From: Candidatus Coatesiibacteriota bacterium
Lineage (GTDB): Bacteria; RBG-13-66-14; B26-G2; JAUVZD01
Direction: 5' to 3'
Assembly: GCA_030602715.1 (NCBI GenBank)
Contig: JAUVZD010000002.1
Coordinates: forward strand, 1-64,000
DNA length: 64,000 bases
Each line of letters begins with the position of its first letter. Position 1 is the stretch's first letter. Made by a program: the position numbers and the translations under genes. Under the pieces are notes generated by a model. It was not told the origin of the DNA, searched no databases, and saw only the letters and a list, made by a program, of their open reading frames with translations. Shown piece by piece: positions 1 through 64,000 of this stretch.

Positions 1-1519
1 TAAGATCGTAAAGCTCCAGCCGTATCACACCACTCTCCGGCAGATATAGCGAAATGTTGACCTCATCAACCGCCGGATTGGGATAGATGCTGGTTATGAC
101 AAACGATGTGGGCATCCCCGTAGTTACACTGGCGGTCCCCAAAGCCTCACAACTCCCACCATCCACTACCTCAAGCCGATACTCGTACGAAACGCCCCAC
201 TCTACTTCCCCGTCGGTGTATGAATAGGGGCTCGCACCCACTATCAGACTATCGTTGACCTTGCACCAGCCTAACCCGGTGGAAAGTCCATCCCCATCCA
301 GAATATTCGGCTGGCTAGCGGAAAGCTCCCAACGATAGAGGTTGAAGCCGGTAATGGTCTCCCCCTCGGTCGCCTCCACGCTCCAATCCAGAACCACACC
401 CCCGACCTCAGCCCTGGCGGTGAACGATACCAGGTCTATGCTCAAAGGGGAACCATACCAGGCATACTTCAGGGCATCATTTGTATCATCACGATAGGAG
501 ATGTGGGGATAATTATCGGAATCAAGGGCGATTGACGAATACCTGCCGACACCACCGGTGTCTATCGTGGTAATATGCCAGGTGACGCCGTCAAAGTAGG
601 CGTATCTGAGGTCCCCCTCGGCGTAGTATGAAATATGGGGACGGTCGGTGGAATCTAAGGCAATGGAGTCAAACTTACCCACATCCCCCGCAGAGTCCAC
701 GATGACGATAGTCCAGTGCGCGCCGTCGTAGTAGGCATACTTGAGGTCCCTGTTAGTGTTGTCCCGATAGGATATGTGCGGGTAACCAGATCTGTCCACA
801 GCTATTGAGGTGTAGTAGCCTACATCCCCGGCGGTGTCCACATCAACCAAATCCCAGATGACGCCGTCGTAGTAGGCATACTTCAGGTTACCGTTTCCGC
901 TTTCAAAATCCTGGTAAGAGATATGCGCCCGGTCATATGCATCCAGAGCTATGGAGGTAAACCGGCCTACCATCCCGGTCTCGTCCACTGTGATTATGTA
1001 CCAGTCAAAACCATAGTAGTAGGAATATTTGAGGTCATTAATGGTCGCACCCTCATGATAGGATATGTGGGGACGGTTGTAGGAATCTACGACTATGGAG
1101 CAGTAAGAACCCACCTTTGCGGAAGAGGCATCCACCAGGACAATCTGCCAGGTTTCGCCGTCATAGTAGGTATATTTTAGGGAACTTGTCATGTCCTCGT
1201 AGACATTAAGATAAGCTATGTGGGGATAACCTAAACCATCAAGCGCAATTGAGCTATACCAACTCACATCACCTTCCGTATCCGGCCAGCAGGTTTGCCA
1301 GCTAGAACCATCGTAGTGGGCATATTTGAGGTTGGCGTTGGTCTTATCATAGTAAGAGATGTGTGGTTGATCATTAAAATCAAGGGCGATTGAGGTCCAT
1401 TCGCCTACATCTCCGGAGTCATCAACAACTGTAATCTGCCAACCCCGGTCAGCATAGGATTGACCAGCAAACAGGGAGAGAGCGAGACAAACGGTAATGG
1501 AAATGATACACTTTCTCAC
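1..1519 (-). CDS. Secreted seven-repeat beta-propeller-like protein with FlgD-Ig/T9SS-like C-terminus (partial)
   Basis: The gene runs off the left edge, so its C-terminus is missing. It starts at a GTG at 1519, eight bases after a strong AAAGGAGG. A signal peptide (MRKCIISITVCLALSLFAG...) is followed by seven repeats of roughly 45-55 residues with the core SIALD...PHISYxD...LKYAYYDG..W, one per blade in a likely seven-bladed propeller. After the repeats come a fibronectin/Ig-like segment (GFNLYRWE, YSYTDGEVEWGVSYEYRL) and the beginning of a FlgD-Ig-like tail (TSIYPNPAVDEVNISLYLPE, then LELYDL). Such tails direct secretion and surface attachment in type IX-like systems, so a cell-surface or extracellular role is likely. 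The ligand is unknown. Confidence 0.85.
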   Translation of the reverse strand, partial: MRKCIISITVCLALSLFAGQSYADRGWQITVVDDSGDVGEWTSIALDFNDQPHISYYDKTNANLKYAHYDGSSWQTCWPDTEGDVSWYSSIALDGLGYPHIAYLNVYEDMTSSLKYTYYDGETWQIVLVDASSAKVGSYCSIVVDSYNRPHISYHEGATINDLKYSYYYGFDWYIITVDETGMVGRFTSIALDAYDRAHISYQDFESGNGNLKYAYYDGVIWDLVDVDTAGDVGYYTSIAVDRSGYPHISYRDNTNRDLKYAYYDGAHWTIVIVDSAGDVGKFDSIALDSTDRPHISYYAEGDLRYAYFDGVTWHITTIDTGGVGRYSSIALDSDNYPHISYRDDTNDALKYAWYGSPLSIDLVSFTARAEVGGVVLDWSVEATEGETITGFNLYRWELSASQPNILDGDGLSTGLGWCKVNDSLIVGASPYSYTDGEVEWGVSYEYRLEVVDGGSCEALGTASVTTGMPTSFVITSIYPNPAVDEVNISLYLPESGVIRLELYDL

Positions 1520-2031
1520 GGGTATTACCTCCTTTCTTCCATTCGTACGAGCGGAACTGCGATAATTTACACCAATATTTATACCATAAAAAGCTCCAAA
1601 ATGGAAGTAAATTTTTAATAAAAGTAAAGCGATACAGTTAACCAAAAAAATACCGATGTTTATTTGTGGCAAATGTAATCCAATCACCTCAACAAACATC
1701 CATTAGCCCGCTCAAAAACCGTAGTATTCCTAAACCACTCTCTTAAACCCAACACACAAAAACCATCAACTCAATCACCCCGTTCACCTTATAACCGATC
1801 AAAATACCTCCCATCCCGCCCTCCGAGCGGCGATATAGACCCCCACTCCACTCCTCCAGCCCTATCCAACCCCGCTCCAGAACGAATCCCTGCTCATCGC
1901 CCCAAATCCCTGTGTAAAACTAACCATCCAGAAAACCGCCATTATCGCCCTGGCATTCTACATCTATACAAACCGGACATACGCTTGATATTTATGCGTT
2001 CATCTGCTAAGATGGTTTATTTGGAAAAAAC
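1520..2031. other. Intergenic region, AT-rich next to the flanking genes
   Basis: There is no convincing gene in these 512 bases. The part next to position 1519 is AT-rich and should hold the promoter of the minus-strand propeller gene. On the minus strand, 1746-1919 is open for 58 codons and reads like protein (FYTGIWGDEQGFVLERGWIG...), but it has no good start and no ribosome-binding site, so it may be a gene remnant. No repeat, tRNA or clear terminator was found. Confidence 0.4.
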
Positions 2032-3294
2032 ATGGAGCCTCAGGTGATTTCTAAACATAAACCTATCACCAAAATTGCAGAGGAGAAAACCCCTGCAACC
2101 AAGTTCAGCGGTGAGGAGCTTTTTCGGCTGGCAAAGGTCAAAGCCCCACCTTTGACCCGCCGCCACTTCGTCTTCGCCGCCCTTTCCGCCCTCTGCTTCG
2201 CCTCCACCTTAGCCATCCTGTGGATTCTCCTCCCGCCATACCTATCCGCTTATGGTGCCGATTCCGTCTCCATCGGCCTGGTAGTGGGGGCTTTGGGCTT
2301 GGGGCTTCTGGTCGGGTCCTCGTTTTTTTCCCGGGAGCTCTCCATCCGAAGTCCACGCACCATAATGACCTTCGGCGGGTTGGTATATCTAAGCCTGCCT
2401 CCATTACACTACATCTCCATCTCCCCCATTACCATAATCCTCACCCGATTGTGGATGGGCTTCGGGACGGCAGCCCTCTTACTCGCTCTGCACACTCTGG
2501 CGAACTATAACTCCACCCCCGAGCGACCTCCCTGGGCGACTAAAGCATTTCTGAGTTGTATCTTCGCCGGCTTGCTCTTAGGTTTTGTTTTCGGCGGGTA
2601 TCTGCAGGGGGCGACGAGCTTTAACTGGAGTCTCTTCGTCTCCTTCATAACTGCCACACTGACCTTCCTTCTGGCGGCTGGACTTTCGGAACCGAAGAGG
2701 AAGACCCTGGCAAGACCGTTCTTTGAACGGCGCAGACCAAAGTTAAAGTCAAAAAAAGTCCCCGGGGAGAGATTGGATTGGGCTTTGGTCCTGCCCCTCA
2801 GTTTAGCCCTCATCCCATTGGGCATCACCTCTACCTGGTTTCCCCAGGTTGGAAGCTGGCCCCAAGACAGCATCTATCTACTATCTTCGTTGGTAATTTT
2901 TTCCATTATAATTTACTTCAACAAAGCAAAACCGCAAATAGCCAAAAGAAAGGTCCTCCTCGCCTGCGCTTTCACCACCACCGCCATCTGGGGGACGACG
3001 CTCTCCTTCCCTCACCTGCCGATAATGCTATCTCTGAGTGCAATCTTTGCTGCGCTCCCCATCGCAGTAGCCACAACAATTGTATATCGGAAATACTCCG
3101 GCGGTGGACATCGCCAAGGGAAAGGGACGGTCAATCTGCTCGCCTCAGCCGGGCTGGGAATCCTTATCGGCAGTCTGGGACCAGCCGTCCTGACCTCCCT
3201 TTTGGTCACCTGGGTCGCCTGGCCCATTACCGCCCTGGCATCCCTGGCTGGCTTCATCGCTCTGGCAAGAAGCCAAAGAGGGGACGGTAGCTAG
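2032..3294 (+). CDS. MFS-type membrane transporter
   Basis: A 420-residue polytopic protein with about 12 hydrophobic segments and a soluble N-terminus of about 40 residues. It has the general layout of the major facilitator superfamily: loop 2-3 carries FFSRELSIRSPRTIM, followed by a glycine-rich helix, and there is a basic central loop (residues 220-245, EPKRKTLARPFFERRRPKLK) between two six-helix halves. No substrate signature is visible. It lies two bases before the radical SAM gene, so the two are probably co-transcribed. The ATG at 2032 has only a weak upstream ribosome-binding site, so the exact start is uncertain. Confidence 0.75.
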   Translation: MEPQVISKHKPITKIAEEKTPATKFSGEELFRLAKVKAPPLTRRHFVFAALSALCFASTLAILWILLPPYLSAYGADSVSIGLVVGALGLGLLVGSSFFSRELSIRSPRTIMTFGGLVYLSLPPLHYISISPITIILTRLWMGFGTAALLLALHTLANYNSTPERPPWATKAFLSCIFAGLLLGFVFGGYLQGATSFNWSLFVSFITATLTFLLAAGLSEPKRKTLARPFFERRRPKLKSKKVPGERLDWALVLPLSLALIPLGITSTWFPQVGSWPQDSIYLLSSLVIFSIIIYFNKAKPQIAKRKVLLACAFTTTAIWGTTLSFPHLPIMLSLSAIFAALPIAVATTIVYRKYSGGGHRQGKGTVNLLASAGLGILIGSLGPAVLTSLLVTWVAWPITALASLAGFIALARSQRGDGS

Positions 3295-3296
3295 AG

Positions 3297-5870
3297 ATGA
3301 CAGATACATTCTATAAACAACTCCTCTGCATAAACAAACCCTGCCGTTACATCAACGGGGAATATAATGTCATCCCCCCCAAAGCCAAAGCCCGCCTGCG
3401 GATAGCCCTCTGCTTCCCCGATGCCTACGAGCTGGGCTGCTCCAATCTGGGCATGGCAATCATATATTCATTAGCCAACTCCCTTGCGGGAATAAGCGCC
3501 GAGCGCTGTTTTTCCCCTCTGCCCGATGCCGAGGCTCGCCTGCGAAAGCTGGGTGAACCTCTCCGCTCCCTGGAGTCTCGCCGTCCCTTAGCAGACTTTG
3601 ACCTACTTGCCTTCTCCGTTCCTTATCAACTCAACTACACCAACCTTCTGGCTACGCTGGACCTTGCCGGTCTGCCTCTGCTCTCCGCAGAACGCAACCA
3701 AAGACACCCCCTGGTAATCGCCGGGGGATATTCCGTCTATAACCCCGAACCCCTCGCTCCCTTCGTTGACGCCTTTCTAATAGGCGAAGGGGAGGAAGCC
3801 GGGGTGGAGATATTTGAACTGCTGGTTGAGCTGGCAGGTGCGGAAAAGGAGGTCAAGCTTGCGGAGCTTGCCAAACTGCCTGGCGTCTATGTCCCCTCAT
3901 TCTATGAAGTGAATGATGATATTTGGTCCAAACCCACTCCAACAAAGGAGCACGGTGCCCCCCAGAGGATAGAGGCTCGCCTGGTATCCGACCTGGACCG
4001 ATGTTTTACCCCCGAGACTCTGCTGGTCGCCAATACCGCCGTAATTCACGATAGGGTATCGGTGGAAATTTCCCGGGGCTGTCCTCAGGGCTGTCGTTTC
4101 TGCATCGCCGGCATGGTGCAAAGACCCTATCGTGAGCGCAGTCCCCAAAGGATCGTCGAGCTGTCAGAGCGCTTGCTTTCCACCACCGGCTTTGATGAGG
4201 TCAGCTTGATGGCTCTCTCGCCAGCCGAACATACCTTCTTCCCCACCATAATGGGGGAACTCACCACCGCACTAGCAGCCAGGAGGATAGGCGTGGCTCT
4301 ACCTTCCCTGCGCCTGGACTGCGACCCCAGGGAGACGCTCTCCCTCACCCAATCGGTGCGTCCCACCCAGTTAACCTTCGCCCCGGAGGCGGCAAGCGAT
4401 AGGCTGCGCCGGGTAATCAACAAGCACCTCACCGAGGAGGAGATCTCCACCACCATAGAGGCTGTCTTTGCCTCCGGGGTAAACTCGGTCAAGCTCTATT
4501 TCATGGTCGGTTTACCTACCGAGACCGATGAGGATGTGGAAGCCATCCCCGAGCTTTGCCGACGCATAATAAACCGCTCTCGCCAGGCAAATCCCCGAGC
4601 CACCATGACCGTCAATGTCTCCCCCTTCATACCCCAACCCCACTCTCCCTTCCAGTGGGCGAAACAACTGTCCACCGAGGAATTAACCGAGCGGTTGTCC
4701 ATAATCCGCCAAAGACTTCCCCGACGGGTGCAGATGAAGCGCCACAACCTACATATTGCGCAACTTGAGGGGATCTTCGTACGCGGCTCACGCCATTTGA
4801 GCTCGGCGCTCCTGTCCGCCTTCTCTCTGGGGGCTCGCTTTGACGGCTGGCACGAACATTTCAATAGAGAGCGGTGGCAGGAAGCCTTCGCTTCAAGCGG
4901 AATCAACCCCGCTGACTACTTGAAGGGTCCGGAGGAGAGCGGGGAGCTACCCTGGGACCACATCAGTGCCGGGGCGGACAAGGACTATCTCAAAGCCGAG
5001 TGGGCGCGGGCACTTTCCGCAGAGGAGACCGAAATATGCAAGCAGGTCTCCTGCCGTCTCTGCGGTGCCTGCAGTGAGGAGAGACAGTTATCCTTTGCCG
5101 GAGAGGGTTCCGTACATATAATAAGTGAGCGTGAGGCAAAGGAGAAGCCCAGGAAGAACTGGAGACTGCGTTTTATCTTCAGAAAGCAAGGGGATGCCGT
5201 CTATCTCTCCCATCTAGACCTTATGAGAGAGTTGCGCATGGCTCTTCGCCGAAGCAATATGCCGACAGCCTACAGCGAGGGCTACAATCCCCAGGTCAGG
5301 TTGGCGTTGGGGCAGGCGCTGGGAGTGGGCATCGTCGGGGAGCGGGAGGTGGGCGAAGTGGTGCTATCCGACTTTGTGCAATCGGATAGATTTGTGCAGA
5401 CGGTCAACGGCGTTCTTCGGCAAGGTATTGAGCTGGAATCTGCCGCCTATCTCGGCGAGAGGGCCACACCACTGAGCAAAGTAAACCTCTCCGTCTATCG
5501 CATAGAGGTATCCCCTACCCGTCAAGTCCAACCCGACGGAAAAACTCTGGTGCAAAAGATTGAAGAGGTAAAATCTATTGAGATGCTCCCTGTGATACGC
5601 AAGGGAAAGGAGCGCCGTCTGAATCTACAGGAACAACTCACCCACCTCTCGCTTTCGCCGAGCGAGAGTGAGAAGGCGATAATCTATGCCCACATCCACC
5701 ATATTTCGGGGGCTACCCTGCGCATTGAAGAACTTCTGCAACTCCTGGGACTGTCTCTGAGTGAGGAAGGGGTGCAAGTTATCCGGGAGGGGCAGGTGGT
5801 GGCGGGAGGACTGGGTCAGCTGGTTTCGCCTCTGGACCGCAGCCTGTTGGGTTTCGTCTCCGGGAGATGA
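3297..5870 (+). CDS. B12-binding/radical SAM protein fused to a DUF2344 domain (TIGR03960-TIGR03936 type)
   Basis: An 857-residue protein. The N-terminus (LLCINKPCRYINGEYN) and the region to about residue 230 match the cobalamin-binding-like part of TIGR03960 proteins. The radical SAM cluster motif CPQGCRFC sits at about residues 261-268 and the catalytic barrel follows to about 530. A small Cys set (CKQVSCRLCGAC, near 583-594) precedes a DUF2344 domain (about 620-857, starting LRFIFRKQGDAVYLSHLDLM). In many bacteria the two domains are fused or adjacent and sit next to RNase G and ribosomal genes, but not here. The substrate is unknown. The start is two bases after the transporter stop. Confidence 0.9.
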   Translation: MTDTFYKQLLCINKPCRYINGEYNVIPPKAKARLRIALCFPDAYELGCSNLGMAIIYSLANSLAGISAERCFSPLPDAEARLRKLGEPLRSLESRRPLADFDLLAFSVPYQLNYTNLLATLDLAGLPLLSAERNQRHPLVIAGGYSVYNPEPLAPFVDAFLIGEGEEAGVEIFELLVELAGAEKEVKLAELAKLPGVYVPSFYEVNDDIWSKPTPTKEHGAPQRIEARLVSDLDRCFTPETLLVANTAVIHDRVSVEISRGCPQGCRFCIAGMVQRPYRERSPQRIVELSERLLSTTGFDEVSLMALSPAEHTFFPTIMGELTTALAARRIGVALPSLRLDCDPRETLSLTQSVRPTQLTFAPEAASDRLRRVINKHLTEEEISTTIEAVFASGVNSVKLYFMVGLPTETDEDVEAIPELCRRIINRSRQANPRATMTVNVSPFIPQPHSPFQWAKQLSTEELTERLSIIRQRLPRRVQMKRHNLHIAQLEGIFVRGSRHLSSALLSAFSLGARFDGWHEHFNRERWQEAFASSGINPADYLKGPEESGELPWDHISAGADKDYLKAEWARALSAEETEICKQVSCRLCGACSEERQLSFAGEGSVHIISEREAKEKPRKNWRLRFIFRKQGDAVYLSHLDLMRELRMALRRSNMPTAYSEGYNPQVRLALGQALGVGIVGEREVGEVVLSDFVQSDRFVQTVNGVLRQGIELESAAYLGERATPLSKVNLSVYRIEVSPTRQVQPDGKTLVQKIEEVKSIEMLPVIRKGKERRLNLQEQLTHLSLSPSESEKAIIYAHIHHISGATLRIEELLQLLGLSLSEEGVQVIREGQVVAGGLGQLVSPLDRSLLGFVSGR

Positions 5871-5927
5871 GCGTGATATGGGGAAAGTGGGGGTAACACC
5901 TTAAACTCATATCGGTCTCTTCAGAAA

Positions 5928-5948
5928 AAATCCCCGCCGGTGGGATTT
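5928..5948 (+). terminator. Hairpin downstream of the radical SAM gene
   Basis: Seven-base arms AAATCCC and GGGATTT enclose a CGCCGGT loop, preceded by a run of A and followed by only a short T-rich stretch. It lies 58 bases after the radical SAM stop. It may be a weak or bidirectional terminator. Confidence 0.4.
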
Positions 5949-5954
5949 GGGTAG

Positions 5955-6218
5955 AGAGGCCCGCCGACCTTCTTTCGGGGCGAATACATCTGCCGGGTCG
6001 ACTGGGACCTGTGCAACGGATGCAAGGCCTGCATGGCCCAGTGCCAGTTCGGTGCAGTATTCTACTCGTCGAGCCTTTCGAAGGTCTACATCAACCCGGC
6101 GAAGTGCTACGGCTGCGGCGTCTGCCGGCCGGCCTGCCCCACCGACGCCGTCGAGCTGATACCCCGGGAAGAGGACCCGGCGGCCGCGAACCTGTGGCTG
6201 AAGGGCGCGTACGGGTAA
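5955..6218 (+). pseudogene. C-terminal remnant of a 2x[4Fe-4S] ferredoxin-domain protein
   Basis: An open frame of 87 codons with two complete cluster motifs, CNGCKACMAQC and CYGCGVCRPAC, and an ending ELIPREEDPAAANLW... typical of the C-terminal ferredoxin domain of larger iron-sulfur oxidoreductases. An in-frame TAG stands immediately upstream (5952-5954). The only ATG (6033) falls inside the first cluster motif, so an intact start is missing. The stretch is markedly more GC-rich than its neighbours and lies at the edge of the AT-rich island that follows. I read it as the stranded tail of a broken or imported gene. A functional short ferredoxin using an unusual start is less likely. Confidence 0.6.
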
Positions 6219-6270
6219 TACGGATACGGCGGCGATTCATAACCACCGCCGCGCAAATAAAACAAAAATA

Positions 6271-6295
6271 CCGCCTGCGAAAGCGGGCGGGTTTT
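6271..6295 (+). terminator. Rho-independent terminator after the ferredoxin remnant
   Basis: CCGCCTGC, GAAA loop, GCGGGCGG (one T-G wobble), then GTTTT; preceded by an A-rich stretch. It ends the GC-rich segment. Confidence 0.65.
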
Positions 6296-6338
6296 GGTGG
6301 TAGGCATAAACGAAAAACGACTAACGACTTTAAGGTTA

Positions 6339-7301
6339 TTAAGCGCGACCAAAGCTTTCTAACGCGGCTACTTCCAAATTTAAGCCTTCTTCTTTTAATA
6401 ATGACTGAGCATTAGAAACCGATTCCTGGGGTACGATTACCCTATTAGCGAACTCTAATACGTGTTTACCTTCAAGTCGTGTGAAATATTTACACTGGTC
6501 AACTCGCCTATGCTTACCTGTAGGGAAAATTAATTCTTCTGTAAAGAATTGTTTATCGATTTCGACAATAGCCTCTTTCTCTTCTTCTTCCAAATCACGG
6601 TCAATAGGTTTTCCGTCCTTAGCTATGTTCGCTATAATCCGCCATTCCCTTTGTCTATAATAATACAATAACGTATTATATTTAATATCTTCAGTCGGGT
6701 AAAACAAATTCGATAAACCCCTAATCGCATATTCTAGTATATTCGGCTTTTGAGTACCTTCAGTTAAATAATGTATTAATTCTTCAGCGCTACTAACGGT
6801 ACAATTAATATTCCGCGATATTTCACCAATATTAATAGGCGGTACCAATACGTCCTTATCGCTACATTCGTCGCAAATCTCATTTAATACCCTCAATTTC
6901 ATTAACACTTCTTGTATTTCATAAAGCCTCGCTATCAAAGTACCGCCGATCCCTCCCAGATATTCATACCTTTCTTCTTTGGGTATGTAAAAAACCGGTA
7001 CCGCACCCAATTTCCTAAGTTCTGTGACCCCATATTCTAGTGAAAAAGGGCCAAAACACTTAGTATGGCCAAGTAATTCACTTGGCGCTAATTCGGTGAA
7101 ACATATTCTCTTTTGACTATTATAAATAGAGTTAGATAAAAATCCGCCTTGTAGTGGCTCCCTCCATTCAATTATTTCAGGGACTAACAAGAACCCGTTA
7201 TTGGCTATTGACGTTAAAATATACAACGCTTTATCGACGCTATTCGCGTTTTCCTCTTTATACCCTCTGGGGAACGAATGGTAAAAATAACTATCCGACA
7301 T
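6339..7301 (-). CDS. AbiGi/DUF2971-like protein, possible abortive-infection component
   Basis: A 320-residue soluble protein starting at an ATG with AAAGGA ten bases upstream. Two motifs resemble the AbiGi (Pfam PF10899) and DUF2971 families: ICFTELAPSELLGHTKCFG followed by FSLEYG and PVFYIP (residues about 66-107), and YYYRQREWRII near residue 213. In those families the same order, C(F/C)-x-(D/E)-(I/L)-P-x-S ... H...YG..G ... PVxY ... EREWR, is conserved. AbiGi is described as the antitoxin-side protein of a lactococcal phage-abortive system. No AbiGii-like toxin gene is visible next to it. The gene is AT-rich compared with core genes, suggesting acquisition. The role in defence is inference. 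Confidence 0.5.
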   Translation of the reverse strand: MSDSYFYHSFPRGYKEENANSVDKALYILTSIANNGFLLVPEIIEWREPLQGGFLSNSIYNSQKRICFTELAPSELLGHTKCFGPFSLEYGVTELRKLGAVPVFYIPKEERYEYLGGIGGTLIARLYEIQEVLMKLRVLNEICDECSDKDVLVPPINIGEISRNINCTVSSAEELIHYLTEGTQKPNILEYAIRGLSNLFYPTEDIKYNTLLYYYRQREWRIIANIAKDGKPIDRDLEEEEKEAIVEIDKQFFTEELIFPTGKHRRVDQCKYFTRLEGKHVLEFANRVIVPQESVSNAQSLLKEEGLNLEVAALESFGRA

Positions 7302-7478
7302 ATGATAAATCCTTTATGCTCGCTCTATAAATAATACGTATAAAAAATTGTAACTACAAACAATGCCCGCGTAAACCCCTACTCCATCTAGGGGGATAGA
7401 AACGTTAATTAAGTTAAGTTGGTTTAATAATAAAGAGCTTCTATATGACCGCTGAGACGATTTAGTATTTTAGTTTTA

Positions 7479-7874
7479 TTATACCCGTTTAGCTAAATCG
7501 CCAACCTCTGGATAATCAAACGGTACTAATTCTGTAGTGTATTCAATCTCTGGAGGAATTAGAAACCTTAATCCTTCATAACCCCCAGTTTTATCCACTT
7601 GTTTCTCTATTCTACGTTTTTTATCAGATTTAATAATCGCGATTTTCTCTTGTACATGTACTACGCTCCCCGTACCGAGCGGTATTTCTAAAACCCCTAA
7701 ATCCTCTTTAGTTAATGGGTCTATTATCTCCGAACCACGCCGGTATATTAAAAATCGTTCCCCGGCTCTAATGCCATCCCGCTTCCCACGGTTGATAGCA
7801 ACCGTATCTGCATCGATTACTTCAACCACTATAACCGGAGTTGCTTCGTCTTTATTCCTTTCGGTTTCCCCCAT
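7479..7874 (-). CDS. Small soluble protein with FlgT-C-like beta domain
   Basis: 131 residues. The central part (about residues 15-80) has the pattern VEVIDADTVAINRGKRDG.....GERFLIYRRG followed by a short beta repeat (LGVLEIPLGTGSVVHVQEK.AII), seen in FlgT C-terminal-like domains and related small beta domains. No signal peptide. It starts at an ATG after GGAGGTAAAT and begins three bases after the stop of the upstream membrane gene, so the two form a unit. The pairing suggests the small protein works with that membrane protein. AT-rich codon use matches the island. Function unknown. Confidence 0.55.
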   Translation of the reverse strand: MGETERNKDEATPVIVVEVIDADTVAINRGKRDGIRAGERFLIYRRGSEIIDPLTKEDLGVLEIPLGTGSVVHVQEKIAIIKSDKKRRIEKQVDKTGGYEGLRFLIPPEIEYTTELVPFDYPEVGDLAKRV

Positions 7875-7876
7875 AT

Positions 7877-8434
7877 TTACCTCCTATCTATATAATCGTA
7901 ATAATCCGCCGGTATATTAGGTTTTACGGCTACTTTTTCTCTAATTTTAGGTGCGTTCCTTTTTAGCGTATCGAAAACGGCTTCGTAACCGTTTATTATT
8001 TTTACGACCGTAACTTGGACCTTGCCGTCCGACTCCCTTATATTATCAACAATCCCTATCCCTATTAATATTTCGTAATCTTCTTCGTCGGTATAATTTA
8101 TAGAAACTAATGAATTAAATATAAATAATTCCGATTTGCCTAATAGTAATTGAATATCTTTCGTCCGGCCTTTTGTATGGTTTACTCTAACGTGTAGTAG
8201 TGCCGGTAACTTCTTCTTGCTAATATCGTAAAACGTTTTCGATAAAATATACATTATCGCAACGAAACTAAACAATAAAAATAGAACTATTACCGAAACA
8301 ATACGCAAAGGCACGTTAACATCTGGTACGAACCAACCTAATACTACTGGTAAAATAATAGCTGCTATTAAAGATAACAGCCCTTTAATTCCCTTAATAT
8401 TTTTCCAAAGTATTTTCGCCAAATTCGCGACCAC
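7877..8434 (-). CDS. Two-helix membrane protein with C-terminal soluble domain, unknown
   Basis: 185 residues starting at a GTG. Two hydrophobic helices at about residues 18-36 and 42-66 are followed by a cytoplasmic-type domain rich in beta segments (HVRVNHTKGRTKDIQLLLG, DYEILIGIGIVDN, KVQVTVVKI). No named family recognised. It is the first gene of a two-gene unit with the FlgT-C-like protein. The ribosome-binding site is weak, so the start could be a few codons off. AT-rich like the rest of the island. Confidence 0.55.
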   Translation of the reverse strand: MVANLAKILWKNIKGIKGLLSLIAAIILPVVLGWFVPDVNVPLRIVSVIVLFLLFSFVAIMYILSKTFYDISKKKLPALLHVRVNHTKGRTKDIQLLLGKSELFIFNSLVSINYTDEEDYEILIGIGIVDNIRESDGKVQVTVVKIINGYEAVFDTLKRNAPKIREKVAVKPNIPADYYDYIDRR

Positions 8435-8472
8435 TTCCGGTTATGTGAAATAATACCATATCTTACGGCTTT

Positions 8473-8550
8473 TTACAACACCCGCTCCATCAACATCGGG
8501 TCCGGTTTGGGCAGGACCGCCGTGCCTCCCGCGCCTCGATATTGCCTCCT
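8473..8550 (-). pseudogene. Possible C-terminal gene remnant
   Basis: A GC-rich minus-strand frame of 25 codons, ending TAVLPKPDPMLMERVL then TAA, has protein-like codon use but begins right after a TGA and has no start codon. It sits at the other end of the AT-rich island from the ferredoxin remnant. I do not recognise the family. Confidence 0.25.
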
Positions 8551-8573
8551 TCAGACGATAAAATTATTTTACC

Positions 8574-8738
8574 CTACGTACTACAAGTACCGGCTTTTTC
8601 CTTTGCCTTGCATTCGTTACAAAGTTCGCCGGTCGCAGGCTTCGAAATCTTCTCGTCGTAATTCGATCTGGGCCAATTCGAGCAGTTTTTACACCAATGC
8701 CAAGTATCTTTACCTTTTCTACGCCTATAAGTCGCCAT
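8574..8738 (-). CDS. 54-residue Cys4 (zinc-ribbon-like) small protein
   Basis: A short gene starting at an ATG (8738) with a weak GGTGA upstream. It encodes MATYRRRKGKDTWHWCKNCSNWP...TGELCNECKAKEKAGTC. Two CxxC pairs (CKNC at about 16-19 and CNEC at about 41-44) should bind one zinc. Small proteins with the pattern YRR.KG.DTWHWC.NCSNWP...SGELCNEC..KE..G.C occur in many unrelated bacteria as hypothetical proteins, so this is very probably real even though it is tiny. Function unknown. It borders the AT-rich island and has a similar base composition. Confidence 0.7.
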   Translation of the reverse strand: MATYRRRKGKDTWHWCKNCSNWPRSNYDEKISKPATGELCNECKAKEKAGTCST

Positions 8739-8983
8739 TATCTTTCACCCCACTATTAATAGATATAGTATTTACTGATATTAACTTAAGCGTATTATAC
8801 GAAATTGTCCTTGAACGGTCAAGGAAAAAATACACGCTTGGAGTAAAAAACCTGCACTCCACAGTCCAAACCCATAAATCGCCCCCTCAAGAAGTTCAAG
8901 GCAAAATACATAGCCCTACACCAAAGTGACAAAATATCACCCGGTTCTACATCTACCTCCTTCTCCAACTCCCCATTTTTCCC
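8739..8983. other. Non-coding AT-rich spacer
   Basis: Spacer between the small Cys4 gene and the ECF transporter promoter. A plus-strand frame crosses it, but its start lies antisense to the Cys4 gene and its residue composition is not protein-like. Nothing else was seen. Confidence 0.4.
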
Positions 8984-9012
8984 CTGACAACACCTGCAAA
9001 AAATGTTAAAAT
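8984..9012 (+). promoter_or_regulatory. Sigma-70-like promoter for the ECF transporter operon
   Basis: CTGACA at 8984-8989 and TAAAAT at 9007-9012, separated by 17 bases; the transporter start codon follows at 9056. No riboswitch-like conserved element was recognised in the short leader. Confidence 0.5.
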
Positions 9013-9055
9013 TCATCCAAATACATTCTATTTCATCCAAGGAGCTGGTAAGCCG

Positions 9056-9865
9056 ATGAAAGACCTCATCAGCATGTGGAACAAGACCCGTCTCATCGTC
9101 CTGGTGGCGGTGACCGCCGCCGTCTATGCCGCACTCATGCTCCCCTTCAAGCTGGTCACCATCATCCCCGGCTACACCGAACTCCGTCCAGGAGTTGCTA
9201 TCCCCACCGTCTTCTCCATCCTCTTCGGTCCCGCCGCCCCCTGGGGAGCAGCTTTTGGAAATATAGTCGGCGATTACCTGGGCGGTATGCTGGGTTGGGG
9301 CTCGCTTTTCGGTCTTCTGGGAAACTTCTTCCTTGGATACATTCCCTACCGAGTGGCAAAGCCCCTAGTCCACAGAATCAAGCCCGGACTGTGGGGGACG
9401 GTGCAGATTATATTAGCCTGCGCTCTAGCCTCCATAGTCTGCGGGGTCATCATCGGCTGGGGGCTGGACCTGTTGGGCATACTTCCCTTCGCCACCCTGG
9501 GAAATATCATCATCATCAACAACCTGCTTTTTACCTGTATCCTGACCCCGATCTTCTACCGCCTGCTCGTCTTTCGCTCCCGGCGCTGGAACCTGCACTA
9601 CACCCAAGTACTCGGAGAGGATGCTGAGAGGCGCTCCCGCACCTTCGGCATAGGTATCATCCTGCTTACCATTGGGGCGGTCGGAGGATGGGTCGCCGGT
9701 AACCTGCTCTCCCTTCAAATCATAGAGGGCTCTGACCTGATAGCCCTCCTTCAACAGGCTAGCGGAGGGGGATACTTCATAGAAGGAGCAAGCGGCTCCT
9801 TGACCGTCTCCTGGGGGCTCTCCCCAGCCATTCTGATGATCATCGCCGGCGCAATCCTCATCTGA
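9056..9865 (+). CDS. ECF transporter S component (substrate-binding membrane subunit)
   Basis: A 269-residue membrane protein with about six helices in residues 1-180 and more hydrophobic segments near the C-terminus. The core IPGYTELRPGVAIPTVFSIL followed by FGPAAPWGAAFGNIVGDYLG and GSLFGLLGNFFLGYIPYR is typical of the ECF S-component (QueT/riboflavin-like) fold. It binds the small-molecule substrate (usually a vitamin or metal chelate) and docks on the shared ATPase module encoded directly downstream. The substrate cannot be told from sequence. AAGGAGCT lies about nine bases before the ATG. First gene of a three-gene operon. Confidence 0.8.
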   Translation: MKDLISMWNKTRLIVLVAVTAAVYAALMLPFKLVTIIPGYTELRPGVAIPTVFSILFGPAAPWGAAFGNIVGDYLGGMLGWGSLFGLLGNFFLGYIPYRVAKPLVHRIKPGLWGTVQIILACALASIVCGVIIGWGLDLLGILPFATLGNIIIINNLLFTCILTPIFYRLLVFRSRRWNLHYTQVLGEDAERRSRTFGIGIILLTIGAVGGWVAGNLLSLQIIEGSDLIALLQQASGGGYFIEGASGSLTVSWGLSPAILMIIAGAILI

Positions 9866-9878
9866 CCGGTCAACCGAG

Positions 9879-11564
9879 ATGAAACCGTCACTACAGTCCC
9901 CAGCGGTCAAGGTGAGCGGTCTATCCTTCACCTATCAAGATGCCCACACCCCCGCACTCACCGACATAAACATCCAGATTCCCCGGGGAAGCTATACCCT
10001 CCTTCTGGGTGGTTCAAGCAGTGGTAAGACCACCCTGCTCTGGTCCCTTGCCAGAGTGGTCCCGGAGTTTCATCCTGGAGAGATTGCAGGTAAAATTGAA
10101 ATTATGGGTGAGTATAACACCTCCCGCAGTCCGCAGGAGATGGCTCCTTATCTGGGACTGATCATGCAGGATTTTGCCAGCCAGCTATTCTCCTCGGAGG
10201 TGGCTACGGAGGTGGCTTTCCTGCCGGAGAATCTGGGCTTACCTTATGAAGAACTAGCCCGCCGGGTCGCCGAAGCCCTGCAGATGGTAGGGCTTTCCCA
10301 CCTCGTCGGAAGGGACCCCCAAACCCTCTCCGGAGGGGAGAGACAGAGACTTGCCATCGCCTCGGTCCTCTCCGGGGAAGCGCCCATCCTAGTCTTTGAC
10401 GAGGCAAAGAGCGACCTGGACCCCGCCGGGCGCAGGCAGATAGACGAGCTCTGTGGACGACTCTGCCGAGGGGGGAACACAATCATCTCCGCCGAGGTGG
10501 AGGTGGAGGAGGGCGCAGAAGCAGACCTGGCTATACTCTTAAGCGAAGGGCGCATCGTCGCCAAAGGCTCACCGAAGGAGGTCTTTGCCAGACCGGATGA
10601 GCTTCTGCGCTGTGGCATCCGCCCCCTGGATGTCACCCTACTCGCAGACGAAGGCGACGCCCCCCCGCAGACCGTAGAGGAAGCACTGCAATACCTGAAG
10701 GAGAGGGACATCCATCCCCACCCAAAAGCACCAGACCCAAAGTCCGCAAAACCCGAGGGGGAGGTGATAGCCAGCCTGGAGGGGGTCAGTTTCACCTATC
10801 CCCGTTCCGATGCGGGTATCTCCGATATTGACCTATCGGTCAGGAGGGGTGAGTTCATAGCTCTGGTGGGAGCGAACGGAAGCGGAAAGACCACACTGGT
10901 CAAACAACTAAACGGTTTACTTCGCCCCCGGCAGGGGAATGTCTATGTGGGCGGTCGCCCCATCTCGGAATACGACGACGCCGAGCTGGCAAGCATGGTC
11001 GGCTATCTCTTTCAGGACCCGGACCATCAGATATTCCACGAGCAGGTTAAGGAAGAGGTGGGCTTCGGTCTCAGGAACCTGAAGCTTTCCGAGGAAGAGA
11101 TCACCTCACGCACAAGAGAAGTTCTTGAGCTGATGGAGCTAGCCGAGCTTGAGGAGGAGGACCCCTATTCCTTGAACAAAGGTCAGAGGCAGAGGCTTGC
11201 CCTGGCTTCGGTGCTGGCTATGCACCCCTCACTGCTCATCTTGGATGAGCCCACCACCGGTCTGGATTATTTAGAGGTGAGACGGCTTATGTCCGCTGTG
11301 GAGGAGATGAACCGTCGGGGCATCACCGTAATCGCCATCACCCACGCCATGTGGCTGGTGGCTCGCTATACCCACCGAGTTGCGGTCATGAGCGGCGGAA
11401 ACAAGGTATTTGACGGCACGCCTGAGGAGCTCTTCGCCGATGAGGAACTCCTATCCTCCCACATGCTCTCCCGACCGCAGATTGTGGAGCTGTCCCTCAG
11501 ACTGGGGCGCTACTGCCCCACCGTGGAGGAATTCCGCCGAACCTTCACCTGGAAAGGGGCGTAA
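9879..11564 (+). CDS. ecfA: ECF transporter ATPase, fused A-A' subunits
   Basis: A 561-residue protein with two ABC ATPase domains in one chain. Domain 1: Walker A GGSSSGKTT (about 44-52), Q-loop LIMQDFASQLF, signature LSGGERQRL (about 150) and Walker B ILVFDEAKSDLD. Domain 2: Walker A GANGSGKTT (about 331-339), Q-loop YLFQDPDHQIF, signature LNKGQRQRL (about 432) and Walker B LLILDEPTTGLD. The Q-loop context is that of cobalt/vitamin-type ECF ATPases. Signature 2 has NKG instead of SGG, and Walker B of domain 1 is followed by AKSDLD instead of PTSxLD, so the two sites are asymmetric. It powers uptake with the flanking S and T proteins. Confidence 0.9.
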   Translation: MKPSLQSPAVKVSGLSFTYQDAHTPALTDINIQIPRGSYTLLLGGSSSGKTTLLWSLARVVPEFHPGEIAGKIEIMGEYNTSRSPQEMAPYLGLIMQDFASQLFSSEVATEVAFLPENLGLPYEELARRVAEALQMVGLSHLVGRDPQTLSGGERQRLAIASVLSGEAPILVFDEAKSDLDPAGRRQIDELCGRLCRGGNTIISAEVEVEEGAEADLAILLSEGRIVAKGSPKEVFARPDELLRCGIRPLDVTLLADEGDAPPQTVEEALQYLKERDIHPHPKAPDPKSAKPEGEVIASLEGVSFTYPRSDAGISDIDLSVRRGEFIALVGANGSGKTTLVKQLNGLLRPRQGNVYVGGRPISEYDDAELASMVGYLFQDPDHQIFHEQVKEEVGFGLRNLKLSEEEITSRTREVLELMELAELEEEDPYSLNKGQRQRLALASVLAMHPSLLILDEPTTGLDYLEVRRLMSAVEEMNRRGITVIAITHAMWLVARYTHRVAVMSGGNKVFDGTPEELFADEELLSSHMLSRPQIVELSLRLGRYCPTVEEFRRTFTWKGA

Positions 11565-11566
11565 AG

Positions 11567-12349
11567 ATGATGGAGGAAAGACAGAATTCATCCCCCCTGC
11601 ACCACCTCCACCCCAGCACCAAGGTGCTCTGCCTGCTTCTTTTCCTGGTCTGGGCTATGGTCTTCAATCATCCTCTCTATCATCTGGCTATAACCGCCCT
11701 GGTGGTGATAATCAACCTCATCGGAGGGTCTTTCCGGCGGGCGCTCTCATTCTGGAAGTTCTATCTGGTCATCGCCTGTGCCGCAGTCCTCCTCTGGTCC
11801 CTATTCCTGGATGAGCCCGGTCCCGCCTATAACATCCTCGGGCGCCATATCGCCACCTCGGCGATTCTCTACGGCATAGGTATGGGGCTTCGGCTCATCT
11901 CCCTCATCCTCTTCGCTGTCGTCTTCTCCTCCACCACGCCTGTTGAAGCCTTCACCTATGGTCTGCGCCGTTTAGGTCTACCCTATCGGGTGGGTTTTTC
12001 ACTCTCGCTCGCCTTCCGGCTGGTGCCCAGCGTCTATCAAACCGCCAAGATGGTGGAATCCGCCCAGCAAGCCCGAGGGCACAACCCCAGAAAGGGGGGT
12101 CCTCTACGCCGCATCTTCGGCTTCGTCCCCCTCATGATTCCCACTATCCTCTATACCCTGCGCAGTGCCAATAATCTCTCCTTAGCCCTGGAATGCAAGG
12201 GCTTCGGCTTGAAGCGCAAACGCACTTCCCTGGCAAGGTATCGTATCGGATGGGGGGATATCCTCACCCTGGCGCTTTTCATTGTAGGTCTTTCGGCAAG
12301 CATCTGGCTGAGGCTGAAGGGGTATGGGGCGGTAATAGACAGATTGTGA
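11567..12349 (+). CDS. ecfT: ECF transporter T component (transmembrane coupling protein)
   Basis: A 260-residue protein with about five helices. Two cytoplasmic motifs that contact the ATPases are recognisable: SAQQARG near residue 165 and ALECKGFG near residue 205, corresponding to the A-R-G-containing coupling helices of EcfT. The start is two bases after the ATPase stop. With the S component and fused ATPase it completes a single-locus (group I) ECF importer dedicated to one substrate. Confidence 0.88.
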   Translation: MMEERQNSSPLHHLHPSTKVLCLLLFLVWAMVFNHPLYHLAITALVVIINLIGGSFRRALSFWKFYLVIACAAVLLWSLFLDEPGPAYNILGRHIATSAILYGIGMGLRLISLILFAVVFSSTTPVEAFTYGLRRLGLPYRVGFSLSLAFRLVPSVYQTAKMVESAQQARGHNPRKGGPLRRIFGFVPLMIPTILYTLRSANNLSLALECKGFGLKRKRTSLARYRIGWGDILTLALFIVGLSASIWLRLKGYGAVIDRL

Positions 12350-12436
12350 AAAAAATGGAACCATTGGGAGGGAATTTTGGTTATATATATAGCAAGTATA
12401 TGTAGGAGGAAGGGATGTAAGCCCCCCGCATAAGCC

Positions 12437-12464
12437 TTGACATAAGGGGGGGAGATGCTATAAT
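12437..12464 (+). promoter_or_regulatory. Sigma-70-like promoter for the iscU-like/thiS unit
   Basis: Perfect TTGACA (12437-12442) and TATAAT (12459-12464) with a 16-base spacer, 50 bases before the TTG start of the iron-sulfur scaffold gene. No Rrf2/IscR-type operator was recognised. Confidence 0.75.
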
Positions 12465-12513
12465 TATTGTTTGCTACGAAACGATCAAAATTAAGGTAAA
12501 TGGAGGGACACCT

Positions 12514-12975
12514 TTGGATTACAGCGAGAAAGTGATGGACCATTTCCGAAATCCGCGCAATGTGGGGGAGATAGAGAATCCAGACGGTGTGGGGCGTGTG
12601 GGCAACCCCACCTGTGGTGATATTATGGAACTTTACATTAAGGTAGAAGACGGGAAGATAGCCGACGCCAAGTTCAAGACCTTCGGCTGTGGAGCGGCAA
12701 TCGCCACCTCCAGCATGGTAACCGAACTGGTCAAGGGGAAGTCTTTAGAGGATGCGCTTTCTTTATCCAACCGTGCGGTAGCCGAGGCGCTGGGAGGCTT
12801 GCCCCCCATCAAGATGCACTGCTCGGTTCTGGCGGAGGAGGCACTGCAGTCGGCTCTGGCAGATTATTACCAGCGCCAAGGCTTGGAGCTTCCCGAGGAA
12901 CTCAAAAATATCAAAAAACACGACGATGACCTATACGAGAAGGTGCACGGGAGTGACGATAAAGATCAAGGTTAA
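12514..12975 (+). CDS. IscU/NifU-N-like iron-sulfur cluster scaffold
   Basis: 153 residues beginning at TTG, with GGAGGG upstream. It has all three scaffold cysteines in standard context: NPTCGD (about residue 35), FGCGAAIA (about 62) and IKMHCSVLAEEAL (about 107). The Asp after the first Cys is present. The family assembles [2Fe-2S]/[4Fe-4S] clusters delivered by a cysteine desulfurase. No iscS-like gene is in the window. The C-terminal extension is short and charged. Its last 23 bases overlap the beginning of thiS, an unusual link between cluster assembly and thiamine sulfur transfer. Confidence 0.9.
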   Translation: MDYSEKVMDHFRNPRNVGEIENPDGVGRVGNPTCGDIMELYIKVEDGKIADAKFKTFGCGAAIATSSMVTELVKGKSLEDALSLSNRAVAEALGGLPPIKMHCSVLAEEALQSALADYYQRQGLELPEELKNIKKHDDDLYEKVHGSDDKDQG

Positions 12976-13159
12976 CGGCGAGGACAGGGAGGTGGAAGCA
13001 GGCGAGAGCCTGTCCGACTTCATTAGCAAGCTGGGGTTACGCACCAATGTGATTGTCGTGGAGCTTAACCGAGAGATTGCCCCTCGTGACACTTATGGTG
13101 ATACCACCCTAAATAACGGGGATGTTCTGGAGATAGTCCACTTGGTCGGCGGGGGTTGA
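12953..13159 (+). CDS. thiS: ThiS, thiazole sulfur-carrier protein
   Basis: 68 residues from a GTG at 12953 (the frame is open further upstream, but that part lies inside the scaffold gene). Beta-grasp fold pattern: IKIKVNGEDREVEAGESLSD at the start, VVELNREIAPR in the middle, and an ending LEIVHLVGGG whose C-terminal diglycine is adenylated and thiocarboxylated to donate sulfur to ThiG. It overlaps the iron-sulfur scaffold gene by 23 bases, and thiG/thiE follow after a terminator and new promoter. No thiF adenylase gene is seen nearby. Confidence 0.9.
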   Translation: MTIKIKVNGEDREVEAGESLSDFISKLGLRTNVIVVELNREIAPRDTYGDTTLNNGDVLEIVHLVGGG

Positions 13160-13181
13160 ACTCTCCAAAATAGCCAACCCG

Positions 13182-13206
13182 GCCCCAGTTTTTTGGGGCT
13201 TTTTTA
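13182..13206 (+). terminator. Rho-independent terminator after thiS
   Basis: GCCCCA, loop GTTTTT, TGGGGC, then a run of T; 23 bases after the thiS stop. Confidence 0.8.
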
Positions 13207-13212
13207 TTTTCC

Positions 13213-13241
13213 TTGACAAGTTCACCACCCTTTTCTAAAAT
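13213..13241 (+). promoter_or_regulatory. Sigma-70-like promoter for thiG-thiE
   Basis: TTGACA (13213-13218) and TAAAAT (13236-13241), 17-base spacer, 55 bases before thiG. It directly follows the thiS terminator. A TPP riboswitch was looked for in the short leader and not seen. Confidence 0.7.
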
Positions 13242-13295
13242 CGGCGGTTGAAGTAGTGGAAAATAGGGTTTTGGTCAATTAAAGGACGATGGACT

Positions 13296-14099
13296 ATGGC
13301 TGAGCAAAAAGTTCAGAAACACCCCCAGGATACCCCTCTTATAATAGGGGAAGTTGAGTTAAAAAGCAGGCTTATAACCGGCACCGGCAAATACGAGAAC
13401 TTCAAGATAATGAAGGAAGCCCTCACCGCCTCCGGCTCGGAGATGGTGACCGTAGCCGTCAGGCGCGTTGACCTGAGCAAAGTGGGAAGTGGAGATTCGC
13501 TGATTGACTACATCCCCAAGCACATGACTCTGCTCCCCAACACCGCCGGCTGTTATAGCGCCGAGGAAGCCATCCGCACCGCCCACCTGGCAAGGGAGGC
13601 TACCGGCTCACCGCTCATCAAGCTGGAGGTCATCGGCAGTGAGTTGACCCTTCTGCCCGATGTGATGGGCACGATTGAAGCTGCCGAGGTGTTGGTGAAG
13701 GAGGGCTTCACCGTTCTGCCCTATGTAAGCGACGACCCCATCGTTGCCAAGAAGCTGGAGGATGTCGGTGTCCCTGTGGTCATGCCTCTGGCATCACCCA
13801 TCGGCAGCGGTCGGGGGATAATCAACCGCTACAATATTCACTTCATCATGGAAGCGGTCAGCGTGCCGATAATCGTGGACGCCGGAGTGGGCACCGCCTC
13901 CGACGCCTCCATCGCTATGGAGCTAGGAGCCGACGGCTTGCTGATAAACACCAGTATCGCCCGGGCAAAGGACCCGGTCAAGATGGCTGAAGCGATGAAG
14001 CTGGCTATCCAAGCGGGACGGCTTGCCTATCTTGCCGGCCGCATCCCCAGAAAACTTTACGCCTCAGCCTCAAGCCCCGATGAGGGGATTATAGAGTAG
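13296..14099 (+). CDS. thiG: ThiG, thiazole synthase
   Basis: A 267-residue TIM-barrel enzyme that forms the thiazole phosphate ring from 1-deoxy-xylulose 5-phosphate, dehydroglycine and ThiS thiocarboxylate. Diagnostic stretches: [10 protein letters not shown] (about residue 25), the active-site lysine in [10 protein letters not shown] (about 108), [26 protein letters not shown] and [20 protein letters not shown]. Length is normal. The ATG at 13296 has AAAGGA upstream. The thiE-like gene starts two bases after its stop, so the two are co-transcribed. Confidence 0.96.
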
Positions 14100-14101
14100 C
14101 G

Positions 14102-14749
14102 ATGGCGAAGATGAAAAGAGATGCGCCCTTCTCGCTAATGTTGGTGGTGCCCCTATCCGGTGGGCACCACTTTTCATTGTATCTTGTAGTAGAACAAGCC
14201 TTACGTGGAGGGGTGGACGCGGTGCAGTTGCGGGATAAGCAGGCGCGGGAGGAAGAGGTCGCAGAAGTGGGAGAGGAGCTCGCCAGATTGGTGCACAACT
14301 TCGGGGGCAGACTATTTATAAACAGCTTTGTGGATGCCGCCCTTTCCAGTGGTGCCGACGGTCTGCATCTGGTATCAAAGGGAGTAGACTACAAAGCGGT
14401 GAAAAAAAAGGTGGGAGGCGGGCTCATCATCGGCGCTTCCAGTCATAGTGTGGAGGAAGCGGCTGGTATTGAAAAAGCAGGTCTGGATTATGCCATCATC
14501 GGTCCTATATATCCCACTCCGTCCAAGGTGGGAATGGGAGAGCCGCTGGGCACTAAGGAGCTTGCCAGAATCAGCGCCCAAGCAAAAATTCCACTGATAG
14601 CCATCGGGGGAATAACCCCCAAGCGTGTTCCGGAGGTGGTGGGGGCCGGTGCAAGCGGAGTTGCGGTTATGGGCTACATTCTAAATTCTCGGGAACCGGA
14701 TGCATCAGCGCGCCGGTTAAGAGAAGCTTTGATACGGCAGGGGAAATGA
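14102..14749 (+). CDS. thiE: ThiE-type thiamine-phosphate synthase (or TenI-like)
   Basis: 215 residues. ThiE fold motifs: VDAVQLRDKQA (about residue 39), LFINSFVDAALSSGADGLHL (about 70), IIGASSHS, YAIIGPIYPTPSKVGMGEPLG and LIAIGGITPKRV. ThiE couples HMP-pyrophosphate with thiazole phosphate. The usual HLGQ.D after the Asn/Asp strand is HLVSKGVD here, so a TenI-like isomerase role is possible. Position immediately after thiG, and the lack of any other candidate, favour ThiE. Confidence 0.8.
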   Translation: MAKMKRDAPFSLMLVVPLSGGHHFSLYLVVEQALRGGVDAVQLRDKQAREEEVAEVGEELARLVHNFGGRLFINSFVDAALSSGADGLHLVSKGVDYKAVKKKVGGGLIIGASSHSVEEAAGIEKAGLDYAIIGPIYPTPSKVGMGEPLGTKELARISAQAKIPLIAIGGITPKRVPEVVGAGASGVAVMGYILNSREPDASARRLREALIRQGK

Positions 14750-14777
14750 TGGATTTTGTAAATCACAGCGGATTATT

Positions 14778-15335
14778 TTACGCGAAGAAACCCAAAACCC
14801 ACCCAAATACTCCGTCCTTATCATAAATCTCCAGAATTCTCCACTGGGAGCCCTCCTCAAGACGGAAAGTGATATCTATTACTCCCATAGTCTGATAGCC
14901 CTCCGCATCGGATAACATCACTATAAAGTTGACTTCTAGATTACTGACTGAGTACTCGCCGACATCCTCCCCCGGGTCGCCCAAGCCCTCGTCCAACCTG
15001 GGTATCTCCAAATCTATGGAGTGGGCTTTATTAAACAAGTTCAGGCAGGCATAGAGGAACTCCTCCCGGGTCATAACCACAGGGATAGTGTAGTCGTCAG
15101 CCTCTTCACCCACATCCTCAGGGTTTAAGTACAAGACGAAATTCTCGGTGAGGGTGTCCGCCAGCAACTTGATGGCATCGTGTTGGGTGTAGTGTTTGAA
15201 GGCATAGACGAACTGGCGCAGGGTCTCGGTGGGCGAGGACAGGGGCGGAGGCGAGGTGCTGGTCTCCTCCCCGCAGGCAAAAAGAAACACCCCTACCAAT
15301 GCTAGGGGCATCAGCCCTTTCCACAGCTTAACCAT
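14778..15335 (-). CDS. Lipoprotein of unknown function, NTF2-like
   Basis: A 185-residue predicted lipoprotein: signal peptide with lipobox LVGVFLFAC (Cys at about 21), then a Pro/Ser-rich linker and a domain with the pattern of stress-type NTF2-like proteins (SPTETLRQFVYAFKHYTQHD near the start, REEFLYACLNLFNKAHSID in the middle, a beta-rich end with WRILEIYDKDG). GGGAGG is placed well before the ATG. It would sit at a membrane facing the periplasm or outside. It converges with thiE. Function unknown. Confidence 0.65.
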   Translation of the reverse strand: MVKLWKGLMPLALVGVFLFACGEETSTSPPPLSSPTETLRQFVYAFKHYTQHDAIKLLADTLTENFVLYLNPEDVGEEADDYTIPVVMTREEFLYACLNLFNKAHSIDLEIPRLDEGLGDPGEDVGEYSVSNLEVNFIVMLSDAEGYQTMGVIDITFRLEEGSQWRILEIYDKDGVFGWVLGFFA

Positions 15336-15467
15336 ATCCGACCTCCCAAAAGTTCCACTAACTTAAAAAGTAGTGGTTTTTCCAACTGGGTTATTCACTT
15401 ACACACTAAGCCACTTAAACAGAGAGGTCATGCGGGTTATTTACACTCCGGATATTGGTTTTTTGAT

Positions 15468-15486
15468 AAACCCTCAGCGGGTTTTT
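15468..15486. terminator. Weak hairpin between two minus-strand genes
   Basis: AAACCC, loop TCAGC, GGGTTT followed by TT on the plus strand. It lies downstream of the beta-helix gene stop and upstream of the lipoprotein gene. The orientation of activity is unclear. Confidence 0.3.
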
Positions 15487-15551
15487 AAAGATTACTACAA
15501 GTCGGCTCCACAACCAGCGCAAAATCTACATAATTTGCTTCTAGCAAAAGA

Positions 15552-16385
15552 CTACCAGAAGTATGACTTGACCCAGCCCATGCTGTAAATCTGAACGGTT
15601 CCGTGGTGCCCGGCAGGTCCACTTAAGTAGGGCACATAGTCAACCCGACCCTTGCTGGGGTCATCCAGTTCATCGTATATCTTCAGCTCAATTATACCAG
15701 GGTTGGTAGTTCCCCACCAGTTGCAGGTGGCATCCTGATTGTTGGCGCTGTCGTTGCGGTAGTTATAGACATAGTTGTCGTAGATATCGTTATAGTTGAT
15801 CAAAGGGGTGGAGTTGCCCAGAGTGCGGACGCCGACACTGTTCTCAGTAAATTCGTTGTATCTCAATGTCGGGGAGCATTGATAGAAGAAAACGCCATAT
15901 TCGTCGTTGAAACGAAAGAGGCAGTTCTCCACATCCGAGGCTATCTCGGAGAAATAGTCCAGGTCGTAGAAATAAAGCCCCACCTTGGCATATTCTATCG
16001 TGCAATTGTTTAGACTGATAATGCTATCATCCTCCACCACAACACAACCCCAATCGCCGGGGCTGGGTAAGGTTGCATTGCTGGAGAAGATTACCGGGTC
16101 CATTTCTATCCCCAGGGCAAGCAGGGTTCCATCCTTGACATACAGCTCGGAGCCCTCACGAAAGCCTCCATCACCGATGACCACCTCAAACAACACCTCC
16201 ACCCCGTGTTCAATGGTAAGGATAGCGCCGTTATCTACGGAGACATTGCCATAGATGATGATGGGGCTGTCGGACTTGGTCCAGGTGGTATCCTCAGTGA
16301 TATCCTGTTGGATATAAGTTAATGTGGCATATGAACTGCCGACGGCAACCAACAGGATAAATGATATGTAGATTATCCTCTCCAT
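15552..16385 (-). CDS. Secreted right-handed beta-helix protein
   Basis: 277 residues with a signal peptide (MERIIYISFILLVAVGSSYA). The segment GNVSVDNGAILTIEHGVEVL and the following short repeated coils (ELYVKDGTLLALG, WGCVVVEDDSIISLNNCTIEYAKVGL, NNCTIEYA..., YNEFTENSVGVRTLGNSTPL, NYNDIYDNYVYN) are typical parallel beta-helix repeats seen in NosD/pectate-lyase-like secreted proteins. The segment NQDATCNWWGTTNPGII near the end is frequent in such proteins. AGGAGTGG precedes the ATG. Short for the family and lacking a C-terminal sorting domain. Probably a surface or exported protein of unknown target. Confidence 0.75.
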   Translation of the reverse strand: MERIIYISFILLVAVGSSYATLTYIQQDITEDTTWTKSDSPIIIYGNVSVDNGAILTIEHGVEVLFEVVIGDGGFREGSELYVKDGTLLALGIEMDPVIFSSNATLPSPGDWGCVVVEDDSIISLNNCTIEYAKVGLYFYDLDYFSEIASDVENCLFRFNDEYGVFFYQCSPTLRYNEFTENSVGVRTLGNSTPLINYNDIYDNYVYNYRNDSANNQDATCNWWGTTNPGIIELKIYDELDDPSKGRVDYVPYLSGPAGHHGTVQIYSMGWVKSYFW

Positions 16386-16549
16386 AAGCCACTCCTCTGG
16401 AGAAAAGCCAAAAAACTCCCTACCCGAACTACCAGTCTAACATAAAACCATTATTTTGCAAGCATTTTTTTAGTCTTTAATTCTTAACATCTCCAATAAT
16501 TACAAAAATGGATTTCACCTTTAAAAAAATATAAGGTGGAACTTCCATC

Positions 16550-16972
16550 TCATTCCTCTTTGTCATGCCACAGCAGGATGCGACCACAGTTCTCGCAGAA
16601 CTCCAGGGACTTGCGGGTGCGGATGCGGGCGAACTTGACCGGCGGGATCCTCACAAAACAGCCCTGGCATACATCGGAAACTATGGTGATTATTGCCTGA
16701 CTCTTGTAGCGCTCGTAGAATCGCTTATACAGATTCTGCAAATCCCTTCTCACCCGAACCATAATCTCATCCTTTCCCCCACCGATGTGGCGCAACTCCG
16801 CCAAAATAGCCTCCACCTCCTCCTCGGACATACCCTCCTTCACCAAGGAATCAAAAGCATCCTTCAGGTCACTTAACAGTTGGTCCACCCTCTGAATCTG
16901 CATCATCAGGTCAACTTCTTTTCGCTGGCTCTCTTCGCTTTTCTCTTCTTCCAACATCACCTCCCGGTTCAT
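16550..16972 (-). CDS. C4-type zinc-ribbon coiled-coil protein (PF02591-like)
   Basis: 140 residues: a long charged coiled coil (about residues 5-85) followed by a zinc ribbon with CQGCFVRIPP and FCENCGRILLW. This layout belongs to the zf-RING_7/PF02591 family of small nucleic-acid or ribosome-associated proteins, usually about 240 residues, so this copy has a shortened coil. It begins 16 bases after the stop of the TolB/TPR gene upstream on the same strand and is probably co-transcribed with it. Confidence 0.75.
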   Translation of the reverse strand: MNREVMLEEEKSEESQRKEVDLMMQIQRVDQLLSDLKDAFDSLVKEGMSEEEVEAILAELRHIGGGKDEIMVRVRRDLQNLYKRFYERYKSQAIITIVSDVCQGCFVRIPPVKFARIRTRKSLEFCENCGRILLWHDKEE

Positions 16973-16987
16973 CTCCCAAATTATCCG

Positions 16988-18619
16988 CTAATCATACTTT
17001 CCGGCTCTGATGTTCTCAATGGTCTTTACGATGTCTTCGTATTTATCGGTATCCGGTTCAAGCTCCAGATAACGCTCAAAATGGTGAATGGACTCATCAA
17101 AACGGCTTAGTTTGAGGTAGAGCGAGGCGATATTGTAATGCACCAAAGCCCAATCAGGACGAAATTCCAGGGCACGGGCATAGGCGTCCACAGCCTTCTG
17201 GAAATAAGACTTCCAATTGGTGGAGGTGGCTCCCACTATCCAATAGTCGTTTCCCAAACGACTGTAAACCTCTGGAATACGGTCGTTCTTCTCCAAAATC
17301 CCCAGATAGTGTTCTATTGCTTTGGTGTGGTCTCCCTCTTCCTCAATCAGCACACCTATGCGCACGGATGCGGGCAGATAATCGGGATCCACCAGCAGAG
17401 CGTTCTCAAAAGCCTCCCTGGCAAGGGCGAATTCCTCCGGCTCTGGGGCGGTCTCTCTGGAAAGCTTCTTTGCCTCGGCGATGGCTCTTGCCGCTTCCTT
17501 TAAACTCTCAGTAATTTCCATAAACTCATCACCATACTCAAACTTGATGTCATCAGCAATGTTCTCCAATCCCTTGATCTCTGCCTCCAGCTCGGGGTCA
17601 AGCTCGCCACTCAGGGAGATGGCTAATTCGGAAAGACCAGCAACGACCTTCCCCAGCCTATCAAAAAATTCCGGGTCAACCACCGGGACCGTCATGGTGG
17701 ACAACACTTTCCCTAAATTGTCCAGTTCGGCGAAAAGGTGCTCATCTATGATTACCAGTGAACTCAGTTTCCTCTGACCATACTTCAAATAGACCAAACC
17801 CAAACCCAGATATGATGAGGGCAGGGGCTCCATTTCTATCGCCGTTATGTATTCCTCAATAGCCCCTTCGTAAGCCTTCTCGTTGAACAGTGCCTCAGCC
17901 AGTTTTGCATGAGCCAATGAGAATTCCGGGTCCTTGCCTATCGCCTGAGAGAAGAAACCTATCTTCTGCCCGGTGACAGTAGCCGAAAGACCCTTCGCAC
18001 ACCATTTAAGGGCATGGAGATTACCGGTGGGGGCAAGCTCAAGCTCTGCGGTGGATGCAAAACCTATCGCCTCCACCACCTGCTGAGCAATCGTGGTCAT
18101 ATAATCATAGAACATGCTCTCGTCATCACCCAAGGTGGTTTCCAAGACCACATCACCGCTGTCCACATCCACCAAACGACAGTTTATAGTCAGAGCGCCC
18201 TCCTGACCGGTATAATCGCCCAGGAGAACGAAACTGGCTCCCAGATATCTACCCAGGTCGTAAAGTTGGGAGCTGTCCAAATCCCCATCTAGACTTATAC
18301 CACAGGCTTTAGAGGCATCCGAGACCACATCAAAGGAGCTGACCAACATCAGCTGGGATTTCTCCATTTTGTATGCAATGCAAGCTGGAATGGCATAAGA
18401 GAGCCATCCGTGAGTGCTGAAGGGGGAAACTTCCGGCAATTCCACCCCCGGTGGAGCCGGCGGGATTTCCTCACCACCAGGTGACATATCCTCAAAAGGC
18501 AGAATCGCTATCTGGTAATGAATGGGACCGGTCGGTGATGTAACTACTTGCGCAAAAACCTGCCCGCCCAAGAGGGCTAAGACCACTATCAGCGCCGATA
18601 AGCGGCAACCCTTCTTCAT
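16988..18619 (-). CDS. Exported TolB-like/TPR protein
   Basis: 543 residues with a signal peptide (cleavage near QVFA). Residues about 35-190 resemble the TolB amino-terminal/FlgO-like domain (YQIAILPFEDMSPGG, LGRYLGASFVLLGDYTGQ, TINCRLVDVDSGDVV), followed by TPR motifs (AHAKLAEALFNEKAYEGAIE..., YLGLGLVYLKYGQ, VHYNIASLYLKLSRFDESIHHFERYLELEPD near the end). Proteins with this build are common in FCB-type genomes and act in the periplasm as scaffolds; the partner is unknown. AAGGAGG precedes the ATG. It leads a two-gene unit with the zinc-ribbon gene. Confidence 0.75.
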   Translation of the reverse strand: MKKGCRLSALIVVLALLGGQVFAQVVTSPTGPIHYQIAILPFEDMSPGGEEIPPAPPGVELPEVSPFSTHGWLSYAIPACIAYKMEKSQLMLVSSFDVVSDASKACGISLDGDLDSSQLYDLGRYLGASFVLLGDYTGQEGALTINCRLVDVDSGDVVLETTLGDDESMFYDYMTTIAQQVVEAIGFASTAELELAPTGNLHALKWCAKGLSATVTGQKIGFFSQAIGKDPEFSLAHAKLAEALFNEKAYEGAIEEYITAIEMEPLPSSYLGLGLVYLKYGQRKLSSLVIIDEHLFAELDNLGKVLSTMTVPVVDPEFFDRLGKVVAGLSELAISLSGELDPELEAEIKGLENIADDIKFEYGDEFMEITESLKEAARAIAEAKKLSRETAPEPEEFALAREAFENALLVDPDYLPASVRIGVLIEEEGDHTKAIEHYLGILEKNDRIPEVYSRLGNDYWIVGATSTNWKSYFQKAVDAYARALEFRPDWALVHYNIASLYLKLSRFDESIHHFERYLELEPDTDKYEDIVKTIENIRAGKYD

Positions 18620-18697
18620 CTACATCCTCCTTAAAATCTATCAATGATTGCTCATTCTTCTCAGACCATACAACAGATCGCCCAAAAACTGCCCCTT

Positions 18698-19372
18698 TTA
18701 AACCACCCGCTCCCCGGCTCTCTTGCCGGGGCTTTTGTCATAGACCTCACTTACATAAAAAACATAGGCTGCGGGAACCTTGCGGTCGGAGGGCTTATGA
18801 AACATATCGTGAGCCGCCATCTCAAAACGGTAATAGGGGCTTTTGGGCTTCACAATCTCAGTCACGCAGTTGACCATATATGAAAGGACTCCGCTCTCCA
18901 AGTCCACATACAACAGGCTTGCTCGGGGGTCCTGCTGAATATTCTCATAGGTCCGCTTGCCATAAATCTCCAAAGAACCTAGTTTGTATAAATCCAGCTC
19001 ATCCTCACTGGAGTAAAACTCCATCAATGCTTTAAGCCTTTCGGGAAGAGTCGCCTCCCAATCCCCGGCCATACCTTCCTCTATCATCTTCTCAAAGGCG
19101 GAGGTCCTCTCCTCCAGCAGGTCCTCTCTGGGGAGCAAGCCCACCCCCTTTGCCGCTGAGCTGACCGGAAAGGGATGATAGCTTCCTCTGGTGGTCATCA
19201 CCGGTAGATGGGGACCGAAGCCCCCCGGACCAACACCTTCAAGCATCCGCTCAAGCGACTTAATGCGCGCGGAACACTGCCAGTGGATGAAGCTCTCGGG
19301 CAGGGGGCGCAGGGGAATTTCTATACTTTCGCCCTCAACATTTATGGTGATGTTATCCACCGCTCTCTCCAA
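18698..19372 (-). CDS. Unrecognised soluble protein
   Basis: 224 residues, no signal peptide, no membrane segment. I do not recognise a family. It has a short beta-rich start (NITINVEGESIEIPLRPLP), a histidine/proline stretch (GGFGPHLPVMTTRGSYHPFP) and an acidic helix-rich middle. The first possible start is a TTG at 19372; a GTG four codons later is also possible. A TATAAT box at 19390-19395 on the same strand lies about 18 bases upstream, implying a very short leader. GC and codon use match core genes. Confidence 0.55.
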   Translation of the reverse strand: MERAVDNITINVEGESIEIPLRPLPESFIHWQCSARIKSLERMLEGVGPGGFGPHLPVMTTRGSYHPFPVSSAAKGVGLLPREDLLEERTSAFEKMIEEGMAGDWEATLPERLKALMEFYSSEDELDLYKLGSLEIYGKRTYENIQQDPRASLLYVDLESGVLSYMVNCVTEIVKPKSPYYRFEMAAHDMFHKPSDRKVPAAYVFYVSEVYDKSPGKRAGERVV

Positions 19373-19438
19373 CGGGGAAAAGGTATTTTATTATAGCCGA
19401 TTCTTGTGAGAAATTCCAGCATAAAATAAGACCTTCTG

Positions 19439-19465
19439 CCCCGCCCCGCTTGTAGCGGGGCGGGG
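19439..19465. terminator. Long GC-rich hairpin downstream of the DUF6754 cluster
   Basis: Perfect 11-base arms (CCCCGCCCCGC / GCGGGGCGGGG) with a TTGTA loop, 36 bases beyond the last gene of the membrane cluster and upstream of the 224-residue gene. No T-run directly follows on the minus strand. It belongs to a set of similar intergenic CCCCGCC-GGCGGGG hairpins in this window. Confidence 0.55.
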
Positions 19466-19500
19466 AAAAAGGTTAATGCCTAAAGACCAAAATCAACGCC

Positions 19501-20136
19501 TCACTTCAATATATTAAGCCAATCGTGCAATAGAAAATAGAGCCGCTCATACAGTAGCGACATCCGGCTCATCACCACCGCGCCGAAACGCGCCCCCAGA
19601 GTTATCATAATGAAATAGCGCCCCACCCTGGCCGTCCCGCCGATTATTCCGGTGTGGCGTTTGGTCATGAAGAAATAGGTCAGGGTGCAGATGGTGCCAG
19701 CGATGATGATGGCGTTGTTGACATCCAGGAAGGTGAAGGAGCCCCAGGGGGAGGAGTAACTGGTGACCAGTGGAAGAACTGTGGCCGCTACCTGTTGACG
19801 GATGGAGGCGTCCAAGGCGCCGATGATGCCCACCGCTCCGGATATGCCGAAGAAGAAGGAGAGGGGGATGCGGGTGAGCCAGGCGAACCGCTTGGAGAAG
19901 CGCATATAGAAGAGGGCGCCGATGATGATGGGGACGATGTTTAAGAGGCGCCCGTCATAGAGCAAAGGCTTTATGCCGGTGTTTACCACATTATAATAGT
20001 TGATGACCACCAGATGCCCGGCGGTAAAGCCGATGAGAATGTGCTCGGCAAGGCGAAAGGCGGGGTTCTGCTTCCACAGTAGGCTCCCTATCGCCAGGGT
20101 CAAAAGTGCAGCTATCCATACCCCCACCAGAGTCAT
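19501..20136 (-). CDS. Polytopic membrane protein, last gene of DUF6754-associated cluster
   Basis: 211 residues with about six hydrophobic helices and almost no soluble part. Characteristic stretches are NPAFRLAEHILIGFTAGHLV and a helix ending YMRFSKRFAWLTRIPLSFFFG. No named family recognised. Its ATG lies one base after the stop of the preceding 274-residue gene, so the two are translationally close. The protein probably forms the membrane part of a complex with the other three membrane proteins of the cluster. Confidence 0.65.
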   Translation of the reverse strand: MTLVGVWIAALLTLAIGSLLWKQNPAFRLAEHILIGFTAGHLVVINYYNVVNTGIKPLLYDGRLLNIVPIIIGALFYMRFSKRFAWLTRIPLSFFFGISGAVGIIGALDASIRQQVAATVLPLVTSYSSPWGSFTFLDVNNAIIIAGTICTLTYFFMTKRHTGIIGGTARVGRYFIMITLGARFGAVVMSRMSLLYERLYFLLHDWLNILK

Positions 20137-20137
20137 T

Positions 20138-20962
20138 TTAGCCCACCACCCGTCCCTTCTTGCGCCGGGCGATTATCAAGGCTACTACATTACCGGCGAT
20201 GATGAGTGCCATTACCAATACCTGCCCCACCGACTGGGCATCCATCCCCCGCTTGCCCAGCCCTTCCATCCCCATAAGCTCCTCATACTCCGCCGCCCCC
20301 TTCAAACCCACCACCGCACCGTCCACCTGCCCGGATTGAAGATAGGGCTCAAGCGGTGGGAAGCTTGCCGCATTGATCGACGCCAGCACCTTAATCTGCG
20401 GGTTCTGGGTTTTGACCTGTTCCAGATATATAATCGGTCCGCTCTCCCGGTCGGCGAAGTCCACTATCATAGGTATATCCAGTATCCCCCCTGCTTCATC
20501 CATTATGGGCAGTTCATCAAGGGGGGTACCGGAGAAATCTCGCACAAACGCTCCCCGAAAGTCATGAGAGATGAGCCTGATCATAGTATGCACCCCGGGT
20601 GCGTATCCCAGGTTGACATAATCCACGCCGTAAGTGCGCCCCAGTTCATCGCCTATGCGCCGCAGGAAGACATCCATCACCATCGGTCCCTGGTCCCACA
20701 TGGAGATGGAGATGATTCGCAGGTCTCTGTCCGGCTCCATCAGATGGCGCAGAATGGCTTCCATCTGAGGGAGTATTTCGGCACGGTTCTCCACATCAAA
20801 GTCGGCGCCGACCAGAACCAAACTGCCCGCGGGAAGCTCATCAATTGCCCGATAAAAGGAGAGTGTGGATTCCTCTATGGAATACTCCATCCCCGGCGCC
20901 CAGATGAGCAGGGCGACCATCACTGTGCCCAATATGAGGAAGATTATGTGCTGGGGCTGCAT
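20138..20962 (-). CDS. Membrane-anchored protein with soluble domain, DUF6754-associated
   Basis: 274 residues: an N-terminal helix (residues 7-23), a large soluble domain (about 30-240) and a C-terminal helix (VLVMALIIAGNVVALII) ending in basic residues. The soluble part holds LPAGSLVLVGADFDVENRAE, GVDYVNLGYAPGVHTMIRLI and VDGAVVGLKGAAEYEELMG, suggesting an alternating alpha/beta fold outside the membrane. No enzyme motif recognised. It is directly coupled to the 211-residue membrane gene and resembles in layout the DUF6754 protein of the same cluster. Confidence 0.6.
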   Translation of the reverse strand: MQPQHIIFLILGTVMVALLIWAPGMEYSIEESTLSFYRAIDELPAGSLVLVGADFDVENRAEILPQMEAILRHLMEPDRDLRIISISMWDQGPMVMDVFLRRIGDELGRTYGVDYVNLGYAPGVHTMIRLISHDFRGAFVRDFSGTPLDELPIMDEAGGILDIPMIVDFADRESGPIIYLEQVKTQNPQIKVLASINAASFPPLEPYLQSGQVDGAVVGLKGAAEYEELMGMEGLGKRGMDAQSVGQVLVMALIIAGNVVALIIARRKKGRVVG

Positions 20963-21009
20963 TGTCGTTTATCGTGTGCTGCTTTTTGCAGAATAAGTAA
21001 ATCCAATCC

Positions 21010-21039
21010 CCCACCCCGCCGTTCATTCGGCGGGGTGGG
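21010..21039. terminator. GC-rich hairpin within the DUF6754 cluster
   Basis: Perfect 12-base arms CCCACCCCGCCG / CGGCGGGGTGGG with a TTCATT loop. It lies downstream (minus strand) of the 191-residue secreted gene and upstream of the 274-residue gene, so it could split the cluster into two transcripts or act as an attenuator/processing site. No clear T-run. Confidence 0.5.
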
Positions 21040-21056
21040 TATGGAATACCTGGTAA

Positions 21057-21632
21057 TTAATATACCAGAGCGCTTGCCGCCACAGCTACCTTGCCGGATT
21101 CTTCAACAATTCCCGGAGCCTCGGAAACGATGGTCTCCAGATTGGTCTGACCCTCGCTCAGCCGGTCCTTAAGACCGGTCAACTTGGTTGCACCCAGGGG
21201 ATTATCGGTTATCGCCTGGACCAGGTCGGAGATGGCAGTGGGTATCTTAGGAACAAGCCCGATCGCTTCCTCTAAGCAAATCTGCAAGTTCTCAGGAAGT
21301 CTCTGCACCAATGTTACTACATCCTTCACCACATCCATGTGTTCTTGGGTCATTTCTACCGCTTCTCTGGCTTCCTTCAGACTATCAACATCCTCGTAGA
21401 TGTTGGTGAAGCCATAGACATCGCTCACCGTCGCCAGAGCTTCCTTCGCCCGCAACAGGTCTTCGTGATACAGGGTGTACATATCAGCCACGCTCTGGAT
21501 CTCCCCCAGAAGAGTGTCTATGGACGAGGTGTCAAACTCCTCCCCTCCGCCGGTGACATCCCCCAGTCCGTAGCCGAAGACGGCTACCGGTATCAGGGCG
21601 ACTGCAATGGTTACAAGAATTGCACTTCTCAT
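21057..21632 (-). CDS. Secreted helical protein of unknown function
   Basis: 191 residues with a signal peptide (MRSAILVTIAVALIPVAVFG). The mature part is predicted mainly helical with heptad-like spacing (MYTLYHEDLLRAKEALATVS, KEAREAVEMTQEHMDVVKDV, LKDRLSEGQTNLETIVSEAP), so an extended coiled coil is likely. AAGGAGG precedes the ATG. It stands inside the DUF6754 cluster and is transcribed with it, although hairpins and a 100-base gap separate it from the neighbours. A periplasmic partner of the membrane proteins is plausible but unproven. Confidence 0.6.
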   Translation of the reverse strand: MRSAILVTIAVALIPVAVFGYGLGDVTGGGEEFDTSSIDTLLGEIQSVADMYTLYHEDLLRAKEALATVSDVYGFTNIYEDVDSLKEAREAVEMTQEHMDVVKDVVTLVQRLPENLQICLEEAIGLVPKIPTAISDLVQAITDNPLGATKLTGLKDRLSEGQTNLETIVSEAPGIVEESGKVAVAASALVY

Positions 21633-21732
21633 CTCTTTCCCTCCTTAAGGGTTGGTTAATTGGCTATATAATCTATTGTAGCTGTATCTCTCTACAAGTC
21701 TTACTTAGTTCCTTTTCTCGTCTCCTCCAACA

Positions 21733-22353
21733 CTACCCCACAAAATGTCCTCGCTCTATGCCCAATATCACCCTTAAGAACACCGCTATCCCCCCCAGAC
21801 TAGCCCCCAGAAGTATCCCCCGGCTTCCCCCCACATTGGGCACATCCATTATCCAGGCACCTATCACCGGTATCCCGGACCAGATCTCCGTCCCGATGGC
21901 TGAGCGCCCCAGTATGACCAGAAAGGCGGCTCCCACCAGCACCCCGGCCTCCAGACTGCGAATGCGGAAGGCTCGGAAGGATGCCGAGGCGATGAAGAAC
22001 GCCAGCAAACTCACCATAGTGGTGGTCAGGGGGGTGAAGACCCAGTCAAATAGCCAGCGATATATGACGTGCGTGGGCGAGAAGGCGATACCGATCACGA
22101 TGGTGCCGAACATCACCACCAACAGGGCCAGGCTGTTCCACCACTCCTTCCTTCTGCGCAAAAAATCCCGACCGTGGATCTGGGTTAGGTTGACCGCACC
22201 CAGTCCCGCCGCCACCCCGCCGATTATGACCATCCACTTCATCCCCACGCCCATAAACATCACCAGGGGACCGAAGCCGCTGAAAGCCCCGACGAAGATG
22301 ATGCCGGCGATGGTGGCGGTGATGATTATGGGTATCAGTCGGCGCGTGCCCAT
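21733..22353 (-). CDS. Polytopic membrane protein, DUF6754-associated
   Basis: 206 residues with about six hydrophobic helices. Distinctive motifs: FSGFGPLVMFMGVGMKWMVI and GLGAVNLTQIHGRDFLRRRK (a basic loop after the second helix), then SPTHVIYRWLFDWVFTPL. The protein is nearly all membrane. Its ATG is five bases after the start of the upstream stop codon, with GAGGTGA overlapping that stop as the ribosome-binding site, so translation is coupled to the DUF6754-like gene. No named family recognised. Confidence 0.65.
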   Translation of the reverse strand: MGTRRLIPIIITATIAGIIFVGAFSGFGPLVMFMGVGMKWMVIIGGVAAGLGAVNLTQIHGRDFLRRRKEWWNSLALLVVMFGTIVIGIAFSPTHVIYRWLFDWVFTPLTTTMVSLLAFFIASASFRAFRIRSLEAGVLVGAAFLVILGRSAIGTEIWSGIPVIGAWIMDVPNVGGSRGILLGASLGGIAVFLRVILGIERGHFVG

Positions 22354-22357
22354 AGCA

Positions 22358-23122
22358 TCACCTCATAAACCATTCAAAAAGCTGGTTGGCACCGAAAAAC
22401 CCCAGAACGGTGAACAGCAGTATCAGCGCAATCAAGATTATGCGCATCACATCCTGCCCGGCCAGGTTACCCCGGGTGGTGGGGTCATCGGAAAGATATG
22501 CCCCGGCCCCGAATATCTCCTCCCCGATCAGAGTGTAATCACAGCAGACGAAATAGAAGGGCAACTGCTGAAGGTCGTCGGTTCCGGCAATCTGCATTGG
22601 ACCGAGCATGCGCCCCCCCTCGGCAAGGAGGAGGGTCGCCGCCCCGAAGGTGCCGACCATGATGTTTGCCGCCGCCCGCTCGCTCTCTATGGTCTCCAGC
22701 GCCCCGGCCACATAGGGGAAGGGGTCCTTGGCGATGAAGCGCACCATCTCCTCCCGGAAGGCGTCCGGGTGGATGGAGCGGGAATAGGCGTTGCGCAGAA
22801 TCTCCTCGGTGGCTAGATGAACGGTGACCACGCTGTTGGTGATTATGGGGCTCGCCCCCATCTCGGCGCATTTCTCGGCTATGTATCTCAATATGGCGAA
22901 GGCGGCGAAGGTGTCCGGGTAGAAGCGGGACATTCCCAGGGTGAAATGCACCGGACGCCCCATCTCCGTCGCCCGACCTATGGCTTCGTCTATGGCCGAG
23001 AGACCGGCTATGGGGCGGATGGCAAACTGCGCCCCCCGACGGGCGCGAATAATGTAAAAGAGATATACCCCCACGATGAGCAGGAAGAGGATGAACAGGG
23101 GCAGGGAGGGGGAGCCGAACAT
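22358..23122 (-). CDS. DUF6754-like membrane protein, first gene of the cluster
   Basis: 254 residues from the ATG at 23122, which has GAGG well placed; a TTG at 23152 is possible but lacks a site. An N-terminal helix is followed by a soluble domain opening with IRPIAGLSAIDEAIGRATEM then GRPVHFTLG, the hallmark of DUF6754, and continuing through YIAEKCAEMGASPIITN and AEGGRMLGPMQIAGTDDLQQ, then a C-terminal helix. The family is widespread in uncultured bacteria and has no known function. It heads a five-gene minus-strand cluster of mostly membrane proteins. Confidence 0.75.
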   Translation of the reverse strand: MFGSPSLPLFILFLLIVGVYLFYIIRARRGAQFAIRPIAGLSAIDEAIGRATEMGRPVHFTLGMSRFYPDTFAAFAILRYIAEKCAEMGASPIITNSVVTVHLATEEILRNAYSRSIHPDAFREEMVRFIAKDPFPYVAGALETIESERAAANIMVGTFGAATLLLAEGGRMLGPMQIAGTDDLQQLPFYFVCCDYTLIGEEIFGAGAYLSDDPTTRGNLAGQDVMRIILIALILLFTVLGFFGANQLFEWFMR

Positions 23123-23219
23123 CAAAACCTCACTTCCGGTGATTAATCCCAAGTTTACAAAAGCGGTCTGGCGTTGTCAATATGGAAATAAGAGAAGGGT
23201 GAGATGAATACAGAAGGCA

Positions 23220-23238
23220 ACCCCGCCGGTGGCGGGGT
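23220..23238. other. Short GC-rich intergenic hairpin
   Basis: ACCCCGCC, GGT loop, GGCGGGGT. It lies between the DUF6754 gene start and the DUF4145 gene stop, at the border where the sequence becomes AT-rich. Same core as the other intergenic hairpins. Confidence 0.5.
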
Positions 23239-23308
23239 CGCATTTGGGTATATGAAAAATAAGGCGACTATCCCCTAACGACAAGTAATGGGTGTTTGTT
23301 TGGGGATT

Positions 23309-23968
23309 CTAAGATGATTCTTTCTTTTTATCTCTATCTTTAATGGCATCTTTTTTGGTTTGGGGGAGTTTTTTATAGAGGTCATCAATCTTTTTAGGTT
23401 GGGAAATCATAGTTTCTGATATTAGATTAACTAAGTGGAATAATTGTGTTGCGATATCTATATCGTCTTTAATATCCATTTGTCCTGGATGAACTGCTTC
23501 GTTGCCTATAACTCTTACAATGTCGAGAGCCTGTTGTATTTTAACTGGTAATCCTTTTTCCACTAGGTTGCTAATAGCTATGTTTAAATTTTTGTTCGGC
23601 TCACCTAATTGTATGCAAAGTTTCTGAATACATAATCTCAATAACGCAGTAGCGCCACGAAGAGATTTTTGAACGATTGACCTTGCTTCATTGTAATCAC
23701 GTTTTATGTCTTCATTGAGGTCTTCATTAGGTGGAGCAATAACTAGTGATTCTGGAAAAATCAAAGATTCGCCACGCCATAATTGGTATTGTTTGCATCT
23801 CTTACATTGAACAGTTTTTAACCAAGGCAGCTCAATATAACCATCTACATCATCATTGGTTATGAACGAATCAAAAGAAATTTGGTGTGCAAATACATCG
23901 CAGTATGGACAGTTATAGGCGTCCCTATTAATTGATGGTGCAGTATAGGGGGGTAGATTGTTTGACAT
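23309..23968 (-). CDS. DUF4145 family protein with N-terminal zinc ribbon
   Basis: 219 residues. The N-terminus carries CPYC (about 19-22) and CKRC (about 55-58), a likely zinc site. The C-terminal two thirds match DUF4145 (PF13643): ALLRLCIQKLCIQLGEPNKN, LVEKGLPVKIQQALDIVRVI, GNEAVHPGQMDIKDD, then KIDDLYKKLPQTKKDAIKDRD. DUF4145 proteins often lie near restriction or other defence genes, as here where a restriction-modification gene diverges from it. AGGAGG precedes the ATG. AT-rich, part of an acquired island. Biochemical role unknown. Confidence 0.85.
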   Translation of the reverse strand: MSNNLPPYTAPSINRDAYNCPYCDVFAHQISFDSFITNDDVDGYIELPWLKTVQCKRCKQYQLWRGESLIFPESLVIAPPNEDLNEDIKRDYNEARSIVQKSLRGATALLRLCIQKLCIQLGEPNKNLNIAISNLVEKGLPVKIQQALDIVRVIGNEAVHPGQMDIKDDIDIATQLFHLVNLISETMISQPKKIDDLYKKLPQTKKDAIKDRDKKKESS

Positions 23969-24042
23969 TTTTTAACCTCCTATAGAAGGCGGGTGTTTAT
24001 TGTTTGATTATAACACACTATAATGCTCTTGAGAATAAAAAC

Positions 24043-24071
24043 TTGACAATATGTTTTTTTGAGCTTATATT
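24043..24071 (+). promoter_or_regulatory. Promoter of the restriction-modification unit
   Basis: TTGACA (24043-24048), 17-base spacer containing a T-run, TATATT (24066-24071); the first start codon follows at 24092. On the opposite strand a TATAAT at 24007-24012 probably serves the DUF4145 gene, so the region is a divergent promoter. Confidence 0.65.
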
Positions 24072-24091
24072 TTCTATGCGAAAGGAGACAT

Positions 24092-24271
24092 ATGTATACT
24101 GAGCGTTTGGAAGCGTCAGTTACACATTCCATACTTACTCAATTGAGTGATTTGGGGTGGGTTGTAGATGAAAAAGACCCAAAAAATAATGTTACACAGC
24201 AACGTCCCAAGACTCAAGCAGAAAAAGAAATACAAACTCTGGGTTTTGGAGTGAAGGTGCGTGATAAGTAA
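24092..24271 (+). CDS. 59-residue stub resembling the start of a type I restriction protein
   Basis: It starts at the ATG at 24092, preceded by AAAGGAG; the frame is open 11 codons further upstream. The sequence LSDLGWVVDEKDPKNNVTQQ then RPKTQAEKEI is typical of the N-terminal part of type I R- or M-type proteins, which normally continues into a PD-(D/E)xK-like fold, but here it ends after 59 residues. Two bases later the full-length enzyme gene starts, with its own, different version of the same region (LSQLGW...). Either a truncated duplicate of the enzyme N-terminus or a small subunit. I favour a degenerate N-terminal duplicate. Confidence 0.5.
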   Translation: MYTERLEASVTHSILTQLSDLGWVVDEKDPKNNVTQQRPKTQAEKEIQTLGFGVKVRDK

Positions 24272-24273
24272 AG

Positions 24274-26721
24274 ATGCCCTCTAAAATGAAATCTCGTTCT
24301 TCGGAGTTTACTTCCTATTCTTGGATAAAGAAAGAGTTATCACAATTAGGTTGGATTGCAAAAAACCCGAACAGAAACCCGAATGGGCAAGTTTACACTC
24401 AGCAAGAATGCTTGGACGATGTTCGCATAAAGGAATGTCTTGGGAGAAAGCGTCCTGAGTTTGTAGTGAAATTATCTGAGGATAAATTTTGGATAATTGA
24501 AGCAAAGGGCAAGCCGAGTATGATAGAAAAGGCTTTTTCAGAAGCTATTGAATATGCAGATTTGATAAACAATAGTGATATTATCAGTGTCCCTCTTGTT
24601 TCGGGTGTAGCTGGTAACGATGATGATGGGTATATTGTAAGAAGCGCTTTTTTAGAAGATGATGAGTTTAGGCCTGTGAATTTTAATAGTCGTGAGATAA
24701 CAGGTTTATTATCTGTTGATTTGGTAAAATCATTATTAGAAAAGGGGTCTTCGACATTAGATGACTTAGAGATAGACGAATTACAACTCCTAAACATTGC
24801 TGACCAAATCAATGAGATTTTCCATAGGGGTTCGGTACAGAAGGATGAGAGGGCAACTGTTTTATCTACATTGCTTTTATCATTGATTGACAATACTGAG
24901 CCAAACTATAATGCGAACCCAGTAGTTTTTGTGAATGATATAAACGCAAGAGCTGAAGATGTTTTGAAGAGAAATGGCAAAGGTGAGTTTTTTAGGCATA
25001 TAGAAATAAAGTTGCCAACTAAAAAAGATGCCCAAGAGAAATACAAAAAGTCTCTTGTCTCTGTTTTGTTTCTTTTAAAGAAAATAAATATTAAAGCTGC
25101 AATGGGTTCGGGAACAGATATTCTTGGAAAATTCTATGAAGTTTTTCTTAAATATGGTAATGGGGCAAAAGATATTGGGATAGTATTCACTCCTAGGCAT
25201 GTGACGAAGTTTGCTGCTGAGGTATTAGGAGTTAGCCACGATGACATTGTTTATGATCCTACCTGTGGAACTGGTGGGTTTTTAGTATCAGCGTATAATT
25301 TAGTGAGAAAAAATTCTACATCTGTTCAAACTAGGGATTTCGGGAGATACCGTGTTTTTGGTATAGAATTACAACCCCGTGTTGCTGCAATGGCTATTAT
25401 AAATATGATTTTCAGGGGAGATGGTAAGACGAATATTATTGATAATGATTGTTTGTCCCAGTGTTTATATATTGATTACGAAAAAAATCAGAAAACCGTG
25501 AAGTATTTTTCTTCAGAAAAAGATTCTCAAAGGGCAGTTACAAGGGTTTTAATGAATCCTCCATTTGCGTTAAAAGAAGAGGGTGAGCAAGAACATAAAT
25601 TTGTAAGCCATGCACTTAATCAAATGAATGACGGCGGTTTGTTATTTTCGATATTACCTTTTTCCGAACTTATTCAGGGAGGGGATGCTTTGGTTTGGCG
25701 TAGGGAGCAGTTATTGAAATTTAATACATTGTTAGCAGTGATTTCTTTTCCAGAGGATTTATTCTATGGTAGCACTGGTAAGCATGTGTGCGGTATTGTT
25801 GTGAAGAAGGGTCATCCCCATAATTTTGATAGAGATGTTCTCTGGGTGAAGATTTTTGACGATGGGTATAGGAAGAGAAAGAAAAAACGTATACCTGTTA
25901 ATATGGAATACAATGATTTGGCTGCATCATTTGAAATTGTGCGGAATTTCATTCAAAATAATGAAAGACCAAAGGTTTCAGTTCCTAGAAGGATAAAGGC
26001 TTGTCCAATATCGGATGATAGTGGTTTTGAGCTGGTTCCAGAAGTTTATCTTGAAGGCGGGGATTTTAAAGTTGAGCAAATACGGGAAAGTATTCAGAAG
26101 CAACTAAGGGGTATTTTAGCTTTTTTGTATGACCGTGGTATTTTTACTTTCGGTGATTTTAAGCCACCACAAGTTCAGGAGTTTGTACCAATATCGAATA
26201 AGTGGAAAAAGGTTAGATTAGATGAATTATTTGATTTTGTTAAAGGATATTCAGCTAGTTCTTTTGACTTGCATCCTTTGCAAGATGTTGATTCCAAACC
26301 TTTATTCAGACCTACATCTACTGTTCATAATCTTATTGCGGGATGGATTGAGAAGGAAGTTGTTGAGAAAAATATGGTGTATCCTCCTAGTTCATTATTA
26401 GTTTCTACAGATGGTGAAGGGAGTCATTCGTATTCTCATATAACTCCAATTGGATTTGTACCTAATTCTAATACTTCGGTATTATTACCAAAATATAAAG
26501 TGCCGTTATCGTTTTTATTGTTTATTTCTGTTGCAATAACAAATGAAAGATGGAGATTTTCATATGGACGTAAGCCGAAAAGCGGAAGACTTGAGAAAAT
26601 ATCTTTAACGGTTCCGATAAATGACGATGGGGATGTGGATTTTAAGGCGTTTGATAATCTTGTAGAGTCTATAGGGGAGTACAGTATTGTAAAAGTGTAT
26701 TTTGATAATGTTGAATCATAA
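24274..26721 (+). CDS. Single-chain restriction-modification enzyme: nuclease-like + N6-adenine methylase + specificity domain
   Basis: 815 residues. Residues about 10-130 contain a PD-(D/E)xK-like core: RPEFVVK with E62, then FWIIEAKGK with E76 and K78. Residues about 270-560 are a HsdM-type methylase with AdoMet motif DPTCGTGGF (328-336) and catalytic NPPF (428-431), so adenine N6 methylation is expected. From about 660 (KWKKVRLDELFDFVKG) a type I S-like target-recognition domain follows, only one copy. The order nuclease-methylase-recognition in one chain is that of type IIG/type I-like fused enzymes. No separate translocase gene is visible. AT-rich codon use contrasts with core genes, indicating transfer. 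Confidence 0.85.
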   Translation: MPSKMKSRSSEFTSYSWIKKELSQLGWIAKNPNRNPNGQVYTQQECLDDVRIKECLGRKRPEFVVKLSEDKFWIIEAKGKPSMIEKAFSEAIEYADLINNSDIISVPLVSGVAGNDDDGYIVRSAFLEDDEFRPVNFNSREITGLLSVDLVKSLLEKGSSTLDDLEIDELQLLNIADQINEIFHRGSVQKDERATVLSTLLLSLIDNTEPNYNANPVVFVNDINARAEDVLKRNGKGEFFRHIEIKLPTKKDAQEKYKKSLVSVLFLLKKINIKAAMGSGTDILGKFYEVFLKYGNGAKDIGIVFTPRHVTKFAAEVLGVSHDDIVYDPTCGTGGFLVSAYNLVRKNSTSVQTRDFGRYRVFGIELQPRVAAMAIINMIFRGDGKTNIIDNDCLSQCLYIDYEKNQKTVKYFSSEKDSQRAVTRVLMNPPFALKEEGEQEHKFVSHALNQMNDGGLLFSILPFSELIQGGDALVWRREQLLKFNTLLAVISFPEDLFYGSTGKHVCGIVVKKGHPHNFDRDVLWVKIFDDGYRKRKKKRIPVNMEYNDLAASFEIVRNFIQNNERPKVSVPRRIKACPISDDSGFELVPEVYLEGGDFKVEQIRESIQKQLRGILAFLYDRGIFTFGDFKPPQVQEFVPISNKWKKVRLDELFDFVKGYSASSFDLHPLQDVDSKPLFRPTSTVHNLIAGWIEKEVVEKNMVYPPSSLLVSTDGEGSHSYSHITPIGFVPNSNTSVLLPKYKVPLSFLLFISVAITNERWRFSYGRKPKSGRLEKISLTVPINDDGDVDFKAFDNLVESIGEYSIVKVYFDNVES

Positions 26722-26724
26722 AAA

Positions 26725-26820
26725 GTGGTATTAGATGGTTATTTGACAACTGATGAAAGGGATTTCTTCAATCTTCTCAATCGTGCTGTAGAACCACAAC
26801 ATGACGAAGAAGAATCTTAA
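26725..26820 (+). other. Short in-frame coding-like tail after the restriction enzyme stop
   Basis: After the TAA at 26719-26721 the same frame stays open for another 32 codons, beginning with GTG: VVLDGYLTTDERDFFNLLNR..., ending with an acidic tail and TAA. Composition and codon use look like real protein. It may be the former C-terminus of the enzyme cut off by a point mutation, the remnant of a next gene, or a tiny separate protein. No ribosome-binding site is evident. Confidence 0.35.
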
Positions 26821-26847
26821 AGATGGGCGTGAGTGAATTGCGATGGT

Positions 26848-26886
26848 TGTAGCGGACCCCGCCAAAGGCGGGGATTCTTCGCTACA
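26848..26886. terminator. Two-level GC-rich hairpin between convergent genes
   Basis: Outer arms TGTAGCG / CGCTACA and inner arms CCCCGCC / GGCGGGG with an AAA loop, separated by a small internal loop. It lies between the plus-strand restriction unit and the minus-strand M16 gene, so it can serve as a bidirectional terminator. Confidence 0.55.
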
Positions 26887-26894
26887 GATTTTAA

Positions 26895-29540
26895 TCACTC
26901 AGGCATTATCACCACCCTGGTAGCCCTATCCATACTCAGATACTTCTTTGCGCACTCCAGCACCTCATCGGCACTGACCGCCATTATCCTCTCCTCGTAG
27001 CTCTGCACAAAGTCGTAGCCCACGCCCATCAGCTCATCCATGGCCATCACCGCAGACAGGTCGGCGTTGGACTGATGATAATAGACGCTGATCCCTCCCA
27101 GAGCTACCTCTTTGGCCAGAGACAGCTCCTCCTCGTCCCATTTGACCGTGCATAGTTTCTCCAGCTCCTCCTCCGCTATGGCGACAGCATCCTCCACCTG
27201 CTCGGCGGTGGTTGCCAGATAGACGGCGAAATATCCACCCTGGGGAAGGTTGGAGTGATAGGCGTGGACCGCATAGACCATCCCCGCTTTGCGCAGGCGG
27301 TAATGCAAAGGTCCGCCGGGATAATACATACCGGAAAGCCCGGCGTCTACCACCAGAAGAGGGAAGTAGTCAGGATGTTTATAGGGGACGGTGGGGAAGC
27401 CCCAATAGACCAGGGCTATCTTCATCCCCCAGGTATTCTCCACATTGACCGGCGGGGCGTAGATATCTGTGCTCGGCTCCGTCATGGTCTCCGCTTCCAC
27501 ATTCTTGGGCGCCTTCATCTTGCCGAAGTATTCATCCATCATCTTTCTCGCCTCATCGGTGGAGACATCCCCCACCACGGAGATGACCATATTTTGAGGA
27601 TGAAAGCGCTTCTGGTATAACTCTCTCACCTGCTCCACGGTAATCCGGGAGGTTATCTCCTCCTTGCCCTCAAAAGGATAACTGTAAGGATGAGTGGGGA
27701 TGTAGAGGTTTTCACGGAGCTGTCTGCTTCCCTCACTCCCCCAATTGTCGGCGATGCGCAAAATGCGGTTTTTTGCCCTATCCCGCTCTTTATAAAAATA
27801 TTTCGGCGGAAAATCGGGGTCGGTTACGCACTTCGCTAGCACGGAGACCCCCTCCTTCAGATTCTCGGAGAGGATGGTTAGCTTGATGTAGGAGGCTCCG
27901 GTCCCCGCGCCGGCGGTGAAGCTCCCCCCCAGCTTCTCCACTTGTCTGGCGATCCATCCGGAGGACTTACCTCCCGCTCCACCCACCAGCATACGCATGG
28001 TCAGGTCGCTTATGCCCGCTGTCTCCACATCCTCCTCCCCCAGTCCGCCTAGGACGAAAACGCCGACCACCACAGTGGGAGCAGTGTGATTCTCCTTGAC
28101 GATGACCCGAATACCGTTATCCAGGGTGAACATCCGGGGCTTTTCCGGAGCTTGTTCGCTCACCTCCGGAAACTGGGGCATATGCTCCTCGGGGATAAGC
28201 TCCACGATGGTCAGGTTTTCCGGACGCAGATGTTTTTCCGCCACCCGCCTGACATCCTCCTTGGTGACCGCCTCCACCCTGTTGATGAAGACATCGGCGT
28301 AGAGCGGATTTCCGTGGTAGAGCTGATAGAGTGCCAGGGTGCGGGCTCGAGCCTCCACCGTCTCCTCTCCCCTCTTCTCCGTGGCAATTATCTGGGTCTT
28401 TGCACGGGAAAGCTCATCGTCGCTTATTTTGGTGGAATAGAAGTCCTCCACTTCCTTCCGCACGGCGGATACCGCCTCCTCCAGATCCTCCACGGAGCAG
28501 GTGGCGGAGATGCCCAGGGAGCCGGCTACATAGTCCATTGCCACCGCCCAGCTACTGATGCTGTCCACCAGAGCCAGGTCTTGTTTGATATGCCGGATCA
28601 GGCGAGAGCTGCGCCCATCGCTCAGGATGGCTGAGATTACCGAGAGCACCACCCTATCGGGGTCATCTGCGGTCACCGTGCGGTATCCGAAGCGGAAGTA
28701 AGCCTTTCGGAAACTGCTCGGCTTCATCACCACCTTCAGACCCTCCTGAGGGGGCTCCGGGGCAAGGACGGGAGGTGAATATGGTATGCGCGGATACTTG
28801 CCGAAGGATTCATCTATTGCCGATAGCACCAGCTGAGCGTCAAAATCCCCAACTACCGCCAGGACCATATTGCCGGGCACATAATGTGCCCGATAATAGT
28901 CCTCTATATCCTCCAGGGTGAGGGTGAGGAACTGGTCTGTAAATCCAATGGTGGGGTAGCGTATGGGGCTTTCCCGGTAGGCTTGATAGTAATAGAGTTT
29001 CTGCAGTATGCGACTGTGCTCATCGTCGCCCTTCTCTATCTCCCGCAGGATTATCCCCTGCTGGGAATCAAACGCCTCCCGGGGAAAGGTGGCTTCAAAG
29101 AGGCATTCGGCAAAGAAGGGTATGGCGGAATAGATATTCTTTGCCGGCAGGTTTAGATAGTAGGTGGTATAGTCCCGCCAGGTGGCTGCGTTTGATGTCC
29201 CCCCCATACGGTCCACCTGTAGCTCTATGTCCTCCTTGGTCATGCTCGCTGTGCCCTCATTCATCATGTGTTCCAGAAAATGAGAGAGACCACAGCCCAG
29301 CTTACTCTCCTCGTATATGGAGCCGACATTGACGAAGACCCGGATGGAGGCGACCGGATTGGTATGGTTCTCCTCCACCAGCACCACCAGCCCGTTGTCC
29401 AAAGTAGCACGAACCAGACCATCGGAGAGATGCTCCATAGCATACGATGTGAAAGCCACGGCGCTTCCGGCAAGTAGAGCCAGGATTGCAACCGAGCCAG
29501 CAAGCACCTTAAGACAGTCGGCGAAAAGAGTTAAAGCCAC
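26895..29540 (-). CDS. M16 family zinc metalloprotease, two-domain
   Basis: The frame is open to a GTG at 29633 (912 residues), which would overlap the upstream gene by 55 bases; the GTG at 29540 (881 residues) fits better and opens directly into a signal-peptide-like helix (VALTLFADCLKVLAGSVAIL). The inverted zinc motif HFLEH lies at residues 118-122 of the longer frame, inside GCGLSHFLEHMMNEGT. A second, inactive-type M16 domain begins near residue 500 (MFTLDNGIRVIVKENHTAPT) and lacks HxxEH (AGISDLTMRMLVGG). This is the usual fused active/inactive pair of the PqqL/ydgD-like exported M16 proteins that degrade peptides in the periplasm. Last gene of a minus-strand run. Confidence 0.9.
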   Translation of the reverse strand: MALTLFADCLKVLAGSVAILALLAGSAVAFTSYAMEHLSDGLVRATLDNGLVVLVEENHTNPVASIRVFVNVGSIYEESKLGCGLSHFLEHMMNEGTASMTKEDIELQVDRMGGTSNAATWRDYTTYYLNLPAKNIYSAIPFFAECLFEATFPREAFDSQQGIILREIEKGDDEHSRILQKLYYYQAYRESPIRYPTIGFTDQFLTLTLEDIEDYYRAHYVPGNMVLAVVGDFDAQLVLSAIDESFGKYPRIPYSPPVLAPEPPQEGLKVVMKPSSFRKAYFRFGYRTVTADDPDRVVLSVISAILSDGRSSRLIRHIKQDLALVDSISSWAVAMDYVAGSLGISATCSVEDLEEAVSAVRKEVEDFYSTKISDDELSRAKTQIIATEKRGEETVEARARTLALYQLYHGNPLYADVFINRVEAVTKEDVRRVAEKHLRPENLTIVELIPEEHMPQFPEVSEQAPEKPRMFTLDNGIRVIVKENHTAPTVVVGVFVLGGLGEEDVETAGISDLTMRMLVGGAGGKSSGWIARQVEKLGGSFTAGAGTGASYIKLTILSENLKEGVSVLAKCVTDPDFPPKYFYKERDRAKNRILRIADNWGSEGSRQLRENLYIPTHPYSYPFEGKEEITSRITVEQVRELYQKRFHPQNMVISVVGDVSTDEARKMMDEYFGKMKAPKNVEAETMTEPSTDIYAPPVNVENTWGMKIALVYWGFPTVPYKHPDYFPLLVVDAGLSGMYYPGGPLHYRLRKAGMVYAVHAYHSNLPQGGYFAVYLATTAEQVEDAVAIAEEELEKLCTVKWDEEELSLAKEVALGGISVYYHQSNADLSAVMAMDELMGVGYDFVQSYEERIMAVSADEVLECAKKYLSMDRATRVVIMPE

Positions 29541-29578
29541 ATCTATCGCCCGCCCCTTCCTGCGGTTAATCTTGAAGT

Positions 29579-30457
29579 TTATGTTTTCGCTCGCTTTCTC
29601 CCATCTTTTCCCGTCCCCCGATGGTTGCGCCACTCGCTGTAAAGCACCAGAGTTACACCTAACATCAAGGTCCCCAGCTCACCACCGCAGCCCCAATCCC
29701 TGACGGTGGCGACGATGCAGAAGAGAAGCAGAAGAGAGGCCAAGGCAAACGACCAATAGTCCCAGGGAAAGCGGCGCCGTCTCTCTCCAGCCACCTGTAA
29801 TCGTCCCCTCCAGAGTTTTCCCATAATGTAGCTGCGCAGACTGAACCCCACTGCGGTGAGGACAGTTATCCAGGCTAAGGCAATCCAGAAGAACCTTCCC
29901 CAGTCAAAATGCCCGCCCTTAGCTCCCGAATCCAGCCAACCGCCATCGCCCCCAGCCAAGAGCGGAGTAACCTCGGCTACATAAGCCTGGCGCAGGGCGA
30001 TGAGTTCCCCCTCCAGGGGGTGGACGAACTTGTATCTGAGGGTCTCTCTCAGCTGGTCGGTGAACTCCAGAGCACCCTCTACGGCGATGAAGCGCACCTC
30101 AAAGTCATAATCATCCAGGTAGACATTCATCTCCTCCGCCAGCCTGGCTCGCAGGGCGAAAATCTCAGCCTCAAACTCGGCGAGCATCTCTTCCTGACGA
30201 TATTGCGCATCGCCCTCCAGTTGGTAGAAAGGGGGGCGGTGCTCTCGTGCCAGGTCATCAAACTCTGCCAGCAGATCGTCAACCAGGCCCTTGCGGGCTT
30301 CGGCGGCGTCCCGGTCCTCGGCGGCTTTCTGTAACATCTCCTCGGTGAGCAGTTCGCTGAGCTTATCCTTCTTCACCTGGGCGGAGGAGACCCCGCCCAG
30401 GAAAAACAACACACCGACGACCGTCCAAACTAACAGTATTTTTCCAATTGAGGGCAT
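29579..30457 (-). CDS. Exported coiled-coil/membrane protein, unknown
   Basis: 292 residues: signal peptide or anchor (GKILLVWTVVGVLFFLGGVS), a long charged helical region (about 30-170, with EEMLQKAAEDRDAAEARKGL and EEMLAEFEAEIFALRARLAE), then two membrane segments near 195-215 and 240-275 separated by a basic loop (GERRRRFPWDYW). No family recognised. It lies between a kinase-like gene and the M16 gene on the same strand. The weak ribosome-binding site makes the start less certain. Function unknown; an envelope role is inferred. Confidence 0.55.
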   Translation of the reverse strand: MPSIGKILLVWTVVGVLFFLGGVSSAQVKKDKLSELLTEEMLQKAAEDRDAAEARKGLVDDLLAEFDDLAREHRPPFYQLEGDAQYRQEEMLAEFEAEIFALRARLAEEMNVYLDDYDFEVRFIAVEGALEFTDQLRETLRYKFVHPLEGELIALRQAYVAEVTPLLAGGDGGWLDSGAKGGHFDWGRFFWIALAWITVLTAVGFSLRSYIMGKLWRGRLQVAGERRRRFPWDYWSFALASLLLLFCIVATVRDWGCGGELGTLMLGVTLVLYSEWRNHRGTGKDGRKRAKT

Positions 30458-30490
30458 AGGTTCTTATTATCTCCGCTGATGGCGGAGCAA

Positions 30491-31171
30491 TTACATCCAA
30501 AGGAGGTAGCTGAAGGAGACGACTATGGGAATGGTGAGGTTGTCCAGACCGAAGGGGGTCACCGCCTCTGCCACTGCGGCGATGAAGCCGAATAGGACGG
30601 CGCCGACTATGGATATTCCCCAGTCCAAACCCATGAATAATGGTGGGACGACGGAAAGCACTACTGCTGAAAACAACCACATCGCCAGAGAGCCGGTCAG
30701 CGTCTTGCGGTTGCCGGCGATGCAAAACTCCCCAAACCCCCAGCGTTCACCCACCACCGAAGCCATACCGTCCCCCCAGGCAAGTGCAAGTATCCCCAAT
30801 ATGGCGATGGGGCGATAGTTGACCGGCGGCACGGTCCAGAAAAAGAGCACCAGGATGGTCAAAGCGATGGAGTAATAGACCGTGCCCGGGGTGTTTTCGC
30901 CGGAAAGCTCCATGGATTCGCCGAAAATATTTCTTTTGTAGGAGAGATAGTTGAGGATGATGAAGCAGACCGGACCGATTATGGCGAAATACCAGTCCGG
31001 GAAGAGCCAGAGGGCAAAGAGAATCCAATGACCCACGCCGATGTGGACAATCTTGCGGGCTCCCTTATCGCTCATACCCATCCTGCGGGCAACTGCAGAG
31101 ACGGCGATGACCGCAAAGACGAAGGCGAAACTTATCGCCAAGCCCAACACCTGCCACCAGAACTTAGACAA
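30491..31171 (-). CDS. Phytol/dolichol-kinase-like (CTP-dependent) membrane enzyme
   Basis: 226 residues with about seven helices. Family motifs: KIVHIGVGHWIL (residue about 40), ILALAWGDGMASVVGERWG (about 135) and NRKTLTGSLAMW (about 155), followed by AVAEAVTPFGLDNLTIPI. These match the SEC59/VTE5 polyprenol-kinase group, related to phosphatidate cytidylyltransferases, which phosphorylate isoprenoid alcohols using CTP. The actual alcohol (phytol, farnesol, dolichol-like) cannot be told. Starts at TTG, nine bases after GGAGG. Same strand and close spacing with neighbours. Confidence 0.75.
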   Translation of the reverse strand: MSKFWWQVLGLAISFAFVFAVIAVSAVARRMGMSDKGARKIVHIGVGHWILFALWLFPDWYFAIIGPVCFIILNYLSYKRNIFGESMELSGENTPGTVYYSIALTILVLFFWTVPPVNYRPIAILGILALAWGDGMASVVGERWGFGEFCIAGNRKTLTGSLAMWLFSAVVLSVVPPLFMGLDWGISIVGAVLFGFIAAVAEAVTPFGLDNLTIPIVVSFSYLLWM

Positions 31172-31267
31172 TTTTCAAACCTCCAACTACCATAAATCGT
31201 AAAGTCTTCAAACAATGGTTATCTATAAGCAGAAAAGAAAGCTCCGCCCGCACAAAAATCGCCTTCC

Positions 31268-31972
31268 CTAGAAAATCCCCCCCTTCATCACCGGCTTTCC
31301 GAAAACCAGCTCCTCCTCCAGTTCCACCTCTCCCCCCTCAACCTCACCTGTGCCCAACAACAATATCAGGTCATCGCCCTCGTCCCTGGTCTCCTCAAAG
31401 CGAGCCGGGTCAAAGTCAACCTTCCCGTCCACCCCGATGCTGTGAACATAATAATCCCCGTCGGGGATCTTGCCGTAGAGAAGCTGTTGTCCATAGATGT
31501 CCTCCAGGATATGGGGATCGTTTTTAGGAAGATAAGGTCCATACCAATCCTCCCCCTCTTCTCCCTGGGCAAAGGCACTCTCATCCGTAAGAAGGGCTAA
31601 ACCCTCCTCAGTTGTGGGGAAGCGACCGATGTCCTCCGAAAGCTCCATTAGTGCCTGCCCGACCCTGAACATACGAAGCTGGTTGGCACCGCCCAGAAGC
31701 CCACTCTCTCCCAGATTGCTCAGCCCATATACACCCAGGGAAACCGCCAAAAGGAGCATCACCCCCACCACCAGAAGCAAGTAGAGCAGTCCTTTGCCAC
31801 CCTCAAAGGCGGAGAGGGCGGGTTCCTTGACGATAGCCGGGGCGCAGTTTTCGCACAGACATTTTCCATCATAGAAGCGAATACAATCCGAACAGAGCAG
31901 TCGTCCACAGTTAGGACATTTGGCTTGGATGGGCTTCCCGTGAACGGGACAGTAGCTGTGTTCGGAGGTCAT
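31268..31972 (-). CDS. B-box-type zinc domain fused to GspG-like pseudopilin domain
   Basis: 234 residues. The N-terminal 45 residues form a double zinc site (YCPVHGKPIQAKCPNCGRLLC then SDCIRFYDGKCLCENC). A single membrane helix follows (about 60-85). Residues about 105-190 match the core of type II secretion pseudopilin GspG: ALMELSEDIGRFPTTEEGLA, WYGPYLPKNDPHILEDIYGQ and YYVHSIGVDGK. The normal GspG prepilin peptide is missing; the zinc box and inside-out helix replace it. It starts four bases after the upstream zinc box-Yip1 gene. Probably a membrane-anchored sensor or scaffold and not a pilus subunit. Confidence 0.7.
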   Translation of the reverse strand: MTSEHSYCPVHGKPIQAKCPNCGRLLCSDCIRFYDGKCLCENCAPAIVKEPALSAFEGGKGLLYLLLVVGVMLLLAVSLGVYGLSNLGESGLLGGANQLRMFRVGQALMELSEDIGRFPTTEEGLALLTDESAFAQGEEGEDWYGPYLPKNDPHILEDIYGQQLLYGKIPDGDYYVHSIGVDGKVDFDPARFEETRDEGDDLILLLGTGEVEGGEVELEEELVFGKPVMKGGIF

Positions 31973-31976
31973 CCTA

Positions 31977-32744
31977 TCACATCCCGATGAAGGAAGAGAT
32001 ATCCAGCCCCAACAATCTGAAGATAAGCATAGCTATAAGTGAGATGATGACCAGGAAGACCACCAGAGGTATGAGAGCGGTGAAGCCGGCCCGGAAGGCT
32101 TTTAGCTGGTGGGCATAGATGAAGCCGATGGTATAGATTATGATGCACATAAACAGAGCCAGGAAGCCTCCGATGCCGGGAACCATCTCCAATAGATTGG
32201 TAGCCGCTGCATAGCAGACCACCCGGAAAGTGGCGTTGAAACTACCCTTTCCCCCCAAAAGGACGGCGGTAACCTGAAAGGCGCCGGCGGAGACGAAAAC
32301 CCCGACCACGGTAATAAACGGGCTGAGCAGAATAAACGCAGATATAAGATACCAGGAGACCCCGCTGGTGATGTAGGGTCCGAAGATTAGCTCAAAGAAC
32401 ATGTCTGCTCCGCCGGTGGTAAGCACTATGGCATTGGCTAAAAGCTCGCAGATAACGGCAAAAAGCAAAGCCCGTGCCAGATTGCCCCGCTGAGTGAGAC
32501 CCATGAAGAAGCGATTGGGCGACAGGAAGACCCCCTTGAGCACCTTCAGGAAGTTGAGAGGCATCGCGCTCCCCCGGCTCTCTTCCCACATAATGGGTCC
32601 GGCATTGCGGGAGAAACACCGCCTGCAGACGATCTCCCCCTTGCGCACAGCACCACAGGAGAGGCAGATATAAGCCCCGCACACACTACAAAGCCCGGCT
32701 GCGTTATTCTCACTATGGAATAAGCACTTCGCTCCTGTGGGCAC
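31977..32744 (-). CDS. B-box-type zinc domain fused to a Yip1-like membrane domain
   Basis: 255 residues from a GTG with GGAG five bases upstream. The N-terminal zinc box (KCLFHSENNAAGLCSVCGAY, CLSCGAVRKGEIVCRRC) is followed by a Yip1-type region with five helices (about 85-250; VLKGVFLSPNRFF, GNLARALLFAVICELLANA, GGKGSFNATFRVVCYAAATN). Bacterial Yip1-domain proteins are thought to act in membrane organisation, with no set function. The same zinc box heads the next gene, so the two probably work together. A promoter is visible upstream. Confidence 0.8.
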   Translation of the reverse strand: MPTGAKCLFHSENNAAGLCSVCGAYICLSCGAVRKGEIVCRRCFSRNAGPIMWEESRGSAMPLNFLKVLKGVFLSPNRFFMGLTQRGNLARALLFAVICELLANAIVLTTGGADMFFELIFGPYITSGVSWYLISAFILLSPFITVVGVFVSAGAFQVTAVLLGGKGSFNATFRVVCYAAATNLLEMVPGIGGFLALFMCIIIYTIGFIYAHQLKAFRAGFTALIPLVVFLVIISLIAMLIFRLLGLDISSFIGM

Positions 32745-32794
32745 CCTCTCCAGAAATACCTCCCAAAAACCAGATGCAGGTAAAAAATCAGACT

Positions 32795-32823
32795 ATGCTA
32801 TCATAGTGGTATAGGGGTGTCAA
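32795..32823 (-). promoter_or_regulatory. Probable promoter of the zinc box/Yip1 run
   Basis: On the minus strand: TTGACA at 32818-32823, 17-base spacer, TAGCAT at 32795-32800; the first start codon lies at 32744. Confidence 0.45.
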
Positions 32824-32911
32824 GGCAAAGGGGGGGCGACTGCCGCCAGAGCCACTTGCCGAACTTTTCCCCCTTTACATCATCCGCAAGCTAGGTTAAA
32901 CTCCCCCCCAT

Positions 32912-33652
32912 ATGACCAACCACCCAAAAACCATCAATCCCACCCCACATAAAGTGCGGGGCTTCTGGGCTTCACTCGTAAGAGACCGCTACCTGTGGTT
33001 CATGGTATGTTGGGTGGCGCTGGTAGTAATGCTCGGGGTCTTCGTTTTTGCCAAGCCCTGGAACTACTTCTGCGGATTCATCGCCGCAGTCAGTGTCGCC
33101 TCCACCGTCCTTCCCATTCCCACCAACCCCATCGTCCTCACTGTAGCCAAGTTCTTCCCCCCCATTCTAGTAGCCCTCTTCGCCACTTGCGGTATGGTGC
33201 TCGCCAATCTGATGGACTACCAGGTATTCAGCAAGCTGACACGCACCCGGGCAATCAAGCGCCTGCGTAAAGCCCGCATATATAAAAGCTGGGTCAAGCT
33301 GTTTACCAAGATTCCATTCCTGGCAATCTCCATCGCCGCCTTCGTCCCCATCCCGGTGGACTTCATCCGCCTGCTGGCAATCCTGGAGGGCTACCCCCGT
33401 CTGCCCTTCTCCATAGCCAGCTTTCTGGGCAGACTCCCCCGCAACCTGCTCTTGGTGGTTGCTGGGCTGGTCATACCCCTGTGGGCGGTAATACCGGCGG
33501 CGTTGGTCCTGGTCGCTCCCGCAGTCACCTATGCCGCATTTGATACCCGCCGACAGAAGCGCAGGGAGGAAGCCCACGCCAGGGGGGAGGAGGTGCAAAT
33601 GGACGAGGGGCAAAATGCACTGGCTGAAGTGCTGGAAGAGATGGAGGAGTGA
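32912..33652 (+). CDS. VTT/DedA-like membrane protein
   Basis: 246 residues with about five helices. It resembles the VTT (SNARE-associated, DedA-like) group: VLPIPTNPIVLTVAKFFPP near residue 65, a central loop with basic residues (TRTRAIKRLRKARIYKS), the re-entrant-type segment FVPIPVDFIRLLAILEGYPR and the following FLGRLPRNLLLV. The C-terminal 45 residues are highly charged. DedA-type proteins flip undecaprenyl or phospholipids; that role here is inference. It stands alone between the minus-strand run and the NifX-like gene. Confidence 0.65.
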   Translation: MTNHPKTINPTPHKVRGFWASLVRDRYLWFMVCWVALVVMLGVFVFAKPWNYFCGFIAAVSVASTVLPIPTNPIVLTVAKFFPPILVALFATCGMVLANLMDYQVFSKLTRTRAIKRLRKARIYKSWVKLFTKIPFLAISIAAFVPIPVDFIRLLAILEGYPRLPFSIASFLGRLPRNLLLVVAGLVIPLWAVIPAALVLVAPAVTYAAFDTRRQKRREEAHARGEEVQMDEGQNALAEVLEEMEE

Positions 33653-33864
33653 TCCTTGATTAGAGAAAGGCGATTAGCAAAGATATGGAATCTCCGCTGG
33701 ACAAAAAACCACCACTACAAAGAAACCTCATCTGCAAAAAAAAGGAAAAAGCAAACACCCACCTGTATTTCAAAAAACCCTACACCGGAACAGGGTCTTA
33801 TGCTATACTCACATGTTGTAATCACTAGAAAAATCTTGAAAGCTCTTAAATAAAGGAGTTTGAA

Positions 33865-34251
33865 ATGCGGATAGCAATCGCCTCCGATGATGGCAAGGTT
33901 GTAAGCGGACATCTGGGCAGATGCGCGGGCTTCGCCATCTACGATATCCAGGAGGGCTCCGCTACCAAAGTTGAGTTTCGGGAGAACATCTTCACCCCCC
34001 ACAAGACCGGCGGCTTTGAGGAGAACCACCCCCCAAGAAGCCACCAAAACGGAAAGCATGACGCCCTACTATCCGCACTATCCGACTGCCAGATGGTCGT
34101 CGCCAGAGGGATGGGTCCACGCATATATCAGGACCTAGCCTCCGCCGGCATCAAAGGCTTGGTAACCGACATTCCCACGGTTGAAGAGGCAGCGGAACGG
34201 CTGGCAAGCGGTGAGGAGATTCCTGAGGTGGAGGGTGAGTGCGACCATTAG
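33865..34251 (+). CDS. NifX/NifB-C-like dinitrogenase cofactor domain protein
   Basis: 128 residues, PF02579 type: starts MRIAIASDDGKVVSGHLGRC then FAIYDI, middle HDALLSALSDCQMVVARGMG and end GIKGLVTDIPTVEEAAERLA. Family members bind iron-sulfur or FeMo-cofactor precursors, but stand-alone copies are common in anaerobes without nitrogenase and then act in generic Fe-S or Mo/Fe handling. No other nif gene is present here. AAAGGAG precedes the ATG, and a terminator follows. It lies upstream of the por operon. Confidence 0.85.
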   Translation: MRIAIASDDGKVVSGHLGRCAGFAIYDIQEGSATKVEFRENIFTPHKTGGFEENHPPRSHQNGKHDALLSALSDCQMVVARGMGPRIYQDLASAGIKGLVTDIPTVEEAAERLASGEEIPEVEGECDH

Positions 34252-34279
34252 ATATTATCTTTATATAGGATAGGCTGAA

Positions 34280-34308
34280 GGTGAGGATTGAATCCTCACC
34301 TGTATTTT
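34280..34308 (+). terminator. Terminator after the NifX-like gene
   Basis: Eight-base arms GGTGAGGA / TCCTCACC with loop TTGAA, followed by a T-rich stretch (TGTATTTT). Confidence 0.7.
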
Positions 34309-34335
34309 ATAATCACACTTTCCACTCTTATTTCC

Positions 34336-34364
34336 TTGACATCTCCACCCAAAAATTGTATATT
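34336..34364 (+). promoter_or_regulatory. Promoter of the porGDAB operon
   Basis: TTGACA (34336-34341), 17-base spacer, TATATT (34359-34364). The porG TTG start follows at 34467, giving a leader of about 95 bases. Confidence 0.7.
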
Positions 34365-34466
34365 TATAGTCTGCGAATTTTTTAACAAACTTGGGCGATA
34401 ACCCCCCAAGAACAAGAGGACAAAATCCTCGTCTGCATAAAAACATCCTAACCGGAGGGATTTCCT

Positions 34467-35033
34467 TTGACTACTAAGTTAACTGAAGTCTGCTTCCACG
34501 GACGGGGCGGGCAGGGAGTCAAGACCGCCGCCCAATTCCTAGCCGAAGCCGCCTTTGACCAGGGCAAATACTTCCAGGGATTTGCCGACTATGGTCCAGA
34601 GCGAGCCGGAGCCCCGGTCAGGGGCTTCACTCGAATCTCCGATGAACCCATCCCCATCCACGCCTTCGTCACCGAGCCGGACATCGTGGTGGTCATTGAT
34701 GACACCCTGATAGATGTGGTGGACATCCGCATGGGGCAACCCGAGGACGGACCCATCCTGGTTAACACCACCCTCAGTCCTGAGGAGACCGCCAAGCGAC
34801 TGAATGTCAAAGAGAATGTCTGGACCATTGACGCCACCGGCATCTCCATTGATGAGCTGGGACGAGCTTTCCCCAATGGACCCATTCTAGGAGCCCTGGC
34901 AAAAATGACCGGACTGGTGGATACAAAATCCCTGGAGAAAGTCTTTTCCGGCAAGTTTGGGAAGAACCCCAAGGTGCTTGAGGGAAATATCAAGGCTATC
35001 AGGCGAGCATTCCAGGAGGTGAAGAAACTGTGA
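34467..35033 (+). CDS. porG: Pyruvate/2-oxoacid:ferredoxin oxidoreductase, gamma subunit
   Basis: 188 residues, starting at TTG eight bases after GGAGGGA. Gamma-subunit signature CFHGRGGQGVKTAAQFLAEA at the N-terminus, then the conserved YGPERAGAPVRGFTRISDEP. It forms part of the heterotetramer that oxidatively decarboxylates pyruvate to acetyl-CoA, or runs in reverse as pyruvate synthase, with ferredoxin. It overlaps the delta-subunit gene by four bases. First gene of a porG-D-A-B operon. Confidence 0.95.
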   Translation: MTTKLTEVCFHGRGGQGVKTAAQFLAEAAFDQGKYFQGFADYGPERAGAPVRGFTRISDEPIPIHAFVTEPDIVVVIDDTLIDVVDIRMGQPEDGPILVNTTLSPEETAKRLNVKENVWTIDATGISIDELGRAFPNGPILGALAKMTGLVDTKSLEKVFSGKFGKNPKVLEGNIKAIRRAFQEVKKL

Positions 35034-35344
35034 AGCCCAGAGGGTGGAAAGAACTGCCCATCGGGGGGATAATCCCCGAGGCGGGAAATGCGGAGGAGTA
35101 TGAGACCGGTTCCTGGCGGACATATAAACCCATATTTGACCAAGAGAAGTGCATACACTGTCTGCTCTGCTGGGTTTTCTGCCCGGACTCATCCATCATC
35201 GTAAAGGACGGCAAAGTGGTGGGAATTGATTACGACCATTGCAAGGGCTGTGGCATCTGCGCCCATGAATGTCCCCCCAAGGCATCCGCCATCACCATGA
35301 AGCTGGAATCTGAGTGCCTGGCGGAAGAGAAGGGCAACAAATAA
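35030..35344 (+). CDS. porD: Pyruvate/2-oxoacid:ferredoxin oxidoreductase, delta (ferredoxin) subunit
   Basis: 104 residues with two [4Fe-4S] motifs: CIHCLLCWVFCP (about 42-53) and CKGCGICAHECP (about 74-85). The N-terminal 40 residues (LPIGGIIPEAGNAEEYETGS) are typical of PorD. It passes electrons from the catalytic subunits to external ferredoxin. GTG start overlapping the porG stop, with AGGAGGTG upstream. Confidence 0.95.
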   Translation: MKPRGWKELPIGGIIPEAGNAEEYETGSWRTYKPIFDQEKCIHCLLCWVFCPDSSIIVKDGKVVGIDYDHCKGCGICAHECPPKASAITMKLESECLAEEKGNK

Positions 35345-35368
35345 CCAATTATGAAGGAGAATTGATAA

Positions 35369-36550
35369 ATGGGAGAGAGACTAGCTTTATCGGGGAACGA
35401 GGCGGCGGCTTATGCCATGAAGCAGATCAACCCGGATGTGGTAGCCGCCTACCCCATCACCCCGCAGACGGAGATGATGCACGCCTTCGCTCAATATGTG
35501 GCTGACGGCGAGGTGGACACCGAGATGGTCAATGTGGAAAGCGAGCACTCGGCAATGTCCGCCTGCATCGGCTCGGCTGCATCCGGTGCCCGCACCATGA
35601 CCGCCACCTCAGCAAACGGTTTCGCTCTGATGTGGGAGGTGGTCTATATCGCCGCTTCCTCACGCCTGCCCATCTGCATGGCTCTGGTCAACCGGGCACT
35701 CTCGGGACCGATAAACATCCACTGCGACCACTCCGACTCTATGGGCGGTAGGGACGCCGGCTGGATCCAGTTTTACTGCGAGAACGCCCAGGAGGCTTAC
35801 GACCTCTTCGCCCTATCCCCAAAAATTGCCGAACATCCCGATGTTCAGTTGCCGGTCATGGTCTGCTACGACGGCTTCATCATCAGCCACACTGTGGAGA
35901 TGGTGGATAGCCTGACCGATGCCCAGGTGCAGAAATTCATTGGACCTTACCAGCCCAGAATTGATCTGCTGGATTACAAAAATCCCTTTACCTTCGGTCC
36001 CCTGGACTTCCACGACTATTACTTTGAGCACAAACGCCAGCAGGTGGAGGCTATGGAGCACGCCCACAAGGTCATTCCTCAGGTCTTCGCAGAATTCGAG
36101 AAGCTCTCCAAAAGAAAATACTCCTTCTTTGAGGGCTACCAGTTGGAGGACGCCGAGATAGTGCTGTTGGTACTCGGCTCCACCGCCGGCACCGCCAAGG
36201 TAGCGGTTGATGAGCTTCGTTCCCAGGGAAAGAAGGTGGGCTTGTTAAAACTGACCGTATTTCGCCCCTTCCCGGTAAAGAAGTTGCAGCAGGCGCTCTC
36301 GGGCAGGAGGGCGGTCGCGGTCCTGGACCGCTGTGCATCCTTCGGCGGTTTCGGCGGTCCCGTCTTCAGCGAACTGCGTTCCGCTCTCTTCGGTCTGTCG
36401 GATGCACCCCTGATTCGGGGCTACATCTACGGCTTGGGCGGTCGGGATATGGGCATAGCCCTCATCCGCCAGGCGGCTGAGGAGACTCTTGAGACCGCAA
36501 AGAAGGGCCAACCCACAGAGGAGATAGGTTATCTGGGCGTTCGGGAATAG
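35369..36550 (+). CDS. porA: Pyruvate/2-oxoacid:ferredoxin oxidoreductase, alpha subunit
   Basis: 393 residues of normal length. Alpha-subunit landmarks: LSGNEAAAYAMKQINPDVVA, AYPITPQTEMMHAF, VNVESEHSAMSACIGSAASG and SQGLALMWE-like TSANGFALMWEVVY near the N-terminus, RALSGPINIHCDHSDSM in the middle and the C-terminal transketolase-like domain with VLLVLGSTAGTAKVAVDELR. The acetyl/2-oxoacid binding side of the enzyme. AAGGAG precedes the ATG. The N-terminal ITPQTE pattern favours pyruvate over other oxoacids, but specificity is not proven. Confidence 0.95.
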   Translation: MGERLALSGNEAAAYAMKQINPDVVAAYPITPQTEMMHAFAQYVADGEVDTEMVNVESEHSAMSACIGSAASGARTMTATSANGFALMWEVVYIAASSRLPICMALVNRALSGPINIHCDHSDSMGGRDAGWIQFYCENAQEAYDLFALSPKIAEHPDVQLPVMVCYDGFIISHTVEMVDSLTDAQVQKFIGPYQPRIDLLDYKNPFTFGPLDFHDYYFEHKRQQVEAMEHAHKVIPQVFAEFEKLSKRKYSFFEGYQLEDAEIVLLVLGSTAGTAKVAVDELRSQGKKVGLLKLTVFRPFPVKKLQQALSGRRAVAVLDRCASFGGFGGPVFSELRSALFGLSDAPLIRGYIYGLGGRDMGIALIRQAAEETLETAKKGQPTEEIGYLGVRE

Positions 36551-36582
36551 CCTAAAACGATGAAATATGGAGGAGAATATAG

Positions 36583-37542
36583 ATGGCTAGCTTAAAAGAA
36601 TTGTCCGCACGACCGGAGAGGCTATCCGGGGGTCATCGGCTATGCGCCGGCTGTGGGGCGGGCATATTGGTGCGACAGATACTTTCGGCGATTGACCGCC
36701 CGGTGGTGGTCTCAAACGCCACCGGCTGTCTGGAGGTGGCAACCACCATCTTCCCCTACACCGCCTGGCGGGTGCCGTGGATACACAACGCCTTTGAGAA
36801 CGCCGCCGCCACCATATCCGGCGTGGAATCGGCTTACTACTCGCTCAAGAAGCAGGGCAAAATAAAAGACGAGCAGGATATGGTCTTCTTAGCTTTCGGC
36901 GGAGACGGCGGCACCTACGACATTGGAATACAAGCCCTATCCGGGGCAATGGAGCGGGGTCATCGTATGGTATATGTCTGCTACGACAACCAGGCATATA
37001 TGAACACCGGCATCCAGCGCTCCAGTTCCACCCCCAAATATGCCTCCACCATGACCGCCCCATCAGGAAAGGTAAAGCCGGGCAAGACCCAGCGGCGCAA
37101 GGACTTGACCAGCATCATGTCCGCACACCACATCCCCTATGTCGCCCAGGCTATCCCCAGCCACTGGAAGGACCTTACCAATAAGGTGCAGAAGGCAATA
37201 AACTGCGGGGGTCCCGCCTTCATCAACTGCCTTTCCGACTGCTGTCGGGGCTGGCGCCACCCCCTGGACCAGACCATTGAGGTGATGCGGCTGGCGGTGG
37301 ACACCTGCGTCTGGCCCCTCTACCAGGTGGAGAACGGCAAGCTGAAGGTCACCTACAAGCCCCGCAAGAGGAAGAAGCCGGTCGCCGAGTGGTTCAAAGC
37401 CCAGGGGCGCTTCTCCCATCTTTTCAAGGAAGGCAATGAGGGGCTGATAGAGGAGATTCAGGCGGATGTTGACCGGGATTGGGAACGTCTGCTCTCCCTG
37501 GAGAAGTGGGGATTAAGCGAGCAGGCGGAGGAGGGGGAGTAA
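36583..37542 (+). CDS. porB: Pyruvate/2-oxoacid:ferredoxin oxidoreductase, beta (TPP-binding) subunit
   Basis: 319 residues. The proximal cluster and TPP region are visible: LCAGCGAGIL (about 21-30), NATGCLEVATTIFPYTAWRV, the TPP motif FGGDGGTYDIGIQALSGAME followed by YDNQAYMNTGIQRSSSTP, and a later Cys in FINCLSDCCRGWRHP. It completes a four-gene operon and is followed by a terminator. In an anaerobe it links pyruvate and acetyl-CoA with reduced ferredoxin and feeds the citrate synthase seen at 58.3 kb. Confidence 0.96.
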   Translation: MASLKELSARPERLSGGHRLCAGCGAGILVRQILSAIDRPVVVSNATGCLEVATTIFPYTAWRVPWIHNAFENAAATISGVESAYYSLKKQGKIKDEQDMVFLAFGGDGGTYDIGIQALSGAMERGHRMVYVCYDNQAYMNTGIQRSSSTPKYASTMTAPSGKVKPGKTQRRKDLTSIMSAHHIPYVAQAIPSHWKDLTNKVQKAINCGGPAFINCLSDCCRGWRHPLDQTIEVMRLAVDTCVWPLYQVENGKLKVTYKPRKRKKPVAEWFKAQGRFSHLFKEGNEGLIEEIQADVDRDWERLLSLEKWGLSEQAEEGE

Positions 37543-37591
37543 GGGGCGACTAGCGTAGATTCCTAATCTCCGCTTTATAAAGCAAATAAAA

Positions 37592-37620
37592 AACCCGGGG
37601 CAGAAGCCTCGGGTTATTTT
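37592..37620 (+). terminator. Terminator of the por operon
   Basis: AACCCGGGGC, AGAA loop, GCCTCGGGTT (one mismatch), then ATTTTT; 50 bases after the porB stop. Confidence 0.75.
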
Positions 37621-37631
37621 TAAAAGAAAAA

Positions 37632-37716
37632 GGGCGGCATCTCTGCCGCCCCTCAATTTACTCCAGCTTCAGCCTGGCTTTTATTTTTTCTTCTTCTCCT
37701 CGTCCTCGCCCTCGTC
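37632..37716 (-). repeat. Third, shortest copy of the dnaK 3' end
   Basis: An 85-base segment, reading on the minus strand the last residues of DnaK ([11 protein letters not shown], stop) and then the GGGCGGCA/TGCCGCCC hairpin, nearly identical to the corresponding parts at 38495-38580 and 39595-39690. Homology stops abruptly at 37716. It marks the far end of the tandem duplication. Confidence 0.8.
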
Positions 37717-37756
37717 CACATCCCCTCGGCACATAGCCTAACCACACTATAGCCAA

Positions 37757-38389
37757 CTAAAATGTAAAGCTCATAGTGAACAAGGGCACATATATAGACT
37801 GCTTCTCCATACGCTCCCCCAGCGTCTTAAACTTGTCCTGCCAGTTATAACCAAGTTGTGGATATTGTTCCTTGGGGAGCTTCTCCATCTTCGTTCCCCC
37901 AGAGGCGAGGAGTAGCACCAGACCAGTCCCTCCCAATATAGAACCGGGAATCACTGTAGAGAGAAAGATGATAAGAGGCCATGGGCTACTGGTGTTAGGG
38001 TCATGTTCCCGTAATAAAACATAGGCAACTCCAGAACAAGCCAGCCCTCCTCCTATTATGGAGAGCGCAATACCTGCCTTTTTAAAACTGGGGTGTTTCT
38101 TCACACTCTTGTAGAGCTCTAGCTGGTTGGAGCTTAAGCTCGGTCGCTGGGTGTTACACTGAGGACAGGTCAAGTCCTGGTAAGAGACATAGTTTCCACA
38201 ATGAGGACAGAGCCAGCTTAGTTCACTGGTATTGGTAGTCGTTGGCTGGTCGCTCATCGTCTCATCATTGGAGCATAGGATTAGCTCCGATTGTGGGCTG
38301 GTCTGACATATAGCAATAGCAAAATGCAGGGGAAGTAAAAGAAAGAGGATAGCCAGAAGAACCGCCGACAGACGAAATGGGGTTGACAT
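37757..38389 (-). CDS. Signal peptide-zinc ribbon-two-helix membrane protein, copy 2
   Basis: About 210 residues from the ATG at 38389 (AAGGAGG six bases upstream; a GTG two codons earlier is also open). A strong N-terminal helix looks like a signal peptide (AVLLAILFLLLPLHFAIA). A zinc ribbon with CPHCGNY and CPQCNTQ follows (about 60-82), then two membrane helices with glycine-rich turns (SIIGGGLACSGVAYVLL, IIFLSTVIPGSILGGTGLVL), a short tail and a C-terminal beta-like end (YVPLFTMSFTF). No family recognised. It is about 80 percent identical to the copy at 38848-39489 and is flanked by dnaK-tail repeats. Confidence 0.75.
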   Translation of the reverse strand: MSTPFRLSAVLLAILFLLLPLHFAIAICQTSPQSELILCSNDETMSDQPTTTNTSELSWLCPHCGNYVSYQDLTCPQCNTQRPSLSSNQLELYKSVKKHPSFKKAGIALSIIGGGLACSGVAYVLLREHDPNTSSPWPLIIFLSTVIPGSILGGTGLVLLLASGGTKMEKLPKEQYPQLGYNWQDKFKTLGERMEKQSIYVPLFTMSFTF

Positions 38390-38437
38390 ATACACCTCCT
38401 TGAGGGATAGTGAAACAACTATTTTATATCTAATGAA

Positions 38438-38466
38438 ATTTTATGCTGATTTATATAAAATTTCAA
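38438..38466 (-). promoter_or_regulatory. Promoter of zinc-ribbon protein copy 2
   Basis: TTGAAA at 38461-38466, 17-base spacer, TAAAAT at 38438-38443 on the minus strand. The same segment occurs almost unchanged before copy 1, so the promoter was duplicated together with the gene. Confidence 0.55.
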
Positions 38467-38494
38467 GTAAAAATGTGCGTGGATTAACATAAAC

Positions 38495-38516
38495 GGGGCG
38501 GCATCTCTGCCGCCCC
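38495..38516 (-). terminator. GC-rich hairpin, second copy
   Basis: GGGGCGGCA, TCTC loop, TGCCGCCCC; identical to the hairpin after dnaK. It lies just beyond the dnaK-tail fragment and upstream of the copy 2 promoter. Confidence 0.55.
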
Positions 38517-38544
38517 TCAATTTACTCCAGCTTCAGCTGGGCTT

Positions 38545-38763
38545 TTATTTCTTCTTTTTCTCCTCGTCCTCGCCCTCGTCAACCACCTCGTAGTCGGCGT
38601 CAACTACCTCGCCCTCATCGCCCGGGGGCGGTGTGGTCCCTTCTGCGCCCGGTGGCGGGGTGGTACCTTCGGCTCCCGGCTGCTGCGCCTGCTGGTAGGC
38701 GGCGCCGGCTTGCTGATAGAGCTGGGTGGAGAATATGTCAGTAGCTTCCTTCGTCCGCTCCAT
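38545..38763 (-). pseudogene. Detached dnaK C-terminal tail (second copy)
   Basis: A 72-residue open frame. Its first ten residues (MERTKEATDI) are unrelated, then from about 38733 it is nearly identical to the last 62 residues of DnaK ([20 protein letters not shown]..., the [20 protein letters not shown] tail and DEEKKKK). It has no ribosome-binding site and lacks the ATPase and substrate domains, so it is almost certainly a by-product of duplication and not a gene. The chance in-frame ATG could allow expression of the disordered tail. Confidence 0.75.
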
Positions 38764-38847
38764 TGCCCCGGATTTTAGCGATTACTCAACATCTAAATAG
38801 CAGAAGAAGCCATCCCCTCTACCAAAACCTGATTTTACTTGAACCGG

Positions 38848-39489
38848 CTAAAAGGTGAAGCTTATAGTGAACAGGGGCACATTCATAGACTGTTTCTCCA
38901 TTCTCTCCCCCAATATCTGGAAGTCATCCTGCCAATGATAACCAAATTGTGGGTATTGCTCCTTTGAAAGCTTCTCCATCTTCGTCCCCCCAGAAGCGAG
39001 GAGTAGCACCAAGCCAGTCCCCCCTAATACCGTTCCAGGAATCACTGTAAAGAGAAAGACGACTATAGGACTTGGGGTGATATTGCTGAAAGGCTCATCA
39101 CTCTGGAGCAAGACCAGCACATAGGTTAATCCAAAACAAGCTACTCCTCCCCCGATTATGGAGAGCACAATCCCCGCCTTCCTCATAGTGGGATGTTTCT
39201 TCACACTCTTGTAGAGTTCCAGCTGGTTGGAGTTCAAATTTGTACGCTGGGTGTTACACTGGGGACAGGTCAAGTCCTGGTAAGAGACATAGTTCCCGCA
39301 ATGAGGACATAACCAGCTTAGCTTACTGGTGTCAGTAGATGTTGGCTGGTCGCTTATCGTCTCATCATTGGAGCATAGGATTAGCTCCGATTGTGGGCTG
39401 GTCTGACATATAGCAATAGCAAAATGCAGGGGAAGTAAAAGAAAGAGGATAGCCAGAAGAACCGCCGACAGACGAAATGGGGTGGACAT
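38848..39489 (-). CDS. Signal peptide-zinc ribbon-two-helix membrane protein, copy 1
   Basis: Paralogue of the 37757-38389 protein, about 213 residues from the ATG at 39489 with the same AAGGAGG. Signal peptide and zinc ribbon (CPHCGNY, CPQCNTQ) are identical. Differences concentrate in the loop between the two membrane helices (LLQSDEPFSNITPSPIVVFL instead of LREHDPNTSSPWP...) and in the juxtamembrane region. The first 45 codons and upstream DNA are almost identical between copies, the middle less so, suggesting diversification or partial gene conversion after duplication. If the N-terminus is a cleaved signal, the zinc ribbon faces outside, which is uncommon. Confidence 0.75.
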   Translation of the reverse strand: MSTPFRLSAVLLAILFLLLPLHFAIAICQTSPQSELILCSNDETISDQPTSTDTSKLSWLCPHCGNYVSYQDLTCPQCNTQRTNLNSNQLELYKSVKKHPTMRKAGIVLSIIGGGVACFGLTYVLVLLQSDEPFSNITPSPIVVFLFTVIPGTVLGGTGLVLLLASGGTKMEKLSKEQYPQFGYHWQDDFQILGERMEKQSMNVPLFTISFTF

Positions 39490-39537
39490 ATACACCTCCT
39501 TGAGGGATATTGAAACAACTATTTTATATCTAATGAA

Positions 39538-39566
39538 ATTTTATGCTGATTTATATAAAATTTCAA
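39538..39566 (-). promoter_or_regulatory. Promoter of zinc-ribbon protein copy 1
   Basis: TTGAAA at 39561-39566, 17-base spacer, TAAAAT at 39538-39543 on the minus strand. Confidence 0.55.
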
Positions 39567-39594
39567 GTAAAAATGTGCGTGGATTAACATAAAC

Positions 39595-39616
39595 GGGGCG
39601 GCATCTCTGCCGCCCC
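39595..39616 (-). terminator. GC-rich hairpin after dnaK
   Basis: Nine-base perfect arms GGGGCGGCA / TGCCGCCCC with TCTC loop, 29 bases after the dnaK stop. No long T-run follows. Confidence 0.6.
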
Positions 39617-39644
39617 TCAATTCACTCAAGCTTCAGCCGGGCTT

Positions 39645-41603
39645 TTATTTTTTCTTCTTCTCCTCGTCCTCGCCCTCGTCAACCACCTCGTAGTCGGCGT
39701 CAACTACCTCGCCTTCATCGCCCGGGGGCGGTGTGGTCCCTTCTGCGCCCGGTGGCGGGGTGGCGCCTTCGGCTCCCGGCTGCTGCGCCTGCTGGTAAGC
39801 GGCGCCGGCTTGCTGATAGAGCTGGGTGGAGAACTCGTTCAATGCGGAATCCAACTGCTCGTTAGCCGAACGAATCTCACCTATCTCCCCGCTCTCCTTT
39901 GCCTTCTTGGCCCTCTCTATCGCCGCCTCCACCTTGCCCTTCAGGTCCCCAGAGACCTTATCGCCGGAATCCGCTATCAGCTTCTCCGAGGAGTATATCT
40001 TGGAGTCCAGCTGGTTGCGCAGTTCCGCCTCCTCACGCATCTTCTTGTCCTCTGCGGAGTGTTCGCCTGCCTCCTTGACCATCTTGTCAATCTCATCATC
40101 GGCTAAGCCGGAGGAAGCAGTGATGGTGATCTTCTGCTCCTTACCGGTGCCCAGGTCACGCGCGCTGACGTTGACTATGCCGTTGGCGTCAATATCAAAA
40201 GCGACCTCAATCTGGGGAACGCCCCTGGGCGCCGACGGTATGCCGTCCAGATGGAAGCGACCGATGGTGCGGTTGTATGCCGCCATCTCCCGCTCCCCTT
40301 GCAGAACATGCACCTCCACCGAGGTCTGGTTGCTCTCTGCGGTGGTGAATACCTGGCTCTTGCGGGTGGGGATGGTGGTGTTGCGCTCTATCAGGCGGGT
40401 AGACACGCCCCCCAGGGTCTCAATGCCCAAAGAGAGCGGAGTTACATCCAGAAGCAGTATATCGGTTACATCCCCGGTCAGAACCCCCGCCTGAATGGCG
40501 GCACCGACAGCTACCACTTCGTCCGGGTTTACGCCCTTGCTGGGCTCCTTTCCGAAGACGCGTTTGACCGTCTCCTGCACCAACGGCGTGCGGGTAGCAC
40601 CACCGACCAGGATGACCTCACCTATCTTGTCCGGAGTAAGACCGGCATCGGCAAGCGCCTGCTGGCAGGGCTGGACCGTCCCCTCCACCAGGTCGTGGAT
40701 CAGCTTCTCAAATTCGGCTCGGGTCAGGGAATAGTTCATGTGCTTGGCTCCCTCGGCATCGGCGGTGATATATGGCAGGTTGATGGTCGCCTCGGTGGTA
40801 GTGGAGAGCTGGCATTTTGCTGTCTCGCAGGCTTCCTTTAGCCGCTGGAGAGCCATCTTGTCCTGGCGCAGGTCTATCCCGGTCTCAGCCTTGAATTTAT
40901 CCGCCGCCCAGTCTATGATTCGCTGGTCAAAATCGTCTCCGCCTAAGTGGGTATCGCCGTTGGTGCTCTTTACCTCAAAGACCCCCTCGCCAAGCTCCAG
41001 AATGGATATGTCAAAGGTCCCCCCGCCCAGGTCATAAACGGCGATGGTGTGCGCCTTCTTCTTGTCCATACCATAGGCAAGGGAAGCCGCCGTGGGCTCG
41101 TTGACTATGCGCAGGACCTCAAGTCCGGCTATCTTGCCGGCGTCCTTGGTCGCCTGGCGCTGGCTGTCGTTAAAGTATGCCGGCACGGTGATGACCGCCC
41201 GGGTCACTCTCTCCCCCAGATAGTCCTCGGCGGTCTCCTTCATCTTGGTCAAGACCATAGCGGAAATCTCCGGGGGGCTGTATTCCTTGTCGCCTATCTT
41301 CACCCGGCAGTCGCCGTTAGGAGCCTCCACCACCTCAAACGGAACCATCTTCCGCTCTTTGGCGATCTCGTTGTATTTTCTCCCCATGAAGCGTTTGATG
41401 GAATAGACGGTGTTCTCCGGGTTGGTGATGGCCTGGTTCTTAGCCACCTCCCCGACTATGCGCTTGCCGTCCTTGGTGAAAGCCACCACCGACGGTGTGG
41501 TGCGCATGCCCTCGGCGTTCTGGATGACCTTGGGCTCACCGCCCTCCATCACCGCCACGCAGGAGTTGGTGGTTCCTAAATCTATGCCTATTACTTTGGA
41601 CAT
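39645..41603 (-). CDS. dnaK: Chaperone DnaK (Hsp70)
   Basis: 652 residues of full length. ATPase domain starts [20 protein letters not shown] and contains [39 protein letters not shown] and [15 protein letters not shown]. Substrate domain: [18 protein letters not shown] and the beta sandwich to about 540. The lid is followed by a tail rich in Gly/Pro and acidic residues ([16 protein letters not shown]..., [16 protein letters not shown]) that is longer than the usual EEVD-like bacterial end and contains a repeated PGAEG-TPPP unit. AAAGGAG precedes the ATG. hsp20 lies upstream on the same strand; no grpE or dnaJ nearby and no CIRCE element seen. Confidence 0.98.
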
Positions 41604-41736
41604 CTTAGCTCCTTTGTCTATGCAATGTTCATTATCTACTTTTTTAGGATTGCTCTGGGGAGGGGGGGGGATTCGTTTTTAAACTACGCCCCCCGCCCAT
41701 TAACCCAAAATCCTGAAAGGGGACTCAGCATTACGG

Positions 41737-42177
41737 TTATTTGACCTTGATATCTATCTCCTTGGGCTTGACTTCCTCGCTCTTGGGCAGGACGATATTG
41801 AGCACGCCGCCCTCAAATGAAGCCTCCACATTCTCGGACTGAACGACGGTGGGAAGTTCCAGGGAGCGGTGGAAACTGCCATAGATGCGCTCCACGCGGT
41901 GGAAGTTCTCCTTCTCCTCCTCCACCTCACGCTTCTTCTCTCCCCTTATCACCAGGATATTGTTGCTGATGGAGATACTCACATCCTCCTTCTTTACGCC
42001 GGGCAATTCAGCCTTGATGCGGATCTCGTCGTCGGTCTCGCTTATGTCCAGAGCTGGAGCCCACAGGCTGATCTCTTCCCCCCGGCTTCTGCGGGAGAAG
42101 AATTCGTTGAACAGCTTGTTCATCTCGTCCTGGAAGGATGCCAGCTCGCGGAAGGGACTCCAACGAATCAACGCCAT
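41737..42177 (-). CDS. Small heat-shock protein, Hsp20/alpha-crystallin
   Basis: 146 residues from the ATG at 42177, with AGGAGG eight bases upstream; a GTG three codons earlier overlaps the site and is unlikely. Typical start (ALIRWSPFRELASFQDEMNK) and alpha-crystallin domain: WAPALDISETDDEIRIKAEL, PGVKKEDVSISISNNILVIR, GSFHRSLELP and the ending EASFEGGVLNIVLPK. The C-terminal IxI-like anchor is KEIDIKV. An ATP-independent holdase that would pass clients to DnaK, encoded just downstream. Confidence 0.95.
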   Translation of the reverse strand: MALIRWSPFRELASFQDEMNKLFNEFFSRRSRGEEISLWAPALDISETDDEIRIKAELPGVKKEDVSISISNNILVIRGEKKREVEEEKENFHRVERIYGSFHRSLELPTVVQSENVEASFEGGVLNIVLPKSEEVKPKEIDIKVK

Positions 42178-42286
42178 TTTCAGCACCTCCTATGCAAATA
42201 GTAGTTTTTTATCCTGCGCCAGTAAAGGGGCAAAATCCGTGCCAAATGGAGGGAGGGGGGGGAAGGAGGCACAGGTGATAACAGAC

Positions 42287-42311
42287 GAAAAGCCGGGCGG
42301 TCAGCCCGGCT
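42287..42311 (-). terminator. Terminator of the first TPR gene
   Basis: On the minus strand AGCCGGGC, short loop, GCCCGGCT followed by TTTTC; 20 bases after the stop at 42332. Confidence 0.75.
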
Positions 42312-42331
42312 GAGTTTGACTGAAGGAACAA

Positions 42332-43696
42332 TCACTTCTTTGCCATCTTTTCTTTGACTCCTTTGATATAATCTTCAACGATTTTTATCTCCCTGGGTAC
42401 GCCCAACTTGCGGAAGATGGTGAGGGCTTCCTCCATATTTTTCAAAGCCCCATCCAGGTCGCCCTTATCCATCAACACCAGACCGATGTTGCCCAGGTCG
42501 CTAGCCTCTCCCAAAGGATTGCCTATCATACGGTGAATCTTCAGGGCTTCCCGATGGCTCTGCAAAGCACCATCCAGGTCGCCCTTATCCATTAACACCA
42601 GCCCGATGTTGCCCAGGTTACTAGCCTCGCCCAGAGGATTGCCTACCCGACGGTGAATCCCCAGAGAATCTTGAAAGCTCTGCAAAGCTCCATCCAGGTC
42701 GCCCTTAAGTATTAACACACTACCGATGTTGCCCAGGTCTTGAGCCTCCCCCAGAGGATTGCCTATCCGGCGGTCAATCTTTAGGGCTTCCCGATGGCTC
42801 TGCAAAGCCCCATCCAGGTCGTCCTTCTGCGCTAACACAATCCCGATGTTGCCCAGGTCTTGAGCCTCGCCCAGAGTATTGCTTATCCTACGGTCAATCT
42901 TCAGGGCTTCCTTATGGCTCTTTAAAGCCCCATCCAGGTCTCCCTTTCGCCTCAACACATTACCGATGTTGCCCAGGTCACTAGCCTCGCCAAGGGGATT
43001 GCCTATAAGACGGTGAATCTCCAGGGCATCACGAAAGCTTTGTAAAGCCCCATCCAGGTCGCCCTTTTCTGCTAACACAATGCCGATGTTGCCCAGATGG
43101 GCTGAAAGGGCTTCATCCGCCTCATCAAATCCTCTTCTCTTTGCTATTTCTATTCCTTCACGGTGATATTTTTCCGCCTCCTCAAGTCTCCCTTTGCCCA
43201 TATCCACCAATCCCAGACCATTTAAAGCCCAGCAGCGTCCAGCGGTGTCGCTGGCTTTCTCGGCGATATGTAATGCCTCCCGGAAGTAGCCCCGGGCATG
43301 GTCGTAGTTACCCCGGTCATCCTCTATGTTTCCCATAATCGTGAGCAGTGCTGACCTCTGTGTGGGCTCCGTAGCCTGGTCCAGCGCTCTGTGGAAATGG
43401 TTCATCGCCGAATCCAAGTCCCACTTGGCGAGGGCTTCCTTGCCGGCTTCGAATAGTTCCTTTACCGGCTTCGGTGCTTTGGGTAAGCCGTCTTGATATT
43501 GGAGGATTTGGTCAAGTTTTTCTTGGGTTCGCGCATCTCGCGCTTCAAATGCACTTTTTTGTTCCTCAGTTCGCTTTTTCTGTTTAAAATACAAGAAAAC
43601 CATAATAGCAATACCAATAATTGCTACAACTAGACCAGCAATCATACCTATCAACCCAATATCTACTTCCCAGCCCCAAATGGTTACCCAATACAT
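42332..43696 (-). CDS. Membrane-anchored TPR protein with exact 40-residue repeats, paralogue A
   Basis: 454 residues. N-terminal membrane helix (LIGMIAGLVVAIIGIAIMVF), a short coiled coil, then TPR units. From about residue 205 there are six consecutive 40-residue repeats with consensus GNIGxVLxxKGDLDGALQSH then xEALKIxRxIGNPLGEAxDL, like the kinesin-light-chain/NB-ARC-linked TPR type, which form peptide-binding superhelices. The repeat units are 120 bases and near identical, so copy number can change by recombination. The C-terminus is lysine-rich. It lies next to a close paralogue; the cytoplasmic or periplasmic side and partner are unknown. Confidence 0.8.
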   Translation of the reverse strand: MYWVTIWGWEVDIGLIGMIAGLVVAIIGIAIMVFLYFKQKKRTEEQKSAFEARDARTQEKLDQILQYQDGLPKAPKPVKELFEAGKEALAKWDLDSAMNHFHRALDQATEPTQRSALLTIMGNIEDDRGNYDHARGYFREALHIAEKASDTAGRCWALNGLGLVDMGKGRLEEAEKYHREGIEIAKRRGFDEADEALSAHLGNIGIVLAEKGDLDGALQSFRDALEIHRLIGNPLGEASDLGNIGNVLRRKGDLDGALKSHKEALKIDRRISNTLGEAQDLGNIGIVLAQKDDLDGALQSHREALKIDRRIGNPLGEAQDLGNIGSVLILKGDLDGALQSFQDSLGIHRRVGNPLGEASNLGNIGLVLMDKGDLDGALQSHREALKIHRMIGNPLGEASDLGNIGLVLMDKGDLDGALKNMEEALTIFRKLGVPREIKIVEDYIKGVKEKMAKK

Positions 43697-43814
43697 ATCG
43701 TTTCCCCTTGTAAATAGATAATCATATAATCCTCACCTAAGCAATATCACAAATTCATCAGTTGTTCAAGGCTAAATAGAACACTTACATCATTATTGCC
43801 GAAGAAGGGCAATT

Positions 43815-43840
43815 AAGGCCCAGCCAGTTGGCTGAGGCTT
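43815..43840 (-). terminator. Hairpin between the two TPR paralogues
   Basis: AAGGCCCAGCC, AGTT loop, GGCTGAGGCTT (minus-strand AAGCCTCAGCC / GGCTGGGCCTT with one mismatch), downstream of the stop at 43898. Confidence 0.5.
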
Positions 43841-43897
43841 GGTTGCTTACATAAACACTCCCCTACTCCTCCCCTACACAAATCAAAACAGGGACAC

Positions 43898-45253
43898 TCA
43901 CCCCTTTGACATCTTTTCATTGACTATCTTGATATTACGTTCAACGATTCCAATCTCTCTGGGCGTGCCCAACTTACGGAAGATAGCCAGGGCTTGCTCC
44001 ATATTTTTCAAAGCCCCATCAAGGTCGTCCTTAAGCATTAACACACTACCGATGTTGCCCAGTTGATTAGCCTCGCCCAGAGAATTGCTTATCCGGCGGT
44101 GAATCTTCAGTGCTTTCTTATGACTCCCCAAAGCCCCATCCAGGTCGCCCTTATCAATCAACACCAAACCGATGTTGCCCAGTTGTCCTGCCTCGCCCAG
44201 AGGATTGCCTATCCGGCTGTGAATCTTCAGGGCTTCCTCGTGATTCTTTAAAGCCTCATTCAGGTCGTCCTTATCCATCAACACAAGACCGATGTTGCCC
44301 AGGTCATTTGCCTCGCCCAGGGGATTGTCTATACGACGGTCAATCTTCAGGGCTTCCTCAAAGCTCTGCAAAGCCCCATCCAGGTCGCCATTAAGCACCA
44401 ACACCAGACCGATATTGCCCAGATTACTTGCCTCACCGTGAAGATTTCCTATCCGACGGTAAATCCCCAGAGAATCTTGAAAGCTCTGCAAAGCTCCATC
44501 AAGGTCGCCCTTAAGCATTAACACACTACCGATGTTGCCCAGTTGATTAGCCTCGCCCAGAGAATTGCCTATCTCTTGGTCAATCTTCAGGGCTTCCTCG
44601 TGATTCTGTAAAGCCTCATTCAGGTCGCCCTTTTCTCTCAACACCAGACCGATGTTGCCCAGATGGGCTGAAAGGGCTTCATCCACCTTATCAAATTCTC
44701 TTCTCTTTGCTATTTCTATTCCTTCACGGTGATATTTTTCCGCCTCCTCAAGTCTCCCTTTGCCAATATCCACCAATCCCAGACCGTTCAAAGCCCAACA
44801 CCGTCCGGCGTTATCGCCGGCTTCATCGGCTATAAGTAAAGCCTCCCGATAGTGCCCCCGGGCATGGTCGTAGTTGCCCCGGTCATCCTCTATGTTTCCC
44901 AGGATGATGAGCAGTGCCGACCTCTGTGTGGGCTCCGTAGCCTGGTCCAGCGCCATGCGGAAATGATTAATCGCCGAATCCAATTTCCACTCGGCGAGGG
45001 CTTCTTCACCGGCTTGATAGGGGTCTTTTACCTGTTTTTCAGCTTGTAGCAAGCCGTCTTGATATTCAATTATTTTAGAAACTTTGGTATTAATGTCATG
45101 AATGTCTTCTTTGATTTCTGCTATCTCTAGATGTTGTTTTTCCAGTTTATATTTTCCACCTTTTCTGTGTATCATATATAGAACAAGTGCCGTTATTGTA
45201 ACAGCCGTTCCAACAGCACCAATTATCCATCCTATTATTTCCCATATACTCAT
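43898..45253 (-). CDS. Membrane-anchored TPR protein with exact 40-residue repeats, paralogue B
   Basis: 451 residues, same layout as paralogue A: N-terminal helix (IIGWIIGAVGTAVTITALVL), a coiled coil, the shared stretch LDQATEPTQRSAL and EDDRGNYDHARG, then repeats with consensus GNIGLVLxDKGDLxxALxxH then EEALKIxxRIGNPLGEAxQL. The repeat array again has about six near-identical units. N-termini of A and B are not similar in the membrane segment but the central and C-terminal parts are, so duplication was followed by divergence at the anchor. Function unknown. Confidence 0.8.
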   Translation of the reverse strand: MSIWEIIGWIIGAVGTAVTITALVLYMIHRKGGKYKLEKQHLEIAEIKEDIHDINTKVSKIIEYQDGLLQAEKQVKDPYQAGEEALAEWKLDSAINHFRMALDQATEPTQRSALLIILGNIEDDRGNYDHARGHYREALLIADEAGDNAGRCWALNGLGLVDIGKGRLEEAEKYHREGIEIAKRREFDKVDEALSAHLGNIGLVLREKGDLNEALQNHEEALKIDQEIGNSLGEANQLGNIGSVLMLKGDLDGALQSFQDSLGIYRRIGNLHGEASNLGNIGLVLVLNGDLDGALQSFEEALKIDRRIDNPLGEANDLGNIGLVLMDKDDLNEALKNHEEALKIHSRIGNPLGEAGQLGNIGLVLIDKGDLDGALGSHKKALKIHRRISNSLGEANQLGNIGSVLMLKDDLDGALKNMEQALAIFRKLGTPREIGIVERNIKIVNEKMSKG

Positions 45254-45522
45254 AGTTTTCCCCTTGGAAAATCTTCCTAATAAACTCCCGCCCCACCCAT
45301 ATCACAAATTCATCAATCGTTCAAGGCTAATCGGTTACAATGGTAAAAGCAAAAAGAGCGAGATACCTTCTCTGTCTCCTTTTCAGTCACTAAGCAAGTG
45401 AGATTTTAAAACATCCACAAACCCAATCGGAATTTTTATCTTGTAATCGCGAAGATATTTTCCTATACTATTTTTTACTAAGCAATATGTGAAAATTAGA
45501 AATTAAGTCCAAGGAGGGAAAT

Positions 45523-46302
45523 ATGAGAACGACTTCAATCATATTACTGGCACTACTTCTGGTGGCGGGAACGGCAATTGCCCGAATCGTCACCGGCGGG
45601 GGCTATGTCGGCATAGATTCCACGGAGACCAGCGACCCCTGGTGTCCCACCTACAACTGGATAGACGCCTCCTCGGGGGACGACTTCTTCAGCGCCTATG
45701 TTGATGACGGCAACGCCACTCAGCCTATACCCTTTGATGTCATGTTCTTTGATGTAACCTACGACGAAGACGACGACATGCACGCCTGCACCAACGGCTG
45801 GTTCAGCTTCACCTCGTCCAGCACCATCTATACCAACACCAGTATCCCCAACGGCGGCGAACCATATACCTCAATCTGCGTCTACTGGGATGACCTGGTA
45901 TATCGGGACATCACTCCCCACTCCCATATCTACAGCTATGTAGAGGGAACCAGCCCGGACCGCATCTGGGTGCTCTCCTATGTGGATATCTATGCCATTT
46001 CTTCCCCCAGCGACGACCCGGGCAGTTTCCAGGTGCAGATCTTTGAGGAGCCGAGCGAAAGCCCCTACAACAACACCATTGAGTTTCACTACCAAGATGT
46101 CTCCCTTGGCGGAACCGGGCACGATCACGGCGAATCGGCGACCGTGGGCATGCAGAACGAGAACAGCTCAGACGGTATTGAATACTCATATAATGAGGAC
46201 ATCCTCACCGATGATTTCGCTATCCGCTTCTACGATGAGGACAGACCCCCGGTCAGCGTCCAGCCCACCTCTTTAGGCAACATTAAAGCTATGTTCCACT
46301 AA
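45523..46302 (+). CDS. Secreted beta-rich protein (nidogen-like/peptidase-associated type)
   Basis: 259 residues with a signal peptide (MRTTSIILLALLLVAGTAIA) and AAGGAGGG before the ATG. The segment PFDVMFFDVTYDEDDDMHAC, then TNGWFSFTSSSTIYTNTSIP and ICVYWDDL resembles the beta-sandwich found in secreted Cloacimonetes/WOR-3-type proteins, where it often precedes a protease or a C-terminal sorting domain. Here no sorting domain follows; the protein ends soon after a GIEYSYNEDIL...FAIRFYDED segment. Probably exported to the periplasm or outside. No enzymatic motif. Confidence 0.65.
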   Translation: MRTTSIILLALLLVAGTAIARIVTGGGYVGIDSTETSDPWCPTYNWIDASSGDDFFSAYVDDGNATQPIPFDVMFFDVTYDEDDDMHACTNGWFSFTSSSTIYTNTSIPNGGEPYTSICVYWDDLVYRDITPHSHIYSYVEGTSPDRIWVLSYVDIYAISSPSDDPGSFQVQIFEEPSESPYNNTIEFHYQDVSLGGTGHDHGESATVGMQNENSSDGIEYSYNEDILTDDFAIRFYDEDRPPVSVQPTSLGNIKAMFH

Positions 46303-46327
46303 ACCGTTTCCTTTTTTGAACAACAAG

Positions 46328-46351
46328 AGCCCCAGCCGACCGGCTGGGGCT
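46328..46351. terminator. Bidirectional terminator between convergent genes
   Basis: Perfect ten-base arms AGCCCCAGCC / GGCTGGGGCT with a GACC loop, between the secreted protein gene (plus) and the cyclophilin gene (minus). Confidence 0.7.
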
Positions 46352-46374
46352 AAATTATCCAGGTAACGCCGTCC

Positions 46375-46983
46375 CTACTCTCCACCCACCTCCAGCACCA
46401 CTATGCGCTCTATTATATCCCCCACGATGATCCCTTTGGCGACATCTGAACCGGTAACAATCTTTCCGAAGGGCTCAAAATCCTGCTCATCCAGCGAGGG
46501 CATGGGGATGAGGGTGATGTAGAACTGGGAGCCGGAGATGATATCCCCCCGCTTCGCCATGGCGATGATGCCCGCATTCCGGTGACCTATGGGCGATTCC
46601 TCAAACTCCAGATCGTAGCCCGGTCCCCCGCCCCCCTTGCCGGTGGGGTCCCCGCTCTGAATCAGTTGCCCGGGGACCACACGATGCCACTTCAAGCGGT
46701 CAAAGAAGCCCTCATCAGCCAGCTTGATGAAATTGGCGGTGGTCTTGGGCATCTCCTCAGAGAATAGCTCCAGTTCAATGTTTCCACGCTCCATCTCAAT
46801 GACCGCCACTTTGGTGCCGGCGGGGAGATTCAGAGCCCTCTCGGAGAGTTCTGGAGGTGCTATCTCAGGCTCGGGCTCCACCACCTTCTCCTCCGGTTCG
46901 GCTTCTTCCTCCTGAGGTTTGGAACACCCGACTAGGGCTAGTGCAAAGAAGAGCACGACAAAGATGATGACACTCCACTTCAT
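46375..46983 (-). CDS. Lipoprotein peptidyl-prolyl isomerase (cyclophilin type)
   Basis: 202 residues. Lipoprotein signal with lipobox ALVGC (Cys about 20), then a long acidic-proline linker (EEEAEPEEKVVEPEPEIAPP). The cyclophilin domain follows: MERGNIELELFSEEMPKTTA then NFIKLADEGFFDRLKWHRVV, PGQLIQSGDPTGKGGGGPGY, IAMAKRGDIISGSQFYITL and FGKIVTGSDV. The F-H-R pair and SQF of the active site are present, although the usual WLDGxHxxF is DEQDFEPFG. Probably folds proteins at the periplasmic face of a membrane. GGAGG before ATG. Confidence 0.9.
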   Translation of the reverse strand: MKWSVIIFVVLFFALALVGCSKPQEEEAEPEEKVVEPEPEIAPPELSERALNLPAGTKVAVIEMERGNIELELFSEEMPKTTANFIKLADEGFFDRLKWHRVVPGQLIQSGDPTGKGGGGPGYDLEFEESPIGHRNAGIIAMAKRGDIISGSQFYITLIPMPSLDEQDFEPFGKIVTGSDVAKGIIVGDIIERIVVLEVGGE

Positions 46984-47286
46984 AAGCGCCTCCAGTTTAT
47001 GAAATAGGTGAAAGGTGTAGCTTAACCAGATTCTTTTCGTCTCCCGTCTATCCAGACATCCTACAGTTTGATTTAACAGGACGTATAAATATTATATGTT
47101 AGAGTCAGGAAAACTCCAGAGGAATTTATGCAGTAGATATGAATTTCAAGTCTTTCTTGCTAGCTGTATTTAAGGCGCATATGCTCACTTCTTTTCCTTT
47201 AATCTTTACTTCACCCAACCATTAATATATACTCTGGATTTGCAGAAAGAGGTAAGAGAGAGAATTAACACCCCTACTATGGTCAG
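46984..47286. other. AT-rich intergenic region
   Basis: Divergent spacer of 303 bases holding, by position, the promoters of the cyclophilin gene (minus) and the acetyltransferase gene (plus). No convincing -35/-10 pair, repeat or short gene was recognised. Confidence 0.4.
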
Positions 47287-47934
47287 ATGCCGATGGAGAT
47301 TACCGATTTAAAACTTTCCCATCTCAAAGAAGTGGTGAAGATACACTGCCAAGCTTTCCCCGATTTTAACCTCACCCTGATGGGCAGACCCTTCATCCAC
47401 ACCTATTACCTAACAACCATAATCTCTCCCAACGGCTTAGGCAGTGTGGCGTTGCAAGAGGGACAGGTCATAGCCTTCGTCACCGGCACCGTTGAGTCGG
47501 CGACTTTTCTATGGCAGGTCTTTTTGAAAAGCCCCCCCGCATTTATCCTGGGCATAATGCGCATCTGCACCATAAAGCCGAGGATGATGGTGGAGCTCGC
47601 AAAAAAAGCCTGGCGTCTCCTGCGCATAACCTTGAATCATCTCCTGCGTATCTCCCCCAAAAAACAGAAGACTGTAGTCAGTCCCTCCCCTCTGCGGGGA
47701 TATTTGAGCAGTATCGCTATCTCTCCCTCAGTGCGAGGGAGTGGAGCCGCATCTCTGGTAACAGCGCATTTCATGGAGCAGATGCGCGCCCGGGGGAGAA
47801 AGGAAGTCTATACCTCCACCGATGAGGGCAATGCTTCAGCTAACCGCTTCTTTCTAAAGGTGGGCTTTGAGTTTGTGGAAAGCTACAGGACGGAGCGGAA
47901 TCGGGTTTCCAATCGGTATGTGTATCGGTTGTGA
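47287..47934 (+). CDS. GNAT-family acetyltransferase
   Basis: 215 residues. The N-terminal part (ITDLKLSHLKEVVKIHCQAF) and the C-terminal acetyl-CoA-binding segment (LSSIAISPSVRGSGAASLVT) with the R/Q-x-x-G-x-G/A-like loop RGSGAA, then TSTDEGNASANRFFLKVGFE, are typical GNAT features. A hydrophobic/basic stretch in the middle (residues 70-130) separates the two, longer than usual, with several Lys/Arg residues (KKQKTVVSPSPLRGY). The target is unknown; neighbours give no clue. The ribosome-binding site is weak, so the start may be two codons later (MEITDL). Confidence 0.75.
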   Translation: MPMEITDLKLSHLKEVVKIHCQAFPDFNLTLMGRPFIHTYYLTTIISPNGLGSVALQEGQVIAFVTGTVESATFLWQVFLKSPPAFILGIMRICTIKPRMMVELAKKAWRLLRITLNHLLRISPKKQKTVVSPSPLRGYLSSIAISPSVRGSGAASLVTAHFMEQMRARGRKEVYTSTDEGNASANRFFLKVGFEFVESYRTERNRVSNRYVYRL

Positions 47935-47961
47935 AATCCGCCAGAAACACGAGATAAGAAA

Positions 47962-47988
47962 ACGCCCCAGAAAACTGGGGCGTTTTTA
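47962..47988. terminator. Bidirectional terminator between convergent genes
   Basis: ACGCCCCAG, AAAA loop, CTGGGGCGT then TTTTT on the plus strand; TTTTC follows on the minus strand as well. It serves the acetyltransferase gene and the dehydrogenase gene. Confidence 0.85.
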
Positions 47989-48010
47989 TTTCTATCTCCA
48001 AGTTTTGGTC

Positions 48011-49072
48011 TTATTTAATTTTCTCCGCAAAAGCCTTTGCCATATCCAAAGTGCTCGCCTTCCCTCCCAAATCGTAGGTAACCGTCTTGCCCTCGGCAAG
48101 CACACCGGCGATGGCTCTCTCCAACTTATCCGCCATCTCCTCCTCACCCAGCCAAGAGAGCATCATCTTCGCCGAAAGGCACATGGCAGTGGGATTGACC
48201 TTATATTGTCCTGCGTACTTCGGCGCCGAGCCGTGCGAGGGCTCAAAGAGGGCGTAGTTATCTCCGATATTGCCGGAGGCGGACAAGCCCATCCCACCTA
48301 TGAGCTGGGCGGCTTCATCGGAGATGATGTCCCCGAACATATTGGTGGTCACTAACACATCGTAGGATTCGGGGCGTTTGATAAGCCACATAGCCACCGC
48401 ATCAACATTTTCCTCGTCGTATTCTATCTCCGGGAACCGCTCAGCGACCTTTTTTGCCTCCCCCAGGAAAAGTCCGTCGGTAGCCCGGATGACATTAGCC
48501 TTATGCACTGCGGTTACCTTCTTCCTGCCATGCTTTCTGGTGTATTCAAAAGCCGCTTGCACGATGCGCCGACAGCCCTCGCGGCTGAATAGGCGGATGG
48601 AGATGGCTGAGTTCGCCGCATCCTTGACCTTGCCGGCCAAAAGCTCGTTAGCCATAAAATCATCCGGTATGGGGAAATAATCCAGTCCGGAGTATAACCC
48701 CTCGGAGTTCTCCCGGAAGATGATAAGGTCTATGTTATCCCGATAGTTGAGGGGGACGCCGGGGAAGGCTTTGACCGGGCGCATATTCACATACAGGTCA
48801 AACTTCTGCCGTATCTGCAGTATCGCCGACTTGAAGCCGGGTATGTTCGGTCGGGAGGTAATGGCACCGAAGAGGCAAGCCCGGGTGGACTCCAGCGATT
48901 TCCAGGTCTCCTCAGGGACGGTATTTTGATACTTCTCCCACATACACCAGCCGGCGCTTGCATCCACCCACTCCACATCCAAGCCCAAAGCTTCCAAGGG
49001 TATCATGCAAGCCTCCATCACATCGTGACCGATGCCGTCTCCGGGCAGGCGGCATATCCTGTATTTTGCCAT
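48011..49072 (-). CDS. Isocitrate/isopropylmalate dehydrogenase family, NAD-type
   Basis: About 353 residues from the ATG at 49072 (AGGAGG 12 bases upstream; a TTG four codons earlier abuts the site). Decarboxylating dehydrogenase motifs: LPGDGIGHDVMEACMIPLEA, FDLYVNMRPVKAFPGVPLNY, FRENSEGLYSGLDYF (substrate loop of the isocitrate-type, not the isopropylmalate RELTGG type), KKVTAVHKANVIRATDGLFL, DVLVTTNMFGDIISDEAAQL and EPSHGSAPKYAGQYKVNPTA. It could be NAD-isocitrate or homoisocitrate dehydrogenase; isopropylmalate is less likely. A second, NADP-type isocitrate dehydrogenase lies at 62936. Confidence 0.85.
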   Translation of the reverse strand: MAKYRICRLPGDGIGHDVMEACMIPLEALGLDVEWVDASAGWCMWEKYQNTVPEETWKSLESTRACLFGAITSRPNIPGFKSAILQIRQKFDLYVNMRPVKAFPGVPLNYRDNIDLIIFRENSEGLYSGLDYFPIPDDFMANELLAGKVKDAANSAISIRLFSREGCRRIVQAAFEYTRKHGRKKVTAVHKANVIRATDGLFLGEAKKVAERFPEIEYDEENVDAVAMWLIKRPESYDVLVTTNMFGDIISDEAAQLIGGMGLSASGNIGDNYALFEPSHGSAPKYAGQYKVNPTAMCLSAKMMLSWLGEEEMADKLERAIAGVLAEGKTVTYDLGGKASTLDMAKAFAEKIK

Positions 49073-49222
49073 TTTGCGGGTCAACCTCCTGGGACTAGGT
49101 CTTCTTCATAGAAAAGGGGCGGCGGGAAAGCAACCGACCACAAACCTACCATTAATTAAGTCATATTAAAAAAGAAGATAGTCTATAATAAGCCGACTGC
49201 GTTGTAAAGGGATTATCGCACC

Positions 49223-50365
49223 TCAAAATCCCCAGCTCACTCCTACTACCAACTCACTGATATTCCCCTCCACCAACTTGGAGGTCAGCTCGCCGAAGGT
49301 GGAGTAGAGACCGGCAATCTCCCAGCCCAGTCCCCTGCCATCCTCCGGCAGGAAACTTGCCCCTAAGGCGAAGCTTCTCACGGAAAGCTTCTCTCCGGCA
49401 TCAGTTTTGAGCGGGAAGGGATGCATCTGATAACCGAAATATAGGGCGGTATCCGGAATCAGCTGAGGAAACTCGACCGCAACTGAATAGGAGATATCGT
49501 CAAGATACCGCCGCTGGTAGAGCTGTTGAATGTCCGGGTGGGTGGAGGTGGTCTCGGTCCAGCGGGTCTGACCAAGACCAAGATAAACCACAAGCACCGG
49601 ATGGGAGAGCGAGAGACCCACCTGCCAGCGCAGGGGCAACCCCACCTCCTCATCAAAATCGCCACTGCGGTTGATGACCCCGTGGGGCATAACCGTCGCC
49701 CCCAATGAGAGACCCAGGTCGTTGAACGGGAGAGATGTGCGATACTGCACCCCACTGCGGATACGGTAGCCGTCAAAGGAATACCGCTCATTACGCCCCC
49801 CGCTGAAGGTGACTATATCCACCTCCTGACCGCCCAGCAGATAATCAAAAGCGCACCCCCAGGAGAAACCCGCCCAGGGCCCCAAACCGAAGCTGGCTGA
49901 GTAAGCCCGAATTCCCCCCGAATATTTCACGTGCTGGTCGCCCTCGGGGTCCAAGTCATAAGAGAGGTCATAAGCCAAAAAACTCCCCCCGCCCAAGTGA
50001 AGCTTTCTTAAGGGGGGGCTTGCGAATATAAGATATAAGCCATGAAGGTCAAGGTAATTTGCCTGAGGGAAGATACCCACATCGTCAATTCGTTCGCTGG
50101 TGTAATGGATGTTGAGGGCTCCGGACATCGTCCAGCGCTGATTGGCGGTCAAACCGGCTGGATTGCAAAGTTGCAATGAGCCGCCCAGAGCGGAGGATAC
50201 AGCCCCCTCACCCAGGACCTTCTCTCTGGGGCTGTGGAAATCCCGCTCAATTCCCACTTTCTTATCCACCGCCTCCTGAATCGGCGAGTGGGTAGTAATG
50301 TAGTAGGATTGGCAGGAGAGGAAAAGTAGAGAGAGTAAGGGCAGAACAAGCAGACACCTCTTCAT
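49223..50365 (-). CDS. Outer-membrane beta-barrel lipoprotein-like protein
   Basis: About 380 residues; the ATG at 50365 directly follows the MFS stop, and a GTG one codon earlier is also open. Lipobox-like LSLLFLSC, then GEGAVSSALGGSLQLCNPAG LTANQRW, the N-terminal hatch-like motif of PorV/FadL-like barrels. Many alternating beta strands follow and the chain ends in GVSWGF, an aromatic C-terminus of the kind that marks barrel insertion. It would sit in the outer membrane and could bind hydrophobic molecules or take part in protein export. No closer family recognised. Confidence 0.65.
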   Translation of the reverse strand: MKRCLLVLPLLSLLFLSCQSYYITTHSPIQEAVDKKVGIERDFHSPREKVLGEGAVSSALGGSLQLCNPAGLTANQRWTMSGALNIHYTSERIDDVGIFPQANYLDLHGLYLIFASPPLRKLHLGGGSFLAYDLSYDLDPEGDQHVKYSGGIRAYSASFGLGPWAGFSWGCAFDYLLGGQEVDIVTFSGGRNERYSFDGYRIRSGVQYRTSLPFNDLGLSLGATVMPHGVINRSGDFDEEVGLPLRWQVGLSLSHPVLVVYLGLGQTRWTETTSTHPDIQQLYQRRYLDDISYSVAVEFPQLIPDTALYFGYQMHPFPLKTDAGEKLSVRSFALGASFLPEDGRGLGWEIAGLYSTFGELTSKLVEGNISELVVGVSWGF

Positions 50366-51660
50366 CACGCATCCTCCCTTTTGTCTTTAAGCTGGCTAAA
50401 TCCACCGCTCGGTACGCGCAGAAGCAGGATGAAGCCGACAAACATCAATACCGCCAGGCTGGCAACGCCCAGTCGGTAGCGGACCACTCCCAGCGGTTCT
50501 GCAATCAGAATTACCAAGCCCCAAAGCAGGGGACCTATAACTGATGCCACCTTTCCCGAAAGAGAATATAGTCCGAAAGCCTCGCCCGCCATCTGCGGCG
50601 GGGTGAGCTGAGCAAGCATGGGGCGGGCTGCCGTCCAAGTGGTCCCCAGAAGGATACCCACCACACAGCCCAAGACCCAGAAGAGAGCCTCGTTGGCTAC
50701 GAGAGCGATCAGGACGAGAGTTGCCACCCAGCCGGCTATATCAATGAGCAAGGTCCTCTTGGGACCGATTCTGTCCACCAGAAATCCGGCCACCGCCGAG
50801 CCGATGACCGCAAACGTGGTGGTAACCATAAAGAAAGGAACCTTGACCTCATCCGGGAATCCCATCACCCGCTCGGCATAAACAGCCATGAACAAGATAG
50901 CGGTGGCTATGCCGTCCTCGTAGAAGGTCTTTGCCACCAGAAAGCGTAGAAGACCGGGATAGCGCCGCACCGCCACCAGCGTATCCCAGACCTTCCGGTA
51001 AGCGGAAGCGATGGTGTTGGCGGTAGTCTGGGGGAGGGGTAGCTTGCGCTCCCGCACCCACAAAAAAGTGGGAATGGAGAGGAGCATAAAAATTATTGCA
51101 GTGGGGATGAAGGCGGCGCTGCGCCCCCCGTGGTGCACAAAGGGCAAGACCAAAGCCATACCCGCAAGCGAGCCGACATAACCCAGAGCGGTTCCCCAAC
51201 CGGAGATGCGTCCCATATTTTTGGATGTGGAGACCGAGGGGAGCAAGGCGTTATATATTGCCAGCCCCCCGTTATAACCGTAGTTGGCAACTATGAAGAA
51301 CCCGATAACTCCCAGAAGCAGGATAGTACCGCTGGAGGCAAGGGAGGCGACTACACCGATGAGGACTACCGCTAGACAGCATATGAGGGTGAATATGAAG
51401 AGCAGGGGGATTTTATTTCGCCGGGCGTCGGAGATGGCGCCGATAGCCGGCATGGTCAGCCCGATGAGAGCGATGGAGGAAGCGAAGGCGGCGGAATAGA
51501 CGATATCCCTCTGGCACAGGTCTATTATCAGCCACTGGGAGAAATAGAGGGTGACCACATTCATAGAATAGACGGTGTTTGCCAGGTCGTAGAAGACCCA
51601 GCCGAACACCGCCCGGCGTGGAGCGGGAGGCGATTCCGGATGGTCCTGTTCTTCGGGCAT
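50365..51660 (-). CDS. MFS transporter, UMF1/Atg22-like
   Basis: 431 residues from the ATG at 51660; the frame stays open to a TTG at 51729, but that part lies upstream of the -10 palindrome. About 12 helices. Starts PAPRRAVFGWVFYDLANTVY then SMNVVTLYFSQWLI, diagnostic of the UMF1 (Atg22-like) group; further features GAISDARRNKIPLLFIFTLI and SGWGTALGYVGSLAGMALVL. Substrates are probably small metabolites or amino acids. It overlaps the outer-membrane protein gene by one base or codon, suggesting co-expression. Confidence 0.85.
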   Translation of the reverse strand: MPEEQDHPESPPAPRRAVFGWVFYDLANTVYSMNVVTLYFSQWLIIDLCQRDIVYSAAFASSIALIGLTMPAIGAISDARRNKIPLLFIFTLICCLAVVLIGVVASLASSGTILLLGVIGFFIVANYGYNGGLAIYNALLPSVSTSKNMGRISGWGTALGYVGSLAGMALVLPFVHHGGRSAAFIPTAIIFMLLSIPTFLWVRERKLPLPQTTANTIASAYRKVWDTLVAVRRYPGLLRFLVAKTFYEDGIATAILFMAVYAERVMGFPDEVKVPFFMVTTTFAVIGSAVAGFLVDRIGPKRTLLIDIAGWVATLVLIALVANEALFWVLGCVVGILLGTTWTAARPMLAQLTPPQMAGEAFGLYSLSGKVASVIGPLLWGLVILIAEPLGVVRYRLGVASLAVLMFVGFILLLRVPSGGFSQLKDKREDA

Positions 51661-51695
51661 AGATGTTGACGTTTGGAAATCCGTACGGAGGTATC

Positions 51696-51714
51696 TATAA
51701 TCAACTTGATTATA
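51696..51714 (-). promoter_or_regulatory. Palindrome overlapping the MFS promoter
   Basis: Perfect nine-base arms TATAATCAA / TTGATTATA around a single C. On the minus strand the first half is a consensus -10 (TATAAT), about 50 bases upstream of the ATG. A repressor binding here would block the promoter. No good -35 was seen. Confidence 0.5.
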
Positions 51715-51784
51715 GGTTGAGTGAGGCAAAAAATAAAACGGAAACTGTCCGAAGCTAAGTAAGCAAAGCGGTGACCCAACGAAA

Positions 51785-51806
51785 AAGCCCGGGCTCAGCC
51801 CGAGCG
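51785..51806 (-). terminator. Terminator of the cytochrome c gene
   Basis: On the minus strand GCTCGGGC, TGA loop, GCCCGGGC followed by TTTTTC; 25 bases after the stop at 51831. Confidence 0.75.
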
Positions 51807-51830
51807 TCTTTTATCCGTTAGTCGGTCTAT

Positions 51831-52241
51831 CTAGGGCAGTTGCACACCTTTCAGGTCACCCACGCTTACCTCTCCGCCCAGGTCTATCCCGTTTTGCCAC
51901 AGAAGGAAGCAGGTGATGAACAGATACTGCTGGTCGCTCAGGGCTCCCGGTCGGTGGTAGGGCATGGTGGCTTTGAGGTAATTATAAAGCTCTTTTGCGG
52001 TTTCAATGTTTCGGGAACTTAACGAGGTGAAGAAACCCTCGCCGATAAGGGAAGGGGCGCTCTTCCCCCCCAGGTTTTTTCCGTGGCAGGAGGAGCAGTT
52101 ATCCACATACATACCCTCACCGTCCGCAATCTGGTCGCTTAGACCGGCGACGATGGCTCCCGCCCAGAGAAAGCCGGTAAAGAGAGCCAGAGCCAAAGCG
52201 CCGACCACCAAATTGCGAGAAGAGGAAGTTTTCCCAACCAT
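51831..52241 (-). CDS. Exported monohaem c-type cytochrome
   Basis: 136 residues: N-terminal signal/anchor (NLVVGALALALFTGFLWAGA), then GEGMYVDNCSSCHGKNLGGK with the haem motif CSSCH (residues about 49-53), and a distal Met in NYLKATMPYHRPGALSDQQY, as in class I cytochromes. The rest is a small helical domain. It is the only cytochrome seen in the window, so its electron partners are unknown. It could take part in a terminal oxidase or other periplasmic redox chain. Own promoter region and terminator. Confidence 0.85.
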   Translation of the reverse strand: MVGKTSSSRNLVVGALALALFTGFLWAGAIVAGLSDQIADGEGMYVDNCSSCHGKNLGGKSAPSLIGEGFFTSLSSRNIETAKELYNYLKATMPYHRPGALSDQQYLFITCFLLWQNGIDLGGEVSVGDLKGVQLP

Positions 52242-52338
52242 AAATTGAACCCCGACCGAAGCCCAAATGGACTCTTATCAGTGGTAATTACGAATGAGGC
52301 TTGAACATAATATCAATATTTTTACCGAATTTCAAGGG

Positions 52339-53748
52339 TTATCTTGCCTCATAGAACAGTTCCTCAACCTTCTCTCGGGAGCCGAAAAAGTCACGGACAA
52401 ACTCCCACAACAATCTCGGCATCTTGCGCCAGTTGCAAAGTATCTCCCTAAAGGATACTTCCTCGGTTCGGGAGACCATGCCCACCCCGAATTGGAAGAG
52501 CAGATCCATATTCCAGACTATGAAGGGGATGCCAATTATATAAGCCAGCCAGATGCGTTGGGGAGAAAATATCCTGTGAATGAGCCAGGAAAGCCCCAAA
52601 ATGAAGATACTATAGATTTCAATGAACATTCTCCCTCCGAAGGAACTTGCTTGCCACCATAGATACCAGCAGGAGATTATGTAAATAACCACTAAGGCGG
52701 GGAAGAAGAAAGGTAGGGCGGAGAGCGGGCGTCTGATTAACATATACACAAGCCCAAACAAAGACAACCCTAAAATCGGTGTCCAGGTAACGAAACCGTG
52801 GCGGGTGGAGAAGAGCACCTTCAGCAGATGGGGCGCATGCCAACCGAACAGAAAATGACTCTCGTAACCAGAGGTGAAATAGGAGCCCCATATCCCCTTC
52901 CAAACCAACATCTGGGGAAAGAAGACTACGAGAAAACCCAAAAAAGCCCAGGGGGCTGTAAACAATCTCCTCAAATTTGGGACTTGCGGCTTCCAGGTCC
53001 GAGCATCCGGGTTGAGGATAAACTCATATAACAAAGGGAAGGCGTGGACGATATTTTGATAGCGGGTCATTACCGCCAGTCCCAGCGCCCCACCCAGAAG
53101 GAGCCATTTCCACCAATTATCCTTCCCCAATAACCTTACCCATAGATAGTAGAGGAGGGCTACGGTGAAGAACGAGCAACCATGGGACATAGAGGGATGA
53201 AAATACATGTAAGCGGGAAGGGAGGAGGCGAACCAAATAAGCACCGTCGCCGCTCGTGCGGAGTTAAAACTTGTAAAACGGCTTGCGATCCTGAGCGAAA
53301 GCAGGAGCCCGACGAACGAATATACAGCCGTTGATAAGCCGACAGCATAATAATACGGCTTTCCGAAACCGTCGGCTGCCGTAACCACACCCAGCCCCTT
53401 CAGCAAGAGCATCAACAGATGAACCAGATAATATGCCGGCAACCATAGAACCGCCGGTCCCAAGGCGAAATGATTGGCAACCCTTCCGGTGGGCGAAGGA
53501 CCTTGAGCGGTTATACATTCCTGAAATTTGGGGTTAGCCCTGGCAACCTCATTCTCGTAGTCCAAGTCTCCATCAATAAATATGCTGTGCAGATGACCAA
53601 AGTAACCCCAACCGTCGCCCCTGATGATGGGGTTTACCAACGGGAGAGTCAAGACAAAGACCAGAATAAGAATCCGCTCGCCGCGCAAAGCTCGGCGGAT
53701 ATTATAGAAGAACCACCTCTTTTCTTCATAAAGCATAGCCTTTGCCAA
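52339..53748 (-). CDS. Polytopic membrane protein, GT-C (GT39-like) glycosyltransferase type
   Basis: 469 residues with 10-12 helices. First loop: LTLPLVNPIIRGDGWGYFGH, with the acidic D-G-x-G-Y typical of the catalytic loop in GT-C-fold glycosyltransferases (mannosyl- or arabinosyl-transferase type), followed by HSIFIDGDLDYENEVARANP and GRVANHFALGPAVLWLPAY. Other loops include HPSMSHGCSFFTVALLYYLW and TRYQNIVHAFPLLYEFILNP. Lipid-linked sugars would be the donors. The first possible start is a TTG; the fifth codon is ATG. Stand-alone gene. Confidence 0.7.
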   Translation of the reverse strand: MAKAMLYEEKRWFFYNIRRALRGERILILVFVLTLPLVNPIIRGDGWGYFGHLHSIFIDGDLDYENEVARANPKFQECITAQGPSPTGRVANHFALGPAVLWLPAYYLVHLLMLLLKGLGVVTAADGFGKPYYYAVGLSTAVYSFVGLLLSLRIASRFTSFNSARAATVLIWFASSLPAYMYFHPSMSHGCSFFTVALLYYLWVRLLGKDNWWKWLLLGGALGLAVMTRYQNIVHAFPLLYEFILNPDARTWKPQVPNLRRLFTAPWAFLGFLVVFFPQMLVWKGIWGSYFTSGYESHFLFGWHAPHLLKVLFSTRHGFVTWTPILGLSLFGLVYMLIRRPLSALPFFFPALVVIYIISCWYLWWQASSFGGRMFIEIYSIFILGLSWLIHRIFSPQRIWLAYIIGIPFIVWNMDLLFQFGVGMVSRTEEVSFREILCNWRKMPRLLWEFVRDFFGSREKVEELFYEAR

Positions 53749-53792
53749 ATTAACCGGGTCCGATGTGTCCCAATATTGGGAAGGAATAAAAA

Positions 53793-53818
53793 AAGGGGGG
53801 TCGTTCTCGACCCCCCTT
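53793..53818 (-). terminator. Terminator of the C25 peptidase gene
   Basis: Perfect 11-base arms (AAGGGGGGTCG / CGACCCCCCTT), loop of four; on the minus strand it is followed by TTTTTTTATTCC. It lies just after the stop at 53832. Confidence 0.85.
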
Positions 53819-53831
53819 AGTTATCGCCAAA

Positions 53832-56486
53832 TTAGCGCGCTAAGACCATCTTGATCGTCTGCCAGCTTGTCTCCGCCTGCAGTGCACAGAGGTATATTCC
53901 GCTGGGCAGGGGAGAACCTGCGGCGTCTCTACCCGCCCACAGGAAGCTGTGCTCACCTTCGGAGAGCGAACCGCTGAAGAGGGTCTCTATCAACCGACCG
54001 GAGAGGTCGTATATCTTCAAGTTGATGGTCTCCGTCTTGCCCCCTTGTGGAACGCCGACGACGATGGTGGTTACCTCACTGAAGGGATTGGGGAAGTTCT
54101 GTGCCAGAGTAAAGCCGGTTGGCAGGGTGGAGGTGGTTACCTCGGTTCCCGCCAGGGTCTCCTCTTCCTCTTCCACCACGGCAACCAGGCGATAAGTATA
54201 GTGCATATCTTCGTGCGCAGTGGCGTCGCTGAAGTTGAAAGGCGACTGCCCAACGATCAGCTCTCCGTTAACCTTGACCCACCCGGAATTCTTCCCCACC
54301 GAATTATCTCCGATGGAGGAGAAGTCCCTGTTCTCATCCATCAAGGAAGTCTCTGCGCGATAGAGGTTAAAGCCGGCAAATTCCTCATCCGTATGCACCG
54401 TCCAGCTCAAAAGCACCACTCTGCCGTCCCAGCCGGCCTCAAAACTCCCCACCTCAATGCCGATACTTCCGCCGGGACAGTGACCTCCGTAGTCACCGTA
54501 GGGGTCTGCCGGGTCCGGGCAGGTCCAATAGGACTGGACATAGTGCATATTGGGGTCGCCCAGAAGCAGGTAGCGCAGGCTACTGTCCACACCGTAGTCA
54601 TGCTGGGGGAAGACATCGGAGGTGCGGGCATTAGCATAAGCGTTGGCGTAGCCCAGGGTCTCATCCTCACGGGCGATGGCATTGATAAACAGACACCAAT
54701 ACCACCCGGAGCCGATGAAGGAGACGCTGGTGTAGCTGGATACCGAAGCCGACCCTCCATGTTCAATGAAGGTCTCCATCAATGAGCCGGTGGCAACCGA
54801 ACAAGCGTTGAAGATGGAGATGATGCCATGCAGATTCTCGCAGTTACTGTTCAACCCGCTGGGTCCCAAAGTGTAAGAGCCGCTTTTATTTACCCGCCCA
54901 TCTGTCGCCGGCCAATATGTATCCGGATAGCTGACATCCTCGCAGAAGCCGGTGTCCGTATTCATCACCGAAACGCCACTACTTCCCCCGTGGCTGGAAT
55001 TGTAGAAGAAGTTGCTTCCATCGTTTATATCAGCGAAGAAGCCAACCGGATCAACGGTAGGCTGGAAATCGTGGGGAGTGGAACCGGCGTTGCGCCCATT
55101 GTGTCCCTCTGGGTTGTAACCGTTCTCATCCACCGCCTCCCAGACGCCGGGGTCGTCATATGGGAGCTCAGCACAACCGAATATCTCGTTGACCACATGC
55201 TGGTCGCCCTCATTGTCGGTGAAGGGACCGTAAGAGTAAGGGGTGGTATTCTCCGCTTCATAGGCGACCATAACTGCAGTAAAATGGAGAGGCCGGGGGT
55301 TGGCGAAGATCACCGCAGTATATAGCAAGGCGCGGTTGGCAAAGAGCACATTCCTCCTGACCTCAAACGGGAAGCGTCCCGCCAGACATCCCCGCTCATC
55401 CGGTTCGTCGGGGTCACCATAGATAGCCCGGTCGTAGTTGTAACCCAGGTGGGACTTGATGGCAAAGGTGAGCACCGTCTCCAACCGGTTGGGGTCATCA
55501 GCGCCGATATCCTCCATCCAGTCGCAGAAATTGTCGGCGATAGTTTGCTCCCCGGAGGGAAATATCTTCAATGGCTCGGGCAACTTCTCCTGTATTCCCG
55601 GTGGTTGAGCGGCGATTATCTCCGCCATCAGCTCGTTGGCTATACCCACTGTGTGGTCGTCCACGCAGAAGACAAATCCACCATAAACCGCCGCCGAGAA
55701 GGCAGCGGGCATGGACTGGTCAATATCGCCGGCATAAGCGCAGAGGGTCGGCTCACCGGATAGATCCCGCATCTTGGCGGTGATATCGGTCTCCGAAGAC
55801 AAAGTCTCGGAGATGGTGATGCCGGCATCGGACAGGTCGGACGCCAGGTCAGCTGGCATATCCGAGCCCAAATCAACCACATAGACCGAGCTTACCCCCA
55901 GAGCTATCATCACATCAATGGTTGAGTCGGCGATACCAGAGGTGTCCACCAGGAGGAGGGGGATATTGTTCCAGGAAGCCAGTGAGGCGCCGTTAGCCGC
56001 CGACACCAACATATCGTCGCTGGGACTTGAGGAGGTATAAGGGACCAAAACGGCGCTTTCGGCATAATCCCAATCATGGCTGGCAATGTCCTCGGCGATA
56101 GTCTGTGCATCTCCGGTGAAATAGACCACATCTTCATCGTCCAGGGCAAACTCATCCATAAGCTCTCCAACCAAACCAGTATCAACATCGCCGATGACCA
56201 GCAACTTCTCCAGGCTGGTGGAGGCTTCCTGGAGATAACCATCCCAATCCTCCATGAAATAATCCCACAGGTCCGAGGAGTTGTCCCCCAGGGTGAGGGG
56301 ATTAAGATAGACCTCCCCATCAAAGTGGAAGCAGTTCATAGGAACGGCACAGTAGTATTCGTATAACATATCTGTGTCCGATGAAGCCCACTCCACAACC
56401 GCAAGACGGGGCAGAAACTCCATTGCCCCCGCACTGCCAAACGACAGCAGGAGGGTCAGGACAAGTAAAAACGATATTCTTTTCAT
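53832..56486 (-). CDS. Gingipain-like (C25) secreted cysteine peptidase with FlgD-Ig/T9SS-like C-terminus
   Basis: 884 residues with a signal peptide (MKRISFLLVLTLLLSFGSAG) and AGGAGAAAG before the ATG. Residues about 120-260 look like a cell-surface recognition region with repeated VPYTSSSPS..., LLVDTSG..IDVMIALGVSSVYVVDLG units. Caspase-like catalytic motifs follow: NSSHGGSSGV (His) and ISIFNACSVATG (Cys), the C25 pattern, with EHGGSASVS near. The end has a fibronectin-like part (GFNLYRAETSL) and a FlgD-Ig-like sorting domain (FTLAQNFPNPFSEVTTIVVG, IYDLSGRLIETLFSG, LPSGIYLCAL). It should be exported and attached to the surface. Partner of the left-edge protein in architecture. Confidence 0.9.
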   Translation of the reverse strand: MKRISFLLVLTLLLSFGSAGAMEFLPRLAVVEWASSDTDMLYEYYCAVPMNCFHFDGEVYLNPLTLGDNSSDLWDYFMEDWDGYLQEASTSLEKLLVIGDVDTGLVGELMDEFALDDEDVVYFTGDAQTIAEDIASHDWDYAESAVLVPYTSSSPSDDMLVSAANGASLASWNNIPLLLVDTSGIADSTIDVMIALGVSSVYVVDLGSDMPADLASDLSDAGITISETLSSETDITAKMRDLSGEPTLCAYAGDIDQSMPAAFSAAVYGGFVFCVDDHTVGIANELMAEIIAAQPPGIQEKLPEPLKIFPSGEQTIADNFCDWMEDIGADDPNRLETVLTFAIKSHLGYNYDRAIYGDPDEPDERGCLAGRFPFEVRRNVLFANRALLYTAVIFANPRPLHFTAVMVAYEAENTTPYSYGPFTDNEGDQHVVNEIFGCAELPYDDPGVWEAVDENGYNPEGHNGRNAGSTPHDFQPTVDPVGFFADINDGSNFFYNSSHGGSSGVSVMNTDTGFCEDVSYPDTYWPATDGRVNKSGSYTLGPSGLNSNCENLHGIISIFNACSVATGSLMETFIEHGGSASVSSYTSVSFIGSGWYWCLFINAIAREDETLGYANAYANARTSDVFPQHDYGVDSSLRYLLLGDPNMHYVQSYWTCPDPADPYGDYGGHCPGGSIGIEVGSFEAGWDGRVVLLSWTVHTDEEFAGFNLYRAETSLMDENRDFSSIGDNSVGKNSGWVKVNGELIVGQSPFNFSDATAHEDMHYTYRLVAVVEEEEETLAGTEVTTSTLPTGFTLAQNFPNPFSEVTTIVVGVPQGGKTETINLKIYDLSGRLIETLFSGSLSEGEHSFLWAGRDAAGSPLPSGIYLCALQAETSWQTIKMVLAR

Positions 56487-56695
56487 GAGCCTTTCTCCTG
56501 TTGATTGTAATCATACAAGACAAATATAAAATAACATCATCCTGCCCACAAATCAACCCCAAATATGCCAGTTCTTGCACCATATTTTCCCTTACAACTC
56601 TGCTCTAAACACTTCCGCAATCAATTCTTACACTTAATACCACTTGGGGGCTCAAGGCGTTTGCGACAGCGGCGAAATTTCGCTGAATAGAAGAA

Positions 56696-56717
56696 CCCAC
56701 CCCAAAACTGGGGCGGG
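56696..56717 (-). terminator. Terminator of the tRNA gene
   Basis: On the minus strand CCCGCCCCA, GTTT loop, TGGGGTGGG (one G-T wobble) then TTCTTCT; 14 bases after the tRNA 3' end. Confidence 0.65.
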
Positions 56718-56728
56718 AGTTCCAAGAA

Positions 56729-56805
<77 letters not shown>

Positions 56806-56817
56806 AGTGGTTAATAA

Positions 56818-56844
56818 TTTATAACAATTCGGGACCGGTGTCAA
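56818..56844 (-). promoter_or_regulatory. Probable promoter of tRNA-Gly
   Basis: TTGACA (56839-56844) and TATAAA (56818-56823) on the minus strand with a 15-base spacer, 13 bases before the mature 5' end. Confidence 0.5.
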
Positions 56845-57028
56845 GGAAAAAAACGATGAAACTGAAAAGCACCGGTCTGGAGCGGTTCATGGTTTCAACT
56901 GATACTATCTAGCTCATACCTCCTCAACCAAACTATTTCCCCTAAAAACACCTTTTTCTATTGCGAAAGCCATATTTATATTGTAAAGTTTAAGAAAAAT
57001 TTCACACAAAACCACAAGGAGGATTTTG

Positions 57029-58117
57029 ATGGCAGATAAGGACAAAATGGTAAAGATTGACGAGTTGAGAAAATTAGCCGTCGGTATCCTGGAGAAAGTG
57101 GATGTTCCCACCGAAGATGCAGAGATTACCGCCGATAACCTCATCGCCTCGGACCGCCGGGGCATCCCCTCGCACGGGGTAGCCAGACTGAAACGCTATG
57201 TTGACGGTTTGAAGGACGGGATGATGGTCGCTCGTCCCGATATCAAAGTAGTAAAGGAGGGACCGTCCTACGCCCTGATAGATGGAGGAGGCGGTCTGGG
57301 ACAGGTGGTGGGAAGTAAAGCTATGAATATGGCTATAGAGAAAGCCAGGGACTCCGGCTTAGCCTTCGTTACCGCCCGCAACTCCAACCATTACGGCATC
57401 GCCGGCTACTACTCCATGATGGCGCTCAAGGAAGGCCTGCTGGGCATCTCCATGACCAACTCCGCACCATTGGTGGTGCCCACTTTCTCCAAGGAGATCA
57501 TCCTGGGGACCAACCCGCTAAGCGTAGCCGCACCCGCAAAGAGCGGACCCGGAGTGGTAATTGATATGGCTACCAGCACCGTTCCCCGGGGAAAGCTGGA
57601 GGTCTATGCCCGTCTGGATAAGAAACTGCCCCTCTCTTGGGCGACAGATGAGACTGGAAAAGCGACCAATGACCCCAAGCGGGTTCTGGATAATCTACTG
57701 GAGCGTAGGGGCGGTGGTCTCCTCCCCCTGGGGGGAGATACCGAAGAACTAGGTGGGCATAAAGGATACTGCCTTTCCCTCATGGTAGATATCCTCTCTG
57801 GGGTGCTCGCTGGCGGAGACTTCGGCAAGCACCTCTACGCGGGAGGAAAAGGCAAACCCTCCGGTTGTGGACACTTCTTCGGTTGTATAGACATCAACAT
57901 CTTTCGACCAGTGGAAGATTTCAAGAGTGATATGGACGAATATATTGAGACCCTGAAAAGCTCAGAAAAGGCTGAGGGGGCTGAACGTATCTACATCCCC
58001 GGGGAGAAAGAGTTTGCGTTTGAGGACAGCTACAAAGATGAGGTTCCTTTAAACGAGAAGGTCTATTCCACCCTGGGCGAGCTGGCAGGGGAGTATGGCC
58101 TGGAGTTCAAACTCTAA
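57029..58117 (+). CDS. Ldh2-type malate/L-lactate (2-hydroxyacid) dehydrogenase
   Basis: 362 residues from the ATG at 57029, with AAGGAGG eight bases upstream (a TTG one codon earlier is also open). Family landmarks: DRRGIPSHGVARLKRYVDGL (active-site His), ALIDGGGGLGQVVGSKAMNM, VTARNSNHYGIAGYYSMMAL, ISMTNSAPLVVPTF, LGTNPLSVAAPAKSGPGVVI DMATST and GGHKGYCLSLMVDILSGVLA. The family reduces malate, lactate, ureidoglycolate or similar with NAD(P). It is close to the citrate synthase/aconitase/isocitrate dehydrogenase run, so malate is a reasonable guess. Confidence 0.9.
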   Translation: MADKDKMVKIDELRKLAVGILEKVDVPTEDAEITADNLIASDRRGIPSHGVARLKRYVDGLKDGMMVARPDIKVVKEGPSYALIDGGGGLGQVVGSKAMNMAIEKARDSGLAFVTARNSNHYGIAGYYSMMALKEGLLGISMTNSAPLVVPTFSKEIILGTNPLSVAAPAKSGPGVVIDMATSTVPRGKLEVYARLDKKLPLSWATDETGKATNDPKRVLDNLLERRGGGLLPLGGDTEELGGHKGYCLSLMVDILSGVLAGGDFGKHLYAGGKGKPSGCGHFFGCIDINIFRPVEDFKSDMDEYIETLKSSEKAEGAERIYIPGEKEFAFEDSYKDEVPLNEKVYSTLGELAGEYGLEFKL

Positions 58118-58228
58118 GCCACAACCACATGTGAAGGGTAGAATCAGGCATAAACTTGACGCCCGGCTCTGGACCGGCGATGTGATAGATAGAAAAACCT
58201 AAACATTTTGGGTGAATGTGTGAAAATA

Positions 58229-58263
58229 GTAACAGAACTGACTTGCCCTGGCAATTCTGTTAC
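58229..58263 (+). repeat. Imperfect long inverted repeat upstream of the citrate-synthase-like gene
   Basis: Outer arms GTAACAGAA / TTCTGTTAC, inner arms TTGCC / GGCAA with a CT loop; a five-base CTGAC bulge on the left side only. No T-run. It lies 73 bases upstream of the ATG at 58337 and could be an operator or a leader RNA structure. Confidence 0.55.
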
Positions 58264-58336
58264 AAATAAACTGTGAGAAAAACATTCGTCTACACACGAA
58301 GAACGATACGTGTTCAAATTAAGATTGGAGAATCCG

Positions 58337-59734
58337 ATGAAGAGTAAAAAGACTGACTCCTGGTTGATCAGACCGGCTGAAGAAGAATACCCCATACAAC
58401 CATCAAAAGAATATCCCCTGCAAGATGTAGAAGAGCCCAACCTACACCGCAACCTCTTCCCCTACTCCGAGGTCCCCAGGGTCTCTTTTGACGGCATATC
58501 AGTCCCCATTGACCCGGCACCGGAGATATGGATTACCGACACCACTTTCCGGGACGGTCAGCAAGCCCGTCCCCCATACACAGTTGAGCAGATAGTGCAT
58601 ATATATGACCTACTGCATAAGCTATCCGGACCCAACGGGGTAATCCGCCAGTGTGAGTTCTTCCTATACAGCGACAAGGACCGAGAGGCGGTGGAGAAAT
58701 GCCTGGAGAAGGGCTACCGCTATCCGGAGATCACCGGCTGGATTCGTGCCATCCCCGCCGATTTTGAGCTGGTAAAAGCGATGGGTCTTTCCGAGACCGG
58801 GATGCTGACCTCCATCTCCGACTACCATGTCTTCATGAAATTCCGCAAATCCCGTCAGAAGACCCTGGACGACTTTATGAAGGTGGTGGAGGCTGCTGCC
58901 GAAGCCGGTCTTTCGGCAATCCGCTGCCATTTTGAGGACATCACCCGTGCCGACTTCTGGGGGTCGGTAATCCCCTTCGCCCAACAGCTAAAAAGGTTCA
59001 GCGAGGAGAGTGGGCTTAAGATAAAGGTCCGCCTCTGCGATACTATGGGTTACGGGGTTCCCTGGCCGGAAGCCGCTCTGCCCCGTTCGGTGCCCAAGAT
59101 CGTCCATTACATGCGCACTGAGGCTGGCTATCCTCCCGAGCTTCTGGAGTGGCACGGACACAACGACTTCCATAAGGTGCACGTCAACCCGGCAACCGCC
59201 TGGCTGTATGGTTGTGCCGCCGCCAACGGAGCACTTCTTGGCTTCGGAGAGCGCACCGGCAACTCCCCAATTGAAGCCCTGTGCATTGAATACGCCGGAC
59301 TGATGGGGAGCCAGAACGGCATGGACTTTACCACCATCAACGAGATCGCCGAATACTTCCGCTCCATCGACACCGTCATCCCCCACAACTATCCCTTCGT
59401 GGGCGAGTATTTCAATGTCACCAGCGCCGGCATCCACGCCGACGGAGTAATTAAAAACCAGGAAATCTACAACATCTTTGACACGGACAAGATTCTGGGA
59501 CGCCCACTGGGGGTGGTGGTGACCGACAAGAGCGGAATCGCCGGCATAGCCATGTGGATCAACCTCCACTTCAGGCTGGAGGGGGACAAACGAGTTGAGA
59601 AACGCCATCCGGGGATAAAAACCATCAACGAATGGGTAACCGAGCAGTATAAGGAACAGCGCACCACCGGCATCTCCCCGGACGAGATGCTGGAGCAGGT
59701 CCGCAAGTTCTTCCCGGAGCTTTTTGAGAAGTAG
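58337..59734 (+). CDS. Citrate (Re)-synthase-like/2-isopropylmalate-synthase family protein
   Basis: 465 residues from the ATG at 58337 (GGAG nine bases upstream; a GTG at 58310 is open but less good). HMGL-like barrel: WITDTTFRDGQQARPPYTVE (metal/active-site DTTFRDGQQ) near residue 70, EFFLYSDKDREAVEKCLEKG, HFEDITRAD, RLCDTMGYGVP, EWHGHNDFHKVHVNPATAWL (HxH metal site) and ANGALLGFGERTGNSPIEAL. Size and these variants resemble the oxygen-sensitive Re-citrate synthases of anaerobes more than LeuA or NifV; no C-terminal LeuA regulatory domain. Aconitase and isocitrate dehydrogenase follow on the same strand, which supports citrate formation from acetyl-CoA and oxaloacetate. Confidence 0.8.
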   Translation: MKSKKTDSWLIRPAEEEYPIQPSKEYPLQDVEEPNLHRNLFPYSEVPRVSFDGISVPIDPAPEIWITDTTFRDGQQARPPYTVEQIVHIYDLLHKLSGPNGVIRQCEFFLYSDKDREAVEKCLEKGYRYPEITGWIRAIPADFELVKAMGLSETGMLTSISDYHVFMKFRKSRQKTLDDFMKVVEAAAEAGLSAIRCHFEDITRADFWGSVIPFAQQLKRFSEESGLKIKVRLCDTMGYGVPWPEAALPRSVPKIVHYMRTEAGYPPELLEWHGHNDFHKVHVNPATAWLYGCAAANGALLGFGERTGNSPIEALCIEYAGLMGSQNGMDFTTINEIAEYFRSIDTVIPHNYPFVGEYFNVTSAGIHADGVIKNQEIYNIFDTDKILGRPLGVVVTDKSGIAGIAMWINLHFRLEGDKRVEKRHPGIKTINEWVTEQYKEQRTTGISPDEMLEQVRKFFPELFEK

Positions 59735-59819
59735 GTCGGCTCCAATGTCAGACGGGTAATAAAACTTCCTTGGTGGACATCTTCACAACGAACGCGGTCT
59801 TCCGTATGCAGAATGAGCG

Positions 59820-60114
59820 ATGTCTGAGAAGGTAGATCTATTCGTATGAGGAAGGATACTCCATCCAGGAGACCCAACTGGCGATAGACTGCCTCTTTCA
59901 AGAGGCGTGGAGGGTGGTGGCTGAGAAATCCCCACCTGATGAGGTTGTATCCAACCTGTGGCGGGTGGCTCAGACCGTCGGTTGGGCAAAGGATGAACTT
60001 GCCCAAGTATATCTACCCCATTCTCAAGAGGTGGAAAGAAAGCTCGCTGACCTGTCCCCCCGCTTTGAGGGATACTTGGAGGCAAAACAAGAGGCGGAAA
60101 AGGATAAGGAGTAA
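59820..60114 (+). pseudogene. Small helical protein with an apparent frameshift
   Basis: Two overlapping frames make one sensible sequence. An ATG at 59820 gives MSEKVDLFV then TGA; the next frame, open after a TAG, gives YEEGYSIQETQLAIDCLFQE then AWRVVAEKSPPDEVVSNLWR..., ending EGYLEAKQEAEKDKE and TAA. A one-base difference around 59838-59847 would join them into about 97 residues. It starts in the leader of the TPR gene, whose ATG is five bases after its stop. It may be a real frameshift mutation, a sequencing error, or a GTG-initiated (59914) 66-residue protein. Family unknown. Confidence 0.45.
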
Positions 60115-60119
60115 GAATA

Positions 60120-60914
60120 ATGGCTGAAGCCCCTGGCAGAAAGAAGAAGGGCAAAAAGGGCGAAATTTCGAAATGCGAGAAATGCCAGACAGTCATAGAT
60201 GAGGAGATGAACTACTGTCCCCATTGTGGGATGTGCCTGATGCCCCACGACCATGAATATCATCTTGAAAGGGGGCTAATATGCCAGATGCACGGTGAAC
60301 TGGACGAAGCCATCGCCAAATTCAAGCTGGCGGTCTTGATAAACCCCCAGCTTGCCGAAATCTATGTCCAACTGGGGGAAGTGTTATACCACACCGGGGA
60401 CATGGATGAGTCCATATATCACATGCATCAGGCGGTCAAGCTGGACCCCAGGTGTGCCCAGGCATTCTACTATCTGGGACTGGCGCACTACCGCAAGGCG
60501 ATGCTTGAGCGGGCGGCCCACTTCTTTGAAAAGACTATGGAAATAAACGACGAGATGGAGACCGCCTACTACTGGTTGGGCATTGTCAACTATCAACTGG
60601 GGAAGCTTTCCCAGTCCAAGGAATGTCTGGAGACCCTGATAGAGCGAAACCCCGGCTTCACCATCGCCTACTACCATCTGGGTCTCACCTGCTCTCGCCT
60701 GGGGGAGAACGAAAAGACGGTGCTCTACTGCAAAAAGGTCCTGGAGAAGGACCAGGAGAGCGCTCAAGCCTACTATCTATTAGGGGAGGCGTATTACAGG
60801 CTCTACGAGATAGACAATGCGATACACGCCCTGAGGAAAGCCCTGAAGATAGACCCCAAGGACCATAAGGCGGAAGCTCTACTTGCCATGCTGACCGAAG
60901 AACACGAAATCTGA
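60120..60914 (+). CDS. Zinc-ribbon TPR protein
   Basis: 264 residues. A lysine-rich start (PGRKKKGKKGEIS) is followed by a zinc ribbon (KCEKCQTVIDEEMNYCPHCG, residues about 18-37) and then at least six TPR units covering residues 50-255 (for example LERGLICQMHGELDEAIAKF, YVQLGEVLYHTGDMDESIYH, YYLGLAHYRKAMLERAAHFF, YYLLGEAYYRLYEIDNAIHA). No signal peptide, so cytoplasmic. The gene lies between the citrate-synthase-like and aconitase genes on one strand; a role as scaffold for TCA enzymes or in their regulation is possible but unproven. Confidence 0.8.
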   Translation: MAEAPGRKKKGKKGEISKCEKCQTVIDEEMNYCPHCGMCLMPHDHEYHLERGLICQMHGELDEAIAKFKLAVLINPQLAEIYVQLGEVLYHTGDMDESIYHMHQAVKLDPRCAQAFYYLGLAHYRKAMLERAAHFFEKTMEINDEMETAYYWLGIVNYQLGKLSQSKECLETLIERNPGFTIAYYHLGLTCSRLGENEKTVLYCKKVLEKDQESAQAYYLLGEAYYRLYEIDNAIHALRKALKIDPKDHKAEALLAMLTEEHEI

Positions 60915-60929
60915 TGAGGGAGAGTTTTG

Positions 60930-62873
60930 ATGGGCAACAATGTTACCCAGAAGATTCTGAATAACCACCTTGTCGCCGGGGAGCTCTCCCCCGGCAAGCC
61001 GATAACCATCAAGATAGACCAGACCCTGACCCAGGACGCCACCGGCACAATGGCTTATCTGCAGTTTGAGACCCTGGGAATCTCCCGACCCAAGGTCTCG
61101 TTAGCGGTCAGCTATATAGACCACAACATGCTCCAGGACGGCTTTGAAAACCCCGACGACCATCGTTATCTTTCCTCCATCGCCGAACGCTACGGCATCT
61201 TCCTCTCCCGACCGGGAAACGGCATCTGCCACCAGGTGCACCTGGAGCGATTCGGGGAGCCGGGAAGGACCCTGGTCGGCTCCGACAGCCACACTCCCAC
61301 CGCCGGCGGACTGGGCATGTTCGCCGTAGGCGTGGGGGGGCTGGATGTCGCCGTCTCCATGGCTGGAAAGCCTTTCCACCTGACCTGTCCCAGAGTTATG
61401 CGGATAAATTTGACCGGAAAACTGCCGGACTGGGTAAGCGCCAAGGATGTCATCCTCAAGGTGCTCTCCATTTTATCCTCCAAGGGCAATGTGGGTTGGG
61501 TGCTGGAATACGGCGGGGATGGAATAAATACACTCTCCGTCCCGGAGAGGGCTACCATCACCAATATGGGAGCGGAAACCGGGGTCACCACCTCCCTCTT
61601 TCCCTCAGACGAGCTGACCCGCAAATTTCTGAAGGCTCAAGGGCGGGAGCGGGTGTGGCAGGAGCTTCTACCGGACACCGACGCTGAATATGAACGCACT
61701 ATTGATATAAACATGAGCGACCTGGTCCCGCTCATCTCCCAGCCCCACAACCCGGATAAAGTGGTCCCTGTGGAGGAGATAGCCGGGCTTGCGGTGGACC
61801 AGGTGTGCATCGGCTCCTGCACCAACTCCAGCTACAAGGACCTGGCTACGGCGGCAGCGATACTGCGGGGAAAGACCGTCCACCCCCGCCTGAGTCTGGC
61901 GGTAGCCCCCGGCTCACGGCAGGTGTTGCAAATGATAAGCAAGGACGGCATTCTCGCCGACCTGATCGCCAGTGGAGCCCGCATCATGGAGTCCTCCTGC
62001 GGGTTCTGCATAGGCAACGGTCAGGCTCCGCCCACCGACGGGGTCAGCTTGCGCACCTCCAACAGAAACTTCAAGGGGCGAAGCGGCACCCCCTCGGCGA
62101 AGCTGTATCTATGTAGCCCGGAAGTCGCCGCAACGGCGGCGATAACCGGAGAGGTCACCGACCCCCGCACGCTGGGCATCCCTTACCCCGGAATTGAGAT
62201 GCCGGAAAAATTCGCAATTGACGACTCCATGATAGTTCCCCCCCAGCCGGAAAAGGAGACCGCCAAGGTGAAGATTATCCGCGGTCCCAACATCGGCGAG
62301 CCACCGAAAAACGACCCCCTGCCGTCAAGTTTCTTCGCCCGGGTTGCCATCGTGGTGGGCGACAAGATAACCACCGACCACATCGTGCGTGCCGGTCCAC
62401 GACTGAAGTTCCGCTCCAACATAGAGAAATACTCCCGGTTCGTCTTTGAAGAGATTGACCCGGAGTTTGATAAAAAATGCAAGAGGAACCGCTCCGATGG
62501 CTTCTTCAATATCATCGTCGCCGGCGAGTCCTACGGTCAGGGCTCCAGCCGGGAGCACGCCGCCATCTGCCCCATGCATCTAGGGGTAAAAGCGGTGCTG
62601 GCGGTGTCCATAGAACGCATCCACACCTCCAACCTGATAAACTTCGGCATTCTCCCCCTCTTCTTCAGCGAGGGTGTGAAGCCCAAGGACCTTTCTATGG
62701 ACGAGGAGTTGGAATTTTCCGACATCGTGGAAAATCTCAGGGAAGGCAAGGATATAGAAGTCAAGCGCAAGAGCGGAGGAAAGCTCACCCTAACCTACGA
62801 CCTGTCAGAGCGCCAGAGGGAGATAATCATCGCCGGTGGTCTCCTAAACTACATCCGCCGGGGCGGAGAGTGA
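60930..62873 (+). CDS. Aconitate hydratase
   Basis: 647 residues from the ATG at 60930 (GGGAGAG upstream; a TTG one codon earlier is open). Aconitase motifs: VGSDSHTPTAGGLGMFAVGV then GGLDVA, cluster cysteines C297 (in CIGSCTNSSYKDLA) and C357/C360 (in SSCGFCIGNGQAPP), and in the swivel domain GESYGQGSSREHAAICPMHL. The single chain with N-terminal cluster domains and C-terminal swivel, and the rather short length, resemble the mitochondrial/AcnA-like bacterial type of anaerobes. It isomerises citrate to isocitrate. Directly followed by isocitrate dehydrogenase. Confidence 0.96.
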   Translation: MGNNVTQKILNNHLVAGELSPGKPITIKIDQTLTQDATGTMAYLQFETLGISRPKVSLAVSYIDHNMLQDGFENPDDHRYLSSIAERYGIFLSRPGNGICHQVHLERFGEPGRTLVGSDSHTPTAGGLGMFAVGVGGLDVAVSMAGKPFHLTCPRVMRINLTGKLPDWVSAKDVILKVLSILSSKGNVGWVLEYGGDGINTLSVPERATITNMGAETGVTTSLFPSDELTRKFLKAQGRERVWQELLPDTDAEYERTIDINMSDLVPLISQPHNPDKVVPVEEIAGLAVDQVCIGSCTNSSYKDLATAAAILRGKTVHPRLSLAVAPGSRQVLQMISKDGILADLIASGARIMESSCGFCIGNGQAPPTDGVSLRTSNRNFKGRSGTPSAKLYLCSPEVAATAAITGEVTDPRTLGIPYPGIEMPEKFAIDDSMIVPPQPEKETAKVKIIRGPNIGEPPKNDPLPSSFFARVAIVVGDKITTDHIVRAGPRLKFRSNIEKYSRFVFEEIDPEFDKKCKRNRSDGFFNIIVAGESYGQGSSREHAAICPMHLGVKAVLAVSIERIHTSNLINFGILPLFFSEGVKPKDLSMDEELEFSDIVENLREGKDIEVKRKSGGKLTLTYDLSERQREIIIAGGLLNYIRRGGE

Positions 62874-62935
62874 ATTAGCTAAGAGAGCAAGCAAATTTTT
62901 AGATATAATCCCAGAAACTGCAATCGGAGGATGCG

Positions 62936-64000
62936 ATGTTTGACAAGCTCATCCCCCCTTCTGAGGGCACACTCATCACCGTTAAAGACGACAAGTTGAC
63001 AGTTCCCGACGACCCCATCATCCCCTTCATTGAGGGAGACGGCATCGGGGTGGACATCACCCCGGCCATGAAGAAGATAGTTGACTCCGCGGTGAAAAAG
63101 ACCTACGGCGGTAAAAGGCGCATCGTGTGGTTTGAGATATTTGCCGGGGACAAGGCGGTCGCTAAATACGGCCAGGGGCAGTGGCTCCCCGAGGACACCA
63201 AGAAAGCCATCGCCCACTACATCGTGGCTATAAAAGGTCCCCTGACCACCCCGGTGGGCGGGGGAATCCGCAGTCTCAATGTTACTCTGCGCCAAACCCT
63301 CAACCTCTATGCCTGCGTGCGCCCGATCAAGTGGATTCCCGGCGTGCCCAGCCCGGTCAAAGCACCGGAGAAGCTGAATGTGGTCATCTATCGTGAGAAC
63401 ACCGAGGACGTCTATGCGGGCATAGAATGGGCGGAAGGCACACCCGAAGCGCAGAAAGTAATCCATTTCCTCAACTCCCAGATGGGGACCAAGGTGCGGG
63501 AGGACTCCGGCGTGGGCATAAAGCCCATCTCCATAACCGGCACCAAGCGTCTGGTGCGCAAGGCTCTACAATTCGCCCTGGACCGCAACCGGGACTCGGT
63601 CACTTTTGTGCACAAGGGCAACATAATGAAGTTCACCGAGGGCAGCTTCCGTGACTGGGGCTATGAGCTGGCAAAGGAGGAATTTGCCGACCAATCCATA
63701 ACCGAGGCTGAGGTGTGGGATAAATATGACGGCAAACTACCCGGAGGGAAGGTGCTGGTCAAGGACCGCATCGCCGATTCCATGTTCCAGCAGGTGCTAT
63801 TGCGACCCGACGAATACTCGGTAATCGCCACCCCCAACCTCAACGGCGACTACCTCTCCGACGCCTGTGCCGCCCAGGTGGGTGGTCTGGGCATGGCTCC
63901 CGGGGGGAACATCGGCGACTATGTAGCCCTCTTTGAAGCCACCCACGGCACCGCGCCCAAATACACCGGTCAGGACAAGGTCAACCCCAGCTCGCTGGTC
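62936..64000 (+). CDS. icd: NADP-dependent isocitrate dehydrogenase (partial)
   Basis: The first 355 codons are in the window; the C-terminus (about 60 residues) is cut by the right edge. E. coli-type Icd motifs: [40 protein letters not shown] (the Ser is the position phosphorylated by AceK in enteric enzymes), [71 protein letters not shown] and [20 protein letters not shown]. It oxidises isocitrate to 2-oxoglutarate. GGAGG lies six bases before the ATG, and a TATAAT at 62904-62909 suggests an additional promoter between aconitase and icd. Confidence 0.97.

Follow-up and report, generated by a model that had tools for sequence, protein, structure and literature searches.

The DUF6754 gene cluster in the window, the 64,000-nucleotide stretch of DNA analyzed here, contains a conserved core of four membrane-protein genes, F1, F2, F0 and F3, and comparison of gene orders shows that bacteria and archaea alike inherit this F1-F2-F0-F3 cassette as a unit. 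With somewhat less than even confidence, we regard the cluster as a membrane module of a seven-protein system in which a shared ATPase serves exchangeable cassettes, transport being the most likely task. Co-inheritance is what the genomes display; transport is what we infer. The system matches no known kind, and its function may prove to be of a familiar type. The original prediction of an uncharacterized envelope complex is supported, and the two polytopic channels or scaffolds that it proposed are conceivable.

All five open reading frames lie on the minus strand, in the order and at the coordinates first described (Table 1), and the spacings agree as well: 4 nt between F1 and F2 and 1 nt between F0 and F3 (TAA-A-ATG). 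The assignment of F1 to DUF6754 is borne out by a Pfam match to PF20539 (E 2.7e-73, 246.7 bits versus a cut-off of 27) that covers model positions 11-255 of 257. F1 is therefore a clear member of this family, whose Pfam entry describes a domain of unknown function and gives no partner, operon or system. F2, F0, F3 and the secreted protein fall into no Pfam or NCBIfam family. Hydropathy averaged over more than 100 homologues reproduced the predicted six helices each in F2 and F3 and two each in F0 and F1. An SD-like GTGAGG lies ahead of the F1 start codon at 23122. The sigma-70-like promoter upstream of it is suggestive; sites of the TTGACA-17-TAAACT type showed no enrichment over shuffles (11 found versus 8.0 +/- 3.3 expected). 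The hairpin after F3 is a possible terminator of the cassette, and no RNA families were detected near the cluster.

Table 1. Genes and candidate signals of the DUF6754 cluster and its downstream neighbors, in window coordinates.
Feature	Position	Strand	Basis or remark
F1, DUF6754 protein, 254 aa	22358..23122	-	ATG start; PF20539, AlphaFold model, topology
F2, six-TM protein, 206 aa, N-in	21733..22353	-	ORF, topology
Secreted helical protein, 191 aa, between F2 and F0	21057..21632	-	ORF; outside conserved cassette
F0, bitopic protein, 274 aa, C-terminus inside	20138..20962	-	AlphaFold, Foldseek, positive-inside topology
F3, six-TM protein, 211 aa	19501..20136	-	ORF, topology
F9, satellite protein, 224 aa	18698..19372	-	weak PNPOx-like (split beta-barrel) match
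F8, secreted FlgO-like/TPR protein, 543 aa	16988..18619	-	homologue after F9 in cassette L034
Sigma-70-like promoter, TTGACA-17-TAAACT, just upstream of F1	23152..23180	-	suggestive
Perfect 12-bp GC-rich hairpin between secreted gene and F0	21010..21039	.	sequence
20-bp GC-rich hairpin, 90% complementary, after F3	19431..19473	.	sequence

Loci for comparison were fetched with the DUF6754 protein alone in a scan of GTDB contigs, which yielded at least 572 relatives, of which 80 were kept. The complete order F1-F2-F0-F3 was found on one strand in 73 of these 80 loci, with the genes overlapping or nearly adjacent, and three of the seven exceptions are loci cut by contig ends. With DUF6754 as the only bait, this recurrence puts the arrangement far above chance. 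About 14 phyla, archaea included, are represented by name among these loci: Bacillota, Zixibacteria, WOR-3, Stahlbacteria, Cloacimonadota, Planctomycetota (including anammox bacteria), Latescibacterota, Eisenbacteria, Poribacteria, Fermentibacterota, Bdellovibrionota, CSSED10-310, Bathyarchaeota and Methanomethylicota. The window has the same order, save for the inserted secreted gene. The original suggestion of similar sets in other uncultured bacteria holds for the four-gene order, and this core survived the search for its partners beside DUF6754 elsewhere, whose absence was to have marked the cluster as a chance arrangement. Moreover, the pairwise distance matrices of F1, F2, F0 and F3 correlate with each other (Spearman 0.66-0.81). 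In the small phylum to which the window belongs, DUF6754 is present in 13 of 14 genomes, and some loci contain several F0 genes per cassette; the window's own genome has three DUF6754 genes, with F2, F0 and F3 relatives after each. The order and the co-occurrence statistics given below refute a fortuitous grouping of unrelated membrane genes for F1, F2, F0 and F3, and we give this explanation practically no credence; the secreted gene alone would fit it.

Indeed, the proposed membership of five genes did not hold, as conservation within the cassette does not extend to the secreted helical protein. Its relatives, with 22-31% sequence identity, were found in nine other genomes of the phylum, either on separate contigs or at distances of hundreds of kilobases from the cassettes, and this location away from the cassettes identifies it as an insertion outside the core. 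The gene is flanked by spacers of about 100 nt on both sides, and it is absent from the matching cassette L034 of sister genome G001, the one close relative of the window cassette. In L034, F3 is followed by F9 and then F8, as in the window; within the phylum, F9 occurs only in these two genomes. The spacers and the non-conservation of the secreted gene, the two downstream genes and the cytosolic partners encoded elsewhere in the genome had been overlooked at first reading.

These partners, F5, F6 and F7, are also present in many of the DUF6754 loci. F7 is a MutL/GlmL-like ASKHA ATPase: its best Pfam match is MutL (PF13941, E 4e-124), and its phosphate-1, phosphate-2 and adenosine motifs, as named for the ASKHA fold, are invariant. 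F5 displays weak similarity to barrel-sandwich hybrids and has a weak KOW/NusG-like tail, and F6 is a small protein encoded next to F7 in the window's genome. Co-occurrence was assessed in 290 genomes that were at least 85% complete and came from 257 genera; 85 of these genomes encode DUF6754. F5 was found in 81 of these 85 genomes and in none of the 205 others (Fisher 1e-67); for F7 the counts were 75 of the 85 and two of the 205 (Fisher 1e-55), P values that ignore relatedness. The four carriers missing F5 include G069, a single-contig genome with a complete cassette. F5 was present in all 17 further genomes inspected, among them three archaeal ones and the four in which DUF6754 stood alone in its locus. 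In G203, a genome of 0.9 Mb (98% complete), all seven genes form one compact operon, F7-F5-F6-F1-F2-F0-F3, whose retention in so small a genome suggests an important function. G093 has F6-F7-F5 followed by two cassettes, and G243 and G124 encode a paralogue in which an F7-like ATPase is fused to an F5-like region. Taken together, the genomic distribution is strong evidence that the cassette and the F7/F5/F6 module are functionally linked, which falls short of proof of contact. Outside the window, its genome encodes F5 (G000:C15:97747-98874) and F7 (G000:C10:188949-190745).

The two parts of the system differ in copy number. The 85 genomes contain 163 cassettes, from one to seven each, with two or more in 41 genomes. 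F5 gave one strong match per genome, and F7 gave 79 matches in 77 genomes. Bacillota genomes have additional, more distant F5 paralogues, so a single copy of F5 is not universal. Conservation drops from the cytosolic ATPase outward, from 64% for F7 through 55% for the cytoplasmic domain of F1, 50% for F5, 43-44% for F2 and F3 and 37% for F0 to 31% for the external FN3 domain. The ratio of cassettes to modules, this gradient and the multiple F0 genes fit a shared energizing module with exchangeable membrane modules. ECF transporters follow the same logic, one shared ATP-using module serving several membrane modules in a genome, and because of this likeness we consider small-molecule transport across the membrane the most likely task, with an even chance at best. 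In contrast to ECF and ABC systems, there is no ABC ATPase and no T or S component; F7 belongs to the ASKHA proteins, and the membrane families are different.

By the positive-inside rule, averaged over more than 100 homologues, the soluble domain of F0 lies outside the cell and the DUF6754 domain of F1 inside; the N-terminus of F2 is inside, and F3 is ambiguous. F1 also exists in a long form with an extracytoplasmic FN3 domain; the window F1 is the short form without this N-terminal domain. AlphaFold models were good for F0 (pLDDT 89.6) and fair for F1 (pLDDT 82), and in both, alternating helices and strands are bounded by a transmembrane helix on either side. In these models, both domains look Rossmann-like. 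Foldseek matched F1 and F0 weakly to the RCK domain of MthK and to other Rossmann-like folds, with TM-scores around 0.3-0.4, no higher than about 0.37 by query length. RCK/TrkA domains of K+ channels are among the best PDB fold neighbors of both proteins, yet the likeness to RCK, Trk and Ktr systems is one of Rossmann-like architecture only, with no TrkA_N sequence match in Pfam. The order of helices and strands agrees between F1 and F0, but profile comparison gave no support for paralogy, which limits the claim to a shared fold class; paralogy of F2 and F3 likewise found no support in profile comparison. For F0, F2 and F3, nothing convincing was found in Pfam, NCBIfam, PADLOC or PDB profiles, and no known transporter proved to be related to F2 or F3; aside from the DUF6754 match the only Pfam hit within F0-F3 is a weak TMD0_ABC match in three of 23 F2 members. 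PADLOC also had no model matching F1, F2, F0, F3, F5 or F7, and a role in anti-phage defense was rejected.

On this basis, a working model of the presumed transporter can be drawn. F2 and F3 are predicted to form a membrane core of roughly twelve helices, with the Rossmann-like domain of F1 facing the cytoplasm, the FN3 domain of its long form outside and the Rossmann-like domain of F0 presented on the outer face. F1 would be the docking site of F7 and F5, and a conformational change driven by ATP-dependent cycling of F7 may pass through F2 and F3 to F0. One ATPase module would serve several cassettes differing in external specificity; the window cassette would use the genome's single F7 on contig C10 and F5 on contig C15.

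The identity of F7 bears on two other interpretations. F7 shares the domain and nucleotide-binding motifs of the GlmL/MutL family of glutamate mutase accessory proteins, and GlmL-type proteins are thought to act as chaperones or reactivases for B12 mutases. Conceivably, then, an external ligand is sensed by F0 and the signal passed on by F1 to F5 and F7, which would serve a cytosolic enzyme as its ATP-dependent chaperone or reactivase. The presence of a Rossmann-like domain on each side of the membrane, the variable exterior and conserved interior, and the distant relationship of F7 to GlmL would suit such transmembrane signaling. We nevertheless consider it quite improbable, given that no target enzyme recurs in the neighborhoods, that F7 scores well below the NCBIfam equivalog cut-off for GlmL (228 versus 475 bits) and that two six-helix proteins exceed the needs of a receptor. 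The cut-off for the ornithine-type family was also failed, and unlike GlmL/MutL, F7 is co-inherited with membrane proteins and has no B12 mutase recurring beside it.

The other interpretation is an envelope assembly or scaffolding platform. In type IV pili and type II secretion systems, the platform (PilM-N-O, GspL-M) combines an actin-fold cytosolic protein with bitopic membrane proteins, a combination also seen here: F7 would correspond to FtsA or PilM, F0 and F1 to the bitopic scaffolds and F2 and F3 to the platform, while the secreted, TPR and FN3 parts would make contacts in the envelope. The ASKHA fold of F7, the bitopic proteins and the FN3 domain agree with this, as do the TPR/FlgO-like satellite and the secreted helical protein at the window copy. 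Against it stand the Pfam match of F7, which is to MutL rather than PilM or FtsA, the Rossmann-like fold of F0, the occurrence of the system in Bacillota and archaea, which are without a typical outer membrane, and the absence of recurrent pilin, secretin, other pilus or septal genes among the neighbors. We judge a scaffolding role unlikely.

Weak matches of F5 to RnfC_N and NQRA_N (E 0.003-0.016) raise the further idea of an Rnf/Nqr-like energy-conserving or redox complex that has F5 as its peripheral subunit and F2 and F3 as its two six-helix membrane subunits. This appears highly improbable: F5 reaches 18.2 bits versus a Pfam cut-off of 25.6, F2 and F3 match no Rnf/Nqr model, and conserved cysteine clusters are lacking in F1, F0, F2, F3 and F5.

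A more far-reaching form of the transport reading is an ATP-driven membrane machine in which an actin-fold ATPase module energizes interchangeable cassettes, a transporter or motor unlike ABC, ECF, P-type and secondary systems. We hold this to be rather doubtful; if true, such a machine would be encoded by roughly 30% of the bacterial genomes in a wide sampling and also by some archaea. A literature search that did not extend to subscription journals and preprints returned nothing relevant on DUF6754, PF20539, PF13941 or GlmL. With its members lacking known functions, a widespread cellular machine appears undescribed. Despite the presence of DUF6754 in 85 of 290 genomes, neither a Pfam model nor a PDB relative exists for three of the four membrane families. 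By tying an orphan DUF to defined partners, notably an ATPase, the present analysis opens the system to purification, knockout and imaging.

The neighborhoods offer a hint as to the substrate. In 19 Bacillota loci, the M20, amidohydrolase and S58 families top the tally of neighboring genes, which hints at peptide or amide substrates. M20 members were seen six times in about 0.2 Mb of flanking DNA versus about 1.5 expected, a family chosen post hoc; the expectation derives from a density of about 7.4 per Mb (259 matches in 34.8 Mb) in 14 of those Bacillota genomes. Given this choice and the peptidase-rich genomes, peptide uptake is a lead only.

Finally, we placed the window copy in trees of F1, of F3 and of a concatenated alignment, the last under a mixture model. 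The window cassette and L034 pair with each other inside the FN3-less Bacillota/archaeal clade (SH-aLRT 98-99), apart from the remaining cassettes that their own genomes encode. As a long branch leads to the pair, it may stem from transfer or from ancient paralogy. By these phylogenies, the cassette of the window is a divergent one of the Bacillota/archaeal type, accompanied by extra satellite proteins.

The entire seven-gene system, comprising the GlmL/MutL-like ATPase F7, the barrel-sandwich-hybrid protein F5, the small protein F6 and the membrane cassette F1-F2-F0-F3, forms a single compact operon at L138:5838-12450, a locus in a genome of 0.9 Mb that is 98% complete. By appearance, the genes adjoining this operon are CdsA-like and diacylglycerol kinase-like. 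G069, a genome consisting of a single contig of 5 Mb, is a natural exception to the pairing of the cassette with F5 and F7: its cassette is complete (locus L142), and a search of this genome for F5 and F7 found neither.

In paralogues of about 950-1015 aa at L136:322-3171 and L137:2378-5425, a GlmL-like ATPase is joined to an F5-like barrel-sandwich region, and the L137 ORF begins with an XRE-type HTH-like stretch. F5 and F6 are flanked by two GlmL-like F7 genes in the Bacillota loci L046, L050, L063 and L094. The Bacillota cassettes of L050, L046 and L094 are preceded by genes for a DUF4438 protein and peptidases (S58, M55), located at L050:4582-5460 and at equivalent positions in the other two loci.

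In one family within the phylum of the window's organism, cassettes carry multiple F0 genes, up to four (L039:4263-9237, L041, L042, L043); in most of these loci, a GT87/PMT-like glycosyltransferase gene lies immediately 5' of F1.

In the window itself, a small defence island of two genes is situated immediately upstream of the cassette; these genes are listed below together with one further gene.

Additional genes in the window
Feature	Position	Strand	Evidence
PD-T7-4 homologue, DUF4145 (defence island)	23309-23968	-	PADLOC E 5e-82
Type IIG-like restriction-methyltransferase, N6_Mtase and specificity domains (defence island)	24274-26721	+	
Protein with N-terminal B-box-type zinc finger and T2SS protein G-like C-terminus	31268-31972	-
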